A DNA stretch of 64,000 bases, from positions 1-64,000 of the forward strand of contig JACMNO010000069.1 in NCBI GenBank assembly GCA_014378485.1. Direction: 5' to 3'. The notes under the pieces were generated by a model. The model was not told the DNA's origin. It saw only the letters and a list, made by a program, of their open reading frames with translations, and made no database searches. Both the position numbers and the translations under genes were made by a program. The first letter of the stretch is position 1. Every line of letters starts with the position of its first letter. Shown here in pieces: positions 1 to 64,000 of the stretch. This DNA comes from Bacteroidia bacterium. Lineage in GTDB: Bacteria > Bacteroidota > Bacteroidia > B-17B0 > Aurantibacillaceae.

Positions 1-71
1 CTCAGGCCATGGCGTGACTAACGTATGATAAATGGGCAGCTAAATGATGCAAACCTTTTCAAATATTTTCT

Positions 72-154
72 GCAAAAGCTTTGCATAAAAAAGAAAGTAA
101 ACTCTTTAAAATAGTTGAATCTATTGCTATTTCATTGTTTTGAGTGAACCCTAA
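72..154. repeat. Dispersed repeat, copy A
   Basis: This 83-bp stretch matches 46006-46087 at about 70 of 83 positions with one gap, in the same orientation. Both copies contain the block CTCTTTAAAATAGTTG and end with TTTGAGTGAAC followed by CTAA. Similarity stops abruptly at 154, directly before the stop codon of the ABC exporter (155-157). No transposase lies in or beside it, so it may be the end of a mobile element or an intergenic repeat. The element could extend beyond the left edge of the window. Confidence 0.7.
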
Positions 155-1801
155 TTAAAACTCCACAATCTCATCAGCATACCTTAAAGCTGAATCTCTG
201 TGGCTGATAATAATAGAAGTTTTATCCTTCATGATCGACTTTAAATTATTTAAAATCAATTCTTCGGTTTCTACATCTACCGCAGATAAACAATCATCAA
301 AAATCAATATCTGGGGCTTTGAAATAATTGCTCTGGCAATTGAGATACGTTGTTTTTGACCTCCTGATAAGGTAATACCCCTCTCTCCAACCACCGTATC
401 AAATCCTTCAGGAAAAGTCATGATGTTTTCATAAACACCCGCATCTTTAGCGGCCTGAATAATTTCCTGTTCTGTGTAACTTCCACCGGTTGAAAAACCA
501 ATATTATTCCGGATGGTATCCGAAAACAAGAATACTTCCTGTGGAACATATCCAATACTTTTTCTCAATTCAAACAGATCATATTTTTTGATTGGCTGGC
601 CATCAACATATATTTCACCTGAAGTGACATCATATAATCTGGTTACCAAATTGGCGAATGTTGATTTTCCTGCACCTATCTGGCCTTTAATTCCTATCGT
701 TTTACCTTTCCCAATCTTAAGATTCAGATTTTTTAATGCTTCAATTTTACTGTCGGCATATATAAAGCCCACATTTTTAAATTCAATTTCACCTTCAATT
801 CTTTGTTTAAACTCAGGTGTGTTTATAATTGTTGATTTGGTTTTTAAAAACTCATTGATGCGTGTTTGTGAAGCCGAAGCCCTCTGTACCAAAGAAGTAA
901 CCCAACCTAAAGAAGCAAATGGCCAAGTTAATTTGTATACATATAATATAAACTCAGTAATATTGCCCGGTTCAATGGTATGATTAATCACTAAACGGCC
1001 GCCATACCAAACCGTTGCAATCACACTTACCCCAATCATCAAAACCATGACCGGCTGAAAAAAGGCTTCTACGATCGCTAATCTTAAATTTTGCTTTTTA
1101 AAGTTTTCGTTTAATGAATCGAGTTCTTTTATATAGTGCTTCTCACGCGCATAAGCTTTAATAACTCTGATCGCAGAAAAGGTTTCCTGGGCATGAGATG
1201 TTAGTTTTGACAATTCCTGCTGAACAAGTGTACTGCGTTTATTAATCAGATCTGACACTTTATAAATCACAAATGACAGAAAAGGTAAAGGCGCAAATAC
1301 CAGCAACGATAATTGCCAGTTTATTTTTAACATGAAAACCAATACAATTACAACTGTTGCAAATGTATTGATAAGGTACATGATAGCAGGGCCGGTGTAC
1401 ATCCTCACTTTTCCAACATCCTCACTGATCCGGTTCATCAGATCACCCGTACTATTGTTTTTATAAAAGGATGCATCTAATGTCTGATAATGAGCGTACA
1501 TCTCGTTCTTTTGATCAAACTCAATGTGACGGCTCATAACAATAATGGTTTGCCGCATTAAAAATAAAAAGAAACCACTTGATAAGGCCAGTCCTAATAA
1601 GGTAACACCAAAAACAATAAATTTCATTGAATCAACCTGCGCATGACGAGCAATCAGTTCAACAATTTCGTTCGTTGCATTTCTGACAACTACACCCTGG
1701 TAAATTGAAAATAAAGTAGAGAGTATAACAAATAAAGCACCTAACAATAATCGTCTTTTATACTTGATAAAGTAGACGTTTATGGATTTTAGAGATTTCA
1801 T
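155..1801 (-). CDS. ABC exporter, fused permease/ATPase (MdlA/MsbA-like), short C-terminus
   Basis: This is a half-size ABC exporter with a membrane domain of about six helices (residues 15-310) followed by a nucleotide-binding domain. Walker A is GQIGAGKST (373-381), the signature is LSGGQ (478-482), and the H-loop His is about residue 534. Walker B reads ILIFDD, with Asp where the catalytic Glu normally stands; this is typical of the degenerate subunit of heterodimeric MdlA-type exporters, so a partner subunit is expected elsewhere. The protein stops at ADEIVEF, roughly 25-35 residues before the usual end of the family, exactly where the dispersed repeat begins. The substrate is unknown (lipid, drug or peptide). 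The start at 1801 fits the usual beginning of the membrane domain. Confidence 0.85.
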   Translation of the reverse strand: MKSLKSINVYFIKYKRRLLLGALFVILSTLFSIYQGVVVRNATNEIVELIARHAQVDSMKFIVFGVTLLGLALSSGFFLFLMRQTIIVMSRHIEFDQKNEMYAHYQTLDASFYKNNSTGDLMNRISEDVGKVRMYTGPAIMYLINTFATVVIVLVFMLKINWQLSLLVFAPLPFLSFVIYKVSDLINKRSTLVQQELSKLTSHAQETFSAIRVIKAYAREKHYIKELDSLNENFKKQNLRLAIVEAFFQPVMVLMIGVSVIATVWYGGRLVINHTIEPGNITEFILYVYKLTWPFASLGWVTSLVQRASASQTRINEFLKTKSTIINTPEFKQRIEGEIEFKNVGFIYADSKIEALKNLNLKIGKGKTIGIKGQIGAGKSTFANLVTRLYDVTSGEIYVDGQPIKKYDLFELRKSIGYVPQEVFLFSDTIRNNIGFSTGGSYTEQEIIQAAKDAGVYENIMTFPEGFDTVVGERGITLSGGQKQRISIARAIISKPQILIFDDCLSAVDVETEELILNNLKSIMKDKTSIIISHRDSALRYADEIVEF

Positions 1802-1807
1802 TTTTTT

Positions 1808-1866
1808 GTCAGGATGGGCGGAGTCGAAGCCTTGTCGTAATACCCTAAGACTCCGTTCAGGGTGAC
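1808..1866. repeat. Inverted repeat, GTCA..CGGAGTCGAAG type
   Basis: The left arm at 1808-1831 (GTCAGGATGGGCGGAGTCGAAGCC without spacing, 24 bp) faces an imperfect inverted arm at 1843-1866 that reads GTCACCCTGAACGGAGTC on the minus strand. The two could form a hairpin between the arginase stop and the ABC exporter start. GC content is well above the surroundings. Arms of this kind, resembling GTCACCCTGAGCGGAGTCGA, are commonly scattered between genes in Bacteroidota genomes. A related single arm lies inside bioD at 3249-3272. Confidence 0.65.
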
Positions 1867-1885
1867 AAGCCTATAACTCAACTTT

Positions 1886-2839
1886 TTAAAAATCGTTGTT
1901 CAACTGGTTGGTTGCTTTTTGTAAAATTTCAAAAGCATTTTCCGCCATTAAATTTTCTTTGTCAAGAGTTGGATTGATCTCCACCATTTCAAAGCAAACA
2001 ATTTTTTTGGATCGCATGATATAATAAATAAGATTTCCTGCCTCTTTCTCAGTAATGCCATTTGGCACCGGAGTACCTGTACCACTTGAAATACGACTAT
2101 CCATGCTGTCAACATCAAAACTTACATAAATAATATCACAATGATCCAAATAATTTAATGATTCAATTGCTACACGTTCAACCGCTTTTTTACGAATCTC
2201 CTGCAAATTGAATACGCGTACTTTATTTTTTTTGATTAAAAATTCTTCCTGTGGTTCAAAGTCACGCAAAGCAATATATACCAGGTCATTGTAGTGAATC
2301 TTCGGGGAGATACCACCCATATTCTTTAATTTTTCCCAGTATTCGATGGTTTCATCATCCGGTTTGTTCTGCGATCTTTCCTTATTATCTTCCGCTAAAA
2401 CGCAGGCAATTGGCATTCCGTGCATATTACCGCTTGGCGTTGTATATGGAGTATGCAAATCAGCATGTGCATCAATCCAAATAACACCTAAACGTTTAGT
2501 AGGATAAGCCATTTTTATACCACTGATGGTTCCCAATGCAGAGCTATGATCACCAGCTAAAACAATAGGAACTTCTTCTTTTAATAAGGTTTTCTTAATT
2601 TCATTAGCTAAACGATCATTTAATGTATATATGCCTTTAATACGCTTTGCATAATCATTAACAACGGGCTCCAATAATAAATGATTTTCATTCTGAACTT
2701 CAACGGCCTTAAATTTTTTAAAAAAGTTACTTCCAAAATCTAATGCTGCAATTTTAATAGCATCAACCCCCATACTCGCTCCACGTGTACCAGCTCCTAT
2801 CTCACTTTTAACCTCTATTAATTTGATTGGTTTGATCAT
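1886..2839 (-). CDS. rocF: Arginase family protein (probable arginase)
   Basis: Probable manganese hydrolase of the ureohydrolase superfamily, converting L-arginine to ornithine and urea in the cytosol. The metal ligands are all visible: GDHS (His98), DAHAD (Asp123, His125, Asp127) and FDVD (Asp242, Asp244). The SGNMHGMP stretch after DAHAD is the form seen in true arginases rather than agmatinases, which makes arginase the better call; formimidoylglutamase is the main alternative. Length 317 aa is normal. It lies 79 bp downstream of bioD on the same strand, and an AT-rich gap leaves it unclear whether the two are co-transcribed. Confidence 0.85.
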   Translation of the reverse strand: MIKPIKLIEVKSEIGAGTRGASMGVDAIKIAALDFGSNFFKKFKAVEVQNENHLLLEPVVNDYAKRIKGIYTLNDRLANEIKKTLLKEEVPIVLAGDHSSALGTISGIKMAYPTKRLGVIWIDAHADLHTPYTTPSGNMHGMPIACVLAEDNKERSQNKPDDETIEYWEKLKNMGGISPKIHYNDLVYIALRDFEPQEEFLIKKNKVRVFNLQEIRKKAVERVAIESLNYLDHCDIIYVSFDVDSMDSRISSGTGTPVPNGITEKEAGNLIYYIMRSKKIVCFEMVEINPTLDKENLMAENAFEILQKATNQLNNDF

Positions 2840-2918
2840 AAATACTATTTTTTAAAGAGTTGTAAAGATACAAATCAAAAGTGAAAAAGAGAATTATAAG
2901 TTGTCTGAATATTAGGAA

Positions 2919-3539
2919 TTAAAGATTAATATGGTTGGAAACATCAATAATACATTGCTTTGAGAGGGTATTTAAAGTAGTGATACTGATGTTTTTAATT
3001 TTTGGGGCATAATCAACTATAGCCTGTTTTACTTCAGCCTCAAATTCTCCATTGAAAACAAGAGCATTGATCTTGTAGTTATTTTTAATTAAATAATCTA
3101 TGGATAGAAGAGAATGATTAATGCATCCAAGGTAATTTGAAATAACCAGGATAATTTCACAATCAAATTTCTTGGCGATATCGATCACATATTGAGCTTG
3201 GTTGATCGGAACCAATATGCCACCTGCACCTTCAATGATCAAATGATTGGCTTCGACTCCGCTCAACCTCACAGGTAATTGAATTTTGTCCAAATCAATT
3301 ATAACACCATCCAGTTTAGCGGCAAAATGTGGCGATAACGGCTCTTTTAATGAATAAACTTCAGGATGAATAATCGTTTTAGAATTACTGATCAATGATT
3401 TTATCGTATCAGAGTCATTTCCTTCAATAGTGCCGCTTTGAATAGGTTTCCAATAATCTGCCTGCAATGCTTCCGTTAAAATTGCTGACACAACTGTTTT
3501 TCCGACATTAGTTCCTATACCTGTAATAAAATAATTCAT
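2919..3539 (-). CDS. bioD: Dethiobiotin synthetase
   Basis: ATP-dependent carboxylase that closes the ureido ring of dethiobiotin, the step before biotin synthase. The P-loop TGIGTNVGKT is at residues 6-15 and the second conserved loop IIEGAGG at 101-107. The total of 206 aa is family-typical. Residues 90-97 (VRLSGVEA) are encoded by a 24-bp GC-rich sequence at 3249-3272 that matches an intergenic repeat arm at 21 of 24 positions, so they look like an in-frame insertion just before the strand leading to EGAGG. The start codon overlaps the stop of the upstream glycosyltransferase (ATGA). No other bio gene is in the window, so the position in a sugar operon is odd. Confidence 0.93.
   Translation of the reverse strand: MNYFITGIGTNVGKTVVSAILTEALQADYWKPIQSGTIEGNDSDTIKSLISNSKTIIHPEVYSLKEPLSPHFAAKLDGVIIDLDKIQLPVRLSGVEANHLIIEGAGGILVPINQAQYVIDIAKKFDCEIILVISNYLGCINHSLLSIDYLIKNNYKINALVFNGEFEAEVKQAIVDYAPKIKNISITTLNTLSKQCIIDVSNHINL
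3249..3272 (-). repeat. Intergenic-type repeat arm inside bioD
   Basis: On the minus strand this reads GTGAGGTTGAGCGGAGTC and continues GAAGCC. It differs at only three positions from the arm at 1808-1831 in the same relative orientation. It is exactly eight codons long and in frame with bioD. Confidence 0.6.
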
Positions 3540-4681
3540 TGTGAGAATAAGGTTAAATACTGTTCTTTGATTTTATTTATGTTTAGTTGCTGATTTATGT
3601 AATTCACACAAGATGAATTCATTTTATTAAACTTTTCCTGATTCATTGAACATAATTTCTGAATTGCATTTACAAACAAAGACTTATCGTTTAAATTAAG
3701 ATCAAAACCGGCATTTTCAGATTGTAAATTTCTCCATGGCGTTTGATCTGAAATAATAACAGGCCGTCCGTTCTGCAAAGTTTCAACAATAATGTGCCCA
3801 AAGTTTTCGGTTTGCGTTGGCAGGAATAAAGCATGATAATGACTGATTGTTGAGCCGATAACATCAGGTGTCAAAACTGATTTATAATTAAATACAATAT
3901 TGTCAGGAAGAGATTTGGTATTTTGTTCGCATAATTTCCAATAAGAATCATCTTCTTTAGGACCATATACATCAAAAATAATCTGCGCTGTTTTAACTTC
4001 TTTCAAAACGTCAATGGCAAAATTCAAATTCTTAATATCAACAATTCGGGCTATAAAACATAATTTTAAAACACCCGGCGTTTTTTCAATAAATGTAATT
4101 TTACCAGGTGCAGAAGGCAAATTGGATACTTCAGAAATCTGTACTTGTTTACCAACTCTTTTTTTGATCTCTGCAGTTTCCTGAGAAGAAGTAGATTGCC
4201 AATGCACATTTTGAAATAATCCGGTTAATTTCGCATACAGCAAATACAATTGTTTTTTTAAGGGTTTTACAGCCAATGCGCCATCTCTTAACATACCGCG
4301 AGGAGCTAATACTAACTTCGATTTTATTTTACCTTGTTGTTTCCATTTTAAAGGATACACTGTAAATAATTTAGAAAATAAACTGTTCAAATAAATGCTA
4401 TCGTGTGATGTGCTTTGTATTAATTTCAATACAAAATTCGGATTCATGTTCTCAGGACTCACATAAAAAACCTGTCTGCCGGCAAATGTAGTCCATTGAT
4501 TTATATTAATAGATTCGTAAGCTTTACCAGATTTAAAATCTCTATCTGTTGTAATAATTTTAAAATCGATATCAGAACCTAAATGCTGAGTGAGTGTTGC
4601 AATAGATTGGATAGGCCCACCTGCCAAATAACCAGGCAAAAACCAGTCACATAAAATCAATATTGTTTTTTTAGCACTCAA
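3536..4681 (-). CDS. Glycosyltransferase family 4 / GT1-like
   Basis: A GT-B fold retaining glycosyltransferase of 381 aa that probably adds a sugar to a lipid-linked glycan at the inner membrane. The N-terminus has the typical acceptor-side strand and Gly-rich loop (CDWFLPGYLAGGPIQS, residues 12-27). The C-terminal donor domain carries ENFGHIIVETLQNGRPVI near residue 290, including the conserved E-x7-E pattern of the family. It overlaps asnB by 11 bp and bioD by 4 bp, so it belongs to one tightly packed leftward unit with the epimerase and asnB. Donor and acceptor cannot be told from the sequence. Confidence 0.85.
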   Translation of the reverse strand: MSAKKTILILCDWFLPGYLAGGPIQSIATLTQHLGSDIDFKIITTDRDFKSGKAYESININQWTTFAGRQVFYVSPENMNPNFVLKLIQSTSHDSIYLNSLFSKLFTVYPLKWKQQGKIKSKLVLAPRGMLRDGALAVKPLKKQLYLLYAKLTGLFQNVHWQSTSSQETAEIKKRVGKQVQISEVSNLPSAPGKITFIEKTPGVLKLCFIARIVDIKNLNFAIDVLKEVKTAQIIFDVYGPKEDDSYWKLCEQNTKSLPDNIVFNYKSVLTPDVIGSTISHYHALFLPTQTENFGHIIVETLQNGRPVIISDQTPWRNLQSENAGFDLNLNDKSLFVNAIQKLCSMNQEKFNKMNSSCVNYINQQLNINKIKEQYLTLFSQ

Positions 4682-6563
4682 TTTGATGTGTATTTATCCA
4701 ATTATTTAAAATCACGATATGCCATACCCTACTCCATGAAATTTTTGGGTCATTATTTAAAAAGCGATTCCAGGTTGATAGCACTGCATAATTATTGACA
4801 AAAGTACGTTTTGAAAACTGAATCATATTTTCTTCACAAAAATCTTTCAATTCGCCTTTTAACCATTCTTTCCACGGTAAGGTGAATCCCATTTTCGGAC
4901 GATTGACAATGTTGTCAGGCAATAAATCACCAAGAGAATCTGTCAATAATTTTTTTGGGGTATGAGGATATTTGTATTCATCATTAACACTCAAAACAAA
5001 CTCTACCAATTTATAATCCAAAAAAGGGACTCGCACTTCCAAAGCAACGGCCATACTCATTTGGTCGGCATCACGCAACAAAACATTTTGCATGTAAGTT
5101 TGAATCTCAAATAATGAAACACGGCTCAGGACATGTTTTTTATCTGTTTCGCTTTTCTTAATAATATTTTTAATAAAATTATCAGCGATATAATTTTCTT
5201 TTAATAAAGCCTGATAATCATTTTTATTAAATAATTTTCTATTAATAGGATACGCATTAAACCCGTTAATTGTATCCAGGTTTAAGATCTCCGCCGTTTT
5301 ATCTCCCTGAACTGATTTCTTTTTAGCTGCTAATAACTTCCCGGCAATTCCTTTTCCCGGCACAATGTTTAGCCAGCCTTTTTTTTCCAATTCATAATAA
5401 CGCTTAAAAATATCATAACCTGCAAACAGTTCATCACCTCCTAAACCAGATAATGCCATTGTTATTCCTGCTTGTTTGGTAGCTTTAGAAACAATATAGC
5501 TATTTGGTCCGTCGCCACTTGGATGATCAATTGCACTTAAAGCTTCGGGCAATTGTTTTAAGAAATCATTGGGAGTTAATTTTATTTCATGATGTTCGGT
5601 ATTAAATTTTCCAGCAATTTGTTTTGCATACTTAGCTTCTGAAAATTCACCTTCATCAAAACTTACATTAAAAGTTTGTACTTTTTCTGATGATACTTTA
5701 CTCATTAATCCAACTATAGCGCTGCTATCAATCCCTCCGGATAAAAAAGCACCAAAAGGAACATCGGCTACCAAACGCCTTTCAACGGAAGTTGTGAGAA
5801 GTTCATTAACTTTTTGACAGGTTTCTTTATAGGATAATTCTTCTTTAGATTTTGTAAAGTCGTTAATGTTCCAGTACTGAGAAATATTAAATGATGAAGC
5901 TTTAATATCAAATTCGATACAATGACCCGGCATGAGCATCATCACATCCTGCAAAATAGTATTAGGTGCATGAACCGTAGCATACTGCATATATTCTGCA
6001 ACAGATTTTAAATTAATCTTTTTATCAATCAATCCTGAATGAACTAATGCCCTGATCTCTGAAGCAAATGATAATACATTATCTTTAAAATGATAATACA
6101 ATGGTTTAATTCCCATCCTGTCACGGGCAATCACTAATTTTTGTTCGGCCGCATCCCATACAGCAAAAGCAAACATACCGTTAAAACGTTTTACACAATC
6201 AATGCCCCAACGGATATAAGCAGCTAAAAGTACTTCTGTATCTGTATCTGTTTTAAAAATATAGGGCAAATTTTTTGTACCATGCTCTGCTCTTTGGAGC
6301 TCCAGTTTTATATCCTTGTAATTATATATTTCTCCGTTATAGATCAAAATATAACGTGCATCCTGCGAAATAAAAGGCTGTTGGCCTGCTTCTGATAAAT
6401 CAATAATGGATAAACGCCTGTGACCAAAAAAACAATGTTCATCATTCCAAAGCCCTTCAGAATTTGGACCCCGATGCGCAATGGCATCGTTCATTTTTTT
6501 GATAGCAGAATGGGAGGATGAATTATTTATTTGATGACCAACAATTCCTGTAATTCCACACAT
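4671..6563 (-). CDS. asnB: Asparagine synthase (glutamine-hydrolysing), AsnB family
   Basis: A two-domain amidotransferase. The glutaminase domain begins with MCGITGI, giving the N-terminal nucleophile Cys2 after Met removal, with RGPNSEG at about residue 31. The synthase domain has the PP-loop SGGIDSS at 275-281 for ATP binding and aspartyl adenylation. Length 630 aa fits the AsnB1 family. It lies 3 bp after the epimerase and overlaps the next glycosyltransferase by 11 bp. AsnB paralogues in surface-polysaccharide clusters often amidate uronic acids or other sugar carboxylates, so its real acceptor may be a sugar. Plain asparagine synthesis cannot be excluded. Confidence 0.9.
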   Translation of the reverse strand: MCGITGIVGHQINNSSSHSAIKKMNDAIAHRGPNSEGLWNDEHCFFGHRRLSIIDLSEAGQQPFISQDARYILIYNGEIYNYKDIKLELQRAEHGTKNLPYIFKTDTDTEVLLAAYIRWGIDCVKRFNGMFAFAVWDAAEQKLVIARDRMGIKPLYYHFKDNVLSFASEIRALVHSGLIDKKINLKSVAEYMQYATVHAPNTILQDVMMLMPGHCIEFDIKASSFNISQYWNINDFTKSKEELSYKETCQKVNELLTTSVERRLVADVPFGAFLSGGIDSSAIVGLMSKVSSEKVQTFNVSFDEGEFSEAKYAKQIAGKFNTEHHEIKLTPNDFLKQLPEALSAIDHPSGDGPNSYIVSKATKQAGITMALSGLGGDELFAGYDIFKRYYELEKKGWLNIVPGKGIAGKLLAAKKKSVQGDKTAEILNLDTINGFNAYPINRKLFNKNDYQALLKENYIADNFIKNIIKKSETDKKHVLSRVSLFEIQTYMQNVLLRDADQMSMAVALEVRVPFLDYKLVEFVLSVNDEYKYPHTPKKLLTDSLGDLLPDNIVNRPKMGFTLPWKEWLKGELKDFCEENMIQFSKRTFVNNYAVLSTWNRFLNNDPKISWSRVWHIVILNNWINTHQIEC

Positions 6564-6566
6564 AGC

Positions 6567-7514
6567 TTATAATCCGATAGAATGAAGGTATTTTTTATTT
6601 GACATCATACGTTTAATTCCTTCTTCAACAGAAATTAAATCTCTTCCTAAAATTTCTTTCATTTTCGTATTATCCGGTTGGCGACGGGTCATATCTCCCT
6701 CTTTTAATGGTGGTAAATGAAGAAGCTTCGATTTACTACCTGTTATATTAATCACCAAATTAGCAAGTTCCAAAACAGTCATTAATTTATCGCTTCCAAT
6801 ATTAATCACATCATTTTCAAGTAATTCATTATTCATAATAGTTACACAAGTGTCTACTGTATCATCAACATAAGTAAACGTGCGGGTTTGAGAACCATCA
6901 CCATAAATAGTAATATCATGGTTTTTGAGAGCCAGAGCCAGAAAACGTGACACTACAAAATCAGTACTTTGATTTGGCCCATAAGTATTGAAGAAGCGAA
7001 AAATAGTATAAGCCAGACCAAACTCCTGCTGGTAACTTTTTAAAAAACTTTCGCCCACATTTTTTACAACGGCATAAGGAACCCTGGAATTTAAAGGTGT
7101 TCTATGCTCATGCTGCGGCAGTTCAACAGGTTCTCCATAAACTTCTGATGAAGATGAAAAGAATACATGTTTAACCGATGAGTTTTTAGCAAGATTTAAA
7201 ATATGTTTGATTCCTGAAATATCATCCAAAACACTGACAGGATTTTCCTGGGTACGGATAACCCCTACAACAGCAGCAAAATGAAATACATAGTGAAAAT
7301 TATAGGCTAGCATTATCGAAGAAATCTCACGGTAATCATTGACATTAGCTTTAATGAATTTCCAGTTTTCATGATCTGCTGATGGCAATTTTGACATAAA
7401 ACCGGTTGACAAATTATCAACAACCACTACGAAATTAGCTTTATCCTGCACTAGTTTTTCTACTAATGCGCCACCAACATTCCCGGCTCCTCCGGTTACT
7501 AAAATTTTTCTCAT
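6567..7514 (-). CDS. NAD-dependent sugar epimerase/dehydratase (extended SDR)
   Basis: An extended short-chain dehydrogenase acting on nucleotide sugars, 315 aa. The Rossmann loop TGGAGNVGG is at residues 7-15, the Ser-rich strand FFSSSSEVYG near 133-142, and the catalytic YxxxK is in PYAVVKN near residue 157. The RFFNTYGP motif is typical of UDP-glucose 4-epimerase and UDP-glucuronate decarboxylase relatives. It heads the leftward epimerase-asnB-glycosyltransferase-bioD unit, divergent from argS across about 100 bp. The exact sugar is unknown: 4-epimerase and 4,6-dehydratase activities are both possible. Confidence 0.85.
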   Translation of the reverse strand: MRKILVTGGAGNVGGALVEKLVQDKANFVVVVDNLSTGFMSKLPSADHENWKFIKANVNDYREISSIMLAYNFHYVFHFAAVVGVIRTQENPVSVLDDISGIKHILNLAKNSSVKHVFFSSSSEVYGEPVELPQHEHRTPLNSRVPYAVVKNVGESFLKSYQQEFGLAYTIFRFFNTYGPNQSTDFVVSRFLALALKNHDITIYGDGSQTRTFTYVDDTVDTCVTIMNNELLENDVINIGSDKLMTVLELANLVINITGSKSKLLHLPPLKEGDMTRRQPDNTKMKEILGRDLISVEEGIKRMMSNKKYLHSIGL

Positions 7515-7613
7515 AAGATCTCTGATATCAATAGCGAATATACTAATTTTAGCTTAATTATATTGACATCAAATACTTAATTCATAACACAAAATTTGAT
7601 TACTTTTAGCGCC

Positions 7614-9404
7614 ATGAATATTGAACATTTATTATCATCTACTATATCACAGGTCATTAACGAATTGTTTGGATTATCAGGCATTCCAAACGATATTATA
7701 CTTCAAAAAACTAAAAAGGAATTCGAAGGCGATTTTACCCTGGTAACATTCCCATACATAAAAGCAGCGAAGGCAACTCCCGAAAAAACAGGAGAGTTAA
7801 TTGGTGAACAGCTTCTGAAAAATAATCCATCCATCATTAAATTTAACGTGGTAAAAGGATTCCTTAATTTTTCTTTATCCAATGATTTTTGGTTGTCAGA
7901 ATTTAAATCGATCAGTAATGAATCTGACTATGGAATAAAACCAGCAAAGAGTAGCGGGAAACAAATGATGTTGGAATATTCTTCCCCAAATACTAACAAG
8001 CCTTTACATTTGGGCCATGTTCGTAATAATTTATTGGGCTATTCAGTTGCTACTATTATGAAAACACAAGGTCATGATGTGATCAAGGTAAACCTCGTGA
8101 ATGACCGTGGTATTCATATCTGTAAAAGTATGATTGCCTGGAAATTATTTGGTAATGGTGAAACACCAAAATCCAGCGGATTGAAAGGTGATCATTTGGT
8201 TGGTAAATATTATGTGGAGTTTGATAAAGTTTACAAAAAAGAAATTCAAACTTTAGTGGATGGTGGCATGTCAAAAGAAGATGCAGAAAAGCAGTCTCCA
8301 ATTATGCTCCTAACCCAACAAATGCTATTGAAATGGGAAGCTAACGACAAAGAAACTATTGATCTTTGGAAGATGATGAATGGCTGGGTTTATGAGGGAT
8401 TTGAAGTTTCTTATAAAAAACTGGGAGTTGATTTTGATAAAATGTATTACGAAAGCAATACGTATTTATTAGGAAAAGAAATTGTTCAGGAAGGGCTTTC
8501 AAAAAATGTATTTTATAAAAAAGAAAACGGTAGTATTTGCATAGACCTTACTGCCGAAAAACTGGATGAAAAAGTAGTTTTACGTAGCGATGGAACTTCT
8601 GTTTATATCACGCAGGATTTAGGAACAGCTATTGAACGTTTTAAAGAATTTCCTGCAATTAGCCGGATGATATATACCGTTGGAAATGAACAGGACTACC
8701 ACTTTAAGGTTCTTTTTAAAATCCTTGAAAAACTGGGTTATGCCTGGGCAAAGGAATGTTATCACTTAAGTTATGGAATGGTTGAATTACCTGAAGGCAA
8801 AATGAAAAGCCGCGAGGGTACCGTTGTTGATGCTGATGATTTGATGGATGGAATGGTTGCAACTGCAAAAGAAACAACTGAAGAATTAGGAAAAGTTGAA
8901 GGGTTTACAAAGGATGAACTAGACTATTTGTACCAAACCATTGGAATGGGAGCTTTAAAATATTTTATTTTGAAAGTAGATCCTAAAAAGAAAATGTTGT
9001 TTGATCCTAAAGAAAGTATTGATTTTAATGGCCATACAGGTCCTTTTATTCAATATACGCATGCACGGATCAAATCTATTTTAAGGAAATTTGAAGGTAA
9101 ATCAAGTGAGATCATTATTGACGATAATATCAACCTTTTGGATAAAGAAAAAGAACTGATCAAGCTACAATACGATTTTCCTAAGATTCTTGAAGAATCC
9201 TCAAATAGCTACAACCCGGCTGTTGTTGCGAATTATATTTATGAGTTAACTAAATTATTTAACCAGTTTTATAATGAATGCCCTGTTTTAAAAGAAGAAA
9301 ACAACACTATTAAAGAATTCAGAATAAAATTAATAAACACAACCGCTAACATAATTAAAAATGGAATGCTTTGTTTAGGGATTGATGTTCCGGAAAGAAT
9401 GTAG
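7614..9404 (+). CDS. argS: Arginyl-tRNA synthetase
   Basis: Charges tRNA-Arg in translation. The class I HIGH signature appears as HLGH at about residue 127 (in PLHLGHVRNN), the KMSKS-like loop as GKMKSREG, and the C-terminal part is a DALR anticodon-binding domain. A TTG 18 bp upstream (7596) is in frame, but the ATG at 7614 is preferred because MNIEHLLSSTI is the usual family beginning; this gives 596 aa. TACTTTTA lies just upstream at 7601-7608, so the leader may be very short. It converges on the beta-helix lipoprotein gene with only 4 bp between stops. Confidence 0.96.
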   Translation: MNIEHLLSSTISQVINELFGLSGIPNDIILQKTKKEFEGDFTLVTFPYIKAAKATPEKTGELIGEQLLKNNPSIIKFNVVKGFLNFSLSNDFWLSEFKSISNESDYGIKPAKSSGKQMMLEYSSPNTNKPLHLGHVRNNLLGYSVATIMKTQGHDVIKVNLVNDRGIHICKSMIAWKLFGNGETPKSSGLKGDHLVGKYYVEFDKVYKKEIQTLVDGGMSKEDAEKQSPIMLLTQQMLLKWEANDKETIDLWKMMNGWVYEGFEVSYKKLGVDFDKMYYESNTYLLGKEIVQEGLSKNVFYKKENGSICIDLTAEKLDEKVVLRSDGTSVYITQDLGTAIERFKEFPAISRMIYTVGNEQDYHFKVLFKILEKLGYAWAKECYHLSYGMVELPEGKMKSREGTVVDADDLMDGMVATAKETTEELGKVEGFTKDELDYLYQTIGMGALKYFILKVDPKKKMLFDPKESIDFNGHTGPFIQYTHARIKSILRKFEGKSSEIIIDDNINLLDKEKELIKLQYDFPKILEESSNSYNPAVVANYIYELTKLFNQFYNECPVLKEENNTIKEFRIKLINTTANIIKNGMLCLGIDVPERM

Positions 9405-9408
9405 GTTA

Positions 9409-10890
9409 TTATTGATATGCTCCCGCGGAAACAATTGTTCCTGTTGTTCTTGACATCCCAATTATATCTTGCGCACAAATTGGATATGTTGTTCGTATAC
9501 TAATATCCCCAATGCCTTTAGCAGTTGAACCTCCATTTATTTTAAAATCATAACCACTAGTGTTATTAAAATCAGGGTTTCCATTATAAACATTACCGGA
9601 AGTTGTAATCAACGTATTTGTAATTGCTGAAGTCCGTAATAAGCAATTACCGATTTTACATTTTTGAGATGAGTTATAAAATTTAATATTCTCCTCAAAT
9701 TCATTTCCCTGACTTCCTTCAATAATGGAATTGGCAAAATACATACTATCAATAGGCCAAATATTGGTTCCATCAAAATTATCAATATGTATGCAAGGCT
9801 GTCCTCCTCGCCCTCCTTCTTGTGTAAAATAATTTGCAAAAGTTGTATGTAAAAAAGTATAATTTCCGCCCAAAGTAATAGCAGCGCAATATTCTTTACA
9901 ATTACTAATCACATTATTAGCGCCCCAAATATCATAGGCTACTGAGTAAACACCAAACTTTGAGCAGTTTTTTATAATAGTGTTTGTCAGTTTTAAATGT
10001 TTTGGTGGCACAATGCTCAATAAGCATTCAGCTTGGATACCTATGTAATTATTTTTAATAATAGCATAATTGATATAATTATCCGAATGTCCTTCGTTAA
10101 TCCAAATCCTGTCCCACTGCCCTGGCATATCTGCATAATCCGCTTCACGCCTGTCACCCTGGAAAACAACTTCATTATTTAATGTGCCATTTACCTGCAA
10201 TGTTCCATATCGGTAAACCCATAAACCGGCATTTTGATGGAAATATACTTTAACTCCCGGATTGATCACCAGTTTTTGAGTGGAATCAACCACCAACCAG
10301 CCATAAATAACATGTGGTTTATTATCATCAGGTTGACCTAGAGTACCTCCGCCCCAATTCACTGTTACGTTTGTTCCATTGGAAACTGTAGAATAAGGCA
10401 AGTATCCATTCTTATATTGAATAGCTTTATCCGGGAAATGATAATGCGCATCTTGCCCCCAGGCTTCGAGTTTCACACTTTGTGTATTTCCGTTCAAATT
10501 CACTAAAATTTTGTCCTGTATCACAAACGGACTTAGAACATTATTAGGATTAACATTGACCTGTATAAAAATAAAAATGCTATCATGCGCCAGTATTTCA
10601 ACATCTTCAACAGACTTGCCGGGAGTTCCATCTACGTTTAAAAAAAAACTGGAAGATTGTCCTTTCTCAAGGCGAATAGACGAAATATTAACCTTTTGAT
10701 TATTATTATTGATGACTCTGATATTTCTGGTAGTGGAGCCAATGGTGGTAAAAACGGTATCAAATAAAAGGGAGTCTTGAGAAAAAGAAACCATAGCAGA
10801 AGGATCCGTTAAGAGTTTGTCTTTTTTGCAAGACACAAAACATATTGAAATACAAATAGTTACAACTAAAAAAAGGAAAATCCTGTACAT
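9409..10890 (-). CDS. Lipoprotein with right-handed beta-helix repeats
   Basis: A 493-aa predicted surface or periplasmic lipoprotein. The signal peptide MYRIFLFLVVTICISICFVSC ends in a lipobox with Cys21, followed by KKDK. Residues 30-130 look like a beta-sandwich with a DTVFTT-type segment. From about residue 200 onward there are short repeated turns rich in N, G, I and V (for example NYINYAIIKNNYIGIQ), typical of parallel beta-helix folds found in carbohydrate-active or adhesive proteins. No catalytic site is identifiable. A TAAATTTG box (10895-10902, minus strand) lies 4 nt before the ATG, suggesting a leaderless transcript divergent from rpmE. Confidence 0.75.
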   Translation of the reverse strand: MYRIFLFLVVTICISICFVSCKKDKLLTDPSAMVSFSQDSLLFDTVFTTIGSTTRNIRVINNNNQKVNISSIRLEKGQSSSFFLNVDGTPGKSVEDVEILAHDSIFIFIQVNVNPNNVLSPFVIQDKILVNLNGNTQSVKLEAWGQDAHYHFPDKAIQYKNGYLPYSTVSNGTNVTVNWGGGTLGQPDDNKPHVIYGWLVVDSTQKLVINPGVKVYFHQNAGLWVYRYGTLQVNGTLNNEVVFQGDRREADYADMPGQWDRIWINEGHSDNYINYAIIKNNYIGIQAECLLSIVPPKHLKLTNTIIKNCSKFGVYSVAYDIWGANNVISNCKEYCAAITLGGNYTFLHTTFANYFTQEGGRGGQPCIHIDNFDGTNIWPIDSMYFANSIIEGSQGNEFEENIKFYNSSQKCKIGNCLLRTSAITNTLITTSGNVYNGNPDFNNTSGYDFKINGGSTAKGIGDISIRTTYPICAQDIIGMSRTTGTIVSAGAYQ

Positions 10891-10894
10891 GAAA

Positions 10895-10902
10895 CAAATT
10901 TA
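10895..10902 (-). promoter_or_regulatory. -7 box (TAAATTTG) of beta-helix lipoprotein gene
   Basis: On the minus strand TAAATTTG is followed by TTTC and then the ATG at 10890. It matches the Bacteroidota TAnnTTTG consensus fully. The spacing would put transcription initiation at or within a base or two of the start codon. No clear -33 TTG is visible. Confidence 0.45.
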
Positions 10903-10952
10903 TAAATTAATAACGGGAAAGAAGAAATTATATTATATTTGAGAGAAAATAC

Positions 10953-10981
10953 TTGTAATTTAAAGAATATTACTATCTTTG
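10953..10981 (+). promoter_or_regulatory. Promoter of rpmE (TTG-N18-TATCTTTG)
   Basis: TTG at 10953-10955 and TATCTTTG at 10974-10981 are separated by 18 bp, a full match to the Bacteroidota primary-sigma promoter. The predicted leader to the ATG at 11020 is about 30-35 nt. There is no Shine-Dalgarno sequence; the leader is AT-rich as is usual for the phylum. Confidence 0.75.
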
Positions 10982-11019
10982 CATTCGAAATTTTTTGAAA
11001 TAAATTAATTGAAAATAAA

Positions 11020-11271
11020 ATGAAATCAGAACTTCACCCAGAAAATTACAGATTAGTTGTATTTAAAGATATGTCTAACGGCTACACTTTTTTAACTAAA
11101 TCTTGCGCAGATACTAAAGATACTATCACTCACGAAGATGGAAATGATTATCCATTAGTGAAATTAGATATTTCAATGACTTCTCATCCTTTTTATACCG
11201 GTAAACAGGTATTAGTGGATACAGCAGGTCGTATTGACAAATTTAAAACACGTTATTCTAAAAAAGCTTAA
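11020..11271 (+). CDS. rpmE2: Ribosomal protein L31, type B
   Basis: A structural protein of the large ribosomal subunit, 83 aa. [17 protein letters not shown] and the C-terminal HPFYTGKQ with DKFKTRY are characteristic of the zinc-independent type B form; the CxxC pairs of type A are absent. It has its own strong promoter at 10953-10981 and its own terminator at 11296-11327, so it is monocistronic. The start is fixed by the conserved N-terminus. Confidence 0.97.
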
Positions 11272-11295
11272 TTTTTTTGAATTAATTGCACAAAA

Positions 11296-11327
11296 ATCCA
11301 ATTGCCAGCAGGCAGTTGGATTTTTTT
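11296..11327 (+). terminator. Rho-independent terminator after rpmE
   Basis: The stem ATCCAATTGCC (11296-11306) pairs with GGCAGTTGGAT (11311-11321) around the loop AGCA, with one G-T wobble, and is followed by seven T residues. It sits 24 bp after the rpmE stop. It also shows that a TTG-initiated extension of the next gene (from 11286) is not its true start. Confidence 0.85.
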
Positions 11328-11348
11328 ATTTTGTACTTTAGTAAACGC

Positions 11349-12386
11349 ATGAAATTCCTGTTTTTATACACCGAAATTGCCGAATACTTTTTAGCCTGTT
11401 GCAAGGAACTTGCCAAGGATGGAGAAGTGCATATTGTGCGCTGGCCGGTGAATAAAGAAGCGCCTTTTCAATTTCATGTTGGCGAACAAATTAATATTTA
11501 TTCTAAATCTAATTACAACCAGGATCAATTAAAACAATTAGTGGAAACAATTAATCCTGATGTAATCATTTGCAGTGGCTGGATTGATAAGGATTATTTA
11601 AAAATCACCAAAAAATATTTCAGGAAGATTCCTACTGTTATGACCTGTGATACGCACTGGAACGGTAGTCTGAAACAGCGCCTTGCTATGGTGGCCAGTA
11701 GATTTACTCTTTTAAATATATTTTCTCAGGCTTGGGTACCCGGGCAAGCACAAAAGCAATATGTGTTGAACTTAGGGTTTAAAGAAAATAATATTGAAAC
11801 TGGTTTTTACAGTTGCGACCTTGATCATTTTGCATCCATATATCAAAATCAAAAAACACAAAAGGAAATTTTGTTTCCAAAACGTTTTATATATGTTGGT
11901 CGCTATTATGAATTTAAAGGGATCATGGAACTTTGGCAGGCGTTTATTGAACTTCAAGCAGAACAGCCAAACGAATGGGAGTTATGGTGCCTCGGTGTTG
12001 GAGATATAGAACCTGTTCAACATCCAAAAATAAAACATTTCGGATTTGTGCAGCCAAAAGATTTGGCAACCTACACCGCACAAACAGGTGTGTTTATATT
12101 ACCCAGTAGATTTGAACCCTGGGGTGTTGTTGTTCATGAATTTGCAGCTTCAGGATTTCCCTTATTGCTGAGTGATAAAGTTGGCTCTGCAGAACAATTT
12201 TTACATGAAGAAAAAAATGGTTTCACATTTAAATCTGAAAATGTAAAAGAAATTAGACAAGCTTTAAAAAATCTCATCAACATGAAAGATGCTGATTTAT
12301 TAGCAATGAGTAACTATTCTCATCATTTGTCAAAAACAATTTCTCCAAAATCCTGGGTAGATAGTTTAATGAAAATGGCAAAATAA
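11349..12386 (+). CDS. Glycosyltransferase family 4 (GT-B)
   Basis: A 345-aa retaining glycosyltransferase. The C-terminal half has the donor-site pattern: RFIYVGRYYEFKGI near residue 175, then LPSRFEPWGVVVHEFAASGFPLL near 250, containing the E-x7-E-like motif. The N-terminal domain is less conserved. The ATG at 11349 is preferred because the open frame upstream runs through the rpmE terminator. TACTTTAG at 11334-11341 is a plausible -7 box 7 nt before the start. It is isolated from the main polysaccharide locus, with housekeeping genes on both sides. Substrates are unknown. Confidence 0.85.
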   Translation: MKFLFLYTEIAEYFLACCKELAKDGEVHIVRWPVNKEAPFQFHVGEQINIYSKSNYNQDQLKQLVETINPDVIICSGWIDKDYLKITKKYFRKIPTVMTCDTHWNGSLKQRLAMVASRFTLLNIFSQAWVPGQAQKQYVLNLGFKENNIETGFYSCDLDHFASIYQNQKTQKEILFPKRFIYVGRYYEFKGIMELWQAFIELQAEQPNEWELWCLGVGDIEPVQHPKIKHFGFVQPKDLATYTAQTGVFILPSRFEPWGVVVHEFAASGFPLLLSDKVGSAEQFLHEEKNGFTFKSENVKEIRQALKNLINMKDADLLAMSNYSHHLSKTISPKSWVDSLMKMAK

Positions 12387-12461
12387 TATCTTCCTTTTCT
12401 TTATAACCAATTTTCAACACGTTGCACCAGACACCCCTTATTTCTTTACTTTTAAAGCAAG

Positions 12462-13307
12462 ATGCTTGATACTTTTTGCATATATAACGGGCACGTCATT
12501 AATTTATATGAGCCTGCTATCAGTTTTACTAACAGGGCATTCCGGTATGGTGACTCTTTATTTGAAAGCATTCTTTATACAAACGGAAAGATCATGTTTT
12601 TAGCGGATCATGTGAAGCGAATTAAGTTAAGCATGACAACCTTAAGAATGAATGTACCTGCTGAATTTACTTCCGGAAATATAGAGCATCTCATCATTCA
12701 TTTATTAGAACAAAATAAAATTAAACAGGATGCTCGTATCCGGTTAACCGTTTTTAGAAATGACGGTGGATTTTACACACCTGATACAAATGATATCTCT
12801 TTTTTAATAGAAGCCGAAAAACTGGAAAATACAGGTTACGTGCTAAACCAAAAAGGTTTGTGGGTTGATATTTATGCAGAGATCAAAAAACCGATCAATA
12901 AAATATCAAATATTAAAACCGGCAGTGCATTACTTTATGTGATGGCAGGTCTCACTAAAACATCCTTACGTTTAGATGATTGCTTACTTGTGAATGAAAA
13001 TGGAAATATTATCGAATCAATCAGTTCAAATATATTTGTGGTTAAAAACGGAACGCTTTACACCTCTCCAATTACTGATGGATGTGTTGACGGAGTTATG
13101 AGAAAACAAATACTTGACATAGCTTCCCAGAATAAAATATTAGCTTTTGAACAAGCTCTCACAGTTCATACATTAACCGATGGTGATGAGGTGTTTTTAA
13201 CGAATGCCATCAAAGGAATTCAATGGGTTGGGCAGTTTAAAAATAAATTCTACACCAATCAAAGATCTGTGTTCTTCACAGAAAAATTAAACGAAGCAAC
13301 AAAATAA
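12462..13307 (+). CDS. Aminotransferase class IV (PLP fold IV)
   Basis: A PLP-dependent enzyme of the branched-chain aminotransferase / aminodeoxychorismate lyase superfamily, 281 aa. The N-terminal NRAFRYGDSLFESI holds the conserved substrate loop, the PLP lysine is in NIKTGSALLYV (about residue 148), and the C-terminal SSNIFVVKNG and ITDGCVDGVMR segments bind the cofactor phosphate. The length and N-terminus resemble PabC-like proteins as much as IlvE, so the substrate is uncertain. TACTTTTA at 12447-12454 with TTG at 12422-12424 may be its promoter, leaving almost no leader. The YbjN-like gene follows after 1 bp. Confidence 0.82.
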   Translation: MLDTFCIYNGHVINLYEPAISFTNRAFRYGDSLFESILYTNGKIMFLADHVKRIKLSMTTLRMNVPAEFTSGNIEHLIIHLLEQNKIKQDARIRLTVFRNDGGFYTPDTNDISFLIEAEKLENTGYVLNQKGLWVDIYAEIKKPINKISNIKTGSALLYVMAGLTKTSLRLDDCLLVNENGNIIESISSNIFVVKNGTLYTSPITDGCVDGVMRKQILDIASQNKILAFEQALTVHTLTDGDEVFLTNAIKGIQWVGQFKNKFYTNQRSVFFTEKLNEATK

Positions 13308-13308
13308 A

Positions 13309-13701
13309 ATGATACAACAGTTTTATAAATTAGTGGATGATGCTATCACTGATTTAGGGCTAAACCCTGAAGAAGTAAGAGGAACGAAACCTGGACAATG
13401 GAATTTAAAAAAAGGTAAATTTGATATTATGATTGACCTGTGGGAACAGGAAAATCAACACATCTTTCAGGTAGTTGCGCCATTATGCGGAATGCCGGAA
13501 GAAAACAGGGAAGCCTTTTTGTTACATTTACTTGAAAAAAATTACGGTTTAAGTTCATTAGCCTATGCAGTATTAAATGACACCGTATTTTTAAAATATA
13601 CGACAGAAGCAAGGTCTTTGGTAAAAGAACACGTTGCAGCGCTATTAACTAAAATCGCTTTTTATGCTGAACAAAGTTCTTTTGTGCCGGAAGAAAGATA
13701 A
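13309..13701 (+). CDS. YbjN-domain / secretion-chaperone-like protein
   Basis: A 130-aa soluble acidic protein with an alternating alpha/beta pattern (WNLKKGKFDIMIDLWEQ, then HIFQVVAPLC), recalling the YbjN/TY3-chaperone fold found in many Bacteroidota. There is no signal peptide or membrane segment. It starts 1 bp after the aminotransferase stop and is almost certainly co-transcribed. Proteins of this fold usually bind partners rather than catalyse; the partner is not evident. Function unknown. Confidence 0.65.
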   Translation: MIQQFYKLVDDAITDLGLNPEEVRGTKPGQWNLKKGKFDIMIDLWEQENQHIFQVVAPLCGMPEENREAFLLHLLEKNYGLSSLAYAVLNDTVFLKYTTEARSLVKEHVAALLTKIAFYAEQSSFVPEER

Positions 13702-13767
13702 TATTTGATTATACCAACATAACTTCGCGTAAACACTTCTTTAAACGAAGCTTAAAAAAATGAAATT

Positions 13768-14220
13768 ATGCAAAAGATCTTAATGGTTTGTTTAGGTAAT
13801 ATTTGCCGCTCCGCATTAGCAGAAGGTATTATGCTGAAGCTGATCAAAGAAAATAATATTAACATGAGGGTTGATTCAGCGGGAACCTCTTCGCACCATG
13901 TGGATGAAGCACCCGATCATCGAACAATTTCGAATGCAGCAAAGCATGGTATTGATTTAACAACTCTTAGAGCGAGACAATTTAAAGCTTCTGACTTCGA
14001 GAAATTTGATAAAATTTATGTGATGGACAAAAGCAATATGTCTAATGTTCTTGCTATGGCAACAACCGATGATCACAAAACTAAAGTAGATCTATTATTG
14101 AACACTTCACAACCAGAACAAAATTTAGAAGTTCCGGATCCTTACTTTGGCGGTGAACAAGGTTTTGAAGATGTATTTGGCATGGTTTACAAAGCCTGCC
14201 AGCATATTGCTTTTGCTTAG
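13768..14220 (+). CDS. Low-molecular-weight protein-tyrosine phosphatase
   Basis: A cytosolic phosphatase of 150 aa. The active-site P-loop is VCLGNICRS (residues 7-15, Cx5R), and the general acid DP pair appears in VPDPYFGG near residue 127. In polysaccharide-producing bacteria these enzymes often counteract BY-kinases (Wzc-type), but no such kinase is in this window; arsenate reductase activity is a less likely alternative. The stop overlaps the stop of the STAS gene on the opposite strand by 4 bp. An ATG 8 bp earlier is out of frame, so 13768 is the start. Confidence 0.93.
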   Translation: MQKILMVCLGNICRSALAEGIMLKLIKENNINMRVDSAGTSSHHVDEAPDHRTISNAAKHGIDLTTLRARQFKASDFEKFDKIYVMDKSNMSNVLAMATTDDHKTKVDLLLNTSQPEQNLEVPDPYFGGEQGFEDVFGMVYKACQHIAFA

Positions 14221-14561
14221 GATAACAACTTCATTGCTGCCTCTTTGTTATCAGCTACTTTGAATAATGTATTTAATTTGGTAATAATCAAAAGTTCATT
14301 TACTTTTTTACTGACATTACAGATTACGCTGTCACCCCCATTGTTTCGGGTTTTGGTCAATAACTGAATCAACACATTTAACCCGCTACTGTTCATATAT
14401 TTCAAATCAGCCAGGTCAATGATGAATTTATGATTACCACTTTCCAATAATTCATTGACATGTATTATTAGATCATTAGCCTGATTTTTATCAATCAATT
14501 CTCCACTTAAAAACAATATCTGGATGTTATTTTCTTCTACTATTTTATAATCTAAAACCAT
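14217..14561 (-). CDS. STAS-domain anti-sigma factor antagonist-like protein
   Basis: A 114-aa single STAS domain. The helix-start motif KYMNSSGLNVLI (about residues 54-65) includes the Ser that partner-switching kinases phosphorylate in SpoIIAA/RsbV proteins. It probably binds an anti-sigma or serine-kinase partner; no RsbW-like kinase or PP2C phosphatase is in the window. Its 3' end overlaps the phosphatase gene by 4 bp in convergent arrangement. Confidence 0.85.
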   Translation of the reverse strand: MVLDYKIVEENNIQILFLSGELIDKNQANDLIIHVNELLESGNHKFIIDLADLKYMNSSGLNVLIQLLTKTRNNGGDSVICNVSKKVNELLIITKLNTLFKVADNKEAAMKLLS

Positions 14562-14661
14562 ATGAATTATACTTGAAATGCAATTTTATATTTTTAAATT
14601 TAATAATAAATATTTAAATAAAAAATTAACGTTAATTTTCTATTCTTTACTAACTAAATTG

Positions 14662-15153
14662 CTATTTTACAACAGACTTTTTATGCTCACAAACACCGTT
14701 TTGCTTTAATATACGGCATTTTGCGAAAAAATTTAAAGAGTGGTGAAATACATCAAAATTAAGCATGTCCTCTGCCATTTTTTGAATTTGCATAATGCGA
14801 GGGTCACAAAATTCAAAAACTTTTTCGCAGTCGCTGCAAATCAAATGATCGTGCTGCTTAAATTTATAGGCTTTTTCGAATTGGGCCAGGTTCTTTCCAA
14901 ACTGATGCTTGATAACTAAACCCGCTTCAAGCAACAACTCAATATTATTATAAAGTGTGGCGCGGCTAACACGGTATTTTTTATTTTTCATCATCACATA
15001 AAGACCTTCTATATCAAAATGGCCATTATGTGAATATATTTCGTTTAAAATAGCAAACCGCTCAGATGTTTTACGGTGTTTGTTCCTTTCAAGGTAATCA
15101 GTTAAGATCTTTTCAACAGCTTCTTTTGTTTCTTGTGTCATTTTATCTCCCAT
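14662..15153 (-). CDS. Fur-family transcriptional regulator
   Basis: A 163-aa winged-helix metalloregulator. The recognition region is KYRVSRATLYNNIELL, followed by the dimer domain with HDHLICSDCEKVFEF (CxxC structural zinc site) and a second Cys pair near the C-terminus (KCRILKQNGVC). Whether it senses iron, zinc or peroxide is not clear. Its ATG overlaps the rel stop as TAATG, implying translational coupling; a second in-frame ATG at 15141 is preceded by GGGAG and is an alternative start. Co-transcription with rel would join stringent-response and metal control. Confidence 0.88.
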   Translation of the reverse strand: MGDKMTQETKEAVEKILTDYLERNKHRKTSERFAILNEIYSHNGHFDIEGLYVMMKNKKYRVSRATLYNNIELLLEAGLVIKHQFGKNLAQFEKAYKFKQHDHLICSDCEKVFEFCDPRIMQIQKMAEDMLNFDVFHHSLNFFAKCRILKQNGVCEHKKSVVK

Positions 15154-17351
15154 TAATTATTATCAATTCTTGTAACACTAGTTACGCCTTTTACTTTCAT
15201 TAAATTATCGATCAAATGACTTAAATGTTTTGCATCATGAACAAATACCATAATGGTTCCGTCAAAAATACCATCTTCTGTATCAAAACTAATGGAACGC
15301 ATATTAATATTTAACTGACTTGAAATAACCTTGGTTACATTGTTTACAAGGCCCATTTCATCTGTTCCTTTAATTTTTATACCAGCCAGGAAAGAGATCA
15401 AATGGTCATTGTTCCATTTTGCTTTAACCACCCTGTATGCGTAATTAGAAAGTAATTTTACCGCATTAGGACAATTTACTCTATGGATTTTAATACCTTC
15501 ATTAATAGTCACAAAACCAAATACATCATCACCCGGAATGGGACTGCAACATGGTGATAAGCCATAATCGAGTTGTTGCATATCATCACCAATAACAAGC
15601 ATATCTGAGCTTCCCCTAACGATTGTAACTAGTTCTTCAATTTTATTTTCTTTTTTCTTAGGTCTGAAACGTTCAGGGTGAGCTTTAAATTCTGCAAACT
15701 CTTTTATTTCCTTCACATCTACATTTCCTAAAGCGGTCCTATAGAATAGTTCGCCTGAAGATGGAAGTTTTAGAAATAAAACAAACTCATTTACATTTTG
15801 AATGGTGTAATCCAGTTTGCATTTATAAAACTTTTTTTCTAAAATTTCTTTTCCGCTTTCCGCTACCTTACGCCTGTTTTCCTTTAGGGCACTTTTGATT
15901 TTAGATTTTGCTCTGGCAGTTACCACATAAGTTATCCAATCCTCTTTTGGATGCTGCTTACTTGAAGTTAGTATTTCTACCTGATCTCCACTTTTTAATT
16001 GGTAACTTAATGGCACTAATTTATGATTTACTTTTGCGCCAATACATTGCTCCCCTACTTTGGTATGAATCTCAAATGCAAAATCTAAAGCAGTGGCGGT
16101 AGTCGGTAAATTTTTCATCTCACCTTTTGGGGTAAATACAAAAATCTCGTCCGCAAATAAATTCAGTTTAAAATCATCAATAAATTCCAAAGCGTTCGGA
16201 TCAGGATTATCAAGCATTTCACGGATGCGACGCAACCAATTCTCCAAATTACTTTCTTTTTCTGCCGCTGCATCCTTGTATTTCCAATGTGCCGCATAGC
16301 CCATTTCTGCCAAATCATCCATACGAATGGTACGAATCTGCACCTCTACCCATTTGCCTTCAGGCCCCATGACAGTAGTATGCAAACTCTCGTATCCGTT
16401 GCTTTTTGGTGTAGAAATCCAGTCTCTCAATCGGTCAGGGTTTGGATGATAAAAATCAGTAATGATGGAATATATTTTCCAGCAGTCAGCCTTTTCTTTA
16501 TCAGCAGGTGTATCAATCACTATCCTGATTGCAAATAGATCATAAATTTCTTCAAAAGGAACCCCTTTATGTTTGATCTTATTAAAAATAGAATAAATGG
16601 ATTTTGGCCTTCCGTAAATCTTGAACTTAAATCCCTGTTCTTTTAAAATATCATTTAACGGATCAATAAAATTCTTTATGAATTTTTTACGCATTGGTTC
16701 CGTTTCTTCCAACTTCTGTATAATATCTTTATACCAATCCTCGTTGGTATATTTTAATCCAAGATCTTCTAATTCTGATTTAATTGCATTTAAACCTAAA
16801 CGATGTGCAAGTGGCGCATAAAGATATAAGGTTTCCCCTGCGATTTTCATCTGCTTATCACGCTTCATGTGATCCAACGTGCGCATGTTGTGCAAACGAT
16901 CAGCCAGCTTAATTAAAATCACTCTCACATCTTCAGAAAGGGTCAGCAACATTTTCCTGAAATTCTCGGCCTGTATGGAAGAAGTATGATCAAATACCCC
17001 GGAAATTTTAGTGAGACCGTCAATGATCTGCGCTACTTTTTCTCCAAACATACCCTTGATATCATCAATGGTCATATCAGTGTCTTCAACCGTATCATGC
17101 AGTAAAGCACAAACAATAGAAGTAGTACCAAGACCAATTTCTTCTGCACAGATTTGAGCAACAGCAATGGGATGATAAATATAAGGTTCACCGGATTTAC
17201 GGCGCATTTCCTTATGAGCTTCCACCGAAACCTCAAATGCCTTCCGTATAATTTCCTTATCTCCTTTTTCCAGGCGACGCTTGGAAGCTTTGATCAGTTC
17301 TTTATAACGGTTTAATATTTCTTTTTTTTCTGCTTCTATATCAATTTCCAT
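15153..17351 (-). CDS. rel: Bifunctional (p)ppGpp synthetase/hydrolase (RelA/SpoT)
   Basis: A 732-aa long RSH protein. The N-terminal HD hydrolase is intact: His60 region, LLHDTVED (His85, Asp86) and ADRLHNMRTL. The synthetase domain has GRPKSIYSIFNKI and YDLFAIRIV. It is followed by TGS (around residues 400-460) and a C-terminal ACT domain (about 655-732). The intact HD motif argues for both synthesis and breakdown of (p)ppGpp, as expected for the single long RSH of many Bacteroidota. It is divergent from the methyltransferase at 17457. Confidence 0.96.
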   Translation of the reverse strand: MEIDIEAEKKEILNRYKELIKASKRRLEKGDKEIIRKAFEVSVEAHKEMRRKSGEPYIYHPIAVAQICAEEIGLGTTSIVCALLHDTVEDTDMTIDDIKGMFGEKVAQIIDGLTKISGVFDHTSSIQAENFRKMLLTLSEDVRVILIKLADRLHNMRTLDHMKRDKQMKIAGETLYLYAPLAHRLGLNAIKSELEDLGLKYTNEDWYKDIIQKLEETEPMRKKFIKNFIDPLNDILKEQGFKFKIYGRPKSIYSIFNKIKHKGVPFEEIYDLFAIRIVIDTPADKEKADCWKIYSIITDFYHPNPDRLRDWISTPKSNGYESLHTTVMGPEGKWVEVQIRTIRMDDLAEMGYAAHWKYKDAAAEKESNLENWLRRIREMLDNPDPNALEFIDDFKLNLFADEIFVFTPKGEMKNLPTTATALDFAFEIHTKVGEQCIGAKVNHKLVPLSYQLKSGDQVEILTSSKQHPKEDWITYVVTARAKSKIKSALKENRRKVAESGKEILEKKFYKCKLDYTIQNVNEFVLFLKLPSSGELFYRTALGNVDVKEIKEFAEFKAHPERFRPKKKENKIEELVTIVRGSSDMLVIGDDMQQLDYGLSPCCSPIPGDDVFGFVTINEGIKIHRVNCPNAVKLLSNYAYRVVKAKWNNDHLISFLAGIKIKGTDEMGLVNNVTKVISSQLNINMRSISFDTEDGIFDGTIMVFVHDAKHLSHLIDNLMKVKGVTSVTRIDNN

Positions 17352-17444
17352 AGGACACTTTGTGTGTATGAAGGTAATATTTTTAAATTTAAAGTCAAAG
17401 ACGTTCGATATTACAGTAATAACAGTTTTCTGGGATCAAAACCT

Positions 17445-17452
17445 TATGTTTG
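17445..17452 (+). promoter_or_regulatory. -7 box (TATGTTTG) of methyltransferase gene
   Basis: TATGTTTG is followed by CCCT and then GTG at 17457. This is the same box-4 nt-start arrangement as at nhaA and the beta-helix lipoprotein gene. It supports GTG 17457 as the start codon. Confidence 0.45.
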
Positions 17453-17456
17453 CCCT

Positions 17457-18128
17457 GTGAAAATATTCCAATATATCTATTACTTTTTTAGGTCATTATA
17501 TTACAGAGGTTCTGTTAACACTTTTAAACTACTGGCTTATGAAAAAAAGTATGAAAAACAATTGGGAATAAACACGCATAGCATTGTTAACCTTGATGAA
17601 TTAACCCTTGCGGGAGAAAACTCTGAAGAAAATCATCATTACCAGGGCGCCAGCTATTTTATTTTATATTCTATCTTTAATGAATTACCAATAGAAACAA
17701 AGACTTTTCCATTAATTGATTATGGTTGTGGCAAAGGAAGAGCCTTATTTGTAGCCGAACAATGTGGCTTTACCAATTTAGTTGGTGTTGATATAGCTAA
17801 AGAACTGATCGATCATGCCAATGAAAACAAATTAGCTTATCAAAAGAAAAATGAACAAAGTCAATTGAACTTTTTATTTGCAGATGCAACGAAATATCAG
17901 ATCCCATCTGATGCATTGGTGTTTTATTTCTTTAATCCTTTTGGAGAAAGCATAATGCAAAAGGTGATAGACAATATTAAAGAAAGTGTGAAAGTAAACA
18001 CAAGAAAAATATATTGTATTTATCTTAATCCTAAATATAAAACCGTTTTTGAAAAAAACGGTTTTGAGGTGTTTTATATTAAGAAAAATAAAAGGTATTT
18101 AGAGGGAATTATTTATAGCTTCCATTAG
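17457..18128 (+). CDS. SAM-dependent methyltransferase, class I
   Basis: A cytosolic methyltransferase with motif I LIDYGCGKGRALFVA and the acidic end of strand 2 in LVGVDIAKEL. The frame has no ATG before the catalytic core. GTG at 17457 is chosen because a TATGTTTG box lies 4 nt upstream, giving MKIFQYIYYFF and 223 aa; GTG at 17364 is the alternative, giving 254 aa. The substrate is unknown. It stands alone between divergent rel and the convergent MazG-like gene. Confidence 0.75.
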   Translation: MKIFQYIYYFFRSLYYRGSVNTFKLLAYEKKYEKQLGINTHSIVNLDELTLAGENSEENHHYQGASYFILYSIFNELPIETKTFPLIDYGCGKGRALFVAEQCGFTNLVGVDIAKELIDHANENKLAYQKKNEQSQLNFLFADATKYQIPSDALVFYFFNPFGESIMQKVIDNIKESVKVNTRKIYCIYLNPKYKTVFEKNGFEVFYIKKNKRYLEGIIYSFH

Positions 18129-18180
18129 CTGCCCTCGCAAATCGAATCAGATCCGACTGACTACTCGAACTGACATTCCA
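18129..18180. repeat. GC-richer intergenic element, CTCGAACTGACA type
   Basis: The 52-bp stretch between two convergent genes is much richer in G and C than its surroundings. Read on the minus strand it contains TGTCAGTTCGAGTAGTCAG and then GGATCTGATTCGA. Sequences beginning GTCAGTTCGAG are common as intergenic palindromes in Flavobacteriia. Here the second arm is poor, so it may be a decayed copy; it could help end transcription. Confidence 0.4.
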
Positions 18181-18185
18181 TCAAA

Positions 18186-18587
18186 TTACTTCTCTAAAAT
18201 CTCCTTAATATTCGGGCGGAAATATAAATTACTTTTTAAGATTTTACCATCTTCTCTGAATATAGGTTGACCTTGCTCATCCAATTTGCTCATGTTACTC
18301 CTTTGAATCTCATCAAATACTTCTTCGATTTTATGCTGTAAGCCATGTTTTAAAACTGTGCCGAATAAAATATATAACTGGTCACCCAAAGCATCAGCAA
18401 TCTCAACAATATCACCTTTTTCGCAGGCATCAAGGTATTCTTCATTTTCCTCTTTAATCAGGTTATAACGCAACGTATAATCACGTTCCTCAATTAATGT
18501 TGGAGCATTTGCATTCCCGATCTGAAAAGTCTCATGAAAATGATGTACATGCATGATCTTGTTCAATAAAGCTTTTCTATCTTCCAT
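18186..18587 (-). CDS. MazG-like nucleotide pyrophosphohydrolase family protein
   Basis: A 133-aa all-alpha protein with the MazG/PRA-PH metal-binding pattern: KEENEEYLDA (ExxE, about residues 45-54) and EIADALGDQLYI (ExxD, about 62-73). The C-terminal tail NMSKLDEQGQPIFREDGK is typical of a family that handles (d)NTPs or modified nucleotides as house-cleaning enzymes. It lies 2 bp after the OmpH-like gene and is co-transcribed with it. Confidence 0.8.
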   Translation of the reverse strand: MEDRKALLNKIMHVHHFHETFQIGNANAPTLIEERDYTLRYNLIKEENEEYLDACEKGDIVEIADALGDQLYILFGTVLKHGLQHKIEEVFDEIQRSNMSKLDEQGQPIFREDGKILKSNLYFRPNIKEILEK

Positions 18588-18589
18588 GA

Positions 18590-19222
18590 TTATTTTTTCT
18601 TTTTAGTGTTATATTCTTCATTAATACCTTTCAAAACCTCTGGAGTAATGTCAAGTTTAGGATTGGTCAATAAAATAGTTGGCATCATATCAGAGTAAGA
18701 TAAAATGTAATCAAATCTCCCGTTATTAATTCTTTTCAAAAAGTCTTTTACATTTTTATTCAGTTCCATATTTTTTTCTTCCAGTTCAACTCCTAAGTTT
18801 TGCATTTGCAATTCTTTATTAGCTAATTCCTGTTGTTGTCTTTCAAGGTTTACCTGTTGTTTTTGCAATTCAGACTGCGGTGCAACACCGGCCTGGGCAG
18901 ATTGCTGAAAAGCTTCATATTCAGCCTGAAATTTGGCGGTCATACTTTGCATTTGTCCTTCCAACGCTGCTTTTTTATTACGGAGTACTTTCGTAAAATC
19001 AGCAATATAAGCGTAGTACTCATTAATACTATCTGTATTGACGTAGGCAATTTTAGCATCTGTCAAATTTGTAGAGCTCGAAACAATTGCCGGAGTCAAA
19101 GAAGATACAACCGATTTACTTTCTGCTATTGTTCCGGAGGATTTTAAAGCGCTTACCTGATAAAATAATATAGCAACGGCAATAACTAAAATACCATTAA
19201 TAATTAGGGAAAGATTTTTCAT
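18590..19222 (-). CDS. OmpH/Skp-family periplasmic chaperone-like protein
   Basis: A 210-aa envelope protein. The N-terminus has a single hydrophobic segment (residues 3-23) serving as signal or anchor. IAYVNTDSINEYY starts the Skp core, and a long Gln/Glu/Lys-rich coiled coil covers about residues 80-170, as in the tentacles of Skp. It probably shields outer-membrane proteins in the periplasm. It forms a two-gene unit with the MazG-like gene. TATATTTA on the minus strand (19245-19252) is a possible -7 box. Confidence 0.82.
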   Translation of the reverse strand: MKNLSLIINGILVIAVAILFYQVSALKSSGTIAESKSVVSSLTPAIVSSSTNLTDAKIAYVNTDSINEYYAYIADFTKVLRNKKAALEGQMQSMTAKFQAEYEAFQQSAQAGVAPQSELQKQQVNLERQQQELANKELQMQNLGVELEEKNMELNKNVKDFLKRINNGRFDYILSYSDMMPTILLTNPKLDITPEVLKGINEEYNTKKKK

Positions 19223-19313
19223 ATATTTTGTTTAAATGATCACGTAAATATAACCAAGATTATATTGAAGAAATGCCATGACTTATTAAAAATTATCAAA
19301 GAAATTTAAAAAA

Positions 19314-19904
19314 TTATTTAATTATTTTTAGAATAGTATTGCAAATAATCCGCAGATCAACCGAAAAACCTTGATGCTGAATGTATTTTGCATTAAGGCC
19401 AAGTTTGGCAGGCATGATAACATTAATATATGTTTGTTCAGGATCTGAAGACTTTGCCAGAAGTTCGTTCTCATTAATGTATTCTAAAGATGCAAAATCA
19501 GTAATACCAGGCTTTACCGACAAAATCAGTTGCTGTTCTTTTGTATAAAGAACTACATATTTACGTACTTCAGGGCGCGGGCCAACCAAACTCATAGTTC
19601 CAAAAAGAACATTAAACAACTGAGGAAGTTCATCAATCTTATATTTACGCAAATAATATCCGATTGCAGTTACACGAGGATCTTTTCCACCTATGGTTAA
19701 TAAACCTTTTGTATCGGAGTTGTTTCGCATCGTACGAAACTTAAACAGCTTAAAATCTTTGTTATTTCTCCCTACTCTATTTTGAAAATAAAATACAGGA
19801 AATCCGCTATTTATAATGATCATTAAACTGATTAGAAATAAGAATGGAAGAAGAAAAATTATCCCCAGGAATGAAGCAATTATGTCGAATAAACGTTTTA
19901 GCAA
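19314..19904 (-). CDS. Initiating phosphoglycosyltransferase (PglC/WcaJ-like)
   Basis: A small monotopic phosphoglycosyltransferase of 196 aa that transfers a sugar-1-phosphate to undecaprenyl phosphate, the first step in building a lipid-linked glycan. The N-terminal reentrant hydrophobic segment is at residues 5-33. The core motifs are KLFKFRTM, the KIDELPQLFNVL block holding the catalytic Asp-Glu pair, and VGPRPE. The size corresponds to PglC/WsaP rather than the long WbaP form. It is downstream of the DegT aminotransferase, with a GC-rich hairpin element between them. Confidence 0.92.
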   Translation of the reverse strand: MLKRLFDIIASFLGIIFLLPFLFLISLMIIINSGFPVFYFQNRVGRNNKDFKLFKFRTMRNNSDTKGLLTIGGKDPRVTAIGYYLRKYKIDELPQLFNVLFGTMSLVGPRPEVRKYVVLYTKEQQLILSVKPGITDFASLEYINENELLAKSSDPEQTYINVIMPAKLGLNAKYIQHQGFSVDLRIICNTILKIIK

Positions 19905-19961
19905 TACAATAAAATTATTTACAAAGATACAAATGATCTATAAATTAAGTTTAACAAATTT

Positions 19962-20056
19962 GCGTGAGCGATGCAAGCGAAAATCCTTTTGCCTGCCTTT
20001 TGCAAAAGATTGCAGCGGGCAGCGCGACGGTGCTGCCTCTTTGCACCGGCACGCCC
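19962..20056. repeat. GC-rich palindromic intergenic element
   Basis: A 95-bp element bounded by GCGTGAG and CACGCCC. It contains two hairpins: AATCCTTTTGC (19982-19992) with GCAAAAGATT (20002-20011), and CGGTGC (20028-20033) with GCACCG (20043-20048). GC content is far above the flanks. On the minus strand it begins GGGCGTGCCGG and later has GGATTTTCGCT, like elements scattered widely between Bacteroidota genes. It starts 3 bp after the aminotransferase stop, so it lies in the leader of the PglC-like gene on the polysaccharide transcript. Confidence 0.7.
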
Positions 20057-20058
20057 AA

Positions 20059-21267
20059 CTACCCTAAAACTTTATTTACAGAACTAATTACGGCATTAAT
20101 CACCGTTTGCATTTGCTCTGCAGTTAAATCATAAAAAATAGGTAAAGAAATTTCCCTGCTAAAATTATCATAAGTAACCGGATAATTTTTTAAATCATAT
20201 CCAAGCTTCTTATAAAAAGTCATAGCCGGCACCGGGATAAAATGTACATTCACAGACACATCACAATCAAAAATTTCTTTCATGATCGCATCCCGCTGTT
20301 GTTCAGTAATTCCTTTGATTCTTAAAGGATATAAGTGAAAGCAGCCTATTTTAAATTCTGTTTGATAAACAGGAACCTGAAAGCGCTGGTCTTTTTTAAA
20401 GGCTGCCTGGTATGTTTCAAAAATATGCTTACGCTTAATTTGGGTATCATTATCGTAACGCTCTAATTCCACTAAACCTATCGCGGCTGACATATCTGTC
20501 ATATTACATTTATAACCAGCTTCAATAATATCATACTTCCAGTTTCCTTTTTGGCTTTTAGCTAAAGCGTCTTTATTTTGTCCATGCAGTGTATACATGC
20601 ACAAATAGTTATAGAGTTGAATATTATCAAAAGGTGCAGGAAAATTTAAAGCAACTGCGCCACCTTCTGCAGTGGTTAAATTTTTTACTGCATGAAAAGA
20701 AAAAACAGAAACATCTGTGAGGCTTCCGCATTTTTTTCCTTTATATTCAGCGCCAAATGAATGAGCGGAATCAGATAAAACCATAATACGACCTAATAAT
20801 TCCTGGTTTTTGGATCCAGGTTTAAAAGTCTGTTTATGTTTTAAAACGAGTTGGTTGATCTCATCATAATCGCAGGGTAAACCGGCAAAATCTACCGGCA
20901 TAATCACTTTGGTATTTTCAGTTATTGCTTTTTCTATATTAGAAACATTAATATTAAAATCATCAGCATTCACATCTACAAATACCGGTATAGCACCACA
21001 ATGAATTACAACATTTGCCGTAGCTGAATAGGTATAAGCAGGAAGAATTACTTCATCACCTTCACCAACTCCAAACCAACGCAACATAATTTCTAAACCC
21101 GCAGTAGCCGAATTTAAACATAAAGTAGAGTGATTACCACAGTAAGCAGTTAACTTTTTTTCAAACTCTTTCGTCCTTGGCCCCGTTGTAATCCATCCGG
21201 ATCTTAAAGCGGCGGTGACTTCGGTAATAATTTTATCATCTATTCGGGGTGGAGAAAAAGGGATCAT
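20059..21267 (-). CDS. DegT/DnrJ/EryC1 sugar aminotransferase
   Basis: A PLP-dependent aminotransferase of 402 aa acting on a nucleotide-linked keto-sugar. The PLP lysine is in FSFHAVKNLTTAEGG, with the conserved CLNSATAGLEIML and GDEVILPAYTYSATANV blocks near the N-terminus. It probably makes the amino sugar used by the adjacent PglC-like transferase, as in bacillosamine-type pathways; the required dehydratase is not adjacent. Its start overlaps the ligase stop by 4 bp (ATGA). Confidence 0.9.
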   Translation of the reverse strand: MIPFSPPRIDDKIITEVTAALRSGWITTGPRTKEFEKKLTAYCGNHSTLCLNSATAGLEIMLRWFGVGEGDEVILPAYTYSATANVVIHCGAIPVFVDVNADDFNINVSNIEKAITENTKVIMPVDFAGLPCDYDEINQLVLKHKQTFKPGSKNQELLGRIMVLSDSAHSFGAEYKGKKCGSLTDVSVFSFHAVKNLTTAEGGAVALNFPAPFDNIQLYNYLCMYTLHGQNKDALAKSQKGNWKYDIIEAGYKCNMTDMSAAIGLVELERYDNDTQIKRKHIFETYQAAFKKDQRFQVPVYQTEFKIGCFHLYPLRIKGITEQQRDAIMKEIFDCDVSVNVHFIPVPAMTFYKKLGYDLKNYPVTYDNFSREISLPIFYDLTAEQMQTVINAVISSVNKVLG

Positions 21268-22496
21268 GATGTTCTGTTTAATTTATGAAAATTATAATGT
21301 GTTAAAAAACAAAAGAAAAATACAAAGAAAATAAATCCGGCCTGCGCCTGCAGCATAGATTCAACCAGAAAATTAAAGATCATCAAAATACTGAATAAGG
21401 ACAAAATATAATTCTGTTTAATAATGCCATAAACCAATGCTCCAGCTGTCATCAATAATAGAAGAATAAATCCTAACAAACCTGTTCCTATAAACGTTTG
21501 AAGAAATTGATTATGGGCATTTAACTTTTTCAGAAGGGCGCCTGTCAATCCTTCCCTTTCATAAGCCTGAACTAATTTATCGCTTACATCACCAGGTGTT
21601 GTTCCAAAAACAAAATTATTTTCAATCAATTTAACCGATTCTTTCCAGATCAGGATTCTTACAGCTGTACTTTCTCCATCAGTTTTAACGATTGTAGTGG
21701 ATGAAGAAGTTACTCTAAATGCCTGCTCTATTCTTTCAAAAGGTGTAGGGAAAAATTTATAAGCTAAGGCTATCAAAATAATAAATCCAATTACTAATCC
21801 TGCTATTAGTTTTTTAAAACCCTTATTGTAAAGAATAAAACAAAGACTGGCAGGTATTAATAAGAATGCAGTGATTAAACCCATTTTGGAAGAACATAAA
21901 AAAATGCAGATTACAAAAGTAAGCGACATGAATCCAATTTTGATTTTTAAATTAGATAAATGGCTTAACCATTTTGGATAAAAGAGAAGCACAATAAGTT
22001 GTGAAAACACAAGGTACATGGCAAAATAACCGGGGTGCATAAAATAAGTGAACTCGGTATAATAAAAGGCATTAAAATCATGGAATACATAAAAATAAAA
22101 TGCTCTGAATATATAAAATGCACATGTTAGAACACAACCTGAGACAAATGAAATAATTATTTTTTTTATTTGTAACTGATTATAATTAGTGCTAAATATG
22201 AGTAAAGGAAAAACTAAAAAACTCAATTTAATTTCAATCGAATTTAAAGCGCCATTTTTGTTACTTGAAAAGCAATATCCAATAACATGTAAAAAAAAGA
22301 AACCGAACAATACATAACTCCATTTGTTTGAAAAAACACGAATTATGCCCTCTTTAACATCATCAAATACAAAAAAAGCAATGGTCCAAACTATAATAAA
22401 AATGGCGTAATTGATTCCGAATGGCAAAAAAAATGCAATTAACAATGGTATATTGTAACCGGAGGATAAATAAATATGCTTTAATTTATTGTACAC
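21264..22496 (-). CDS. O-antigen ligase / polymerase family membrane protein
   Basis: A 410-aa inner-membrane protein with about ten to twelve hydrophobic segments and one large periplasmic loop around residues 245-330, containing ESVKLIENNFVFGTTPGD and LNAHNQFLQTFIGTGLLG. The HNQFLQ stretch is the conserved Wzy_C/WaaL signature. It either joins the glycan to lipid A core or polymerises repeat units; sequence alone does not separate WaaL from Wzy. It is tightly coupled to both neighbours (1-bp and 4-bp overlaps). Confidence 0.85.
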   Translation of the reverse strand: MYNKLKHIYLSSGYNIPLLIAFFLPFGINYAIFIIVWTIAFFVFDDVKEGIIRVFSNKWSYVLFGFFFLHVIGYCFSSNKNGALNSIEIKLSFLVFPLLIFSTNYNQLQIKKIIISFVSGCVLTCAFYIFRAFYFYVFHDFNAFYYTEFTYFMHPGYFAMYLVFSQLIVLLFYPKWLSHLSNLKIKIGFMSLTFVICIFLCSSKMGLITAFLLIPASLCFILYNKGFKKLIAGLVIGFIILIALAYKFFPTPFERIEQAFRVTSSSTTIVKTDGESTAVRILIWKESVKLIENNFVFGTTPGDVSDKLVQAYEREGLTGALLKKLNAHNQFLQTFIGTGLLGFILLLLMTAGALVYGIIKQNYILSLFSILMIFNFLVESMLQAQAGFIFFVFFFCFLTHYNFHKLNRTS

Positions 22497-23152
22497 TATT
22501 TTTTTATAACTGCTAAAATATGACTTCTTAAAAATGGGACATTAAACAATTTATAAAATCGCCCAACTTTACGTCCTATAGGTGGTGCTAAAGTTATTTT
22601 TTTAAAGTAGATGCCTGATGATTTAGAAAACAATGATTTTAATTCCTTAACATCCACTTTTCTAACGTCTTTATTTTTTGGGTTATTATAAATAAAATCA
22701 TACCATAAAACAATTCCACCGGGATTTAATAAACCAAGCATTTTTTCGGCAAGCAGTTTCCTATCCACTGTGTTTAATATAGATGTAAAAACAGTAGATT
22801 GAAAAATTATATCAAATTTTCTATCAATTGGAATTTCAATTGCATTTCCTTCAAATATGGTATTATTAGGATAATTGGATTTAATAGCGTTGATTCTTTC
22901 GGGAAGTAGTTCGTTAAAATATATATTTTGAATTTGAAATCCGCAATTCACAAAAATCTCAGCATTTGATCCATTACCAGCGCCAATTTCCAACACATTC
23001 AAATCCCTATAATCGTTAAACTCACTCTTTAAAACACCTGAGATACACTCATAAATTTCTTTATCAACGTGTTCTGAATACAATCCGCCAGAATACAAGC
23101 TTTCAGATTTTCTTTTGTTATATTGATTTATAATTTGTTCCTCTAAACTCAT
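22496..23152 (-). CDS. SAM-dependent methyltransferase
   Basis: A class I methyltransferase of 218 aa. Motif I is VLEIGAGNGSNAE, motif post-I has the acidic IYFNELLPERI, and FDIIFQSTVFTSI is the motif II region. It overlaps both neighbouring genes by one base, so translation is coupled through the glycosyltransferase-methyltransferase-ligase series. It probably methylates a sugar of the glycan, possibly as a capping step. Acceptor unknown. Confidence 0.83.
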   Translation of the reverse strand: MSLEEQIINQYNKRKSESLYSGGLYSEHVDKEIYECISGVLKSEFNDYRDLNVLEIGAGNGSNAEIFVNCGFQIQNIYFNELLPERINAIKSNYPNNTIFEGNAIEIPIDRKFDIIFQSTVFTSILNTVDRKLLAEKMLGLLNPGGIVLWYDFIYNNPKNKDVRKVDVKELKSLFSKSSGIYFKKITLAPPIGRKVGRFYKLFNVPFLRSHILAVIKK

Positions 23153-24372
23153 TATATACCATTTAAGATTTGATAAAAATTTTCAGCAATGGTATCTCTA
23201 TTAAAACTTTGTTCTGCATAAACCCTTCCTTTTTTTCCTAACTCTAACCTTAGTGATGAATCCTTCACTAACAATAAAATATTTTTCACTAAATCCTTTA
23301 CATTTTCAGGTTCAGAATATAATGCGCACTGACCTTGGTTAACAAATAATTCCCGTGCCTCACCATCAACCGCTAATATCACCGGTTTTTCCATCGCCAG
23401 ATTTTCAAATATTTTGGAAGGAATAGCGCCTAAAAATAATTCCAACTTTCTTAACGGTATGATGGAAACATCACTTGCCTTCAAGATTTGTGGCATTAGA
23501 GCTTTAGAAACAGCATCATAAAAGAAAAGGTTTGTCAATTGCTTTTTCTCTTTAATCGCACAGAGTTTTACTTTTTCCGGGCCACTACCAACTAAAATAA
23601 ATTTAATATGAGACTGATCTTTTAATTTTTCGGCAGCAGATAATATAATTTCAAGTCCTTGGGCTAATCCTATAATGCCCGCGTACAAAAATAAAAGGTC
23701 TTTTTCCTGGAAACCATTTTCTTCTTTCCAATTACCAGTTACAGTTGACGGATTGTAATAAGAGACATCAACACCATTTGGTAACCAATAGGTTTTAACT
23801 TGTGGAAAACGCTCATTGATACTTTTACAAATACCTTGTGTTTGTCCGGTTACTAAAACGGATTTACTATACAATTTAGATTCTAAACGATAAGCGAGTT
23901 TCAACATTTGTTTATTGGTTACCACACCTAACTTTTCCGCACTTTCTGGCCATAGGTCTGAAACATTAAAAATAAGTTTTGCTTTTTTTACGCGTTTTAA
24001 ATACAAGGCTGAATAGCCTAAAAATAAAGGGGGAGATTCGCACAAGATTACATCTACCTCTCCAATCTTATTTTTCCCAACTTTAGCAGATGAATACACA
24101 AACGAAAAGTAATTTAATAAACGCTGTATGATTGATTTGTTTTTTGGCAAATAAATAGAAGCCCGATGAACAGGTATACCTTCTATTTCTTCGTACATAT
24201 AATCCTTTCCTTCATAGCCGGCATAAATTTTCATCTGGGGATAATTAGGCATGGCGGTTAATACAGAAACATCAATTCCCAATTTCTTTAAACGGACAGC
24301 CAACTCAAACAAACGGTTTTGAGGGGCGCCCACTTCAGGGGGGAAATATTGTGTCAGTATAAGAAGTTTCAC
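23152..24372 (-). CDS. Glycosyltransferase family 4, WcaI/WbuB-like
   Basis: A 406-aa GT-B enzyme. The N-terminus LTQYFPPEVGAPQNRLFELA with AMPNYPQ is characteristic of the WcaI/WbuB group that transfers deoxy or amino sugars to lipid-linked acceptors. The donor domain contains FLYAGIIGLAQGLE and later IPSKIFENLAMEKPVI. It follows the deacetylase-like gene by 1 bp and overlaps the methyltransferase start. Confidence 0.88.
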   Translation of the reverse strand: MKLLILTQYFPPEVGAPQNRLFELAVRLKKLGIDVSVLTAMPNYPQMKIYAGYEGKDYMYEEIEGIPVHRASIYLPKNKSIIQRLLNYFSFVYSSAKVGKNKIGEVDVILCESPPLFLGYSALYLKRVKKAKLIFNVSDLWPESAEKLGVVTNKQMLKLAYRLESKLYSKSVLVTGQTQGICKSINERFPQVKTYWLPNGVDVSYYNPSTVTGNWKEENGFQEKDLLFLYAGIIGLAQGLEIILSAAEKLKDQSHIKFILVGSGPEKVKLCAIKEKKQLTNLFFYDAVSKALMPQILKASDVSIIPLRKLELFLGAIPSKIFENLAMEKPVILAVDGEARELFVNQGQCALYSEPENVKDLVKNILLLVKDSSLRLELGKKGRVYAEQSFNRDTIAENFYQILNGI

Positions 24373-24373
24373 G

Positions 24374-25180
24374 TTAGGATTCTAATTCTTTAATTGCCTG
24401 TTTAAAATTAACAAATTCAATTTTTTGACTAATGAGGTATTCGATCAGCCATATATACCAATCTTTCCAGGTTTTGTGCGCATCAGAAAAATAACGGTCA
24501 TGAAAATCAATTCCTAAATAAGGTAATTTCAAATCCGCGACCTTATCAATGATTTTTTTGGTTTCCTCACAGCTTTGAACAAAATTTTTACTTTGCCATT
24601 GTTTTGGTTTTTCAATGATATAACCATCCATAATCTGAAACGGGAATTCCCACATTGCACCAATTTTATAAGGAGCTTTAAAATTCATTTCACTGCTATC
24701 AAACAAGTAACCCGCTTTGGCCATATTGGTAAAGGTTTGATTATTTGTCCTGATATAATGCATCCGGGTTCCAAAATTTTGTTGTTTAGAAATAGTGTTA
24801 AACAACGTGTACTCTGCATTGATCTTCTCAAAGTTTTCAAATTCAATTCCGTGTACGCCAACATCGCAGCCCATTTGCAGCATCTTTTGAATCCATAAAG
24901 CGGCTTTCTCCTGCGGGTAAGACAAGCCAACTCCATTATTCACTCCAATAAAGTAAGTGGTAGGTACGTTATGTTGCGCATTGAATTGATGAAGAGCTTC
25001 AATATGCTGCCATTGGTTTTTAAAAACATCTGAATGACGGTTTAGTAATTCCGACACTGAAATTTTTCCTGAAAATAATTCTATATAACTTCTCACAAAA
25101 TACTTGGGAACAATCAAATCTTTCAGGTAATGTTCTGAAACGGTTAAATGGTCAATATCATGGGAAACAATAGCCTTCAT
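24374..25180 (-). CDS. Polysaccharide deacetylase-like protein
   Basis: A 268-aa protein resembling the NodB/polysaccharide deacetylase barrel. SHDIDH (residues 6-11) supplies an Asp-x-Asp/His metal pattern, and GVHGIEFENF near residue 112 has the position of the second metal His. There is no signal peptide, so it would act in the cytoplasm on a lipid-linked or nucleotide sugar. Together with the two acyltransferase-like genes upstream it could exchange an N-acetyl group for another acyl group. A degenerate, non-catalytic homologue is possible. Confidence 0.6.
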   Translation of the reverse strand: MKAIVSHDIDHLTVSEHYLKDLIVPKYFVRSYIELFSGKISVSELLNRHSDVFKNQWQHIEALHQFNAQHNVPTTYFIGVNNGVGLSYPQEKAALWIQKMLQMGCDVGVHGIEFENFEKINAEYTLFNTISKQQNFGTRMHYIRTNNQTFTNMAKAGYLFDSSEMNFKAPYKIGAMWEFPFQIMDGYIIEKPKQWQSKNFVQSCEETKKIIDKVADLKLPYLGIDFHDRYFSDAHKTWKDWYIWLIEYLISQKIEFVNFKQAIKELES

Positions 25181-25212
25181 TTGCAGACTAAAAATAACAA
25201 AAAAAGAGGCCC

Positions 25213-26118
25213 TTACTTTTTGTTTTTTATAAATTTAATTAACCATGGCAGTCTATTAACTCTTAAAAAGCCATAATCCATCTTTTCTCCTCCCAGACCT
25301 TTATAAAAATTGGCCAAACCTTCAGAATTGGAGCCTCCTCCAAAGTCAAATATGCGGGCTCTGTCAGCAAAAAAATCAATGGCATGGTTCATGATTAAAT
25401 GCATACTTCCTGAATTATCTGCTTTATCAAAATTGGTTCCTTTCAGGTACAACGCGTGTTTGTCATTACTGATAAAATGAGCGAGCGCCTTTATGGTTTG
25501 ATCTTTGCCAATGACTTTAAAAGTAAATAATTGTCCGGCCTGAATTGCATTATTCAGCAAATCATCCAATAATAAAACGGTTGATTTTGCCAATCCCACT
25601 TCGTTTTCTAAAAAAGGATTTAGCAGTCTTTGAGATAATGAAAGAATGTCTTTAGACTTTACCAGCTCAACAGAAAAAGCATCTGAAGCCTTCGCAATAT
25701 TTCTCTTTGTATTTTGATTGAATTTATACCCTTTAGCATACTCAATAATAAAGGTATTTTTAGTGGTGATTAATTCAGATCTTAATTGATTGGTCGAATT
25801 TATTTCTAAATCAATCAAAGTAAAATGTTCTAAAATATATTGATAAAACAATTGTTCAATTTCCAGAGTAATCTTTCCATAAGTACCTAATTGAGACGTA
25901 AACGGAGGTTGTGGTAAATAACGGTATCCAAATTTTGTTTTAGAGGTAACAGGAAATACACTTTCATAATCACCAATCACTAAGGCATCCCAATTTGGAC
26001 AGGTAGCATTTAAATAAAAAGACTGGGCGAATACAAAAGAAATTTCAGAATTTAAAATAGTTTGATCCCACTTTTTAAGATCAATATTCCGGTGTTTAAT
26101 GTATCGCAAGGCTGCCAT
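25213..26118 (-). CDS. FemAB/GNAT-type acyltransferase (BcsL-like)
   Basis: A 301-aa protein with a GNAT-like C-terminal half: FKVIGKDQTIKALAHFISN followed by ALYLKGTNF and the ending region FDFGGGSNSEGLANFYKGLGG. The Asn/Gly-rich end matches Acetyltransf_6/FemAB proteins, in which a small acyl or aminoacyl group is moved onto a sugar or peptide. It overlaps a second member of the family by one base, so the two may work as a pair. Substrate unknown. Confidence 0.7.
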   Translation of the reverse strand: MAALRYIKHRNIDLKKWDQTILNSEISFVFAQSFYLNATCPNWDALVIGDYESVFPVTSKTKFGYRYLPQPPFTSQLGTYGKITLEIEQLFYQYILEHFTLIDLEINSTNQLRSELITTKNTFIIEYAKGYKFNQNTKRNIAKASDAFSVELVKSKDILSLSQRLLNPFLENEVGLAKSTVLLLDDLLNNAIQAGQLFTFKVIGKDQTIKALAHFISNDKHALYLKGTNFDKADNSGSMHLIMNHAIDFFADRARIFDFGGGSNSEGLANFYKGLGGEKMDYGFLRVNRLPWLIKFIKNKK

Positions 26119-27080
26119 TAAAACAACTCTCTTTTTTTAAATTTCAACAAGATCTCTAAAGGCAAACTTGCTTTGTTGACAGTGAAATAGGGAACTAATT
26201 CAGGGCCAAAGCTGCGGAAAAACTTCTCTACTCCTTTTAGCATAGAACCCTCAAAATCAAAAGTTTTACAGCCCAGTTCTTTTGCTTTTTCAATACTGCA
26301 TTGAACCAATAAATTATTGACACCCTGCACACCGGATTTTTTGTTGACACCGCCTAATAAGTAATAGCAGGTATTTACATCATACACACAAAATACATTT
26401 CCTAAAATTTCATCTCCTTTCCTGGCTGTGACACTGAAAGAATTAGTATCGTCAGAAAACTTTGTGAAGATGTTCTTCAATTCAATTTCATAAATGTTAG
26501 CATCTGTTGTATTTAAAGAGTCCATAAAGAATCTGTATAATTCTTCTTTAGATAACGAATTTTCAGAAACAATGACTTCTTCTTTAATGGCTTTATTGAT
26601 CGCATTCCTGTTTTTGGAGTCAAAATTAGATTTGATGACTTCAATTGACTTCTCTAAACTGATACGGTAAGTATAATTTGGAATAACTTTATATTTCTCC
26701 CATATAAAAGGCTGAAAGTCGATAATATTGGAGGGAAAAGCCAAAACGGTTAACGCACTTTTTTGTTTAGTAATGAAGCGGCACACCTCGTTCATTATTT
26801 CTTTAGAGAAATTATTGATGGATGAATTGTTCTTGCTATCTGATGTGAAAAACAAACCACAATGAGGCGTGTAAGGAGGTAACTTTAAAAAAGTAAACCC
26901 AAATTTTTTAGTTTTCAGAAAGTAAAACCCACCAATTAACTGATGTTCGTCCTTGTAAATTCCTATTATGGTTAAAGAATTTCCGTAAACTGACAACCAT
27001 TTTTTACTGGCAAACACGCCAATTACAGGTTCTGCTTTTTCACAAAACACATCTAAAATATCTATTTGTCGTAAGATCAC
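26118..27080 (-). CDS. FemAB/GNAT-type acyltransferase, second copy
   Basis: A 320-aa relative of the next gene downstream. The central helix DSKNRNAINKAIKEE and the donor strand region ARKGDEILGNVFCVYD with CYYLLGG are typical of Acetyltransf_6/FemAB proteins, and the end CKTFDFEGSMLKGVEKFFRSFG parallels FDFGGGSN in its neighbour. It lies 7 bp after a glycosyltransferase. Sequence divergence between the two copies is high, suggesting different acceptors rather than a recent duplication. Confidence 0.72.
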   Translation of the reverse strand: MILRQIDILDVFCEKAEPVIGVFASKKWLSVYGNSLTIIGIYKDEHQLIGGFYFLKTKKFGFTFLKLPPYTPHCGLFFTSDSKNNSSINNFSKEIMNEVCRFITKQKSALTVLAFPSNIIDFQPFIWEKYKVIPNYTYRISLEKSIEVIKSNFDSKNRNAINKAIKEEVIVSENSLSKEELYRFFMDSLNTTDANIYEIELKNIFTKFSDDTNSFSVTARKGDEILGNVFCVYDVNTCYYLLGGVNKKSGVQGVNNLLVQCSIEKAKELGCKTFDFEGSMLKGVEKFFRSFGPELVPYFTVNKASLPLEILLKFKKRELF

Positions 27081-27087
27081 TTTATCT

Positions 27088-28179
27088 TTATTTTTTAAGC
27101 AGTTGATTATAAACGTTAACCATCTGCAATATATTATCTTCCCAGTTATATTTTTGCACCACCTTCACCCTGGCCGCTTTTCCAATCTTTTGTTTTAATG
27201 TTTCATCCAACAGGTATTTTTCAATTTCTGACGCCGTTTGTTCAACACTACCAACTTCAACCAAACTTCCAAAGTTACTATTCTCAATAATTTCTTTTAA
27301 TCCACCTGTATTAGTAGCAACAACTGGCTTTTCGCAGGCCATGGCTTCAATAACGGAAACTCCGAAGCTCTCATAATCGCTTATGTTAGCTAATACATCT
27401 AACATATTAAAATAATTGGAGACTTCAGAAAACTTAATTCTTCCGGTAAAAGTCACATCTGATTGAACATTCAGTTTTGAACTTAATTTTTTTAGTTCTT
27501 CCATTTGAGAACCTTCACCAATGATCACTAATTTTAAAGATTTATCTGAATGCTTTTTCTTTAAACTCGCAAAGGCTTTGATTAGTACATCGGTGTTATA
27601 CAATTTTTCCAATGGCTTGATGCTGCCTATCACAAATGTATTTTGATCAAACAAGCTTTTTACTTCTTTTTTACTAAACTCATTTACATCTACACCAAAA
27701 GGAATAACATGAATGGGTTTGTCCGTTACTGGTTTTAAAAAATCTTTGATGGTATTAGACGTAGCGCAAATGGCATCTGCTTTTCTTAAATTATATTTTA
27801 ATATGGTTTTATTGATAAAGTTCTTTTGTGGAAACTTCATCACATCTGTTCCCCAGGCCGAAATCACATAAGGATGGAATCTACTTAAAGCACCAATTAA
27901 GCCGTAACTCGTGGCATAATGCGCATGTAAAATATCAGGTTTAAATTGAGCAATAGCTATTTTTAAAGACCCAACAAATCTTAAATAAGATAGTTTACCG
28001 GAAATGTCCAGTTTTTCTTTAGGTTCAAATAAAAGGGAGATGTTTTTTTTGTTTAAGTACCACGGATAGGAAGCTTTATTAAAACTAAACAAACCAACTT
28101 CTATTCCGTTTGATGCAAGTCCCAATGCCCACTTTTCAGTATGCTCAGAATAGGTATCAGACAGTAATAAAACGCGCAT
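27088..28179 (-). CDS. Glycosyltransferase family 4
   Basis: A 363-aa GT-B glycosyltransferase. The acceptor domain shows DILHAHYATSYGLIGAL and AWGTDVMKFP. The donor domain has VIGSIKPLEKLYN and YESFGVSVIEAMACEKPVVA with the E-x7-E motif. An in-frame ATG at 28200 exists, but MRVLLLSDTYSEHTEKW is the conserved beginning, so 28179 is chosen. The start is divergent from the family 2 enzyme at 28286, with about 106 bp between start codons. It heads the leftward run down to 19314. Confidence 0.88.
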   Translation of the reverse strand: MRVLLLSDTYSEHTEKWALGLASNGIEVGLFSFNKASYPWYLNKKNISLLFEPKEKLDISGKLSYLRFVGSLKIAIAQFKPDILHAHYATSYGLIGALSRFHPYVISAWGTDVMKFPQKNFINKTILKYNLRKADAICATSNTIKDFLKPVTDKPIHVIPFGVDVNEFSKKEVKSLFDQNTFVIGSIKPLEKLYNTDVLIKAFASLKKKHSDKSLKLVIIGEGSQMEELKKLSSKLNVQSDVTFTGRIKFSEVSNYFNMLDVLANISDYESFGVSVIEAMACEKPVVATNTGGLKEIIENSNFGSLVEVGSVEQTASEIEKYLLDETLKQKIGKAARVKVVQKYNWEDNILQMVNVYNQLLKK

Positions 28180-28271
28180 AATGGTAAAATTACTAAACAT
28201 AACAAGAACTTATAGAAATAAATGGTGCTTTATAAACACCCTGTTTTTAATAACAAAAGCACTAAAAAATG

Positions 28272-28279
28272 TATATTTG
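28272..28279 (+). promoter_or_regulatory. -7 box (TATATTTG) of the family 2 glycosyltransferase
   Basis: TATATTTG is followed by TTACTT and the ATG at 28286. The expected initiation point falls at or just before the start codon, so the transcript would be leaderless or nearly so. It also argues against the in-frame extension to 28181, which would read through this promoter and overlap the divergent gene. Confidence 0.5.
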
Positions 28280-28285
28280 TTACTT

Positions 28286-29038
28286 ATGCGTCTTTCAGTT
28301 ATTATCCCATCTTATAATCAATTTAAATTTATTGAAGCCACAATGAAAAACATTGTGGAGATTAAAGAATTGTGCAGAGAACAGAATGTAGAACTGGAAA
28401 TCATAGTTTTTGATAATTGCTCCATAAAAGAAGTTCAAGCAGTTTTTGAAAAACACAAAAACTCAATTGATATTTTAAAAGTTGAAGTAGATAACGGGCA
28501 ATACGATGCTATTAATAAAGGATTAGCTTATGTTACAGGTGAATATTGGACATGGTTAAATACAGATGACCTGATTGATAAACAAGGATTTTTAAAAATA
28601 ATAAACTATCTAAAATCCAATACAGTAGATTATATTTATGGTGATATTGAAACTATAGATGAACATGGAAATTCAATTGCAAAAGGCACCAGTGGTACGA
28701 TCACATTGGAATCACTAACCACAAAGGATGCATCTATTTCTCAGCCAGGTTCTTTTTTTAGAACTGAATTCACAAAAAAGATCGGTCATTTAAGTAATTA
28801 CAGATTTGCATTTGATTACGAGTACATATTAAGAATATTTAAGAATAATGGCACCGTTGTAAAACTCGATGTCATTGTTGCCCAATTCAGATATTACCAG
28901 GAATCAAAATCAGGTAGTCAGGATGCCCGTTTTTTAATGGAGCAATTAGAGATTGCCAAACTATACGGGAGCAGTTCTCTTTCGAAACTTGGCTTGATGC
29001 TAAGATTAAGAATAATAAAAAGAAAATTAGTTAACTAA
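28286..29038 (+). CDS. Glycosyltransferase family 2
   Basis: A GT-A inverting glycosyltransferase of 250 aa. The N-terminus MRLSVIIPSYNQFKFIEATM is the nucleotide-binding strand, GQYDAINKGL and WLNTDDLI hold the metal-binding Asp pair, and DYIYGDIE and FAFDYEY follow as usual for WcaA-like enzymes. It opens a two-gene rightward island inside a long leftward locus. The next gene starts 8 bp after its stop. Confidence 0.88.
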   Translation: MRLSVIIPSYNQFKFIEATMKNIVEIKELCREQNVELEIIVFDNCSIKEVQAVFEKHKNSIDILKVEVDNGQYDAINKGLAYVTGEYWTWLNTDDLIDKQGFLKIINYLKSNTVDYIYGDIETIDEHGNSIAKGTSGTITLESLTTKDASISQPGSFFRTEFTKKIGHLSNYRFAFDYEYILRIFKNNGTVVKLDVIVAQFRYYQESKSGSQDARFLMEQLEIAKLYGSSSLSKLGLMLRLRIIKRKLVN

Positions 29039-29046
29039 CCACTGCA

Positions 29047-30177
29047 TTGAAAAAACTAAAATTTGCATATCTCTCTGCTGAAGATCCTCAAAACAAAAAG
29101 GTTTGGAGCGGAACACATTATAGTATATTTAAAGCTTTACAAAGTATCGGTGAGGTTACCATACTAGGTCCCTATGAACCGACATCAAGAGTTTTTATTT
29201 CTAAGATCCTGAATCAGATTTATTTAAGATGTTTTAATAAGCGCATCAGTTACCGTCACAGTAAAATGGTGAGTAAAGGTTATGCCTCTTTTTTTACTAA
29301 AAAATTGGATGGTCAAAACTACGATTATATCATTGCTCCGGCGGCATCATGTGAAATAGCTTTTCTTGAAACGAAAATTCCCATCATCTATATCACTGAC
29401 GGAACATTTGCTGGTTGTTTGGGGTATCATAAAAGTTTATCAAACCTTACTAAAAAATCAATACAGGAAGGTAACTTGATTGAACAGTTAGCAATTACAA
29501 AAAGCAAAACCGTGATTGTATCATCACAGTGGGCAGCTGATTCAGTTGAAAATGATTACAAAAAAACCAAAAGTGATATAAAAATAATTCCTTATGGCGC
29601 CAACTTTGAAAAGGCACCGGGATTCAGCGAATTGAATTTTGAAATACCTAAAGTATGGAAACTATTTTTTGTAGGAGTTTATTGGGAGACAAAAGGAGGA
29701 GATATTGCTTATAACGCTTTTACTACATTGCATGACAGAGGCTATGAAGTTGAATTAACCGTATTGGGATGCATACCACCTGTTAAATATAATCACTCAA
29801 AACTAAAAGTAATCCCGTTTATTGACAAGAATAATCCGGAAGGACAGCGGCAAATGAAGGAGATTTATCAGCAGCAAAATTTCCTGATCCTCCCAACTCG
29901 TTTTGATTGCACACCAATTGTTATTAATGAAGCCAGCGCGTTTGGGATAACTTGCCTTGTTGCAAATAGCGGCGGTGTTGCAGGTCATTTAAAAAACAAT
30001 GAAAACGGTTTTTTAATTCCTTATGAAGATAATGGAAACGGTTACGCGCAGAAAATTGAGGAATTGATCAATTCACCGGAATCATATATAAATTTAAGAA
30101 AACAAACCAGGCAATTATATGAATCACAGCTCAACTGGGAGCACTGGGCAAATGAATTTCAAAAAATTATTTCTTAA
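29047..30177 (+). CDS. Glycosyltransferase family 4, TTG start
   Basis: A 376-aa GT-B enzyme. The start is TTG, giving MKKLKFAYLSAEDPQNKKVWSG; the next in-frame ATG is about 75 codons later, inside the acceptor domain, so TTG is favoured. The donor half includes FFVGVYWETKGGDIAYNAF and LPTRFDCTPIVINEASAFG, which carries the E-x7-E equivalent. It follows the family 2 enzyme by 8 bp. Its 3' end overlaps the convergent gene by 11 bp. Confidence 0.85.
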   Translation: MKKLKFAYLSAEDPQNKKVWSGTHYSIFKALQSIGEVTILGPYEPTSRVFISKILNQIYLRCFNKRISYRHSKMVSKGYASFFTKKLDGQNYDYIIAPAASCEIAFLETKIPIIYITDGTFAGCLGYHKSLSNLTKKSIQEGNLIEQLAITKSKTVIVSSQWAADSVENDYKKTKSDIKIIPYGANFEKAPGFSELNFEIPKVWKLFFVGVYWETKGGDIAYNAFTTLHDRGYEVELTVLGCIPPVKYNHSKLKVIPFIDKNNPEGQRQMKEIYQQQNFLILPTRFDCTPIVINEASAFGITCLVANSGGVAGHLKNNENGFLIPYEDNGNGYAQKIEELINSPESYINLRKQTRQLYESQLNWEHWANEFQKIIS

Positions 30178-31198
30178 ATTTTCTGATCAGGCATTTTAAT
30201 AAAAAAATATTTTTGTCCATAAAATACAAATTCGCATATCCGCTTATCTCAGAAAAAAAGAATGAGCGATACGCACTCATCCCTAAATTGCTATTACCGC
30301 AGGAATCCAGCCAAAATTTATAAAGGAATTTATTGAAAGAGATCTCACTAAAAGTTTTATGGAACTTATTCTGTACTTTCAAATGCAGCAAACAACCTTC
30401 GACGTTCTTTAACTCTTCAATCGTCCTGATAAAAACATTATTACCAATAACATTTAGTGTTTCAAATTGTGAATCAGATAAAGTAAATCCAAGTTTCTGA
30501 ATGTACAGTTTTCTGATGCTTTTACTAATACTCAACTGCGATTCATTTTTTTGATTACTGATCTGCGAAGTATGATGACGGTATTTCAGCAATGGCTTAT
30601 TCACATTCAAAAAAGTACCTAACGAATATAAATCAGTCCAGAGTTTGTAATCCTCGGCGTGAATGTAATCTTTGTCGTAAAATATATTATTTTCTTTAAA
30701 CACATTCTTCATCATCACTGTTGGATGACAAAAACAAGGAGCAAACAATAGAACAGCTTTTTGAAAATCACTGTCATTTCTATTTCTGATATAAGTATTT
30801 TTATCTCCGTTCAATAAATAATAATCGCTACCTATGACTAGTGCATCCTGATTTTTCAAGAACTCATTCACTTGCAGTTCTAATCTCTTAGGCAAACAAA
30901 TATCGTCAGCATCCATGCGAGCAATGTATTTGCCCTTAGCTATTTGTAAACCTTTGTTTAAAGAATAGATCAATCCATTATTTCTATCATTATTTATCAC
31001 GACAAGCCGTTTATCAATATAAGATTGAATTATAGAAAGGCTTTTATCTACTGAACCATCATTGATAATGATAAACTCAAAATTTGAGTAGGATTGTTTT
31101 AAAACACTTTCAATTGCTTCGCCCAAATACTTTTCACCGTTGTAAACTGACATGACAACAGAAACCAACGGTGATATTTGATTTACACTATGATCCAT
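30167..31198 (-). CDS. Glycosyltransferase family 2
   Basis: A 343-aa GT-A enzyme. PLVSVVMSVYNGEKYLGEAI at the N-terminus, IIINDGSVDKSL, and the metal motif ARMDADDICLPKRLE define the family. The C-terminal third is Lys-rich and may bind the membrane. It overlaps the fucosyltransferase start region by 16 bp and converges on the rightward glycosyltransferase. It is the last gene of the long leftward transcript that begins near wzm. Confidence 0.9.
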   Translation of the reverse strand: MDHSVNQISPLVSVVMSVYNGEKYLGEAIESVLKQSYSNFEFIIINDGSVDKSLSIIQSYIDKRLVVINNDRNNGLIYSLNKGLQIAKGKYIARMDADDICLPKRLELQVNEFLKNQDALVIGSDYYLLNGDKNTYIRNRNDSDFQKAVLLFAPCFCHPTVMMKNVFKENNIFYDKDYIHAEDYKLWTDLYSLGTFLNVNKPLLKYRHHTSQISNQKNESQLSISKSIRKLYIQKLGFTLSDSQFETLNVIGNNVFIRTIEELKNVEGCLLHLKVQNKFHKTFSEISFNKFLYKFWLDSCGNSNLGMSAYRSFFFSEISGYANLYFMDKNIFLLKCLIRKFKK

Positions 31199-32067
31199 GA
31201 AGGCGGTATTAGATCTTTTGTATTTAAAGTTTTATCGGCAAACCAATTGGCAGGTGCAATAACAATTTTTGTATTATTTTGATTGAGCCAGGCTCCCCAC
31301 CAGCTAAAACTACTGTTAGCAATAATATTATGTTTACAATGGCTCATCAAATACATATCAAAATGAAAGTTATTCTTTTGATTAGCATCCACAAAATGAA
31401 TTGTATCATCTAATTTTAAATTTGATCTGCACCATTCCAGGTCATCCGAAAACACAAAAACTTCGATCTTAGAATGCTTTTCTTTGATCGATTTTAATGC
31501 ATTCATATAATAACTTATCTCTAAATTCCCATGGTGTTTTTGGGAGTTTTCGCTGGAAACATAATCTCCACGTCGAATATGCAAAGAAACAGATTCACAG
31601 GAGTTTATTTTATTTAGCCAGATTTCGTTTTCTGAGTCTAGTTTATCTTTAGGTGTAAATTCCTTTAATAAGCTAGATTCAATGGGTTTGAAATAACGCT
31701 CGCTCTGCCAGAATCCATCCAGGTATGTGTTTTTAGGGAAATTTGAAAACTGAGTGTTATAAATTATTCCACTTTCAGCAACATATAAATTTGAAAATAA
31801 AAAAGAAAAATTACGCTGAATTCCTCTCCAGTATTTATTAGAAGAATCGATATTAAAGCGTTTAATATCTGAAGGTGAAGCAATTTTTAAATCTACATTA
31901 AATACATTTAACTCTAAATTTCGTTTCGTATATGCGCCATTTGGATTTTTATCTAAATAAGAGGTATCAACAAATAAACCCGTTTTATGTAAAAACGCCA
32001 AGTGTCGCGCAGCAGCATATTGAAACATTTGATTACCCAAACCACCTATCAATTTTACAATGATCAT
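31183..32067 (-). CDS. Alpha-1,2-fucosyltransferase family (GT11)
   Basis: A GT11 enzyme of 294 aa that transfers L-fucose, or a related 6-deoxysugar, from a GDP donor. GGLGNQMFQYAAARHLA is the N-terminal signature, HIRRGDY at residues 163-169 is the HxRRxD GDP-binding motif, and SSFSWWGAWL is the C-terminal signature. GDP-fucose synthesis genes (gmd, fcl) are not in the window. It has a 16-bp overlap downstream and a 4-bp overlap upstream. Confidence 0.92.
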   Translation of the reverse strand: MIIVKLIGGLGNQMFQYAAARHLAFLHKTGLFVDTSYLDKNPNGAYTKRNLELNVFNVDLKIASPSDIKRFNIDSSNKYWRGIQRNFSFLFSNLYVAESGIIYNTQFSNFPKNTYLDGFWQSERYFKPIESSLLKEFTPKDKLDSENEIWLNKINSCESVSLHIRRGDYVSSENSQKHHGNLEISYYMNALKSIKEKHSKIEVFVFSDDLEWCRSNLKLDDTIHFVDANQKNNFHFDMYLMSHCKHNIIANSSFSWWGAWLNQNNTKIVIAPANWFADKTLNTKDLIPPSWIIV

Positions 32068-33005
32068 ATAAACTGTTCAAATTTAAATATATAATTATTG
32101 TAGCGGCTTTCAAAGAAACGTTTTTTTAGCCATTTCCAAGACCTGTTATGCGAAATCGTTCCAATTACTTTTTTAAAAAACAATTTATTTTCATTTGCTT
32201 CAGAAACAATTTTTTCCAAATCAGTATATGATCGGATATCATATTTAAAAAACAAATAATCAAAGAAGTCAGCAAAACCCTTTTCATTGATCTTGTACTT
32301 ATTAATCTTATTAAACAACAATACATGTTCTTTGACCTGTATTGCTTTATCATTAATTACTGTACCTGTCACCTGTCCTTCAGTCTCATTAGCAGTGCAT
32401 ACCAAAGGTAATTCAAGGTATGCTATTTTCTGTGCATGAAATAAATACTGCATGTATAAATCAATATCTACCAACCATTTAAATTTGGGGTCGTAAGTAA
32501 ACGCTTTGTTGTTAATATATAAAGTTGCTGATGGAGCTCCGATTACATTTTTAAAGAATAAAATCTCCGGATGCTTTTTAAGTAACCTGAACTGTTTAGA
32601 ACTGATTTTATGAATCCTGTTCAAATTATTTTTCACATCCCAAACATCGGTCTGACAAAATAAAAAAGATACTTTTTGCTTTTCAATTTCATCAACCATT
32701 AAACTTAAACTATCAGTTTGTGTAAAAAAATCATCGTGGTGCAATATCTTAATATATTTCCCTGAAGCCATTTTAACAGCAGCATTCCAGTTTCCCGGAC
32801 TACCCATTGCAGACTCATTCCTTTTATAAATAAAAGCCTGTTCTTTCAATACTGATGCCACAAATTTTTCGACTGAATTATCCGGTGTATCGTCAGAAAT
32901 AATTAATTCAAAATCTTTATAATCCTGTTCCAATACAGAATCCAAACACTTTTTCAGGTATTCCAATTGCTTATACGCAGGTATGCAAATTGACACAGTT
33001 GGCAT
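32064..33005 (-). CDS. Glycosyltransferase family 2
   Basis: A 313-aa GT-A enzyme. TVSICIPAYKQLEYLKKCLD, then LIISDDTPD and KILHHDDFFTQ supply the nucleotide and metal-binding motifs; the last is the DxD equivalent. The tail is basic. It is translationally linked to the FkbM-type methyltransferase (1-bp overlap) and to the fucosyltransferase (4-bp overlap). Confidence 0.88.
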   Translation of the reverse strand: MPTVSICIPAYKQLEYLKKCLDSVLEQDYKDFELIISDDTPDNSVEKFVASVLKEQAFIYKRNESAMGSPGNWNAAVKMASGKYIKILHHDDFFTQTDSLSLMVDEIEKQKVSFLFCQTDVWDVKNNLNRIHKISSKQFRLLKKHPEILFFKNVIGAPSATLYINNKAFTYDPKFKWLVDIDLYMQYLFHAQKIAYLELPLVCTANETEGQVTGTVINDKAIQVKEHVLLFNKINKYKINEKGFADFFDYLFFKYDIRSYTDLEKIVSEANENKLFFKKVIGTISHNRSWKWLKKRFFESRYNNYIFKFEQFI

Positions 33006-33904
33006 TAAATATTCTTTTTTGCTTTTATTAAGCCTCTTCTAAAATAAGGCGCTTCAAAACCAGAATCAAAATAAAAAAGCATATAGCCATTTGAGTTTTC
33101 AATTCTATAATTTTTAGAAAGCAGGAGTTCCGAAAAGTCCTTATTATCATTCGTTTTGTGATAAGTACAAATAGCCAGCATATCCACTTTATCAGATATA
33201 GTTTTTTGTGCGCCATTAATTAAGTCCTGTTCGGCTCCGTCTACATCAATCTTTAAAAAATCTATTTGCTCATCATTTTTAAAATAGGTATCCAGCCTTA
33301 AATTATGTTCATCATCTTTATCAGATATAAATTTGTTAATGATCGTAATCTTATCACTCCATGGTTTATAGGTTTCATTTAAAGCTTCAATCCATTCAGG
33401 ATCCGTTTCAATAAGATAAACATGCTGGATACGCTCAATATCACTGACTACAAATATACCTTCTGCGGCACCAACATCAACAACTACCGCATTATCCTTA
33501 ATTGCATAATCGGTATTTAAATAACAATGCGCCGATTTAATATCCTGCTCCGCTAAAAGAAAACGGTAAGCATCAACGATATGGTTTTCGGTCCAGCTTT
33601 TTTTAAAGTACAATTTTTTATTGAAATGTATGACGTAAGGCATTTGATTGGTTTCATCAATCAATACTTTTATATCTTTTGTTTTATATTGATTAAAAAA
33701 ATCATAAGGAAATACAGAAAGATCATTCATCTGTAAATATGATAAGGCCTCATTAATTTCAAGATCTTTTGTAGGATGATTATTATAGTAAGTTAAGATC
33801 AATGATTTAATGGCGTTTTCCTCTTTCTTTCTTTTGGAGTTGATAATTTTCCATCTTAATGTTTCGGGTATTACCGCGCGGTATATTTTTTTAATTAAAC
33901 TCAT
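33005..33904 (-). CDS. FkbM-family methyltransferase
   Basis: A SAM-dependent O-methyltransferase of 299 aa. Motif I is VVDVGAAEGIFVVSD, motif post-I VYLIETDPEWIEAL, and the FkbM hallmark IDFLKIDVDGAEQDLI is present near residue 218. FkbM enzymes methylate hydroxyls, often on glycan sugars. It is one of three FkbM-like proteins in the window. A 2-bp gap separates it from the upstream GT-A-like gene. Confidence 0.88.
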   Translation of the reverse strand: MSLIKKIYRAVIPETLRWKIINSKRKKEENAIKSLILTYYNNHPTKDLEINEALSYLQMNDLSVFPYDFFNQYKTKDIKVLIDETNQMPYVIHFNKKLYFKKSWTENHIVDAYRFLLAEQDIKSAHCYLNTDYAIKDNAVVVDVGAAEGIFVVSDIERIQHVYLIETDPEWIEALNETYKPWSDKITIINKFISDKDDEHNLRLDTYFKNDEQIDFLKIDVDGAEQDLINGAQKTISDKVDMLAICTYHKTNDNKDFSELLLSKNYRIENSNGYMLFYFDSGFEAPYFRRGLIKAKKNI

Positions 33905-33906
33905 TT

Positions 33907-34689
33907 TTATTTACTTGACCAATATGAAGATGTCGTTTTTGCATGATTTTTATAATATAATTCTTCCTCTGAAACCATTTGTGTATCTGTGTACCATGGC
34001 AAATGCTGAGCAGCGAGCTTCCCTCCTACCCTTATAGCAGCACATTCCTCGGCATTACCATGAGCCAGTGGCTTGTATAAAGCTAAGGTGGTATCAACCA
34101 AGGAATCATATACATTTTCAGAAAGGACTTTTTCCCAATTAACTTTTTCCCACTTCAACACATCATTTTTAAGTTTATAATGATCTGGCAGATCATCAAT
34201 TTTTAAAGCGACTCCTGCTTTTTCTTTAGCGGGATACTTTTTTAAATTTATATATAAATGATAAACAAAATCCTTGGGGCAATTATCCCCTAATAAAATA
34301 TCAGGGTCGGAATAAACATAATAGTTGTTTTTAAACTGTTTGAAAACATCTGTTTCCCATAAAGCTTTATAACCTACATTTTGCCTGAGAAAAATAACAT
34401 TCGCTTCCACCATTTTATAATAGTCCAGTAATGGCGGGTATGAACTGTCGTTGTCAAGAATATAAATATTTTTATAGCCTAAGGAATGAAGCTGATCAAC
34501 CATTAATTTTAAAAAGGTATAGCGGTTCCTGTTATTAATAATAATGGGTATTTCAAAACAATTTTCAGAAGTGATGATATGTTTAGGAAGTGATGCCCTC
34601 TTAATAAACCGGATCACTTTGGAGAAAGAATGAATGAGTCGTTTTTTTAAAACAAATAAAAATTCTTTTATAACATGATCATTTGACAT
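33907..34689 (-). CDS. GT-A-like glycosyltransferase of uncharacterised family
   Basis: A 260-aa protein that does not match GT2 closely. IIINNRNRYTFLKLMVDQL and IYILDNDSSYPPLLDYY resemble the nucleotide-binding half of a GT-A fold, and YVYSDPDILLGD gives a DxD-type metal site. The C-terminal IRVGGKLAAQHLPWY is a recognisable signature of a family found in bacterial polysaccharide clusters. It is probably a glycosyltransferase; donor and acceptor are unknown. It shares one base with the next gene upstream. Confidence 0.65.
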   Translation of the reverse strand: MSNDHVIKEFLFVLKKRLIHSFSKVIRFIKRASLPKHIITSENCFEIPIIINNRNRYTFLKLMVDQLHSLGYKNIYILDNDSSYPPLLDYYKMVEANVIFLRQNVGYKALWETDVFKQFKNNYYVYSDPDILLGDNCPKDFVYHLYINLKKYPAKEKAGVALKIDDLPDHYKLKNDVLKWEKVNWEKVLSENVYDSLVDTTLALYKPLAHGNAEECAAIRVGGKLAAQHLPWYTDTQMVSEEELYYKNHAKTTSSYWSSK

Positions 34690-35459
34690 TAAAAACTTTG
34701 TTTGCCCCTTAACTTTTGCATTGAATTTATAACTGAGGCATATCTACTTCTCGAAAAAGAGTTCTGCTTTTTCAAACTCTCATATATTATATCTGAAATG
34801 TTTATTTTCCAGGCTTTTTCTCTCTCCTGCAATTGCAGTTCATCCTGTGAAGAATCATTACTGATGCCGTTACCATCAAAAATAGTAATAAATTCATTAA
34901 TATATTCAGTCGTTACACCTGGTTTCAATAAACAGCGGATAAAAAATTCATAATCCCCTGTAATTTTAAATGATGTATTATACAATCCATGAATATCAAA
35001 TAAATCTGATCTTACAAACACACAAGGATGCCAAAACGTGCTGTTCAGCATAAAGTCAATATCAACTGATTCAGATGCAAAATGTTTTTCCTGCACACCA
35101 TTAGTATCCAAAATTAAATTCCCATAATAAAAAGATTTTCTACCTGATAAATATTTACTAATCCTTTCCAATACTTCAGGGCCAGCTAAAACATCACCAC
35201 TATTTAAAAACAACAGATAATCACCCCTTGCTTTTAAAATTCCTTTATTTTGGGCATCATAAATACCGGCATCTTTTTCAATGATCCACTGATCGATCCT
35301 ACTATTTTGCTTTATGATATTCGCACTTTCATCAGAAGAATTTCCATCAATTACAATAAACTCAAAATCTTTGAAAGATTGTGCAATAACACTGTCAACC
35401 GTTTTTTGCAAACCAACGGCATTGTTATAATTAATTGTTATGACGGATATCAAAGGCAT
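34689..35459 (-). CDS. Glycosyltransferase family 2 (WcaA-like)
   Basis: A 256-aa GT-A enzyme. LISVITINYNNAVGLQKTVDS begins just after Met, IVIDGNSSDES carries the first Asp, and LFLNSGDVL is the metal-binding region; TGDYEFFIRCLL follows as usual. The stop is 1 bp from the DegT aminotransferase region, in a continuous leftward unit. Confidence 0.9.
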   Translation of the reverse strand: MPLISVITINYNNAVGLQKTVDSVIAQSFKDFEFIVIDGNSSDESANIIKQNSRIDQWIIEKDAGIYDAQNKGILKARGDYLLFLNSGDVLAGPEVLERISKYLSGRKSFYYGNLILDTNGVQEKHFASESVDIDFMLNSTFWHPCVFVRSDLFDIHGLYNTSFKITGDYEFFIRCLLKPGVTTEYINEFITIFDGNGISNDSSQDELQLQEREKAWKINISDIIYESLKKQNSFSRSRYASVINSMQKLRGKQSF

Positions 35460-35460
35460 C

Positions 35461-36546
35461 TTAAAATGAATTCATAACATCAACCACTTTTTGGATTGTT
35501 TCTTTAGTGTGAAAATAAGAAATTGGCAGGCTCAATGTTGTCTGATGTATTTCTTCGGCTATCGGAGTTTTCTCTTGATCTAAAATGCCCTGCATAGCTT
35601 TTTGTTTGTTAGGTGCTACAGGATAATGAATCTCTGTTTTAATTTCATGTTTTAACAAATATTCTTTTAAAGCATCACGTTTAGGATGGCGAATATTGAA
35701 AATATGGTAAACATCATAGTGATCAGGATGCAATTGAGGTTTTATAAAATCGGAATTTAATCCGCTTAAATATACTGAGGCCAGTTCTCTCTTGTGATGA
35801 GTTATCTGTTCCATATATTTTAATTTCACAAGCAATAATGCTGCCTGTAATTCATCAAGTCTGGAATTTACTCCAACCACTTCATTGTAGTATTTTTCTT
35901 TTGAGCCATAATTTCTAAGAACTCTGATTTTATTTGCTAATTCTTCAACATTTGTTGTTATTGCTCCGGCATCTCCTAATGCGCCGAGGTTCTTTGTAGG
36001 ATAAAAACTATGAGCAGCAAAATCCCCAAAGCTACCTGATAACTTGTTTTTGTATTTTGCGCCATGGGATTGCGCACAATCCTCAATAACTTTTAAATTA
36101 TACTTTTTTGCAACAGCCAATATCGGTGCCATCTCACACACTTTACCGTATAAATGAACCACCATAATTGCTTTGGTTTTAGGTGTGATGGCTTGTTCCA
36201 ATAAAAGAGGATTAATATTATAAGTGGCAATATCAGGTTCAACTAAAACAGGCTTTAATCCATTGTCCACAATAGACAAGATTGTGGCAATATAGGTATT
36301 AGAAGGAACCAGGACTTCACTGCCTCTTTCAAATTTAAAAGAGCGTAATGATAAATTCAAAGCATCCAACCCATTGGCAACACCAATACAAAAATCTGCA
36401 TTACAATAAGTGGCAAACTGTTTTTCAAAATCCTTTACTTTATTTCCGAGGATATACCAACCACTTTCCAGTACTTCGCTGAAAGCCGCTTTATATTCTT
36501 CAAATAAAGGCTTATTTAAATTATTTAAATTTTCGTATTCAATCAT
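35461..36546 (-). CDS. fdtB: DegT/DnrJ sugar aminotransferase, FdtB-like
   Basis: A 361-aa PLP-dependent aminotransferase. The PLP lysine is in [18 protein letters not shown], and [15 protein letters not shown] and [16 protein letters not shown] are the conserved N-terminal blocks. The GLDAL and [13 protein letters not shown] forms are typical of dTDP-3-amino-3,6-dideoxyhexose transaminases (FdtB/QdtB). The neighbouring FdtA-like isomerase, overlapping by 4 bp, supports production of dTDP-Fuc3N or Qui3N. RmlA and RmlB, needed for the precursor, are not in the window. Confidence 0.85.
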
Positions 36547-36911
36547 TTATTATAAGGTTCAAAAATATAATCCGCTGAATCAAAATATTTCGATGCAAAA
36601 ACCATTAAAATACCATCTTTTGTAAAATCATACATGGTTTGCCAATCTAGGCGTTCAAGGATCAAACATTTAGATGGATTGTTTATCTCAAACACATCCT
36701 CAGAGACATTGTTGTTGTAATAAATTTTGCAGGAACCCTGAATACAATCCGCAGCCTCGATAGTTTTATGATGCCGATGGCCTCCTCTTATGGAATCATC
36801 AACGCCATAAATATAAAATACACGCTTGATATCAAAAGGTAATACCTTTTCAACAACTGTTAAATTTCCACGCGCATCTGTAAAAGTCCTTAGATCAATT
36901 AATTTAGCCAT
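36543..36911 (-). CDS. fdtA: dTDP-4-oxo-6-deoxyglucose 3,4-oxoisomerase (FdtA/QdtA-like cupin)
   Basis: A 122-aa single-cupin sugar isomerase. [18 protein letters not shown] and [12 protein letters not shown] are the N-terminal signatures, and RGGHRHHKT provides the His-rich active-site region. It shifts the keto group from C4 to C3, preparing the substrate of the FdtB-like transaminase next to it. The stop overlaps the aminotransferase start by 4 bp; its start overlaps the next upstream gene by 8 bp. FdtA (4-epimerising) and QdtA (retaining) cannot be told apart by eye. Confidence 0.85.
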
Positions 36912-37947
36912 TAATATTTATATAATGATGGTGTTTTATCCTATTAAGTGTTTTTTTTCCGTCAAGGTTTTTAAGTCCCTGTCTGATATCATAAAAATAC
37001 CATCTTAACAAAGATAAAAAATTAAAAGGTTTATCAGGTGAATTTTCTGAAGCACCATTTGAATTAAAAACATAGCCTGTATGTTCGTGTACCTTTTCTG
37101 ACACTATAGCCAGCGCATGAAGATAAGGCTTATAAAATAATCCGAAGGTATCAGTGGTCATTTCGTATGTATCACCTGTCAGTAAACTGATATTGTTCTT
37201 ATAAATCTTTAACCCATGGAAATGAAAAAACACGGCTTCAAATTCATTCCCACTTTTTAATTCTTTTCCTGTTATTTTATCACCAGACAGATGAAATTCA
37301 TATTGCTGAATATTCCATGGTGCCAGTCCTCCTCCTAAATGCTCTAAAACATGAACGTTTTTAAATCTCGTTGTCCAGTCGTCCAGGTATTTCTGATCAC
37401 CAAACTTTCCATCTTCTGCCCGTGCATAACACCATTCAATGCATGACTCCCGCCAATAATTAACAGCCTTCATTCCTTCTTTATCATTTTTAAAACCAAC
37501 AAACTGTACGCAATAGTTACCACTGATAAGACTTTGATCGTACTCAGAAGTATAACGGTGTTCTGTAATTAACACAGATTTTGCCCCCCATTCATCAAAC
37601 AATACCTGAGGGTTGGAATAAAAACGCATATCGGCATCAACATAAACACAGTGATCTAATTTAAATGTATTGATAGCGTATAAAACAGTTGAAGCCGTGC
37701 AGGTCCAGCAATACTCACCTCCTGAGCGGCTATATTTTATTGAAAGCAATTTCTCATCTTCAAATTGCTCCAAGGAAATGGCTGTTAGATTTTTTTGTGG
37801 GAACCTGTGAAAATAATTATAAGTAATATCATCAAAGGCAACTACATATAAATGGGAATTTGGACAATGTTTTTGTAATGACTGATACATTACCAAACCT
37901 CTTGATAAATAATTAGAATTAAAAAGGGTAACAAAATTAAGTTTCAT
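36904..37947 (-). CDS. Putative glycosyltransferase (GT8-like fold)
   Basis: A 347-aa protein. FVTLFNSNYLSRGLVMYQSL at the N-terminus and the metal-binding CVYVDADMRFYSNP (DxD near residue 97) place it in the nucleotide-diphospho-sugar transferase superfamily, close to GT8-type enzymes. WNIQQYEFHLSGDKI and FFHFHGLKI are conserved in related polysaccharide-cluster proteins. It probably transfers a hexose; no closer assignment is possible. It is packed between fdtA and an FkbM gene. Confidence 0.72.
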   Translation of the reverse strand: MKLNFVTLFNSNYLSRGLVMYQSLQKHCPNSHLYVVAFDDITYNYFHRFPQKNLTAISLEQFEDEKLLSIKYSRSGGEYCWTCTASTVLYAINTFKLDHCVYVDADMRFYSNPQVLFDEWGAKSVLITEHRYTSEYDQSLISGNYCVQFVGFKNDKEGMKAVNYWRESCIEWCYARAEDGKFGDQKYLDDWTTRFKNVHVLEHLGGGLAPWNIQQYEFHLSGDKITGKELKSGNEFEAVFFHFHGLKIYKNNISLLTGDTYEMTTDTFGLFYKPYLHALAIVSEKVHEHTGYVFNSNGASENSPDKPFNFLSLLRWYFYDIRQGLKNLDGKKTLNRIKHHHYINING

Positions 37948-37950
37948 TGT

Positions 37951-38877
37951 TTAAAACAGCCTTGATTTTATTCTTTTAATTAAAGATGGAGGTTTAGGCA
38001 TTTGAGTTATTTCGTTTAACATTAATCTTTCTATTTTAGTTAACAATGATTTATCTAATATGCCTTCTAATTTAACACAGATATCTAAAACAAAACCATA
38101 TTGTTTTTTAATTAAACAAAATACAATGGATGCCAACAACTCTCTTTTGTGCAATTTCGCACAGGTATTGACGTATGAAAATTCTGCCCAACAAGAACTT
38201 ACTCTTAAATTTAAATTTGGGGATGTTAAATTATACTTATTTCTTGCAGCTACACTAATACGTTGAGTTCCTTTAACGTCGCAATCCGACATCCAAAAAG
38301 GTAATTTCTCCATATAAGTAAGCATATCGGCAATTTTATCCTCTCCTTCATAAGCGTCAATAAATCCCGGTTCAAATTCAGCAACAATTGTATTTTCCTG
38401 TATTGATTGAGGAAGATTTTTAAATAACCGCAAATCTATTCCCTGTGAATCTGTTTTAAACCAATCAACATAGGTTATCTGTTTTTCACTAATAACTGTC
38501 TTTAATGATTTGTTATCTAAATCTATCTCTTTATCAATTTCAAACAAATTATTGAAAAACCAATTAGATAGTTCTTTATCTATAGGTTTTAAAGCGCTGG
38601 AACAGTAGGGCGATTTAGTTAAATAAAATTTTGTTTTAGAATCTTCTTTATCAGATACTATTGCATTAATTAAGTACAACTTTTTAAAACCCGAATTATC
38701 AGTATTTGTGTTAAAGTCTCTGCTATCTGCATCAAAAGCAATGCAATATGAATATTTCGCAATATCTTTCCACTCAGCATGAACCTGGCCAGAAGCACCA
38801 ATATCAATTAACACAAGTGGTTTTTCAACGAACTCAGGAAGTTCTAAAATTTTATTTATTAAAGTATTATATGTCAT
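37951..38877 (-). CDS. FkbM-type methyltransferase, divergent
   Basis: A 308-aa protein with VLIDIGASGQVHAEW as an altered motif I and WFKTDSQGIDLRLFK in place of the usual FkbM LKIDVEGxE block, so it is a divergent member. VAEFEPGFIDAY also fits the family. The replacement of DVEGAE by DSQGID suggests a different acceptor or an altered active site. It overlaps the TIGR04325-type methyltransferase by 11 bp. Confidence 0.7.
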   Translation of the reverse strand: MTYNTLINKILELPEFVEKPLVLIDIGASGQVHAEWKDIAKYSYCIAFDADSRDFNTNTDNSGFKKLYLINAIVSDKEDSKTKFYLTKSPYCSSALKPIDKELSNWFFNNLFEIDKEIDLDNKSLKTVISEKQITYVDWFKTDSQGIDLRLFKNLPQSIQENTIVAEFEPGFIDAYEGEDKIADMLTYMEKLPFWMSDCDVKGTQRISVAARNKYNLTSPNLNLRVSSCWAEFSYVNTCAKLHKRELLASIVFCLIKKQYGFVLDICVKLEGILDKSLLTKIERLMLNEITQMPKPPSLIKRIKSRLF

Positions 38878-39679
38878 TTATTTTAAAAAGTAGTGCTTTA
38901 AAGTAAGCGGTTTTTTTATCTATTTTAATTGAAATATTTCCATAAGGAAAATATTCTGATTGAAGCGAATATTTTTTTGACATAAAATTTGTCACATTAT
39001 TTTTGTTTAAAACCCAACAAGGATAAGATGCTTCGTAAATTGTTGGAGGCACCGTTTGTAAAGTTAAAATATCATTTTGGTAATCGGTAAAAATAGTTTT
39101 ATCTATTAAAATAAAATTAAAATTATGACTAAATATGTTGTTCAATAATTGGTATGGGCTTTCAAAATACGAGATTACACTAGAAAGAATTACTATATTT
39201 ATTTTATTATTTAATAAACATTCTTCAATAGTAGGGTAAAACTTTAATTGTTCAGTTTCTAATTCTTTTTTACCGAAATCAACAAAATGTGCCTGTTCCA
39301 CAATATTCCATTTTAAATCACTTATATCATCAAACTTGGATTTGTATTGATAGTATAAACTTCCTAATGCCCCGCCAAAATCCAGAACATTAAGTGTATT
39401 ACTATTTTCTTTAGCTACTTCATTAATTATTTTCAAAAAATATTCACTATAATCTTCTTCATAAAAAAGCACACTATCTCTTTCAAATAAAGCTTTACCA
39501 AGCTTTACAGCCAAACTACTCTGTTTTACTTTTTCAAAAATGATGTTATCATCATATCCTTTACAAAGTTTATTCACTTCGCTCCAATTACTGTAATTAC
39601 CAGACCAGCCATAGGCTTTATCAGTTTCGTTTTTTTTATAAAACAAACGATTAAATATTTTATTCAAGTAATTATTCAA
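38867..39679 (-). CDS. TIGR04325-family methyltransferase
   Basis: A 270-aa putative SAM-dependent methyltransferase. YGWSGNYSNWSEVNKLCKGY is the diagnostic N-terminal region, NVLDFGGALGSLYYQYK is motif I, and NIVILSSVISYFESPY the later core. The C-terminal SYPCWVLNKNN block is also typical. Members cluster with LPS and exopolysaccharide genes and probably act on a sugar. An 85-bp gap separates it from the upstream CgeB-like gene. Confidence 0.82.
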   Translation of the reverse strand: MNNYLNKIFNRLFYKKNETDKAYGWSGNYSNWSEVNKLCKGYDDNIIFEKVKQSSLAVKLGKALFERDSVLFYEEDYSEYFLKIINEVAKENSNTLNVLDFGGALGSLYYQYKSKFDDISDLKWNIVEQAHFVDFGKKELETEQLKFYPTIEECLLNNKINIVILSSVISYFESPYQLLNNIFSHNFNFILIDKTIFTDYQNDILTLQTVPPTIYEASYPCWVLNKNNVTNFMSKKYSLQSEYFPYGNISIKIDKKTAYFKALLFKINDI

Positions 39680-39764
39680 TGAATTTAAAGTATTGGTTAT
39701 TTCATTATCTCAATAGCAATAGTGAGTTTAATTTACAGCTTTATTTTTTGTTTACGTAAAACAG

Positions 39765-40856
39765 TTATATTAATTTCTTAATAAAATCTGTCATTTGAAT
39801 AGTATAATTTGTATAATTATACTCTTTTAAAGTTCTTTTTTGGGCATTTAAACCGATTTCTTTTGTCACTATAGGATTTTGTAAATAATAATTTAATTTT
39901 TCAACAGCTTCTGGCAATGTTTTATAAGTAATAATTTCTTTATCAGGTTCAAATAAAGAAGTGATGTTATTTCCAAAATCGTTTAATAAAGCCGTTGCTA
40001 CACCAGTAGCTTCAAACATACGCATATTACCAACATTACCTTTTAGCAAATCTTCATGAATGTTAAAACTGATTAATGAATCGTGCAAAGTTTGATACAT
40101 TTCAAGCCCCCACAATTCTCCTCTATGTTTTTTTCTGATCCGGGAATATGTATCTTTTTTAATTATTCTTTTAAATATATTTTTTGGTAAGTTTGGCAAA
40201 CCATACCCCCATATTTTTATATCGGTTGTTTTACATAAATAGTTTAATGCCTCCCAGCGATTTTTATGAACATCACTAATCCCACCTATAAATGAAAAAG
40301 GAATAGACTTATGGTTATCTTTTAAGCGCTCAATTATTCGATAATCAAAGGCTGGCAACATATATTCAGCATTTAATCCTGATTTTATAAATTTAGTTTT
40401 ATAATGTTGTGTAGAAGTTAAAATTAAATTTACGCTATTGAGGTTTGGTAATGTGTTAAACGGAAAAGATACCCATGCAACTATTAATTTAACTGTTTTT
40501 TTTATAGTATCTAAAAATATAGAGCTATGGTTTTGAATACTTTCTGTATAAAATACATCGGGTTTCATTTTTTTTGTTTGCTCTAAAACTATTTTTTCCT
40601 GCCAGTTATTTTCCTCTATATTTCCAATATTTTCTGAAGCCCATTTTTTTTGCAAAATCTCAAAATTTTGAATAATAATTGAAGCTTCATTTCCATATGT
40701 TTTTGAATAAAAATAAATAGATCCTGTATCGGCATACAGCTCATCTAAAATTAAATTCAAGGATTCTTGATAAGATAAATCCAAAAAAAAATTATATTTA
40801 TTGCACAAAGCATCAATAAAAGGCGGATAATATGAAGTAAGAAAGCAAATTTTCAT
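39765..40856 (-). CDS. Glycosyltransferase, CgeB-like
   Basis: A 363-aa GT-B-like protein. SFIGGISDVHKNRWEALNYL and KIWGYGLPNLPKN correspond to the start of the donor domain, and FNIHEDLLKGNVGNMRMFEATGVATALL to the conserved nucleotide-binding region of CgeB and related transferases. The N-terminal half is poorly conserved and rich in aromatic residues. It is followed by a run of A/T and the TIGR04325 gene. Substrates are unknown. Confidence 0.78.
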   Translation of the reverse strand: MKICFLTSYYPPFIDALCNKYNFFLDLSYQESLNLILDELYADTGSIYFYSKTYGNEASIIIQNFEILQKKWASENIGNIEENNWQEKIVLEQTKKMKPDVFYTESIQNHSSIFLDTIKKTVKLIVAWVSFPFNTLPNLNSVNLILTSTQHYKTKFIKSGLNAEYMLPAFDYRIIERLKDNHKSIPFSFIGGISDVHKNRWEALNYLCKTTDIKIWGYGLPNLPKNIFKRIIKKDTYSRIRKKHRGELWGLEMYQTLHDSLISFNIHEDLLKGNVGNMRMFEATGVATALLNDFGNNITSLFEPDKEIITYKTLPEAVEKLNYYLQNPIVTKEIGLNAQKRTLKEYNYTNYTIQMTDFIKKLI

Positions 40857-40863
40857 GGTTTTT

Positions 40864-41892
40864 TTATAAAATTAAGTGAAAGTTTTTAAAAAAACCATTA
40901 GGACTCAAATATTCCACATACAATCTTCTGTTACTTTCCTGAATTCCCTTTAATTGTACATCACTTTTGTTTTTATGAAAATTTAAAACAATACTATCAA
41001 TCTTACTAGCATCTTTTTCTTCAATCCACACCATATGTTTCTTCCAGTCAATCAAATAATCAAAAGGTAAAACGCTATCCGTATTTATAAATATTGGAAT
41101 TCTGCCGCAACTTAAAACTTCATACAACCTATAAGAAAAATTACCTGCTCCTCTTACAACAATAGCATACATTGAATCAATCATATTTTGAGCATAATCC
41201 AACCTTGCTTTGTTTTTATCAGCTATTCCGCTGGCCCAAAATCCATCTCTGAACAAAAATTGAACTTTTATTTTTTTATTTTTTAATAACTTTCTACATG
41301 CCAAACCTCTTAATAATCTAGCATTAGAATCATTATCTAGCTTTCTATTAAACAAAAAAGCTTTTATAGTTTGTACAAAACTTCTATGAAGATAATCTAT
41401 ATACCCACAATAAGAAATTGTTGGCTTAACATCTTTTGATATATATATAACCTTTTGGTTTGGAAAATATTTAGCAAAATCAACACTCCATCCAGGCAAA
41501 GCAAAAACATTTTTACTTCTGGTGCTTTCGTAAAATGAAGTTCTGAAAACAATTGTATTTTTTATATCAATAATAGTATCATCGTCTGAATTAAAAAATA
41601 AGAGTATTTTTTTATGATAATTTTCAGCTTTTGCTAAAAACGATTGAATTGGAATCTGATAGATTGTTTCAAAAGAATATCCAAACGGTAACAGAAAAAA
41701 ATCGCACTCATTAGGATCTTTAACAAAATCAATATAATCAGAATACGAATTAACAAAATCGTCGAACCTATCTGCATCAGGGTCGCCCTCTAATTTTAAA
41801 TAATTGCCAAGTAACGGAAATAACAAAAAAGTATGCGTATTTGGATATAGCAAAATTTGAGGCTCAGTATATAACTTTATTTTTATAGCCAT
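40864..41892 (-). CDS. Exostosin-family glycosyltransferase
   Basis: A 342-aa protein of the exostosin-like GT family. The signature is AGNFSYRLYEVLSCGRIPIFI near residue 250, followed by DSVLPFDYLIDWKKHMVWIEE. Eukaryotic exostosins make heparan sulfate, but bacterial ones occur in varied polysaccharide clusters. It is 1 bp overlapped with the upstream membrane protein and 7 bp from the CgeB-like gene. Donor unknown. Confidence 0.85.
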   Translation of the reverse strand: MAIKIKLYTEPQILLYPNTHTFLLFPLLGNYLKLEGDPDADRFDDFVNSYSDYIDFVKDPNECDFFLLPFGYSFETIYQIPIQSFLAKAENYHKKILLFFNSDDDTIIDIKNTIVFRTSFYESTRSKNVFALPGWSVDFAKYFPNQKVIYISKDVKPTISYCGYIDYLHRSFVQTIKAFLFNRKLDNDSNARLLRGLACRKLLKNKKIKVQFLFRDGFWASGIADKNKARLDYAQNMIDSMYAIVVRGAGNFSYRLYEVLSCGRIPIFINTDSVLPFDYLIDWKKHMVWIEEKDASKIDSIVLNFHKNKSDVQLKGIQESNRRLYVEYLSPNGFFKNFHLIL

Positions 41893-43613
41893 TATACTTT
41901 TTTATAAAAGTACACAGTTTCCTTGGCTGACAAAAATGTATAAATGTATTTTAATTTATAATTATTACCTAAATATATGCCATACTGCTCAAACATTTTA
42001 TTAAATTCCGGATTATTATAAACTGTACTTGGAATAATAATAAGTTCGAATGAATTATTAAAATTTTCTCTAGTAAGTATATACTTATTAATTTCAATAT
42101 TTTGCACTGCATCAGAAAGTGGGGTTTCTGGAAATAATTTTTTATTAGAAATATAATATAATCCCATATAATTAAAAAACGTAACAATTTTTTTATTGGA
42201 GGAGCTTAGTTTATTTATTGCCAAATTTAAGGTGGTGTAGTCTATAAATTTCTCCCTACTTTCATAAATACCATCAATGGAAGGATGAAAATAAATTGGC
42301 ATATTTTTTTTCAATAAACTGGTTTGTCGATATGGTGTTTTAACAGCACCATAATAATTAACTGAAAAAATAAATCCACAAACAAAAAGAGTAGTTAATG
42401 AAAGGTAGTAGTTATCAATTTTACTATTATAAAAAAACAAAATGATAGCACCGCTCATACTAAAGCACATAGTTTGTGAGGTTGTATAATAAAATTGGTT
42501 ATTAGTACCAAGCATTAGAGCCAATGGCATTAAAATTAGTAATATTGAAATAATATTAGTTTCTGAAAACTGAAAGAGTTTGTTATAGTAATGTGGATTA
42601 AAGAACAAATAAATAAATATATTAAACAATAACAAACTTCCAACTATAAAATCATTATAAAGCGTTTGGCTATTGCCTTTAAAAAACCAAACAGCAACAC
42701 TAAAATTTATAAAAAGAGGAATATAAAGCCATATCTGTCTTTTCGATTTATTAAATTTTTTAATTACAGCAGTTAACAGCGCTATAAATAAGAGATAATT
42801 AAAATAACCCAGCTCGCTACATAAATTAAAAAAATATTTAAATTGGTTTAAATAATTATCAGTACTCATATGTTTAACATCAAACAAGGCAATTTTGTAG
42901 TTATTTATAATATGAAGTAATTGCGGATAATCATGAATAAATATTAAATAAGAAAGTCCTATTCCTATAAAAAACAGGGATATCTTTATAAGCCAATAAG
43001 TTCTATTAAATAAAACATTAACCATTCCGTAAACAGCTACCATTATAATAGAATTTGGAAATTTTACCAGAAATAAACAAAATACAAAAAAACCGATTCC
43101 TAAAGCCGAAAACAATTGAATGTTTTTTGTTTTATAAGTAAGTTCAAACAGGATTAATGAAAATCCCAATAAACTCAAGATTAATGTCCATGTATTGTAC
43201 GATAAAGTCATCGGCAAATAATCGTAATTAACAAATGAACCCATCATTAAAATAACAAAAACAAAAACATTATGACTAAATGATAAAACGATGTTTTTAT
43301 GTTGTAAATAGTTTATCAAACTAAAAACAAAAATCGCAACAGCAATAATCTGATAAATTAATTTGGCTATTCTTAAATTAATTATGGTGCAATTACCAAA
43401 ACATGCAAATTTATTAAGAACACCAAAATTTTGCGTCAAGTAAATTTCAGAATTATAATGATCTGAAAAATACAGATAAAAAGTTTCATCTGAAAGTTCA
43501 AACCCTTTATTGGCAAAATATATAGCCATCATTATAAAAACCAATAATGCGCTTAAACACAGAGCAACTGAAAAAACTATTAGTAAAGATTTGTTTTTTA
43601 GCGGATTGACCAT
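41892..43613 (-). CDS. Polytopic membrane protein, possible GT-C enzyme
   Basis: A 573-aa integral membrane protein with about 11-13 hydrophobic segments, beginning SLLIVFSVALCLSALLVFIMM. The segment after the first helix has FELSDETFYLYFSDHYN, an acidic first-loop arrangement like the GT-C glycosyltransferases that use polyprenyl-phosphate sugars. The C-terminal ~120 residues are hydrophilic and probably periplasmic. No exact family is recognised; a polymerase or flippase is an alternative. It overlaps wzt by 16 bp, so it is part of the export operon. Confidence 0.6.
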   Translation of the reverse strand: MVNPLKNKSLLIVFSVALCLSALLVFIMMAIYFANKGFELSDETFYLYFSDHYNSEIYLTQNFGVLNKFACFGNCTIINLRIAKLIYQIIAVAIFVFSLINYLQHKNIVLSFSHNVFVFVILMMGSFVNYDYLPMTLSYNTWTLILSLLGFSLILFELTYKTKNIQLFSALGIGFFVFCLFLVKFPNSIIMVAVYGMVNVLFNRTYWLIKISLFFIGIGLSYLIFIHDYPQLLHIINNYKIALFDVKHMSTDNYLNQFKYFFNLCSELGYFNYLLFIALLTAVIKKFNKSKRQIWLYIPLFINFSVAVWFFKGNSQTLYNDFIVGSLLLFNIFIYLFFNPHYYNKLFQFSETNIISILLILMPLALMLGTNNQFYYTTSQTMCFSMSGAIILFFYNSKIDNYYLSLTTLFVCGFIFSVNYYGAVKTPYRQTSLLKKNMPIYFHPSIDGIYESREKFIDYTTLNLAINKLSSSNKKIVTFFNYMGLYYISNKKLFPETPLSDAVQNIEINKYILTRENFNNSFELIIIPSTVYNNPEFNKMFEQYGIYLGNNYKLKYIYTFLSAKETVYFYKKV

Positions 43614-44848
43614 TTGTTGTCAATTAAAAAACTATGATGAGCAGTTGGTGCTATTCTTCCGGTTCCAAAAAAATCACCTTCTTCAATTTCCAAATTAAAA
43701 GCTTCCTGAATATAATCTTGAATTACGTCATCTTTATAAGCAATCATATTACATATATAACTACCTTTAGTGAGAGGGAATTTATTAACCCGACATTGAA
43801 TTGTATTTTCTTTTTTTAATGTTTCAAAAGGTTGATCAACAATATGATTTGCTAATGTTACCATATCTCTGCCTTCATCATTATAAATAGTAATGGCAAC
43901 AGAAACATTATTTAAACTTGATGAATTAATATCATATTCAATTTCAAAAATCAAATCCTTACCTGTTTGTCCGGAGTTTGTAATTTGGTTTTCGTTATCT
44001 TTTAATATAACATTTTTAAATCTAAAATTTCCCTGTCCTTCTCTGTCGGTTCTATCGGCAATTATTATTTTTGATAAAGAAGCAACCTCTTTTAAATAAT
44101 GTTTTAAACTTAAATTAGTTTCCGATAAAGGAAAATCAACCATGCCTTTTTTTAAAACAATTGCTTTGTTACATAAACTTTGAACAGAAGCTAATTGATG
44201 ACTAACAAATAAAATGGTGCGTCCCGAATTTGAAACATCTTTCATTTTACCCAAACACTTTTTTTGAAAAGCAGAATCTCCAACAGCTAACACTTCATCC
44301 ACAATTAATATTTCGGGCTCTAAATGCGCTGCTACGGCAAATGCCAAACGCACATACATTCCGCTGCTATAACGTTTTACGGGTGTATCTAAAAATTTTT
44401 CTATTTCGGCAAAAGCAACAATTTCATCGAATTTACGATCAATTTCGTGTTTGCTCATTCCAAGTATAGAACCATTCAGATAAATGTTTTCCCTTCCTGA
44501 TAAATCGCCATGGAAACCGGTACCAACTTCTAATAAAGAAGCCATTCTCCCGGAATATTCAATTCTGCCACGAGTTGGTGGAGTAATTCGAGATAATATT
44601 TTTAGCAAAGTAGATTTTCCGGCTCCATTTCTACCAATTATACCAACTCTATCACCTTTTTCTATTTCAAAACTAACATCTTTTAAAGCCCAAAAATCTT
44701 CGGTTTCATTTTTTTTTGTAATATTTTTAATGCTTTTTATTCCATTGATAAAATTCCCATATAAAGTATCACTTTTTTGCGTTGCATTTTTATTAAGTAA
44801 ATAATGTTTACTTAATCCTTCAACTTTTATAATGGTATTATTACTCAT
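43598..44848 (-). CDS. wzt: Polysaccharide ABC exporter ATPase (Wzt)
   Basis: A 416-aa ATPase driving export of the undecaprenyl-linked glycan. Walker A GRNGAGKST, signature YSSGMYVRLAFAVAAHL, and Walker B ILIVDEVLAVGD with its catalytic Glu are all intact. Residues ~250-416 form a C-terminal beta-sandwich domain (starting near GNFRFKNVILKD) of the Wzt_C type that binds the finished polymer and gives chain specificity. It overlaps wzm by one base and the next gene by 16 bp. Confidence 0.93.
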   Translation of the reverse strand: MSNNTIIKVEGLSKHYLLNKNATQKSDTLYGNFINGIKSIKNITKKNETEDFWALKDVSFEIEKGDRVGIIGRNGAGKSTLLKILSRITPPTRGRIEYSGRMASLLEVGTGFHGDLSGRENIYLNGSILGMSKHEIDRKFDEIVAFAEIEKFLDTPVKRYSSGMYVRLAFAVAAHLEPEILIVDEVLAVGDSAFQKKCLGKMKDVSNSGRTILFVSHQLASVQSLCNKAIVLKKGMVDFPLSETNLSLKHYLKEVASLSKIIIADRTDREGQGNFRFKNVILKDNENQITNSGQTGKDLIFEIEYDINSSSLNNVSVAITIYNDEGRDMVTLANHIVDQPFETLKKENTIQCRVNKFPLTKGSYICNMIAYKDDVIQDYIQEAFNLEIEEGDFFGTGRIAPTAHHSFLIDNKWSIR

Positions 44849-45681
44849 TAAATATAATCTACAAAACTACGTTCGAACTTATAAAAATATTTTACTCCAA
44901 TAAATAAAAACAAAAATGATACGCAGATTGATAGGATAAAATAATTGACATTGTAAATTGCCTCGCCACCAAATAAGGCGTATTTAAACCCATCAATGGC
45001 TCCAACCATAGGGTTTAAGCAAAATAGCCAGTGTAACCATTCAGGTAATCTATCTAAATAATAACGTGTACTAAAAATAACAGGCGTTGCATACATTCCA
45101 AATTGAAGAATTACCGGTACAATAAATTTCACATCCCTATACTTAACATTGATGGTGGCAAAGATTAAACCTATCCCAAACCCATTAATTAGTGTTAATA
45201 AAACAAATAATGGAGCTAAAATAATATGCCAATGTATAGTTTGCCCTGCAATAATAAATAATACAATTAAGATAATAAGGGAAATTAAAAAATCAACCAA
45301 ACACACTAAAATAGTGCTTAAAGGAATAATAATTTTAGGAAAATAAACTTTTGAAAATAAATTAGAATTACCAATAATAGAATTACTCACATCGTTAAAT
45401 ACACTGGAGAAAAGTTGCCATAATAACATAGCTGAAGCAACATAAACAAAATTTGTTGCCGTATTTCCTATATTATTAATTTTACTTGAAATATACCCAA
45501 ATACCAAAATACTCATTAATGGTTTAATGAGAGCCCACATAATGCCTGCAAAAGCTTGTTTATAGCGAATCAAAAAATCTCGCTTTGCCAAATTAGTTAG
45601 CAAGCTTTTATATTTAAGTACATCTTTTAATGAAAAAAATGAGCTTAAATTAGGGTCTATAATTATTTTATCCTTATTCAA
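44848..45681 (-). CDS. wzm: Polysaccharide ABC exporter permease (Wzm)
   Basis: A 277-aa ABC-2 type permease with six predicted membrane segments. RDFLIRYKQAFAGIMWALIKPL near the N-terminus is the conserved gate-helix region, and DVKFIVPVILQFGMYATPVIF and LNPMVGAIDGFK are typical of Wzm/TagG permeases. Together with Wzt it moves the whole lipid-linked glycan to the periplasmic face. It is the first gene of the long leftward transcript ending near 30167. Confidence 0.92.
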   Translation of the reverse strand: MNKDKIIIDPNLSSFFSLKDVLKYKSLLTNLAKRDFLIRYKQAFAGIMWALIKPLMSILVFGYISSKINNIGNTATNFVYVASAMLLWQLFSSVFNDVSNSIIGNSNLFSKVYFPKIIIPLSTILVCLVDFLISLIILIVLFIIAGQTIHWHIILAPLFVLLTLINGFGIGLIFATINVKYRDVKFIVPVILQFGMYATPVIFSTRYYLDRLPEWLHWLFCLNPMVGAIDGFKYALFGGEAIYNVNYFILSICVSFLFLFIGVKYFYKFERSFVDYI

Positions 45682-46164
45682 TAGTGTTTAGTAAATATAA
45701 TTATAGTATTGGTTTAAAAAGCAAATAAAAATGTAAAGATATTGACTTTATTTTTTTAATAACCTTTAATGAAATCAAATAAATTTATTAGTTTTAACTG
45801 GCTTTACTATAGATTTAAAACTTATAAAATGGATTAAAAAATTGCCATAAAAAACATTTGCGATCGTTGGAAATATAAGCTGGCTGAAACTTTGCCGGGA
45901 ATTTGCAATGGCGAACAACTCCAATTTTTTAACTCACAAAAAGCCTCCACAATGTCGCCTAAAAAATAGTAGTTCTATTTAGCTAAAAGCAGCCCCACAA
46001 TTACAACAAAAGCCTTGCATAAAAAAGAAGCAAAGCTCTTTAAAATAGTTGGAACTATTACTTTTTCAATGTTTGAGTGAACTCTAAGTAGTTACATTGA
46101 ATAATCGTAATAAATAACGCTAACAAAATCAGAATTTCTATAAAAAATAATCCGTAAATACCTT
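45682..46164. other. Non-coding stretch containing dispersed repeat copy B
   Basis: A 483-bp gap between wzm and the PorE-like gene with no credible gene on either strand. It holds the repeat at 46006-46087 and, just left of it, a less AT-rich stretch (about 45840-46000) that may be older mobile-element debris. The wzm promoter should lie near 45690-45760, but no convincing TAnnTTTG with TTG was found. Confidence 0.5.
46006..46087. repeat. Dispersed repeat, copy B
   Basis: Matches 72-154 at about 70 of 83 aligned positions with one gap. This copy lies in intergenic DNA, with no open frame through it. The shared right-hand end is TTTGAGTGAAC-y-CTAA; sequences on both sides differ from copy A. 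Confidence 0.7.
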
Positions 46165-48180
46165 TTACTTTATTTCAGTTATCTTTAATTCTACCCTTCT
46201 ATTCTCCTGTCTTCCAACCGGATTATCTTTACCATTTGCTTTTTTATTCGCAGATACCGGCATTGATTTGCCATACCCTTTTGCCTGCATTCTATCTGCC
46301 GAAATACCACTTGCAATAAGTTTGTTAACAACAGCCTGCGCTCTTTCTTCAGAAAGCTTCTGGTTATAAGCTACATCACCTTTGCTATCGGTGTGTCCGG
46401 AAATCTCAACTTTAAGATTGGGATTGCTTACCATTAGCTGAACAAGGTTCTTAATTTCCACATTAGATAAAGGCCTGAGAGTTGACTTATCAAAATCAAA
46501 GAATATGTTATTTAACGTGATTTTTGAGCCAACCACAATTGGTTTCATATCAATAGTTCTGTTGAGTTCATAATAATTAGATTGTTTTGGAATCTCCATA
46601 TTTTCAGAATAAAACAAATGATCCGCTGCCTGGTAGGTAATATTATAATTTTTTCCGGGAGTCAATATAAATAAAAACTGTCCTGTTTTATTATTGGTAT
46701 GATAAATACCTGCAATTTGGCCAGTTTGGTTATCAGTTACTGTTATTAAAACCTTTTTAGCTGGTTTACCCGATTCATCATTTACAGTACCTTTCATCAA
46801 TGTAAGTGCTGTTTCTTTTCGATCCAAATAGGTTACCATGTAATTATCTTTTTCGCCAAAACCACCAACCCGATAAGAAGACAAATAAGCTTTACGACTA
46901 TCAGGGCTCACTACATAATAAATATCATCATCCGTGGTGTTCACCGGATGTCCTGCGTTAACAGGTTCCGACCAGATTCCTTCATCAGATTGTAAGCTTG
47001 TAAAAATATCGAAGCCACCCATACTATTGTGACCGTTTGAACTGAAAGACAGAGCTACGCCATTTGGATGGATAAATGGAGAATCCTCATCATAGGCTGT
47101 ATTTATATTCGGACCCATGTTCACCGCTGCTTCCCAATCACCGCCAATTTCTCTCTTACTGGTATAAAGATCTCGTCCGCCAAAACCGCCCGGCTTATCA
47201 CTTGTAAAGTATAAAGTTCTTTCATCAGCTGAAATGAATGCGCTTGGTTCCCAGTTTTTAGTATTGATATTATCGTTCAACTTAACCGGCTTACTCCACA
47301 CATCGCCGTCAAGGGAGGTACTATAAATATTACCGTCACCCATATCATCTTTGTAAATGAGAATATTTTGTCCATCAGGAGAAATCCCTACCGATGCTTC
47401 GTGCCATTCAGAGTTAATTACTGACCCTACATTAGATGCTTTTGACCAGCCTGTCTTTGATTTAACCGACATAAAAATATCTTCCATGTAATTTCCATCC
47501 GCGTCTTTTTGTGCACCTGTAGTTTCAGGTCTGCGTGAGGTAAAATATATTGTACCCTGATCAGCAGATAGAACTGGTGAATAATCAGCATAAGGAGAGT
47601 TAACTGTTGAGCCAAGGTTTTCAATTTTTAATTTTACAGGGCTGGCAACTAAAATCTTCGCTGTATTACACATTTCTATTCTGCGGTTTGCCTCTGCAAT
47701 AATGATTTTATTATTGTGCTTTGATTCATTAGACAGTGAGAGAAATTTATTATAGGCAACAATGGCTTTATCAAATTCGTAATTTAAATGGTAAGCGTCA
47801 CCAAGTATTTTATAAGAGAGTATTGGTGCATTCTTTTCTTTATAAGAGTTTTCATCACACTTACCTGAAGTGGAAGAAACCGCTTTTTCAAGATGAGGAA
47901 TTGCCTGTAACCTGTCCGTTCGGGAACTAACATAACATACGCCGAGCTTGAAATGTATATTCATATTTGTTGGCTCCTGTTTTGACAGATCTAAAAATAT
48001 TGGTCTCGCTGAAGCGTACCCTAATTTAGACAGACTCATGGATTCATTCTTTCCATCCATGTAAACCTCTGAAAAAATCTTTTCGGCACGGTTAAAATCG
48101 TTTTCGAAATTAGAGTTCATTTGTGCTTTTGCACAAATACTTAATAAGAATAGAGAAGTAAGAGTCAGGATTTTTTTCAT
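46165..48180 (-). CDS. PorE-like OmpA-family protein (TPR, PD40 propeller, CRD, OmpA)
   Basis: A 671-aa envelope protein. The signal peptide MKKILTLTSLFLLSICAKAQ is followed by TPR-like helices (about residues 30-170) and a beta-propeller of PD40/WD40-like blades marked by repeats such as LYFTSDKPGGFGGRDLY (about 190-450). Next come a carboxypeptidase-regulatory-like sandwich (about 460-540) and an OmpA peptidoglycan-binding domain (VEISGHTDSKGD, about 555-671). This order is that of PorE of the type IX secretion system, which links the trans-envelope machine to peptidoglycan. PorE itself is a lipoprotein, whereas a lipobox is not evident here, so a paralogue with a structural role is possible. 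Confidence 0.82.
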   Translation of the reverse strand: MKKILTLTSLFLLSICAKAQMNSNFENDFNRAEKIFSEVYMDGKNESMSLSKLGYASARPIFLDLSKQEPTNMNIHFKLGVCYVSSRTDRLQAIPHLEKAVSSTSGKCDENSYKEKNAPILSYKILGDAYHLNYEFDKAIVAYNKFLSLSNESKHNNKIIIAEANRRIEMCNTAKILVASPVKLKIENLGSTVNSPYADYSPVLSADQGTIYFTSRRPETTGAQKDADGNYMEDIFMSVKSKTGWSKASNVGSVINSEWHEASVGISPDGQNILIYKDDMGDGNIYSTSLDGDVWSKPVKLNDNINTKNWEPSAFISADERTLYFTSDKPGGFGGRDLYTSKREIGGDWEAAVNMGPNINTAYDEDSPFIHPNGVALSFSSNGHNSMGGFDIFTSLQSDEGIWSEPVNAGHPVNTTDDDIYYVVSPDSRKAYLSSYRVGGFGEKDNYMVTYLDRKETALTLMKGTVNDESGKPAKKVLITVTDNQTGQIAGIYHTNNKTGQFLFILTPGKNYNITYQAADHLFYSENMEIPKQSNYYELNRTIDMKPIVVGSKITLNNIFFDFDKSTLRPLSNVEIKNLVQLMVSNPNLKVEISGHTDSKGDVAYNQKLSEERAQAVVNKLIASGISADRMQAKGYGKSMPVSANKKANGKDNPVGRQENRRVELKITEIK

Positions 48181-48205
48181 TGTGGCGGCTATTTTTAAAG
48201 CCTGG

Positions 48206-48232
48206 CAAAGATGGCGATGATTGTTCTTCCAA
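48206..48232 (-). promoter_or_regulatory. Promoter of the PorE-like gene
   Basis: On the minus strand TTG (48230-48232), a 16-bp spacer and CATCTTTG (48206-48213) resemble the TTG/TAnnTTTG promoter with one mismatch in the -7 box. The predicted leader is about 20 nt. Confidence 0.4.
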
Positions 48233-48456
48233 GTTTATAGAGTTATGGAAATAGTTGCATAATTCACACATACTTATATCGGCGATTTGAAAATTCTCTG
48301 AATAAACTGGCGGCTGAAGGCGCTCTCTATTAAGTCACAGAATAATTGCCAGTTAATTCAAAATGAATGAGTGTAATTTCTAATTCCTCAAACAAATAGA
48401 ATTATTCCTATTAATTTATTTTCTGTTATCGTTGTTAACATATTCTTATTACTAAA

Positions 48457-48645
48457 TTACTTTTGATATAATGAGTCAATAGAGTTAATAGATGAATCTG
48501 AATTACCAACCTTATTCTCATCATTAGTATATTGATAAGGCCCTTTGTCAGCTTTATCATCTGCTCCATTACCGGTATTTTCTTTATTACCGCAGGAAGT
48601 AAGTCCAAAAGTAATAAAACAGGCAAATAGTAGGATCTTTTTCAT
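48457..48645 (-). CDS. Small lipoprotein
   Basis: A 62-aa predicted lipoprotein. MKKILLFACFITFGLTSCG has a clear signal and lipobox (LTSC, Cys18), and the rest is hydrophilic and rich in D, N, S and K. No known domain. It stands alone, and function is unknown. An overlapping frame at 48435-48626 encodes a less plausible product and is rejected. Confidence 0.65.
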   Translation of the reverse strand: MKKILLFACFITFGLTSCGNKENTGNGADDKADKGPYQYTNDENKVGNSDSSINSIDSLYQK

Positions 48646-48861
48646 TTAGGATATTTTAAATTTTCATCAGAAAAAATATTTTTTTCTAAACGCACGAGTT
48701 GAATTAATCGTTAAAAAAGGATTTTTAATAGGCGAAATTTATAATCTTTTGAATTATTAAGAATTATCCAATAATATAAGTTTTATCGTTTTTAAACCAG
48801 GTTATAAGGGCACTAAATAGTTTCTTACCGATTATCTCTTATAATCCCTTAACAGATATAG

Positions 48862-48869
48862 TATTTTTG
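48862..48869 (+). promoter_or_regulatory. Possible -7 box (TATTTTTG) of the 52-aa ORF
   Basis: TATTTTTG matches TAnnTTTG. It lies 55 bp before ATG 48925. No good -33 element was found. Confidence 0.3.
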
Positions 48870-48924
48870 AATTCACTACCCCTGATGCTCTAATAAATTT
48901 AATTATAAACTTAAAAAATTGAAG

Positions 48925-49083
48925 ATGATGTTTGAAATTAACTCCAGAAGACCGGTTAGAAAAAGAATTCCTTCAAAACCAAGTACCACTAACGATTCTC
49001 AAAATAGTGGTGTAAAGGTATATCACTCCTACATTTACAATTCAGTTGCGCATATTTTATGGGAAGTAAAAGGGTACGCATAA
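48925..49083 (+). CDS. Small basic ORF, 52 aa
   Basis: Reads MMFEINSRRPVRKRIPSKPS at the start and ends with VAHILWEVKGYA; a second ATG is at 48928. The N-terminal half is strongly basic and Pro/Ser-rich, the C-terminal half has aromatic residues. A TATTTTTG box is 55 bp upstream. No homologue is recognised. Its composition differs from the surrounding low-complexity AT-rich DNA, which argues weakly for a real gene. The stop is about 70 bp before nhaA. Confidence 0.4.
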   Translation: MMFEINSRRPVRKRIPSKPSTTNDSQNSGVKVYHSYIYNSVAHILWEVKGYA

Positions 49084-49141
49084 AATGACCTGATCTAACT
49101 TGTTTTAATTTTATCTGGTATTTATCATATACCATTATAGC

Positions 49142-49149
49142 TATATTTG
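49142..49149 (+). promoter_or_regulatory. -7 box (TATATTTG) of nhaA
   Basis: TATATTTG is followed by ATTC and the ATG at 49154, so transcription should begin at or beside the start codon. A convincing -33 element is not seen. Confidence 0.5.
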
Positions 49150-49153
49150 ATTC

Positions 49154-50320
49154 ATGAAATTGAGTACGCTATTTGAAGACTTTACTGGCAGTGAAAAATC
49201 AGCAGGGATTATTCTAATTATCAGCACTATCTTTTCACTGATTATTGCAAATTCAGTAATCGGACATCCGTACATTGCTTTCTGGCATTCAATTTTTTTC
49301 AACAAACCTATTGAATTTTGGATAAACGACGGCCTAATGACTGTCTTTTTCCTTCTTGTTGGGTTAGAAATAGAAAGAGAAATTTACATAGGTGAACTTT
49401 CTAATATAAAAAAATCACTACTTCCTCTATTTGCCACTATCGGGGGAATGATTATTCCGGCACTTATTCATTATTCATTTAATAAAGGAACAAATACCCA
49501 AAATGGTTTTGCGATACCAACGGCAACTGATATCGCTTTTTCATTAGCGGTGCTTTCTATTATAGGTAAACGTGTGCCGGTTCAACTAAAGATTTTTTTA
49601 ACCGCATTAGCGATCATTGATGATGTTGGAGCCATTTTAGTTATTGCCTTATTCTATTCTGATAAATTTTCATTTCTCTATTTTAGCCTGGCGATGGGTG
49701 TTTTTGCTTGTTTGCTAATTCTGAACAGGTTAAAAGTGCATGCTTTGTTGGTTTATCTGCTACCAGGAATAGTTATGTGGTTTTTCATGCACCGCTCAGG
49801 AATACATCCAACTATTACAGGTATCCTACTGGCTTTTGCTATTCCTTTTGGCAAAGGTGATCCTAAATCCATTTCATATATTTTGCAACATCGATTACAT
49901 GTGCCTGTTGCCTTTTTTATACTTCCATTATTTGCTTTGGTAAATACAGCTTTTTTAATTCCCTCTGATGCTATCAATGAGTTATCTTCTCCAAATAGTT
50001 ATGGGATTATTTTTGGCCTATTAATTGGGAAACCTTTAGGAATATTTTTATTTTCCTTTATAGGAATTGCTATCGGATTTTGCGTTCTTCCGGAAGGATT
50101 AAAAAAACGGCACCTGTTTTGGACCGGCCTTCTCGCTGGCATTGGCTTTACAATGTCAATATTTATAACGCTGCTTGCTTTTAATAATCATGAATTAATT
50201 AATTCTTCAAAAATTGCTATTATTATTGGTTCTGTATTATCTGCCTTGATTGGGTACATAGGTTTGCACTTTACTATAAAAACAACCGCTGAAAAACCAG
50301 AATTCAGAACAATAAAATGA
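49154..50320 (+). CDS. nhaA: Na+/H+ antiporter NhaA
   Basis: A 388-aa inner-membrane antiporter exporting Na+ (or Li+) in exchange for protons. LAIIDDVGAIL contains the paired Asp residues of the ion-binding site, PTATDIAFSLAVLS and GLLAGIGFTMSIFI are the other signature helices. About twelve membrane segments are expected. It is monocistronic, with its own TATATTTG box immediately upstream. Confidence 0.95.
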   Translation: MKLSTLFEDFTGSEKSAGIILIISTIFSLIIANSVIGHPYIAFWHSIFFNKPIEFWINDGLMTVFFLLVGLEIEREIYIGELSNIKKSLLPLFATIGGMIIPALIHYSFNKGTNTQNGFAIPTATDIAFSLAVLSIIGKRVPVQLKIFLTALAIIDDVGAILVIALFYSDKFSFLYFSLAMGVFACLLILNRLKVHALLVYLLPGIVMWFFMHRSGIHPTITGILLAFAIPFGKGDPKSISYILQHRLHVPVAFFILPLFALVNTAFLIPSDAINELSSPNSYGIIFGLLIGKPLGIFLFSFIGIAIGFCVLPEGLKKRHLFWTGLLAGIGFTMSIFITLLAFNNHELINSSKIAIIIGSVLSALIGYIGLHFTIKTTAEKPEFRTIK

Positions 50321-50794
50321 TACCTATTTAGTAACCAGAAGAAATCGAGTGATGTTTAAAGGTCATTCTATTTAAAAAATGAACCTATAAAAATCAGTAT
50401 AAACAGACCAAATTTATTAAACAATAATGACGGTTAATTGTTTATAAAAAAACCTGGAATAAAAACCATATTTTAGTTCAAATTATTTTATGGCAAAAAA
50501 AAATCCTTTTTTAAAACTATATTTGTTTAACAAAAATTCAAACTAGCTCTATAAAAGAAATAATTGAAAAAAGTCATGAAATTACTGCCGTTAAAGAAAA
50601 AATTAACTATTTGATAAATTCGGCATGGGACATCAGAAGAACATTAAAACACTAGTGATCAAAGTTCATATCAGTAATATTTTTGCACGAGAAGATTAAA
50701 GGCACATTTCTTATTTAGGAAAACATTGCAAAGGAAGCATCAGTGGCTTTGGAATGAAAGGCTATGAAATGGCGGTGGAGAACTTTTTGTGAAT
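50321..50794. other. Non-coding stretch, possibly decayed coding sequence
   Basis: A 474-bp gap between the convergent nhaA and gliding-type genes. Short plus-strand frames can be read, such as an 18-codon frame from ATG 50490, and broken stretches between about 50540 and 50790 (for example GFGMKGYEMAVENFL before a stop). The latter look protein-like but are interrupted by stops, and no parent gene is recognised. No terminator hairpin stands out. Confidence 0.4.
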
Positions 50795-53700
50795 TTACCT
50801 GAACAAAGTAATATGTCCTGCTTTATTAATGGTTCCGTTCTTCGTCTGAACCTCTATAAGATATGCATAAAGACCATCCGGAACAGGTGCACCTCTAAAG
50901 GTTCCATTCCAACCATCTTTTATATCATTGAGTTCAATAATCTTTTCGCCCCAACGGTTATAAATCAGGCAACTAAATGCTCCTAAACAGGTTCCCTGTG
51001 CATACCATTTATCATTAACTATATCATCATTTGGAGTAAATGCATTAGGAATATATAGTGTAAAATCCTTATTGTTTTCGGGCATAACTAAAATAAAACC
51101 CGTTTCACAGTTATTGGAATCAATTATATTAAGGGTGTAATTTCCTGAACTCAGCATTTCAAAACTCATATCAGAAGTATATGGGGTATTATTAAAGCTG
51201 GTCAAATAAGGTGCTGTTCCTCCTTTAATGTTATTGAGAATAAACTCTCCATCATCACTCTCACAATTTGGTGTATTTGTTATCAGGTCAATCGTTGAAT
51301 GAGTTATTGTTCGGCCCACAAAAAGCGTTTGTGTATATGAACATCCGCCAGCATCTTTTACCGTCAGCGTATAGCCTCCCGATGCTAAATTGCTGAAGGT
51401 TGTTAATGAAGAAAAGCCGGAATTATTAAAGTTATATTGATAAGGAGAAGCACCGTTAATAACACTAGTAATCTGCACCTTTCCACTATCGCTCCGACAC
51501 AACACATTTTTTATAGTCAGGTTTATTCCTGTGGGTCCGCCAACTAAACCAACAGCAAATACAGTAGATGTGTTACACGCTCCATTTGTGATTGCTAAAG
51601 AATAATTACCGGGTGTTAAATTACTAGCCGAATTTGTTGTTGAAACATTTGGATTCCATGAATAGCTACTTGCCGACAAATTATCATTCACTTGAATACT
51701 TCCTGTATTACCCGCACAATTAGATGGCGCAATGGTGCTGGATGTTATGGACAAAGGCATTGAACCCAAAATAGCGATGACCGTTGATGTCTGGCATACT
51801 CCATTAGTTGCTGTAACAGTATAATTACCTGGGGCTAAAGTATTAGCTGTGTTTGTAGTAGAAGAAACTCCTGTACTCCATGAAAATGTATTAGCAGATG
51901 AAGAACTTATTGTTGCAGAGCCGTTAATTAACCCACAGGTAGTATTAATTACAGAAGAAGATGTAATTGTTGGAGAAGTATTAACGCTAACTGTTACCAC
52001 AGCTGTACTTGAACATGAATTTATACTTCCTGTTACTGTATAATCTGTAGTTACATTTGGAGAAGCAACAACGACACTTCCAGTTGAGGAAGACAGAGAA
52101 GATGAATTTGCCCATGCATATGAGGTCGCACCACTAACTGTTAAAGTTGCCGAAGAATTTGCTCCCGGACAAATAGTTGTATTGGAACTGAGCGCAAGAG
52201 CTGGAGCCGCAGAAACACTTATGGTAATAACCGCAGGACTTGAACATAGTGTCGATGTACCTGCTGCACTATAAGTTGTGGTAATGGTTGGACTGGCAAC
52301 TACTACACTTCCTGAACTGCTGCTTAATGTGGCTGCGGGGGTCCATACATACATTGCCGAACCATTAGCTATTAATGTGCTTGCTTGTCCTGAACATAAT
52401 AACGTATTTCCTGTTACAGAAATAGTAGATGTAGTAACCACGCTTAGGGTTGAAATGGCCTGGCTTGTGCACGTTCCAACGACCCCTGTGACTGTATAAT
52501 CTGTAGTAACCGATGGATTTACCGAAATAGAATTCGAGACAACTCCATTACTCCATGAATAACTAGCTGCACCTGTTGCTGTAAGCGTTGTAGTTACTCC
52601 AGGGCAAATAGTAGATGTTGGTGCCACAGCTACACCATTAGATACAGAAAAAGTTAAAGGTCCTGCAGCAATTCTACAGGAAGGTGAATTGATATTACCA
52701 TTTTCAGAAATTAATAATTGATACATTCCCGCCTGGGAAGAAATAACAGAACTTATACTATAGTTTGGAGAAGTTGCTCCTGAGATATTACTCCAGGTTA
52801 CACCTCCATTACTACTATACTGCCATTGATATTGGGGCGATACATAACTACCGGAAGTGTAGGCTGATTGCAAGGTAAGTGCTTCTCCAGAGCAAAATAC
52901 AGTTTGATTAGGCACTATACTCAATGCTACTCCAGGTCCACAGGGAGAAAGAGAAATATCATCAACAACATAATCATTGCCACATCCGCCAGGTGCGTTA
53001 TTAATTAATACAATATCAACACTGGTTTGACCTGAGCCAGTAGTAAAGGTAAAACCATACTGCAACCATGGTAATGATGTTGCTGTTGGGGCAACCTGCA
53101 AATTACCCGATGTAACAGAACCTTGCACGGTTCCCAAAGGAAATTCAGTTTGAAATTTAATATTTGCATAAATATAACTTGAGCCACAAACAGAACTAAC
53201 CGCTGAGGGGGAATTATTATTTGCTAAATATGCCGAAAACACATACGTCGTACCTGGACATAAACCTGTTAAGTGTTTTCGATATACTTCAGCAGCAGGA
53301 TAATCAGAATTAACAACCATCATGTAGCCATTGGTATTTCCTGTATGATCATTATTATCATTTACATATCCTGCATTAGTACCAGAAGGATTACTCGATC
53401 CTGCAATAACATAGGTTCCATTATTAGGAACACCCTGTTGGTAAATATAATTAGTAACTCCCGGTGGTAAAGCAGGGCCGTATAGAGAAGTGCCGGAGCC
53501 AAAATCTTCTAAAAAAACAGGGGCCCCTAAAGTGCCGGAACAAAGAGGCGGTGGTTGGCAATTTACACTAATAGTCTGAGAAATAATTGGACCGCATGGA
53601 GCATTAACTTGAACTGATAGGGTATAAATTCCACCAACTAAATTTGTCAAAGAATTTGTCAGTGCCGATGTATTTGTAGTTTGACCAATCATAATTCCGT

Positions 53701-54610
53701 TCGAGTCAGTCCAACTGTAGGATAATACAGGAGAAGTCATCGTAGTGCTTACAGAAGAGACGGCTGTTGCATTAGCACCATTACAAGTGGTTGTTATATT
53801 TACTGAAAAACTACCTGATCCGGGACAAGCAGATCCAGTCAAAGTAGGTTGCTGCACGGACCAAATCGTTGAATTAACTAAAGTACCATTATTTCCATTT
53901 GAGGTGCCGTCTAACAAAATTGTACCAGACGACTGATTACAACGGTAATATGACAATAAATCTGTTTCATTTCCAGCCAGACAATGATTATAATCTGATA
54001 AGATCTCAGAATCAGTGCGGACTCTTTTCCATATCCGAATTTCATCTTCGTTACCACCCAAAGCCAAATTAGGTGAGTAACTAAGATGGCCTTGTACGTT
54101 TCGTGTAATTGGATCTGAATTCATAATTTTAGTATCAACTAAAATACCGTTTAAATACAATTTAGCAATATGCGTATTATAATTCATTACGCCAGCAGCG
54201 TGGTACCACGTTCCTAACAGAAAACCTCCAGGCGGGGCATAATCACAGGCAACATTACTCGGCCCAGTTGTAGAATTAGGTCCATCAACTTTAAATCCTA
54301 AACGATTGATAGGAAAATTTCCCATTCCTAAATTCCAACCAAAACCCAAGAATATGTCTTCATAAACAACGGGATCTTCATTCATTATTAAAGATCTGGC
54401 TTTTGAACCAAAGGCTGTATTTAATTTGAACCAACATTCCCAGGTAAACCCGTTACTACTATGCATCTGATTATTAAGGGGCAAGAGAACTTCATCACTG
54501 CTATTATTAAATTGTAATGAACCGCCACAGGGCTGAGCCAATAGGACGTTAAATCCTAAAACATTTAAGAGCAAAAAAAACACATAAATATAAATTTTAT
54601 TTTTTTTCAA
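50795..54610 (-). CDS. Giant secreted LamG protein with gliding-type T9SS sorting domain
   Basis: A 1271-aa secreted protein. The signal peptide ends near FNVLLAQ, and residues ~30-230 are a LamG/concanavalin-like domain (SSNGFTWECWFKLN). Residues ~365-560 are a second sandwich region (FLEDFGSGTSLYG, then VDDISLSPCG), then an Ig-like module starting FCSGEALTLQS, and several repeats of about 75-80 residues rich in Ser, Thr and Val with CP-type Cys and TYSAAGTS/DYTVTGS turns. The C-terminal ~85 residues (LYIPNAFTPNDDIVNDKW to GHITLFR, with YNRWGEKI) are the gliding-motility C-terminal domain that directs T9SS secretion. It probably acts as an adhesin or glycan-binding surface protein. Confidence 0.9.
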   Translation of the reverse strand: MKKNKIYIYVFFLLLNVLGFNVLLAQPCGGSLQFNNSSDEVLLPLNNQMHSSNGFTWECWFKLNTAFGSKARSLIMNEDPVVYEDIFLGFGWNLGMGNFPINRLGFKVDGPNSTTGPSNVACDYAPPGGFLLGTWYHAAGVMNYNTHIAKLYLNGILVDTKIMNSDPITRNVQGHLSYSPNLALGGNEDEIRIWKRVRTDSEILSDYNHCLAGNETDLLSYYRCNQSSGTILLDGTSNGNNGTLVNSTIWSVQQPTLTGSACPGSGSFSVNITTTCNGANATAVSSVSTTMTSPVLSYSWTDSNGIMIGQTTNTSALTNSLTNLVGGIYTLSVQVNAPCGPIISQTISVNCQPPPLCSGTLGAPVFLEDFGSGTSLYGPALPPGVTNYIYQQGVPNNGTYVIAGSSNPSGTNAGYVNDNNDHTGNTNGYMMVVNSDYPAAEVYRKHLTGLCPGTTYVFSAYLANNNSPSAVSSVCGSSYIYANIKFQTEFPLGTVQGSVTSGNLQVAPTATSLPWLQYGFTFTTGSGQTSVDIVLINNAPGGCGNDYVVDDISLSPCGPGVALSIVPNQTVFCSGEALTLQSAYTSGSYVSPQYQWQYSSNGGVTWSNISGATSPNYSISSVISSQAGMYQLLISENGNINSPSCRIAAGPLTFSVSNGVAVAPTSTICPGVTTTLTATGAASYSWSNGVVSNSISVNPSVTTDYTVTGVVGTCTSQAISTLSVVTTSTISVTGNTLLCSGQASTLIANGSAMYVWTPAATLSSSSGSVVVASPTITTTYSAAGTSTLCSSPAVITISVSAAPALALSSNTTICPGANSSATLTVSGATSYAWANSSSLSSSTGSVVVASPNVTTDYTVTGSINSCSSTAVVTVSVNTSPTITSSSVINTTCGLINGSATISSSSANTFSWSTGVSSTTNTANTLAPGNYTVTATNGVCQTSTVIAILGSMPLSITSSTIAPSNCAGNTGSIQVNDNLSASSYSWNPNVSTTNSASNLTPGNYSLAITNGACNTSTVFAVGLVGGPTGINLTIKNVLCRSDSGKVQITSVINGASPYQYNFNNSGFSSLTTFSNLASGGYTLTVKDAGGCSYTQTLFVGRTITHSTIDLITNTPNCESDDGEFILNNIKGGTAPYLTSFNNTPYTSDMSFEMLSSGNYTLNIIDSNNCETGFILVMPENNKDFTLYIPNAFTPNDDIVNDKWYAQGTCLGAFSCLIYNRWGEKIIELNDIKDGWNGTFRGAPVPDGLYAYLIEVQTKNGTINKAGHITLFR

Positions 54611-54659
54611 AAAAACTTTTTAAATTATAATATTTAAATAATACTCAATCCTGCCACCA

Positions 54660-54688
54660 CAAATTTAATTGAATCATTAATTTTTCAA
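54660..54688 (-). promoter_or_regulatory. Promoter of the giant LamG protein (TTG-N18-TAAATTTG)
   Basis: On the minus strand TTG (54686-54688), 18 bp, and TAAATTTG (54660-54667) match the consensus exactly, with the same spacing as the rpmE promoter. The leader would be about 45 nt. Confidence 0.65.
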
Positions 54689-54828
54689 TTCGGTAGTTGT
54701 TAATTAAACCTATTAATTTGATAAATGGTAAACTTTCATGAAAAGTGTTAAACGTATTAATGTGCAAATATACTTAGATAAAAGTGGAATAGTCTTACCG
54801 TTAAAGCAGTTTTTAGCACATTTCCGTT

Positions 54829-55578
54829 TTAAATCTTCATCCGGTTTATCACCTCAGACTTTTTCCGTCTTGAAACTTCATAAAAACCACTGTTTTGTAC
54901 TTCCAGATTGCAAATATCACCTTTACTGTATGAAATAATGTAATCCGCGTTAACGATTACACTTTTGCTTATTCGTATAAAATTTCCTGCTTTTTCAAGA
55001 ATTTCTTCAAAAAGTTTTAATTCTTTCGATGAATAATAATTTTTCCCATCATCTAATTTTATTTCGCAGGTTCCTCCTTTCGCTTCAACAGAAACAATGT
55101 AGTTAATGTTTAAAAGTATTACCTTATCATTATGGTGAACGGAAATTTTATTAATAACATCATTCTTTTCATCTAAGGTCTTAATAAAATGAAATACACT
55201 ATTACTTTTTTCATTCGAAGTAATTTTAAAAATTGCTTTATCAACAGTTATGATTAGCTTACTATAATCAATAGGTTTTAAGATGTAGCCTAATGCGTTA
55301 AATTCAAAAGCGGTAATAGCGTATTCATTAAAAGCAGAAACAAAAATCACTTCAAAATCAATTCTGCTAAACATTTTTAATAAATCGAACCCACTTTTGC
55401 CAGGCATTTTAATATCCAAAAAAATAAGCTGAGGCTCCAACTCTTTTATTTTATCAAATGCATCGATTGCTTTCTCGCACTCAGCGATAACATTAATCAA
55501 AGGACAATATTTACTCAATAGTGTTTTTAATACATTCCTATTATGAACCTCGTCGTCTATTACAATTGCTCTAATCAT
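54829..55578 (-). CDS. LytTR-type response regulator
   Basis: A 249-aa two-component regulator. The receiver domain has the acidic pair at residues 8-9, phosphoacceptor Asp55 in LIFLDIKMPGKSG, and the conserved Ser/Thr and Lys region around VSAFNEYA and LKPIDYSK. The C-terminal ~100 residues are a LytTR DNA-binding domain (NYIVSVEAKGGTCEIKL, FIRISKSVIVNADYI). It starts 2 bp from the histidine kinase stop and is surely its partner. Targets may include the adjacent rfb genes and the giant LamG protein. Confidence 0.93.
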   Translation of the reverse strand: MIRAIVIDDEVHNRNVLKTLLSKYCPLINVIAECEKAIDAFDKIKELEPQLIFLDIKMPGKSGFDLLKMFSRIDFEVIFVSAFNEYAITAFEFNALGYILKPIDYSKLIITVDKAIFKITSNEKSNSVFHFIKTLDEKNDVINKISVHHNDKVILLNINYIVSVEAKGGTCEIKLDDGKNYYSSKELKLFEEILEKAGNFIRISKSVIVNADYIISYSKGDICNLEVQNSGFYEVSRRKKSEVINRMKI

Positions 55579-55580
55579 AT

Positions 55581-57089
55581 CTATTCCTTTACAATATCCA
55601 GATGTATTCTAATCTTAGTTCCAATCTGCAGTTTCTCAGAGTTAAATAAATCAACTATTTCCAGTTTGTAGTTTGATGTCTTATATAATTTATTCAGGCT
55701 TTCTATTTTATCAGAAATTAATTTAGTTCCTTTTGAATCCTCATTCTTTATTTTTTTTAAATCCCTACCAATACCATTATCTTCAATTTCTACAACAGGA
55801 TAACCATTTTTCAAGCTAAAGGTTATTTTTAATTCCGGTTTCCTCAGTCCATCCAATTGCAATAATCCATGCCAGATCGCGTTTTCAATAAACGTTTGTG
55901 TAATTAATGCCGGAATCAGAAAGTCGTTCGGAATAATTTTTTCATCTATATATAGGTCAAAGTTAAATTCATTTTTAAAACGAAGTTGCTCTAACTCAAT
56001 ATTCAATTTTATGATCTCAATTTCTTCTGATAAAGTAATAAAATCTTTATTGGAATAATTTAATATTTGTCTTAAAAAAAAACTAAACTTTGCAATGTAA
56101 CGGCTAGCCTCATCAACATTGTTTTTAAATATTAAATCCTGTATAGCAGCCAGACAATTTGATATGAAATGCGGATTCATTTGAGCTTTGACAACTTTTA
56201 ATTCCAATTCAGTAATTTTATTCACTAATTCAAACTGCTCTTTTTGTTTCTCCAAAGCCTTTTTATTCCTCAAATTAAAAAGTATAGTAATTGCAATTAT
56301 AATAATAATTACTATTCCATATTTTACAACACCCGTAAAAATATTTTTCAGCTTATTCGGATTGGGGGCATTATATAAATCTTTAATTTCTTTATCAGAT
56401 AGTATTCTGTGAAAAAATTGTATGTCATCAAAAACTCCTTGTGAAAACCTTTCATTTTTAGTACTTGCTGTATGCCCTATCATCACGGAATCCGAAGCCA
56501 AATACTGGGTTCTAAAACCCTTTCTCATCTTATTTTGTAACTCTCCATCAACATAAAATATTAAATAGTTATCGTCAAAAGCCATAACCAAATGATGCCA
56601 AGTACCGAAAATGAAATTATCTTCAGCAGCCACACTAACGTCTTTTAAAGAATCTTGAGATGAATAAGCAATTAATCTTTTTGCATAGCAATCATAACCT
56701 ATTGCATAAGCCAAATTAAAATCAAACTCCTGACCATTTTTAGTATATACGATTGGATTATTATCATATCCTTTTCCTGAATAAACTCTTCTGTCCAAAT
56801 TAACCCATAACGAAACAGTTCCTTTTTCAGGTTTTAACAATTTTGATGTAGAAAGATTTAAATAACTTGATACATTTCCATGAATATAAATTGCAGATTT
56901 TACGTTACCAAAACGATCTGCGGTGAGAGTTACTCCTTCTGATCTAGGAAATACTCTATTATCTTTTTCTTTAATCTCATGTTTATTAAAATCAAAGGTT
57001 ATTACAATAGAAGAGTCTATTAGGGAAAAACAAATAAAAGAGCAGAAGATGAAAAATATCGATAATGCTTTATTAATCAATGGAATCAT
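55581..57089 (-). CDS. LytS-type histidine kinase with extracytoplasmic LamG domain
   Basis: A 502-aa sensor. It has a signal or first helix at residues 6-26 and a LamG/concanavalin-like sensory domain at about 55-240 (KGTVSLWVNLD, TWHHLVMAFDDNYLIFYVDG). One membrane helix follows at about 256-272, then a cytoplasmic coiled coil and a LytS-type kinase. The phosphoacceptor is His307 in KAQMNPHFISNCLAAIQ and the ATP site includes IEDNGIGRDL near 437. The LamG domain probably binds a carbohydrate or cell-surface polymer. It is 17 bp after rfbH, so it appears to share the rfb transcript, and it overlaps no other gene. Confidence 0.9.
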   Translation of the reverse strand: MIPLINKALSIFFIFCSFICFSLIDSSIVITFDFNKHEIKEKDNRVFPRSEGVTLTADRFGNVKSAIYIHGNVSSYLNLSTSKLLKPEKGTVSLWVNLDRRVYSGKGYDNNPIVYTKNGQEFDFNLAYAIGYDCYAKRLIAYSSQDSLKDVSVAAEDNFIFGTWHHLVMAFDDNYLIFYVDGELQNKMRKGFRTQYLASDSVMIGHTASTKNERFSQGVFDDIQFFHRILSDKEIKDLYNAPNPNKLKNIFTGVVKYGIVIIIIIAITILFNLRNKKALEKQKEQFELVNKITELELKVVKAQMNPHFISNCLAAIQDLIFKNNVDEASRYIAKFSFFLRQILNYSNKDFITLSEEIEIIKLNIELEQLRFKNEFNFDLYIDEKIIPNDFLIPALITQTFIENAIWHGLLQLDGLRKPELKITFSLKNGYPVVEIEDNGIGRDLKKIKNEDSKGTKLISDKIESLNKLYKTSNYKLEIVDLFNSEKLQIGTKIRIHLDIVKE

Positions 57090-57106
57090 AATACTTTAAA
57101 AAACTA

Positions 57107-58414
57107 TTATCCTAAAATTTCATCGAAACATGAGATCATGTACCTCATCATTTCATCATTGATCATTGGCGTCACGCCAATCCAAAATGTATCATTTACA
57201 ATAATATCTGTATTGGTTAAGTTACCAATAACCCGATAATCAACGCCTTTAAAATAAGGTTGCTTCCGAATGTCGCCTGCAAATAATAAGCGGGTAGCAA
57301 TTTTTTTCTTATCCAATTTTTGAACTAACTCATTACGAGTAATGCCTGCATCTTTTTTAACAGTAATTAAAAATCCAAACCATGAAGGATTTGATTTAGG
57401 AGATGCTTTAGGCAATATTAATTTGTTCGTATGCTTTAATAAACCTTGTTTTAACACATCAAAATTATGCCTTCTAATCTTTATGAACTCGTCGAGTTTT
57501 TCCAACTGAGCTAAACCCAAAGCGGCCTGCATGTCAGTAATTTTTAAATTAAATCCTTGGCGGGAGTAAATGTATTTGTGGTCATAACCCATTGGCATGT
57601 CTCCTAACTGCTGACAAAAACGCAAACCACAGGTATTATCCTTTCCTGGTTCGCACCAACAATCACGTCCCCAATCCCTGAAGGACTCTGCTATTTTTTT
57701 TAATTTAGAATTAGAGGTATATACCGCTCCTCCTTCTCCCATTGTAATGTGATGAGCCGGATAAAAACTTAAAGTAGCAATATCACCAAATGTACCAACA
57801 TGCTGACCGTTATAAGTCGCACCTAATGCATCACAACAATCTTCCATGAGCCACAAATCATGTTTTTCACAAAATGCAGTAACGGCGTCTAGATTAAAAA
57901 CATTCCCCATAGTATGTGCAATAACCACTGCTTTTGTTTTAGGAGACAATGCTTTTTCAAGATATGTAACATCAATCTCATAATGAGGAATAGTCACATC
58001 TACAAATACAGGTATGGCACCATATTGCAAAATAGGATTCACGGTAGTTGGAAAGGAAGCTGCTACAGTAATGACTTCATCACCAGGCTTGATTGCTTCA
58101 TCACCTAGTTCTTTGGCTGTTAAGGCGGAAAAAGCAACTAGATTAGCTGATGAACCTGAATTAACAGTTAAAACTGATTTTATATTAATATACTTCGCTA
58201 ATTTTTTTTCGAACTCGGCATTAAATTTACCAGTTGTAAACCAAGCGTCTAAAGCAGAATCAGTGATGTATTGCATTTCTTTGTGATCGAATACTTTTCC
58301 ACTTACCGGGACAGCGGATTCTCCCGGAACAAATGCGTTTTGTTTAAATGCTTCATCGTGATACTCTTTTATAAGAGAATGGATTTGATGTTTAATATCT
58401 AGTAATTTTGACAT
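57107..58414 (-). CDS. rfbH: CDP-4-keto-6-deoxyglucose 3-dehydratase (RfbH/E1-like)
   Basis: A 435-aa PMP/[2Fe-2S]-dependent dehydratase that removes the 3-hydroxyl of CDP-4-keto-6-deoxyglucose on the way to 3,6-dideoxyhexoses. The key feature is His in place of the usual PLP-binding Lys in [14 protein letters not shown] (His221/222), which identifies dehydratases of this group. The Cys cluster C252/C254, C262 and C267 lies in [17 protein letters not shown]. Reduction of the product normally requires an E3 (RfbI-type) reductase, which is not in the window. It follows an interrupted gene and precedes the LamG kinase. Confidence 0.94.
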
Positions 58415-58470
58415 AATTTATTATTTTTTTGAAACATATAAGTCATAAAAAGACAAATAAGATTGGTTGG

Positions 58471-58884
58471 TTAATCATTTAGTACTCTGTATAATTCATT
58501 TACATATGTTTTCTGACCCTCATTATAAATATTTGTACAATTAAAATTAATTAAAATTCCAAATGGTGCTTCTAATAAATTCATATAAGTTAGTAATTAC
58601 GCTTCGTGAATTGGCAATATCTTTTCAACTGCTTTCAATTCAACTACTATAATATTTTCTATAAATAAATCACAACGTAATTCTGCATCTAACTGCAAAC
58701 CTTTATAATTAACAGCTACTATCAATTCAGACATAAAAGAAATCTCACGAATATTCAATTCATGAATCAAACACTTATGATAAACGCTTTCTAATAAACC
58801 GGGCCTAAGCGACTTATGCACTTCTATAGCAGCGCCATTAATTTGATAAGTAAGATTCTTTATTTGTGTTTTTGTTAAATGCAT
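58471..58884 (-). pseudogene. GxxExxY protein, interrupted by one nonsense codon
   Basis: A member of the GxxExxY family (GLLESVY present). From ATG 58884 it encodes 95 residues ending ELKAVEKILPIHEA, then TAA at 58597-58599. The reading frame continues in phase for 41 more codons (LLTYMNLLEAPFGILINF and onward) to a second stop at 58471. The homologous position usually holds Gln (HEAQLLTY), so a single CAA-to-TAA change explains it. A TTG further upstream (58920) overlaps rfbG and is not the likely start. Family function is unknown, though the fold resembles PD-(D/E)xK nucleases. Confidence 0.8.
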
Positions 58885-58916
58885 TTCTTTTTCTGAACTT
58901 TTCTGCCTTTTATGGT

Positions 58917-59999
58917 TCAATTATTCATGAGGCAGTACTCTTTTATCTGTTTTACCCTGCTTTTATATACATCGGCTTCCTGTTCATTTTCCTGTATGTA
59001 TCCATCAACCGTAAACTTTATGGTTTGTTCAAAATTTAGTTTTGGTTTCCAGTTTAATTGGTTGACTGCTTTTGTAATGTCCAATTTTAATAAGCCAGCT
59101 TCGTGTAATTTATCTGTTACTTTCGGCGCATCTACTTTTAAAGTGGGTATCGATTTTTTTACTTCTAAAACCACATCATGAACACTATAATTTTCAAAAG
59201 CCGCAGGACCAAAATTCCATCCTCCTGAAAATGTTTTTCCTTGAAGAAAAAGCTTCTCACCTAATCTCATATATCCAAAAACAGGTTCTAACACAAATTG
59301 CCAGGGACGCACGGAGTTTGGATTTCGAATGACCAATGTTTGATTAGCATTGTGCGCACGCATCATATCCGGAATTACCCTGTTTTCAGCCCAATCACCG
59401 CCTCCGATAACGTTCCCCGCCCTACCCGACGCCACATGAGCCTTACCCTCTTTACTAAAAAATGATTTAATATAGGAATTAGTAATTAATTCGGAACAAC
59501 CTTTTGATGCACTGTATGGATCATCGCCACCCATTGGGTCATTCTCACGATAACCCCAAACCCATTCATTATTTTGGTAACACTTATCAGTAGTTACATT
59601 AATGGCTACTTTTACTGAAGGACAATTCCGAACCGCTTCAAAAAAATTAACCGTTCCCATTAAATTAGTTTCGAAATTATAATGAGGATTATTATATGAA
59701 TCAATCACTAATGGTTGGGCTGCCATATGAAACGCCATATCCGGTTTTACTTCATCAAAATAGTTTTGTAATGCTTCTTTATCCCTTACATCACCAAATC
59801 TATTATAAATTTTTTTAGATAAATTAGTTGTCACGAAATTATCTTTTTCGGCAGTTGGCTCCAAAGCGTAACCATGCACTTCCGCCCCAAGTTCTCTTAA
59901 CCAAATGGCCATCCACGAACCTTTAAAACCGGTATGACCTGTTAATAAAATCTTTTTATTCTGATATATTCCCGAAAACAGATCTAATTGGCTCATCAT
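58917..59999 (-). CDS. rfbG: CDP-glucose 4,6-dehydratase
   Basis: An extended SDR of 360 aa that converts CDP-glucose to CDP-4-keto-6-deoxyglucose. The cofactor loop is LTGHTGFKGSW, the catalytic YxxxK is in DPYSASKGCSE (about residue 157), and TTDKCYQNNEWVWGYRE is the RfbG-specific block. The N-terminus has two Met codons; the first is used here. It lies 3 bp after rfbF. Confidence 0.95.
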   Translation of the reverse strand: MMSQLDLFSGIYQNKKILLTGHTGFKGSWMAIWLRELGAEVHGYALEPTAEKDNFVTTNLSKKIYNRFGDVRDKEALQNYFDEVKPDMAFHMAAQPLVIDSYNNPHYNFETNLMGTVNFFEAVRNCPSVKVAINVTTDKCYQNNEWVWGYRENDPMGGDDPYSASKGCSELITNSYIKSFFSKEGKAHVASGRAGNVIGGGDWAENRVIPDMMRAHNANQTLVIRNPNSVRPWQFVLEPVFGYMRLGEKLFLQGKTFSGGWNFGPAAFENYSVHDVVLEVKKSIPTLKVDAPKVTDKLHEAGLLKLDITKAVNQLNWKPKLNFEQTIKFTVDGYIQENEQEADVYKSRVKQIKEYCLMNN

Positions 60000-60002
60000 A
60001 AT

Positions 60003-60782
60003 TTATTTCCAGATATTCCAGTCAGCAGAACCACTTTGCCACAATGCTTCTAATTCAATTTTATCCCTGATAGCATCCATGCATTTCCAAAAACCATTAT
60101 GTTTATATGAGGAAAGCTGACCGGCATTTGCGATGTCTATTAACGGTTTCTTCTCCCATTGAACATCATCCATATCACCTTCCAGATATTTAAAAATACC
60201 CGGTTCCAGGACAAAAAAACCGCCATTGATCCAAACACCATCACCCATAGGTTTTTCCTGAAACGCTTTTACTAAGCCATTCGCATCAATCTCTACATTA
60301 CCAAATCTACCAGGCAGTTGAATAGAAGTTAAAGTAGCTATTTTTCCTGATTTTTTATGAAATTCAATCAAGGCATTAATGTCTATATCTGCTACTCCAT
60401 CACCATACGTCAGCATAAAAGGTTCATTTCCTAAATACTTTTGAATTTTTTTTATCCTTCCTGCTGTATTGGTATTGACCCCTGTATCAACCAAAGTCAC
60501 TTTCCAGTCCTCGGAACCGGAATTATGCACTTCCATTTTATTATTTGCAAGATCAATGGTCACGTCAGTTTGGTGTAAAAAATAATTAGCGAAATATTCT
60601 TTGATCACATAACCTTTGTAGCCACAACAGATTATAAACTCATTGAACCCATAATAGGAATATGTTTTCATGATATGCCATAAAATTGGTTTTCCGCCAA
60701 TTTCAACCATCGGTTTTGGTCTTACGTCAGTTTCTTCTGATAATCGGGTCCCTAGTCCCCCGGCAAGTATAACTACTTTCAT
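60003..60782 (-). CDS. rfbF: Glucose-1-phosphate cytidylyltransferase
   Basis: A 259-aa nucleotidyltransferase making CDP-glucose from CTP and glucose-1-phosphate, the entry step of the CDP-deoxysugar route. The signature LAGGLGTRLSEETDVRPKPM is complete, followed by GGKPILWHIMKTYSYYG and LTYGDGVADID with the metal Asp. It lies 8 bp after a family 2 glycosyltransferase. Confidence 0.96.
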   Translation of the reverse strand: MKVVILAGGLGTRLSEETDVRPKPMVEIGGKPILWHIMKTYSYYGFNEFIICCGYKGYVIKEYFANYFLHQTDVTIDLANNKMEVHNSGSEDWKVTLVDTGVNTNTAGRIKKIQKYLGNEPFMLTYGDGVADIDINALIEFHKKSGKIATLTSIQLPGRFGNVEIDANGLVKAFQEKPMGDGVWINGGFFVLEPGIFKYLEGDMDDVQWEKKPLIDIANAGQLSSYKHNGFWKCMDAIRDKIELEALWQSGSADWNIWK

Positions 60783-60790
60783 AAAAAAAT

Positions 60791-61729
60791 TTAAAAATTA
60801 ATTCGTTCTCTTTCGATTACCAAAGGGCGCTTACGAATTTGTGTATGTATTGCCCCAATATATTCCCCAATAATTCCAATAAAGAATAATTGTACTGATG
60901 AAAAGAAAAAGATTCCAATTACCATAGGAGCTGTTCCAATTTGAAATTCATACCAATAAACCATCTTATAAATAAAATAACCAACTGCTACCAAAAAACT
61001 TATAATCGCCGAAAAAAATCCAACAAAAGCTGAAAGCCTTAATGGTAATTTTGAATGGCTTGTAAAACCAAGCATAGCCACATCGTATAACTTAAAAAAA
61101 TTTGAACTTGTCTTACCCGCAAATCGTTTAGGCTGGGTGTAAGGAATTTCATATCTGTTAAATCCAAGTTCAGTTACAAGTCCACGTAAATATGGATATT
61201 GATCTTCTAAATTTCCTAAAATTTTTATAAATTTTTGATCGTATAATCCAAAACCAGTAAAATTCTTAATAATTGGTTCCCCATCAGATGCACTAGAAAG
61301 TAAATTGTAAAAAAATTTACGAACACCAAACATAAGAGCGTTTTCTTTACTTTGTGTTTTTACACCTATAACGATTTCATAACCTTCTTCCCACTTTTTT
61401 ACAAAATCGAGAATTAATTCCACTGGATCCTGAAAATCAGCAACTAAATAAACGACAGCATCTCCTTTACATTGAACTAATCCATAAAATGGAGATTTTA
61501 TCCAGCCAAAATTTCTTGCATTAACAATAATTTTTACGTTCTTATTGTTTTGGGCTATCCCTTTTAATATTTCTAATGACCTATCAGTAGAATGATTATC
61601 TATAAAAACATGTTCATAATTATAATCAGGCAAATTATCAAATATTTTTTTGACTGCATCTACCAGCAATGCAAGATTTGACTCTTCATTAAAACAGGGT
61701 GTTAATATTGAAATGAGCTTTTTTGTCAT
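60791..61729 (-). CDS. Glycosyltransferase family 2, DPM/GtrB-like with membrane C-terminus
   Basis: A 312-aa polyprenyl-phosphate glycosyltransferase-like enzyme. ISILTPCFNEESNLALLVDAV and VYLVADFQDPVELI (metal site) mark the catalytic domain, PYLRGLVTELGF is typical of DPM/ArnC/GtrB members, and two C-terminal helices (about residues 230-300) anchor it. It probably loads a sugar onto undecaprenyl phosphate for periplasmic use. It is the first gene of the leftward rfb unit. Confidence 0.88.
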   Translation of the reverse strand: MTKKLISILTPCFNEESNLALLVDAVKKIFDNLPDYNYEHVFIDNHSTDRSLEILKGIAQNNKNVKIIVNARNFGWIKSPFYGLVQCKGDAVVYLVADFQDPVELILDFVKKWEEGYEIVIGVKTQSKENALMFGVRKFFYNLLSSASDGEPIIKNFTGFGLYDQKFIKILGNLEDQYPYLRGLVTELGFNRYEIPYTQPKRFAGKTSSNFFKLYDVAMLGFTSHSKLPLRLSAFVGFFSAIISFLVAVGYFIYKMVYWYEFQIGTAPMVIGIFFFSSVQLFFIGIIGEYIGAIHTQIRKRPLVIERERINF

Positions 61730-61743
61730 ATTTTAAATTCTCT

Positions 61744-61751
61744 CAAAAATA
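61744..61751 (-). promoter_or_regulatory. -7 box (TATTTTTG) of the rfb unit
   Basis: TATTTTTG on the minus strand ends 14 nt before the ATG at 61729, a plausible promoter for the GT2-rfbFGH-kinase transcript. No clear -33 element was found. Confidence 0.45.
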
Positions 61752-61786
61752 GAATATTTTTACATTATTATTAAGATTATTTTCAT

Positions 61787-61814
61787 TTTGTTTAAATGAA
61801 TTAGTTTATATTTG
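61787..61814 (+). promoter_or_regulatory. Promoter of the epimerase-FkbM-transketolase unit
   Basis: TTTG (61787-61790), a 16-bp spacer and TATATTTG (61807-61814) fit the consensus. The predicted leader to ATG 61846 is about 28 nt. It is divergent from the rfb promoter, so the intergenic region is shared. Confidence 0.55.
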
Positions 61815-61845
61815 TTTATATTGTTTATGACATACGGATGCTTTT

Positions 61846-62883
61846 ATGAATGCTATAATTAAAGAAGATATTAATACTATTATAAATCAATTCGAAAATT
61901 GGGATAGATTTAAAAATAAAACAATATTAATTTCTGGTGCTAATGGATTTTTACCGGCATACCTTGTTGAAACGCTCATTGAATTAGATAACCGCTATGC
62001 AATGAATATAAAAGTTATTGCGTTAGTTAGAAATTACGAAAAAGCAAAAATCAGGTTTTCACACCATATTGAAAACAAGCATTTACAATTTATTGTACAA
62101 GATGTTTGTGACCCAATAGCTATAGATAAAAAAATTGATTTTATTATTCATGCTGCAAGTCAGGCCAGTCCAAAATATTATGGCGTTGATCCTGTTGGAA
62201 CGTTGAGTCCTAATGTAATTGGGACTATCAATCTGGCAAAATTAGGTATTGAAAATAACGTTGAATCATTTCTGTATTTTAGTTCAAGTGAAGTGTACGG
62301 AGAATTGCCTGAGTCTTTAATGCCTGTTAAAGAAGGTGTATTTGGCTTTATTGATCCTGCAAGAGTCAGGTCTTGTTATGGAGAAAGCAAACGTATGGGA
62401 GAAACTATCTGCGTTAGTTACCATCATCAATTTGGGTTAAAATCAAAAATAGTCAGGCCTTTTCATACCTATGGTCCCGGAATGATGCTTGATGATGGTA
62501 GAGTCTATGCGGATTTTATATCAAACTTAATTTCAAATAAAGATATTGTCTTAAATAGTGACGGATCTGCCAGGAGAGCTTTTTGTTACCTGACCGATGC
62601 CACTGTCGGTTTTTTTAAAGTGTTGCTTGATGGTAAGACCGGAGAGGCATATAATATTGGGAATCCACATGAAGAATATAGCATATCTGAATTAGCCCAA
62701 TTAGTTATTAATCTAAAACCAGGATTAAAAGTAATAGTCAAAATACCAGAAACCACTGGACAATATCTTAAAAGCACTGTTTCAAAAAATTCCCCAAACA
62801 TTGATAAAATGATTGATTTATCGTGGGAACCCAGTGTTTCTGCAAAAATCGGTTTTGAGCGAACATTTAAAAGCTTCAATTAA
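61846..62883 (+). CDS. NAD-dependent nucleotide-sugar epimerase/decarboxylase-like SDR
   Basis: A 345-aa extended SDR. The cofactor loop ISGANGFLPAYLVE, the FSSSEVYGE strand, the catalytic YxxxK in RSCYGESKRMGE (about residue 178), and RPFHTYGPGM place it near UDP-glucuronate decarboxylase relatives and CDP-abequose/paratose synthases. With rfbFGH next door it could reduce or epimerise the CDP-deoxysugar. The FkbM gene follows 1 bp after its stop. Confidence 0.85.
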   Translation: MNAIIKEDINTIINQFENWDRFKNKTILISGANGFLPAYLVETLIELDNRYAMNIKVIALVRNYEKAKIRFSHHIENKHLQFIVQDVCDPIAIDKKIDFIIHAASQASPKYYGVDPVGTLSPNVIGTINLAKLGIENNVESFLYFSSSEVYGELPESLMPVKEGVFGFIDPARVRSCYGESKRMGETICVSYHHQFGLKSKIVRPFHTYGPGMMLDDGRVYADFISNLISNKDIVLNSDGSARRAFCYLTDATVGFFKVLLDGKTGEAYNIGNPHEEYSISELAQLVINLKPGLKVIVKIPETTGQYLKSTVSKNSPNIDKMIDLSWEPSVSAKIGFERTFKSFN

Positions 62884-62884
62884 T

Positions 62885-63826
62885 ATGAAAATAAAAGATC
62901 TAAAAGAAAAATTTAAAAATGGAGGGGTTTCAAAATCTGAATTCATAACACAAATGCACGAATTTCATAAAACGTTGTTTGATTTTTCAAATAGCATTTC
63001 TAATACGGAGATAGCTGAAATTTCTATTATCAATGGAAAAGTCATTTACACTTCAAATGCTACCAACTACCATAATGGTGGATCTAAGTTTATATCCGAT
63101 ATAAATGATAGCAGAACCGCTCCTGTAGAGGCCTTTAATTTTGATTTTTACGAACCAAAAGATTCTGAAATAATATACAGACTGGTTAAAGATGGTGATA
63201 CAATTTTTGATATTGGCGCTAACATAGGCTGGTATTCAATTCATTTAGCAAGAAAATTAAACAAAAGTAAAATATATGCCTTTGAACCTATTCCTGCTAC
63301 ATTCAATCAACTTGAACAAAATATAAACTTAAATAAATGTGAGAATATTATCCCTAATAATATTGCTCTTACTGACAGAAAACAAAGATTATCGTTTTAC
63401 TATTCACCAAAGAATACTGTAGCTTCTTCATCCCGTAATATTATGGAAAACGCAGATGCCGCGTTAGTAGAATGTGATGCAAATACCATTGATGAGTTTA
63501 TTTCAGAACACAAAATAACTTCTCTGGATTTCATAAAATGTGATGTCGAGGGTGCTGAATATTTTGTTTATAAAGGTGGAATGAAGGTTTTCGAAAAATA
63601 CAAACCAATTATTTTCACTGAAATGCTCCGCAAATGGGCCTCGAAGTTTGACTACCATCCAAATGATATTATAAATTTATTTTCGACCATTGGGTATAAA
63701 TGTTTTTTAATAAATAATAATATACTTTCAGAAATTAAAGAAATAACTGAAATAACTACAGAAACTAATTTTGTTTTTCTTCATTCAGAAAAACACAAAC
63801 CTGAAATGCAACAATTTATTAAATAA
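62885..63826 (+). CDS. FkbM-family methyltransferase
   Basis: A 313-aa SAM-dependent methyltransferase. Motif I is IFDIGANIGWYSIHLA, then YAFEPIPATFNQLEQNI and the hallmark LDFIKCDVEGAEYFVY. The ATG at 62885 is chosen over an in-frame codon at 62813 because the latter lies inside the epimerase gene and MKIKDLKEKFKNGG is a natural start. It starts 1 bp after the epimerase stop. It probably O-methylates a deoxysugar. Confidence 0.88.
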   Translation: MKIKDLKEKFKNGGVSKSEFITQMHEFHKTLFDFSNSISNTEIAEISIINGKVIYTSNATNYHNGGSKFISDINDSRTAPVEAFNFDFYEPKDSEIIYRLVKDGDTIFDIGANIGWYSIHLARKLNKSKIYAFEPIPATFNQLEQNINLNKCENIIPNNIALTDRKQRLSFYYSPKNTVASSSRNIMENADAALVECDANTIDEFISEHKITSLDFIKCDVEGAEYFVYKGGMKVFEKYKPIIFTEMLRKWASKFDYHPNDIINLFSTIGYKCFLINNNILSEIKEITEITTETNFVFLHSEKHKPEMQQFIK

Positions 63827-63833
63827 GTAATAC

Positions 63834-64000
63834 ATGCAAACTTCAAAGGATTTTGCGAGAGAAATAAGAAACGTTACTCTTAAAATGGTTTATAATGCTA
63901 AAGCTTCGCACATTGGTGGTGCTTTTTCTATGGCTGATATATTATCAGTATTGTATCATAATGTATTAAAAATAGATCCTACTGAACCGGATAATGAAAA
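63834..64000 (+). CDS. Transketolase N-terminal subunit, partial
   Basis: The first 56 codons of a split transketolase, cut by the window edge. MQTSKDFAREIRNVTLKM is followed by KASHIGGAFSMADILSVLY, the N-terminal ThDP-region signature of transketolase alpha subunits. The C-terminal half should lie just to the right. It starts 7 bp after the FkbM stop. A sugar-cluster transketolase may add a two-carbon branch to a keto-deoxysugar, but only the start is visible. Confidence 0.85.
   Translation, partial: MQTSKDFAREIRNVTLKMVYNAKASHIGGAFSMADILSVLYHNVLKIDPTEPDNE

Follow-up and report, generated by a model that had tools for sequence, protein, structure and literature searches.

YpdA/YpdB of E. coli and the LytS/LytTR-type system BtsS/BtsR combine a His_kinase (PF06580) sensor with a LytTR regulator and an ACC...T.A-type half-site. 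In the LytTR Regulatory Systems, by contrast, the membrane protein is an inhibitor and not a kinase. Two-component control connected with type 9 secretion (T9SS) is known from PorX/PorY, which acts on the secretion machinery. The published LytTR operator consists of two repeats of 9-11 nt spaced by 11-13 nt (PMC4847170), and the sites of the LytTR Regulatory Systems lie just upstream of promoters, with the Bacteroides examples ending in a TATCTTTG box (PMC6193735).

The locus described here was found in a 64,000-nt stretch of Bacteroidia DNA, referred to as the window, and encodes a sensor and a regulator of the same two families as YpdA/YpdB and BtsS/BtsR. A BtsR model matches the window regulator below its cut-off. 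Compared with these systems, a LamG domain predicted to be extracytoplasmic would serve as the sensor, and the 25-bp candidate operator shows a single clear half-site plus an A-tract instead of two repeats 11-13 bp apart. As in PorX/PorY, the control would be connected with T9SS, but the predictions point to cargo and surface proteins as targets. The LytTR Regulatory Systems pair their regulator with a membrane protein (PMC6193735), whereas the partner here is a true kinase.

We consider it likely that the pair works as a two-component system of lectin type which activates genes for surface proteins, and that it is probably co-transcribed with rfbFGH without controlling them. In the proposed mechanism, a signal would reach the periplasmic LamG (lectin-fold) sensor domain of the kinase, which would then phosphorylate the LytTR regulator. 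The regulator would bind a 25-bp operator located 22-23 bp upstream of TAnnTTTG, the Bacteroidota -7 box, and switch on secreted-protein and surface-protein genes, starting with that of the adjacent T9SS type B LamG protein. Probable further targets in the genome are the genes for a DUF7793 protein, a small lipoprotein, a secreted protein of 522 aa and a T9SS propeller protein. The anatomy of the genes, the conservation of the operator, the spacing of the promoters and the nature of the targets were computed directly; that the window regulator binds the operator, and acts as an activator, we infer from the sequence.

The minus strand carries, in this order, GT2, rfbF, rfbG, a short GxxExxY frame, rfbH, the LamG kinase, the LytTR regulator and the T9SS type B gene, which confirms the arrangement of the last four genes given by the initial annotation:

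60791..61729, minus strand: GT2 glycosyltransferase, first gene of the rfb operon (Glycos_transf_2, E 3e-23)
60003..60782, minus strand: rfbF, glucose-1-phosphate cytidylyltransferase (TIGR02623, 411 bits, cut-off 300)
58917..59999, minus strand: rfbG, CDP-glucose 4,6-dehydratase (TIGR02622, 466 bits, cut-off 278)
57107..58414, minus strand: rfbH, enzyme activity by family name only (NF011936, 713 bits, cut-off 423)
55581..57089, minus strand: LamG-LytS sensor histidine kinase, 502 aa (PF13385 and PF06580)
56382..56870, minus strand: LamG (Laminin_G_3) sensor domain of the kinase, residues 74-236 (E 3e-16)
54829..55578, minus strand: LytTR response regulator (Response_reg E 4e-19, LytTR E 1e-12)
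54796..54820, minus strand: candidate operator TGTGCTAAAAACTGCTTTAACGGTA, 25 bp, conserved in orthologous loci
54765..54772, minus strand: -7 box TATATTTG, 23 bp after the operator, with the same spacing at other sites
50795..54610, minus strand: T9SS type B surface protein with N-terminal LamG, 1271 aa, TTG start as listed, predicted target (CHU_C / TIGR04131)

The sensor domain of the kinase exceeds the Laminin_G_3 cut-off clearly (60.4 versus 27.6 bits) and is followed by a His_kinase domain at residues 296-375 (E 6e-20); the HATPase_c match is weak (E 0.036, below cut-off). Across 14 aligned kinases, the catalytic His (H307) and the ATP-binding positions N403, D437, G439 and G441 are invariant. 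Because the N-terminus looks signal-like and a single hydrophobic helix is seen at about residues 255-275, both read by eye, LamG is predicted to be periplasmic. In the loci examined, 53/54 LamG kinases have an adjoining regulator. By its domains, the pair is a LytS/LytTR two-component system, with phosphotransfer and DNA binding predicted.

The neighbouring surface protein scores 56.7 bits with TIGR04131 (cut-off 35), and its N-terminus appears signal-like by eye. At E 0.1, Pfam reported no LamG in this 1271-aa protein. Iterating a LamG profile on the kinase loci placed the domain at residues 52-209 (domain E 5e-13), and its second half was also recovered by profile alignment with a probability of 91.5%.

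For the RfbFGH CDP-3,6-dideoxyhexose pathway, rfbF, rfbG and rfbH exceed curated NCBIfam cut-offs. The kinase follows rfbH after 17 bp and is separated from the regulator gene by 2 bp. The initial annotation had considered whether a promoter and a terminator of its own isolate the pair from rfbH: no terminator-like site was found in the rfbH-kinase gap, and the 420 bp preceding the kinase contain one TAnnTTTG, a possible internal promoter inside rfbH. The pair is probably co-transcribed with rfbFGH, so that the sensor would be expressed together with a CDP-sugar pathway which it would not itself regulate. The regulator and the T9SS type B gene lie 218 bp apart, and this gap contains candidate -7 boxes of its own.

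The candidate operator was found by comparing orthologous regions downstream of the regulator gene. In orthologous loci, it is located between the regulator and the T9SS gene and also ahead of some kinase genes, and most orthologues show TAnnTTTG 22-23 bp after it; a clear -7 box is absent in two loci (L045, L053) and the operator in two others (L043, L048). Within the 64-kb window, the site scores 36.7, compared to 11.9 for the next best match. Its other strand reads TACCGTTAAA, one clear LytTR-type half-site that is close to LytTR half-sites such as ACCGCTTAT in PMC6193735; the 25-bp operator also has a conserved A-tract. It shows no evident further repeat 11-13 bp away, as the published arrangement would have it. 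A second TAnnTTTG at 54660-54667, nearer the T9SS gene and without an operator, counts against the assignment. A scan with a LytTR pattern also returned a GTT-type repeat pair with 20-bp spacing at 54728-54756, just downstream of the -7 box; it was discarded since it had no counterpart upstream in L044 and L052. Overall, a conserved operator and a -7 box ahead of the T9SS gene support the proposal of the initial annotation that the surface-protein gene may be regulated.

Allowing up to three mismatches, the whole genome contains five operator sites, compared to none for a reversed-pattern control. Of the four sites distant from the window (C76, C79, C66 and C86), one lies ahead of the gene for a DUF7793 protein of 122 aa and one ahead of that for a small lipoprotein, recognised by eye. 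The other two precede genes for a propeller protein (421 aa) that carries a T9SS tail and for a protein of 522 aa whose start is signal-like and which has no Pfam match at E 0.001. None of the five sites lies upstream of GT2 or rfbF, and a role of the operator in the rfb operon promoter was thus rejected; a -7-like TATTTTTG occurs upstream of GT2, where the candidate operator is absent. The earlier idea that the sensor adjusts rfbFGH was therefore not supported. As the likely sites precede genes for secreted surface proteins and not sugar genes, the circuit probably changes the protein coat of the cell. Although it is not among the predicted targets, the rfb operon may provide a sugar for the same surface.

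In order to survey the operator in relatives, a sequence model built from 11 training sites was run on 87 genomes, with stricter filters for more than 40 of them, and sites were examined within 64 stretches around matches from 17 genomes. The examined sites comprise the non-training matches with E ≤0.05, except those of G056, and part of the weaker ones. At non-training places, 73 sites reached at least 21 bits, six of which are identical in sequence to a training site. Fifty of the 73 showed at least five of the six -7-box positions at 22-23 bp, and 22 showed all six; 500 base shuffles of the downstream sequence gave a mean of 2.8 and a maximum of 9. A same-strand gene of at least 70 aa lies within 350 bp of 57/73 sites. 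Two counts speak against the proposed mechanism, namely the 16/73 with no such gene and the 12/73 that fall inside ORFs as called.

Signal-peptide-like proteins, called by a simple hydrophobicity rule, were enriched among these targets (39/57 versus 91/297 other genes, p = 1.4e-7), as were T9SS tails called by profiles grown from Pfam-labelled examples (16/57 versus 21/297, p = 2.7e-5); here, "other genes" are ORFs of at least 90 aa in all fetched stretches except L134, and targets have at least 70 aa. Several targets keep their site between genomes: the 522-aa protein in G000, G078 (81% identity) and G076 (67%), the small lipoprotein in G000 and G074 (46%), and a single-domain response regulator in G074 and G078 (56%). 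The window surface protein and its relative in G071 (67% over 356 aa) both keep the site as well. A weaker lipoprotein case was found in G047, with 30% identity and the site 281 bp away inside an ORF as called. In two pairs of related targets (28% identity in one; 42% and repeat proteins in the other), one member has the CTGCTTTAA middle and the other CCCGTTTAA. This exchange argues, without proving it, that both middles may belong to one regulon. For an uncultured Bacteroidota order, these data provide a testable candidate operator and a predicted regulon, as well as a likely function for LytS/LytTR pairs, which would control secreted proteins and T9SS surface proteins. With the same candidate site, regulons can be annotated elsewhere in the order, and pair, operator and targets together offer a direct experimental handle.

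An explanation that we regard as unlikely is that the kinase pair is only a passenger of the rfb locus and that the operator is the target of a different regulator from the same LytTR group. Within the genome, only the window's site among the five adjoins any of the nine LytTR genes, which argues against it. Moreover, an orthologue comparison covering 30/38 LytTR places showed that five of the other regulators (C96, C22:148k, C36, C32:177k and C90) have orthologues (69-98% identical) in one or more of four genomes of the genus lacking strong sites, in which the window regulator has no match above 37%; the regulators at C75, C22:158k and C32:179k remain candidates. Across genomes, 12 encode a regulator that shares 50% identity or more with that of the window, and non-training sites with E ≤0.05 occur in 7/12 of these (34 sites) versus 8/75 others (16 sites; p = 5e-4). 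The five of the 12 without such a site count against the assignment. Since eight genomes without a close regulator carry sites, related regulators can use the same operator. G076 and G079 are such cases; G076 contributes four of the 16 sites, and its fragmented assembly may lack the regulator by chance. Related sites were also found around LytS/LytTR pairs without LamG, where 7/19 pairs (20 loci given) have sites of at least 17 bits at their edges. Seven of the eight sites of this strength around these pairs are edge sites, the edges making up 20,307 of 301,108 bases. The operator is thus shared by a group of LytTR regulators, and its link to this regulator family does not depend on the training loci. 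In the kinase's own clade, 11/11 sites lie at pair edges and 9/11 recognised-pair loci have sites (12 given), a count that is circular because 10 of the 11 sites trained the model. No operator site was found in two loci of this clade (L043, L048) and in 3/3 loci of the next kinase clade (4 given). The pair edges of a second LamG-kinase clade lack the 25-bp operator in 37/37 loci, which contain a single site of at least 17 bits at another position. At these edges, a home-made search, run without a shuffled control, found another LytTR-type half-site, AAAAAcCnACCACTTATAAA.

Surface-glycan feedback, in which LamG reads an rfb-dependent glycan and the regulator adjusts rfbFGH, seems to us very unlikely, even though the linkage of the kinase to rfbH recurs in relatives. 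Among the 28 rfbH loci above the curated cut-off (L122 and L123 look alike), the kinase directly follows rfbH in five, four of them from one genus (G000, G074, G077 and G078) and one from a second genus (G050); the downstream gene of L126 is unseen because this locus ends inside rfbH. In addition, rfbH has as its next gene one resembling that of the window's T9SS protein in G071 and G072 and a LamG/T9SS gene in G084, each without a kinase in between. Against the feedback stand the lack of an operator before GT2 and rfbF, with the only strong site of the window preceding the T9SS gene, and the predicted periplasmic position of LamG, which makes a finished outer-surface glycan not the most obvious ligand. 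It also counts against the feedback that, among the 11 window-clade kinases in a kinase tree (18 rows), five are not next to rfb; one more lies at a contig start. The rfb-linked label needs three changes on this tree, with which a single origin of the linkage would remain compatible. In G068, the neighbouring ORFs have the same order and lengths as in G077, apart from the absence of rfbG and rfbH from the interval between the kinase and a 566-aa gene. The G077 counterpart of the 566-aa gene is RecJ-like.

Returning to the activation of surface-protein genes, we compared the neighbours of LytS/LytTR pairs with and without LamG. T9SS tails occur in 31/101 immediate neighbour genes of LamG-kinase pairs and in 10/36 of those beside pairs without LamG (p = 0.83), compared to 12/271 distant genes, and T9SS adjacency was therefore rejected as a mark of LamG kinases. 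LamG, in contrast, was found in 13/101 neighbour genes of LamG kinases versus 0/36 neighbours of other LytS kinases (p = 0.02) and 3/271 distant genes (p = 6e-6). Of the two kinds of neighbour, only LamG genes thus mark LamG kinases. One possible, though doubtful, extension is a lineage-specific family of matched-lectin circuits, in which the periplasmic LamG of the kinase resembles the LamG of the surface protein that is switched on; sensor and product would therefore recognise the same class of ligand.

Full-length LamG kinases were found in many of the 87 genomes of the family, which are also the genome set of the order, with several copies per genome in some. A search of 345 genomes drawn from the class, in which four candidates were scored per genome and matches with E ≤1e-75 were kept, listed one full-length match outside the family (G310). 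Among the matches listed for these genomes, the full-length kinases thus look nearly confined to the order. In a plasmid search, none of 68 records covered 80% of the query, and the best 20 of the 68 cover the kinase or the LamG part. A contig scan gave seven loci, one of them including the LamG part. In the literature searched, LamG, histidine kinase and LytTR were not found together, nor were laminin G, sensor histidine kinase and Bacteroid; the terms LamG domain, histidine kinase and Bacteroidetes co-occur in PMC10434189.

Small proteins resembling single-domain response regulators sit behind operator sites in four loci of related genomes, which suggests additional signalling steps within the regulon. 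The basis of the assignment differs between them:

L172, 4550-4918: assigned by Pfam
L183, 772-1149: assigned by similarity to the L172 protein
L179, 9601-10008: recognised by eye
L195, 1653-2126: recognised by eye

Variants of the candidate operator were also observed at the edges of LytS/LytTR pairs without a LamG kinase (loci L227, L230, L231, L234, L236, L238 and L240). The predicted LytTR operator family in the order is wider, reaching pairs with non-LamG kinases. For the second LamG-kinase clade (loci L058-L094), a motif search of the pair edges gave the candidate AAAAAcCnACCACTTATAAA, which is similar to published LytTR half-sites.

Three further features were annotated in the window:

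58597-58920, minus strand: GxxExxY (PDDEXK_3) frame between rfbG and rfbH
46165-48180, minus strand: OmpA-family protein resembling the CHU_0125 and PorE models, with scores below the curated cut-offs of both
19957-20033, plus strand: Flavo-1 RNA (Rfam RF01705; 43.5 bits against a gathering score of 42)

The GxxExxY frame shares its first 4 bp with the end of rfbG. It encodes 107 aa compared to 137 aa in loci L099, L115, L122 and L123, and has the look of a shortened copy.
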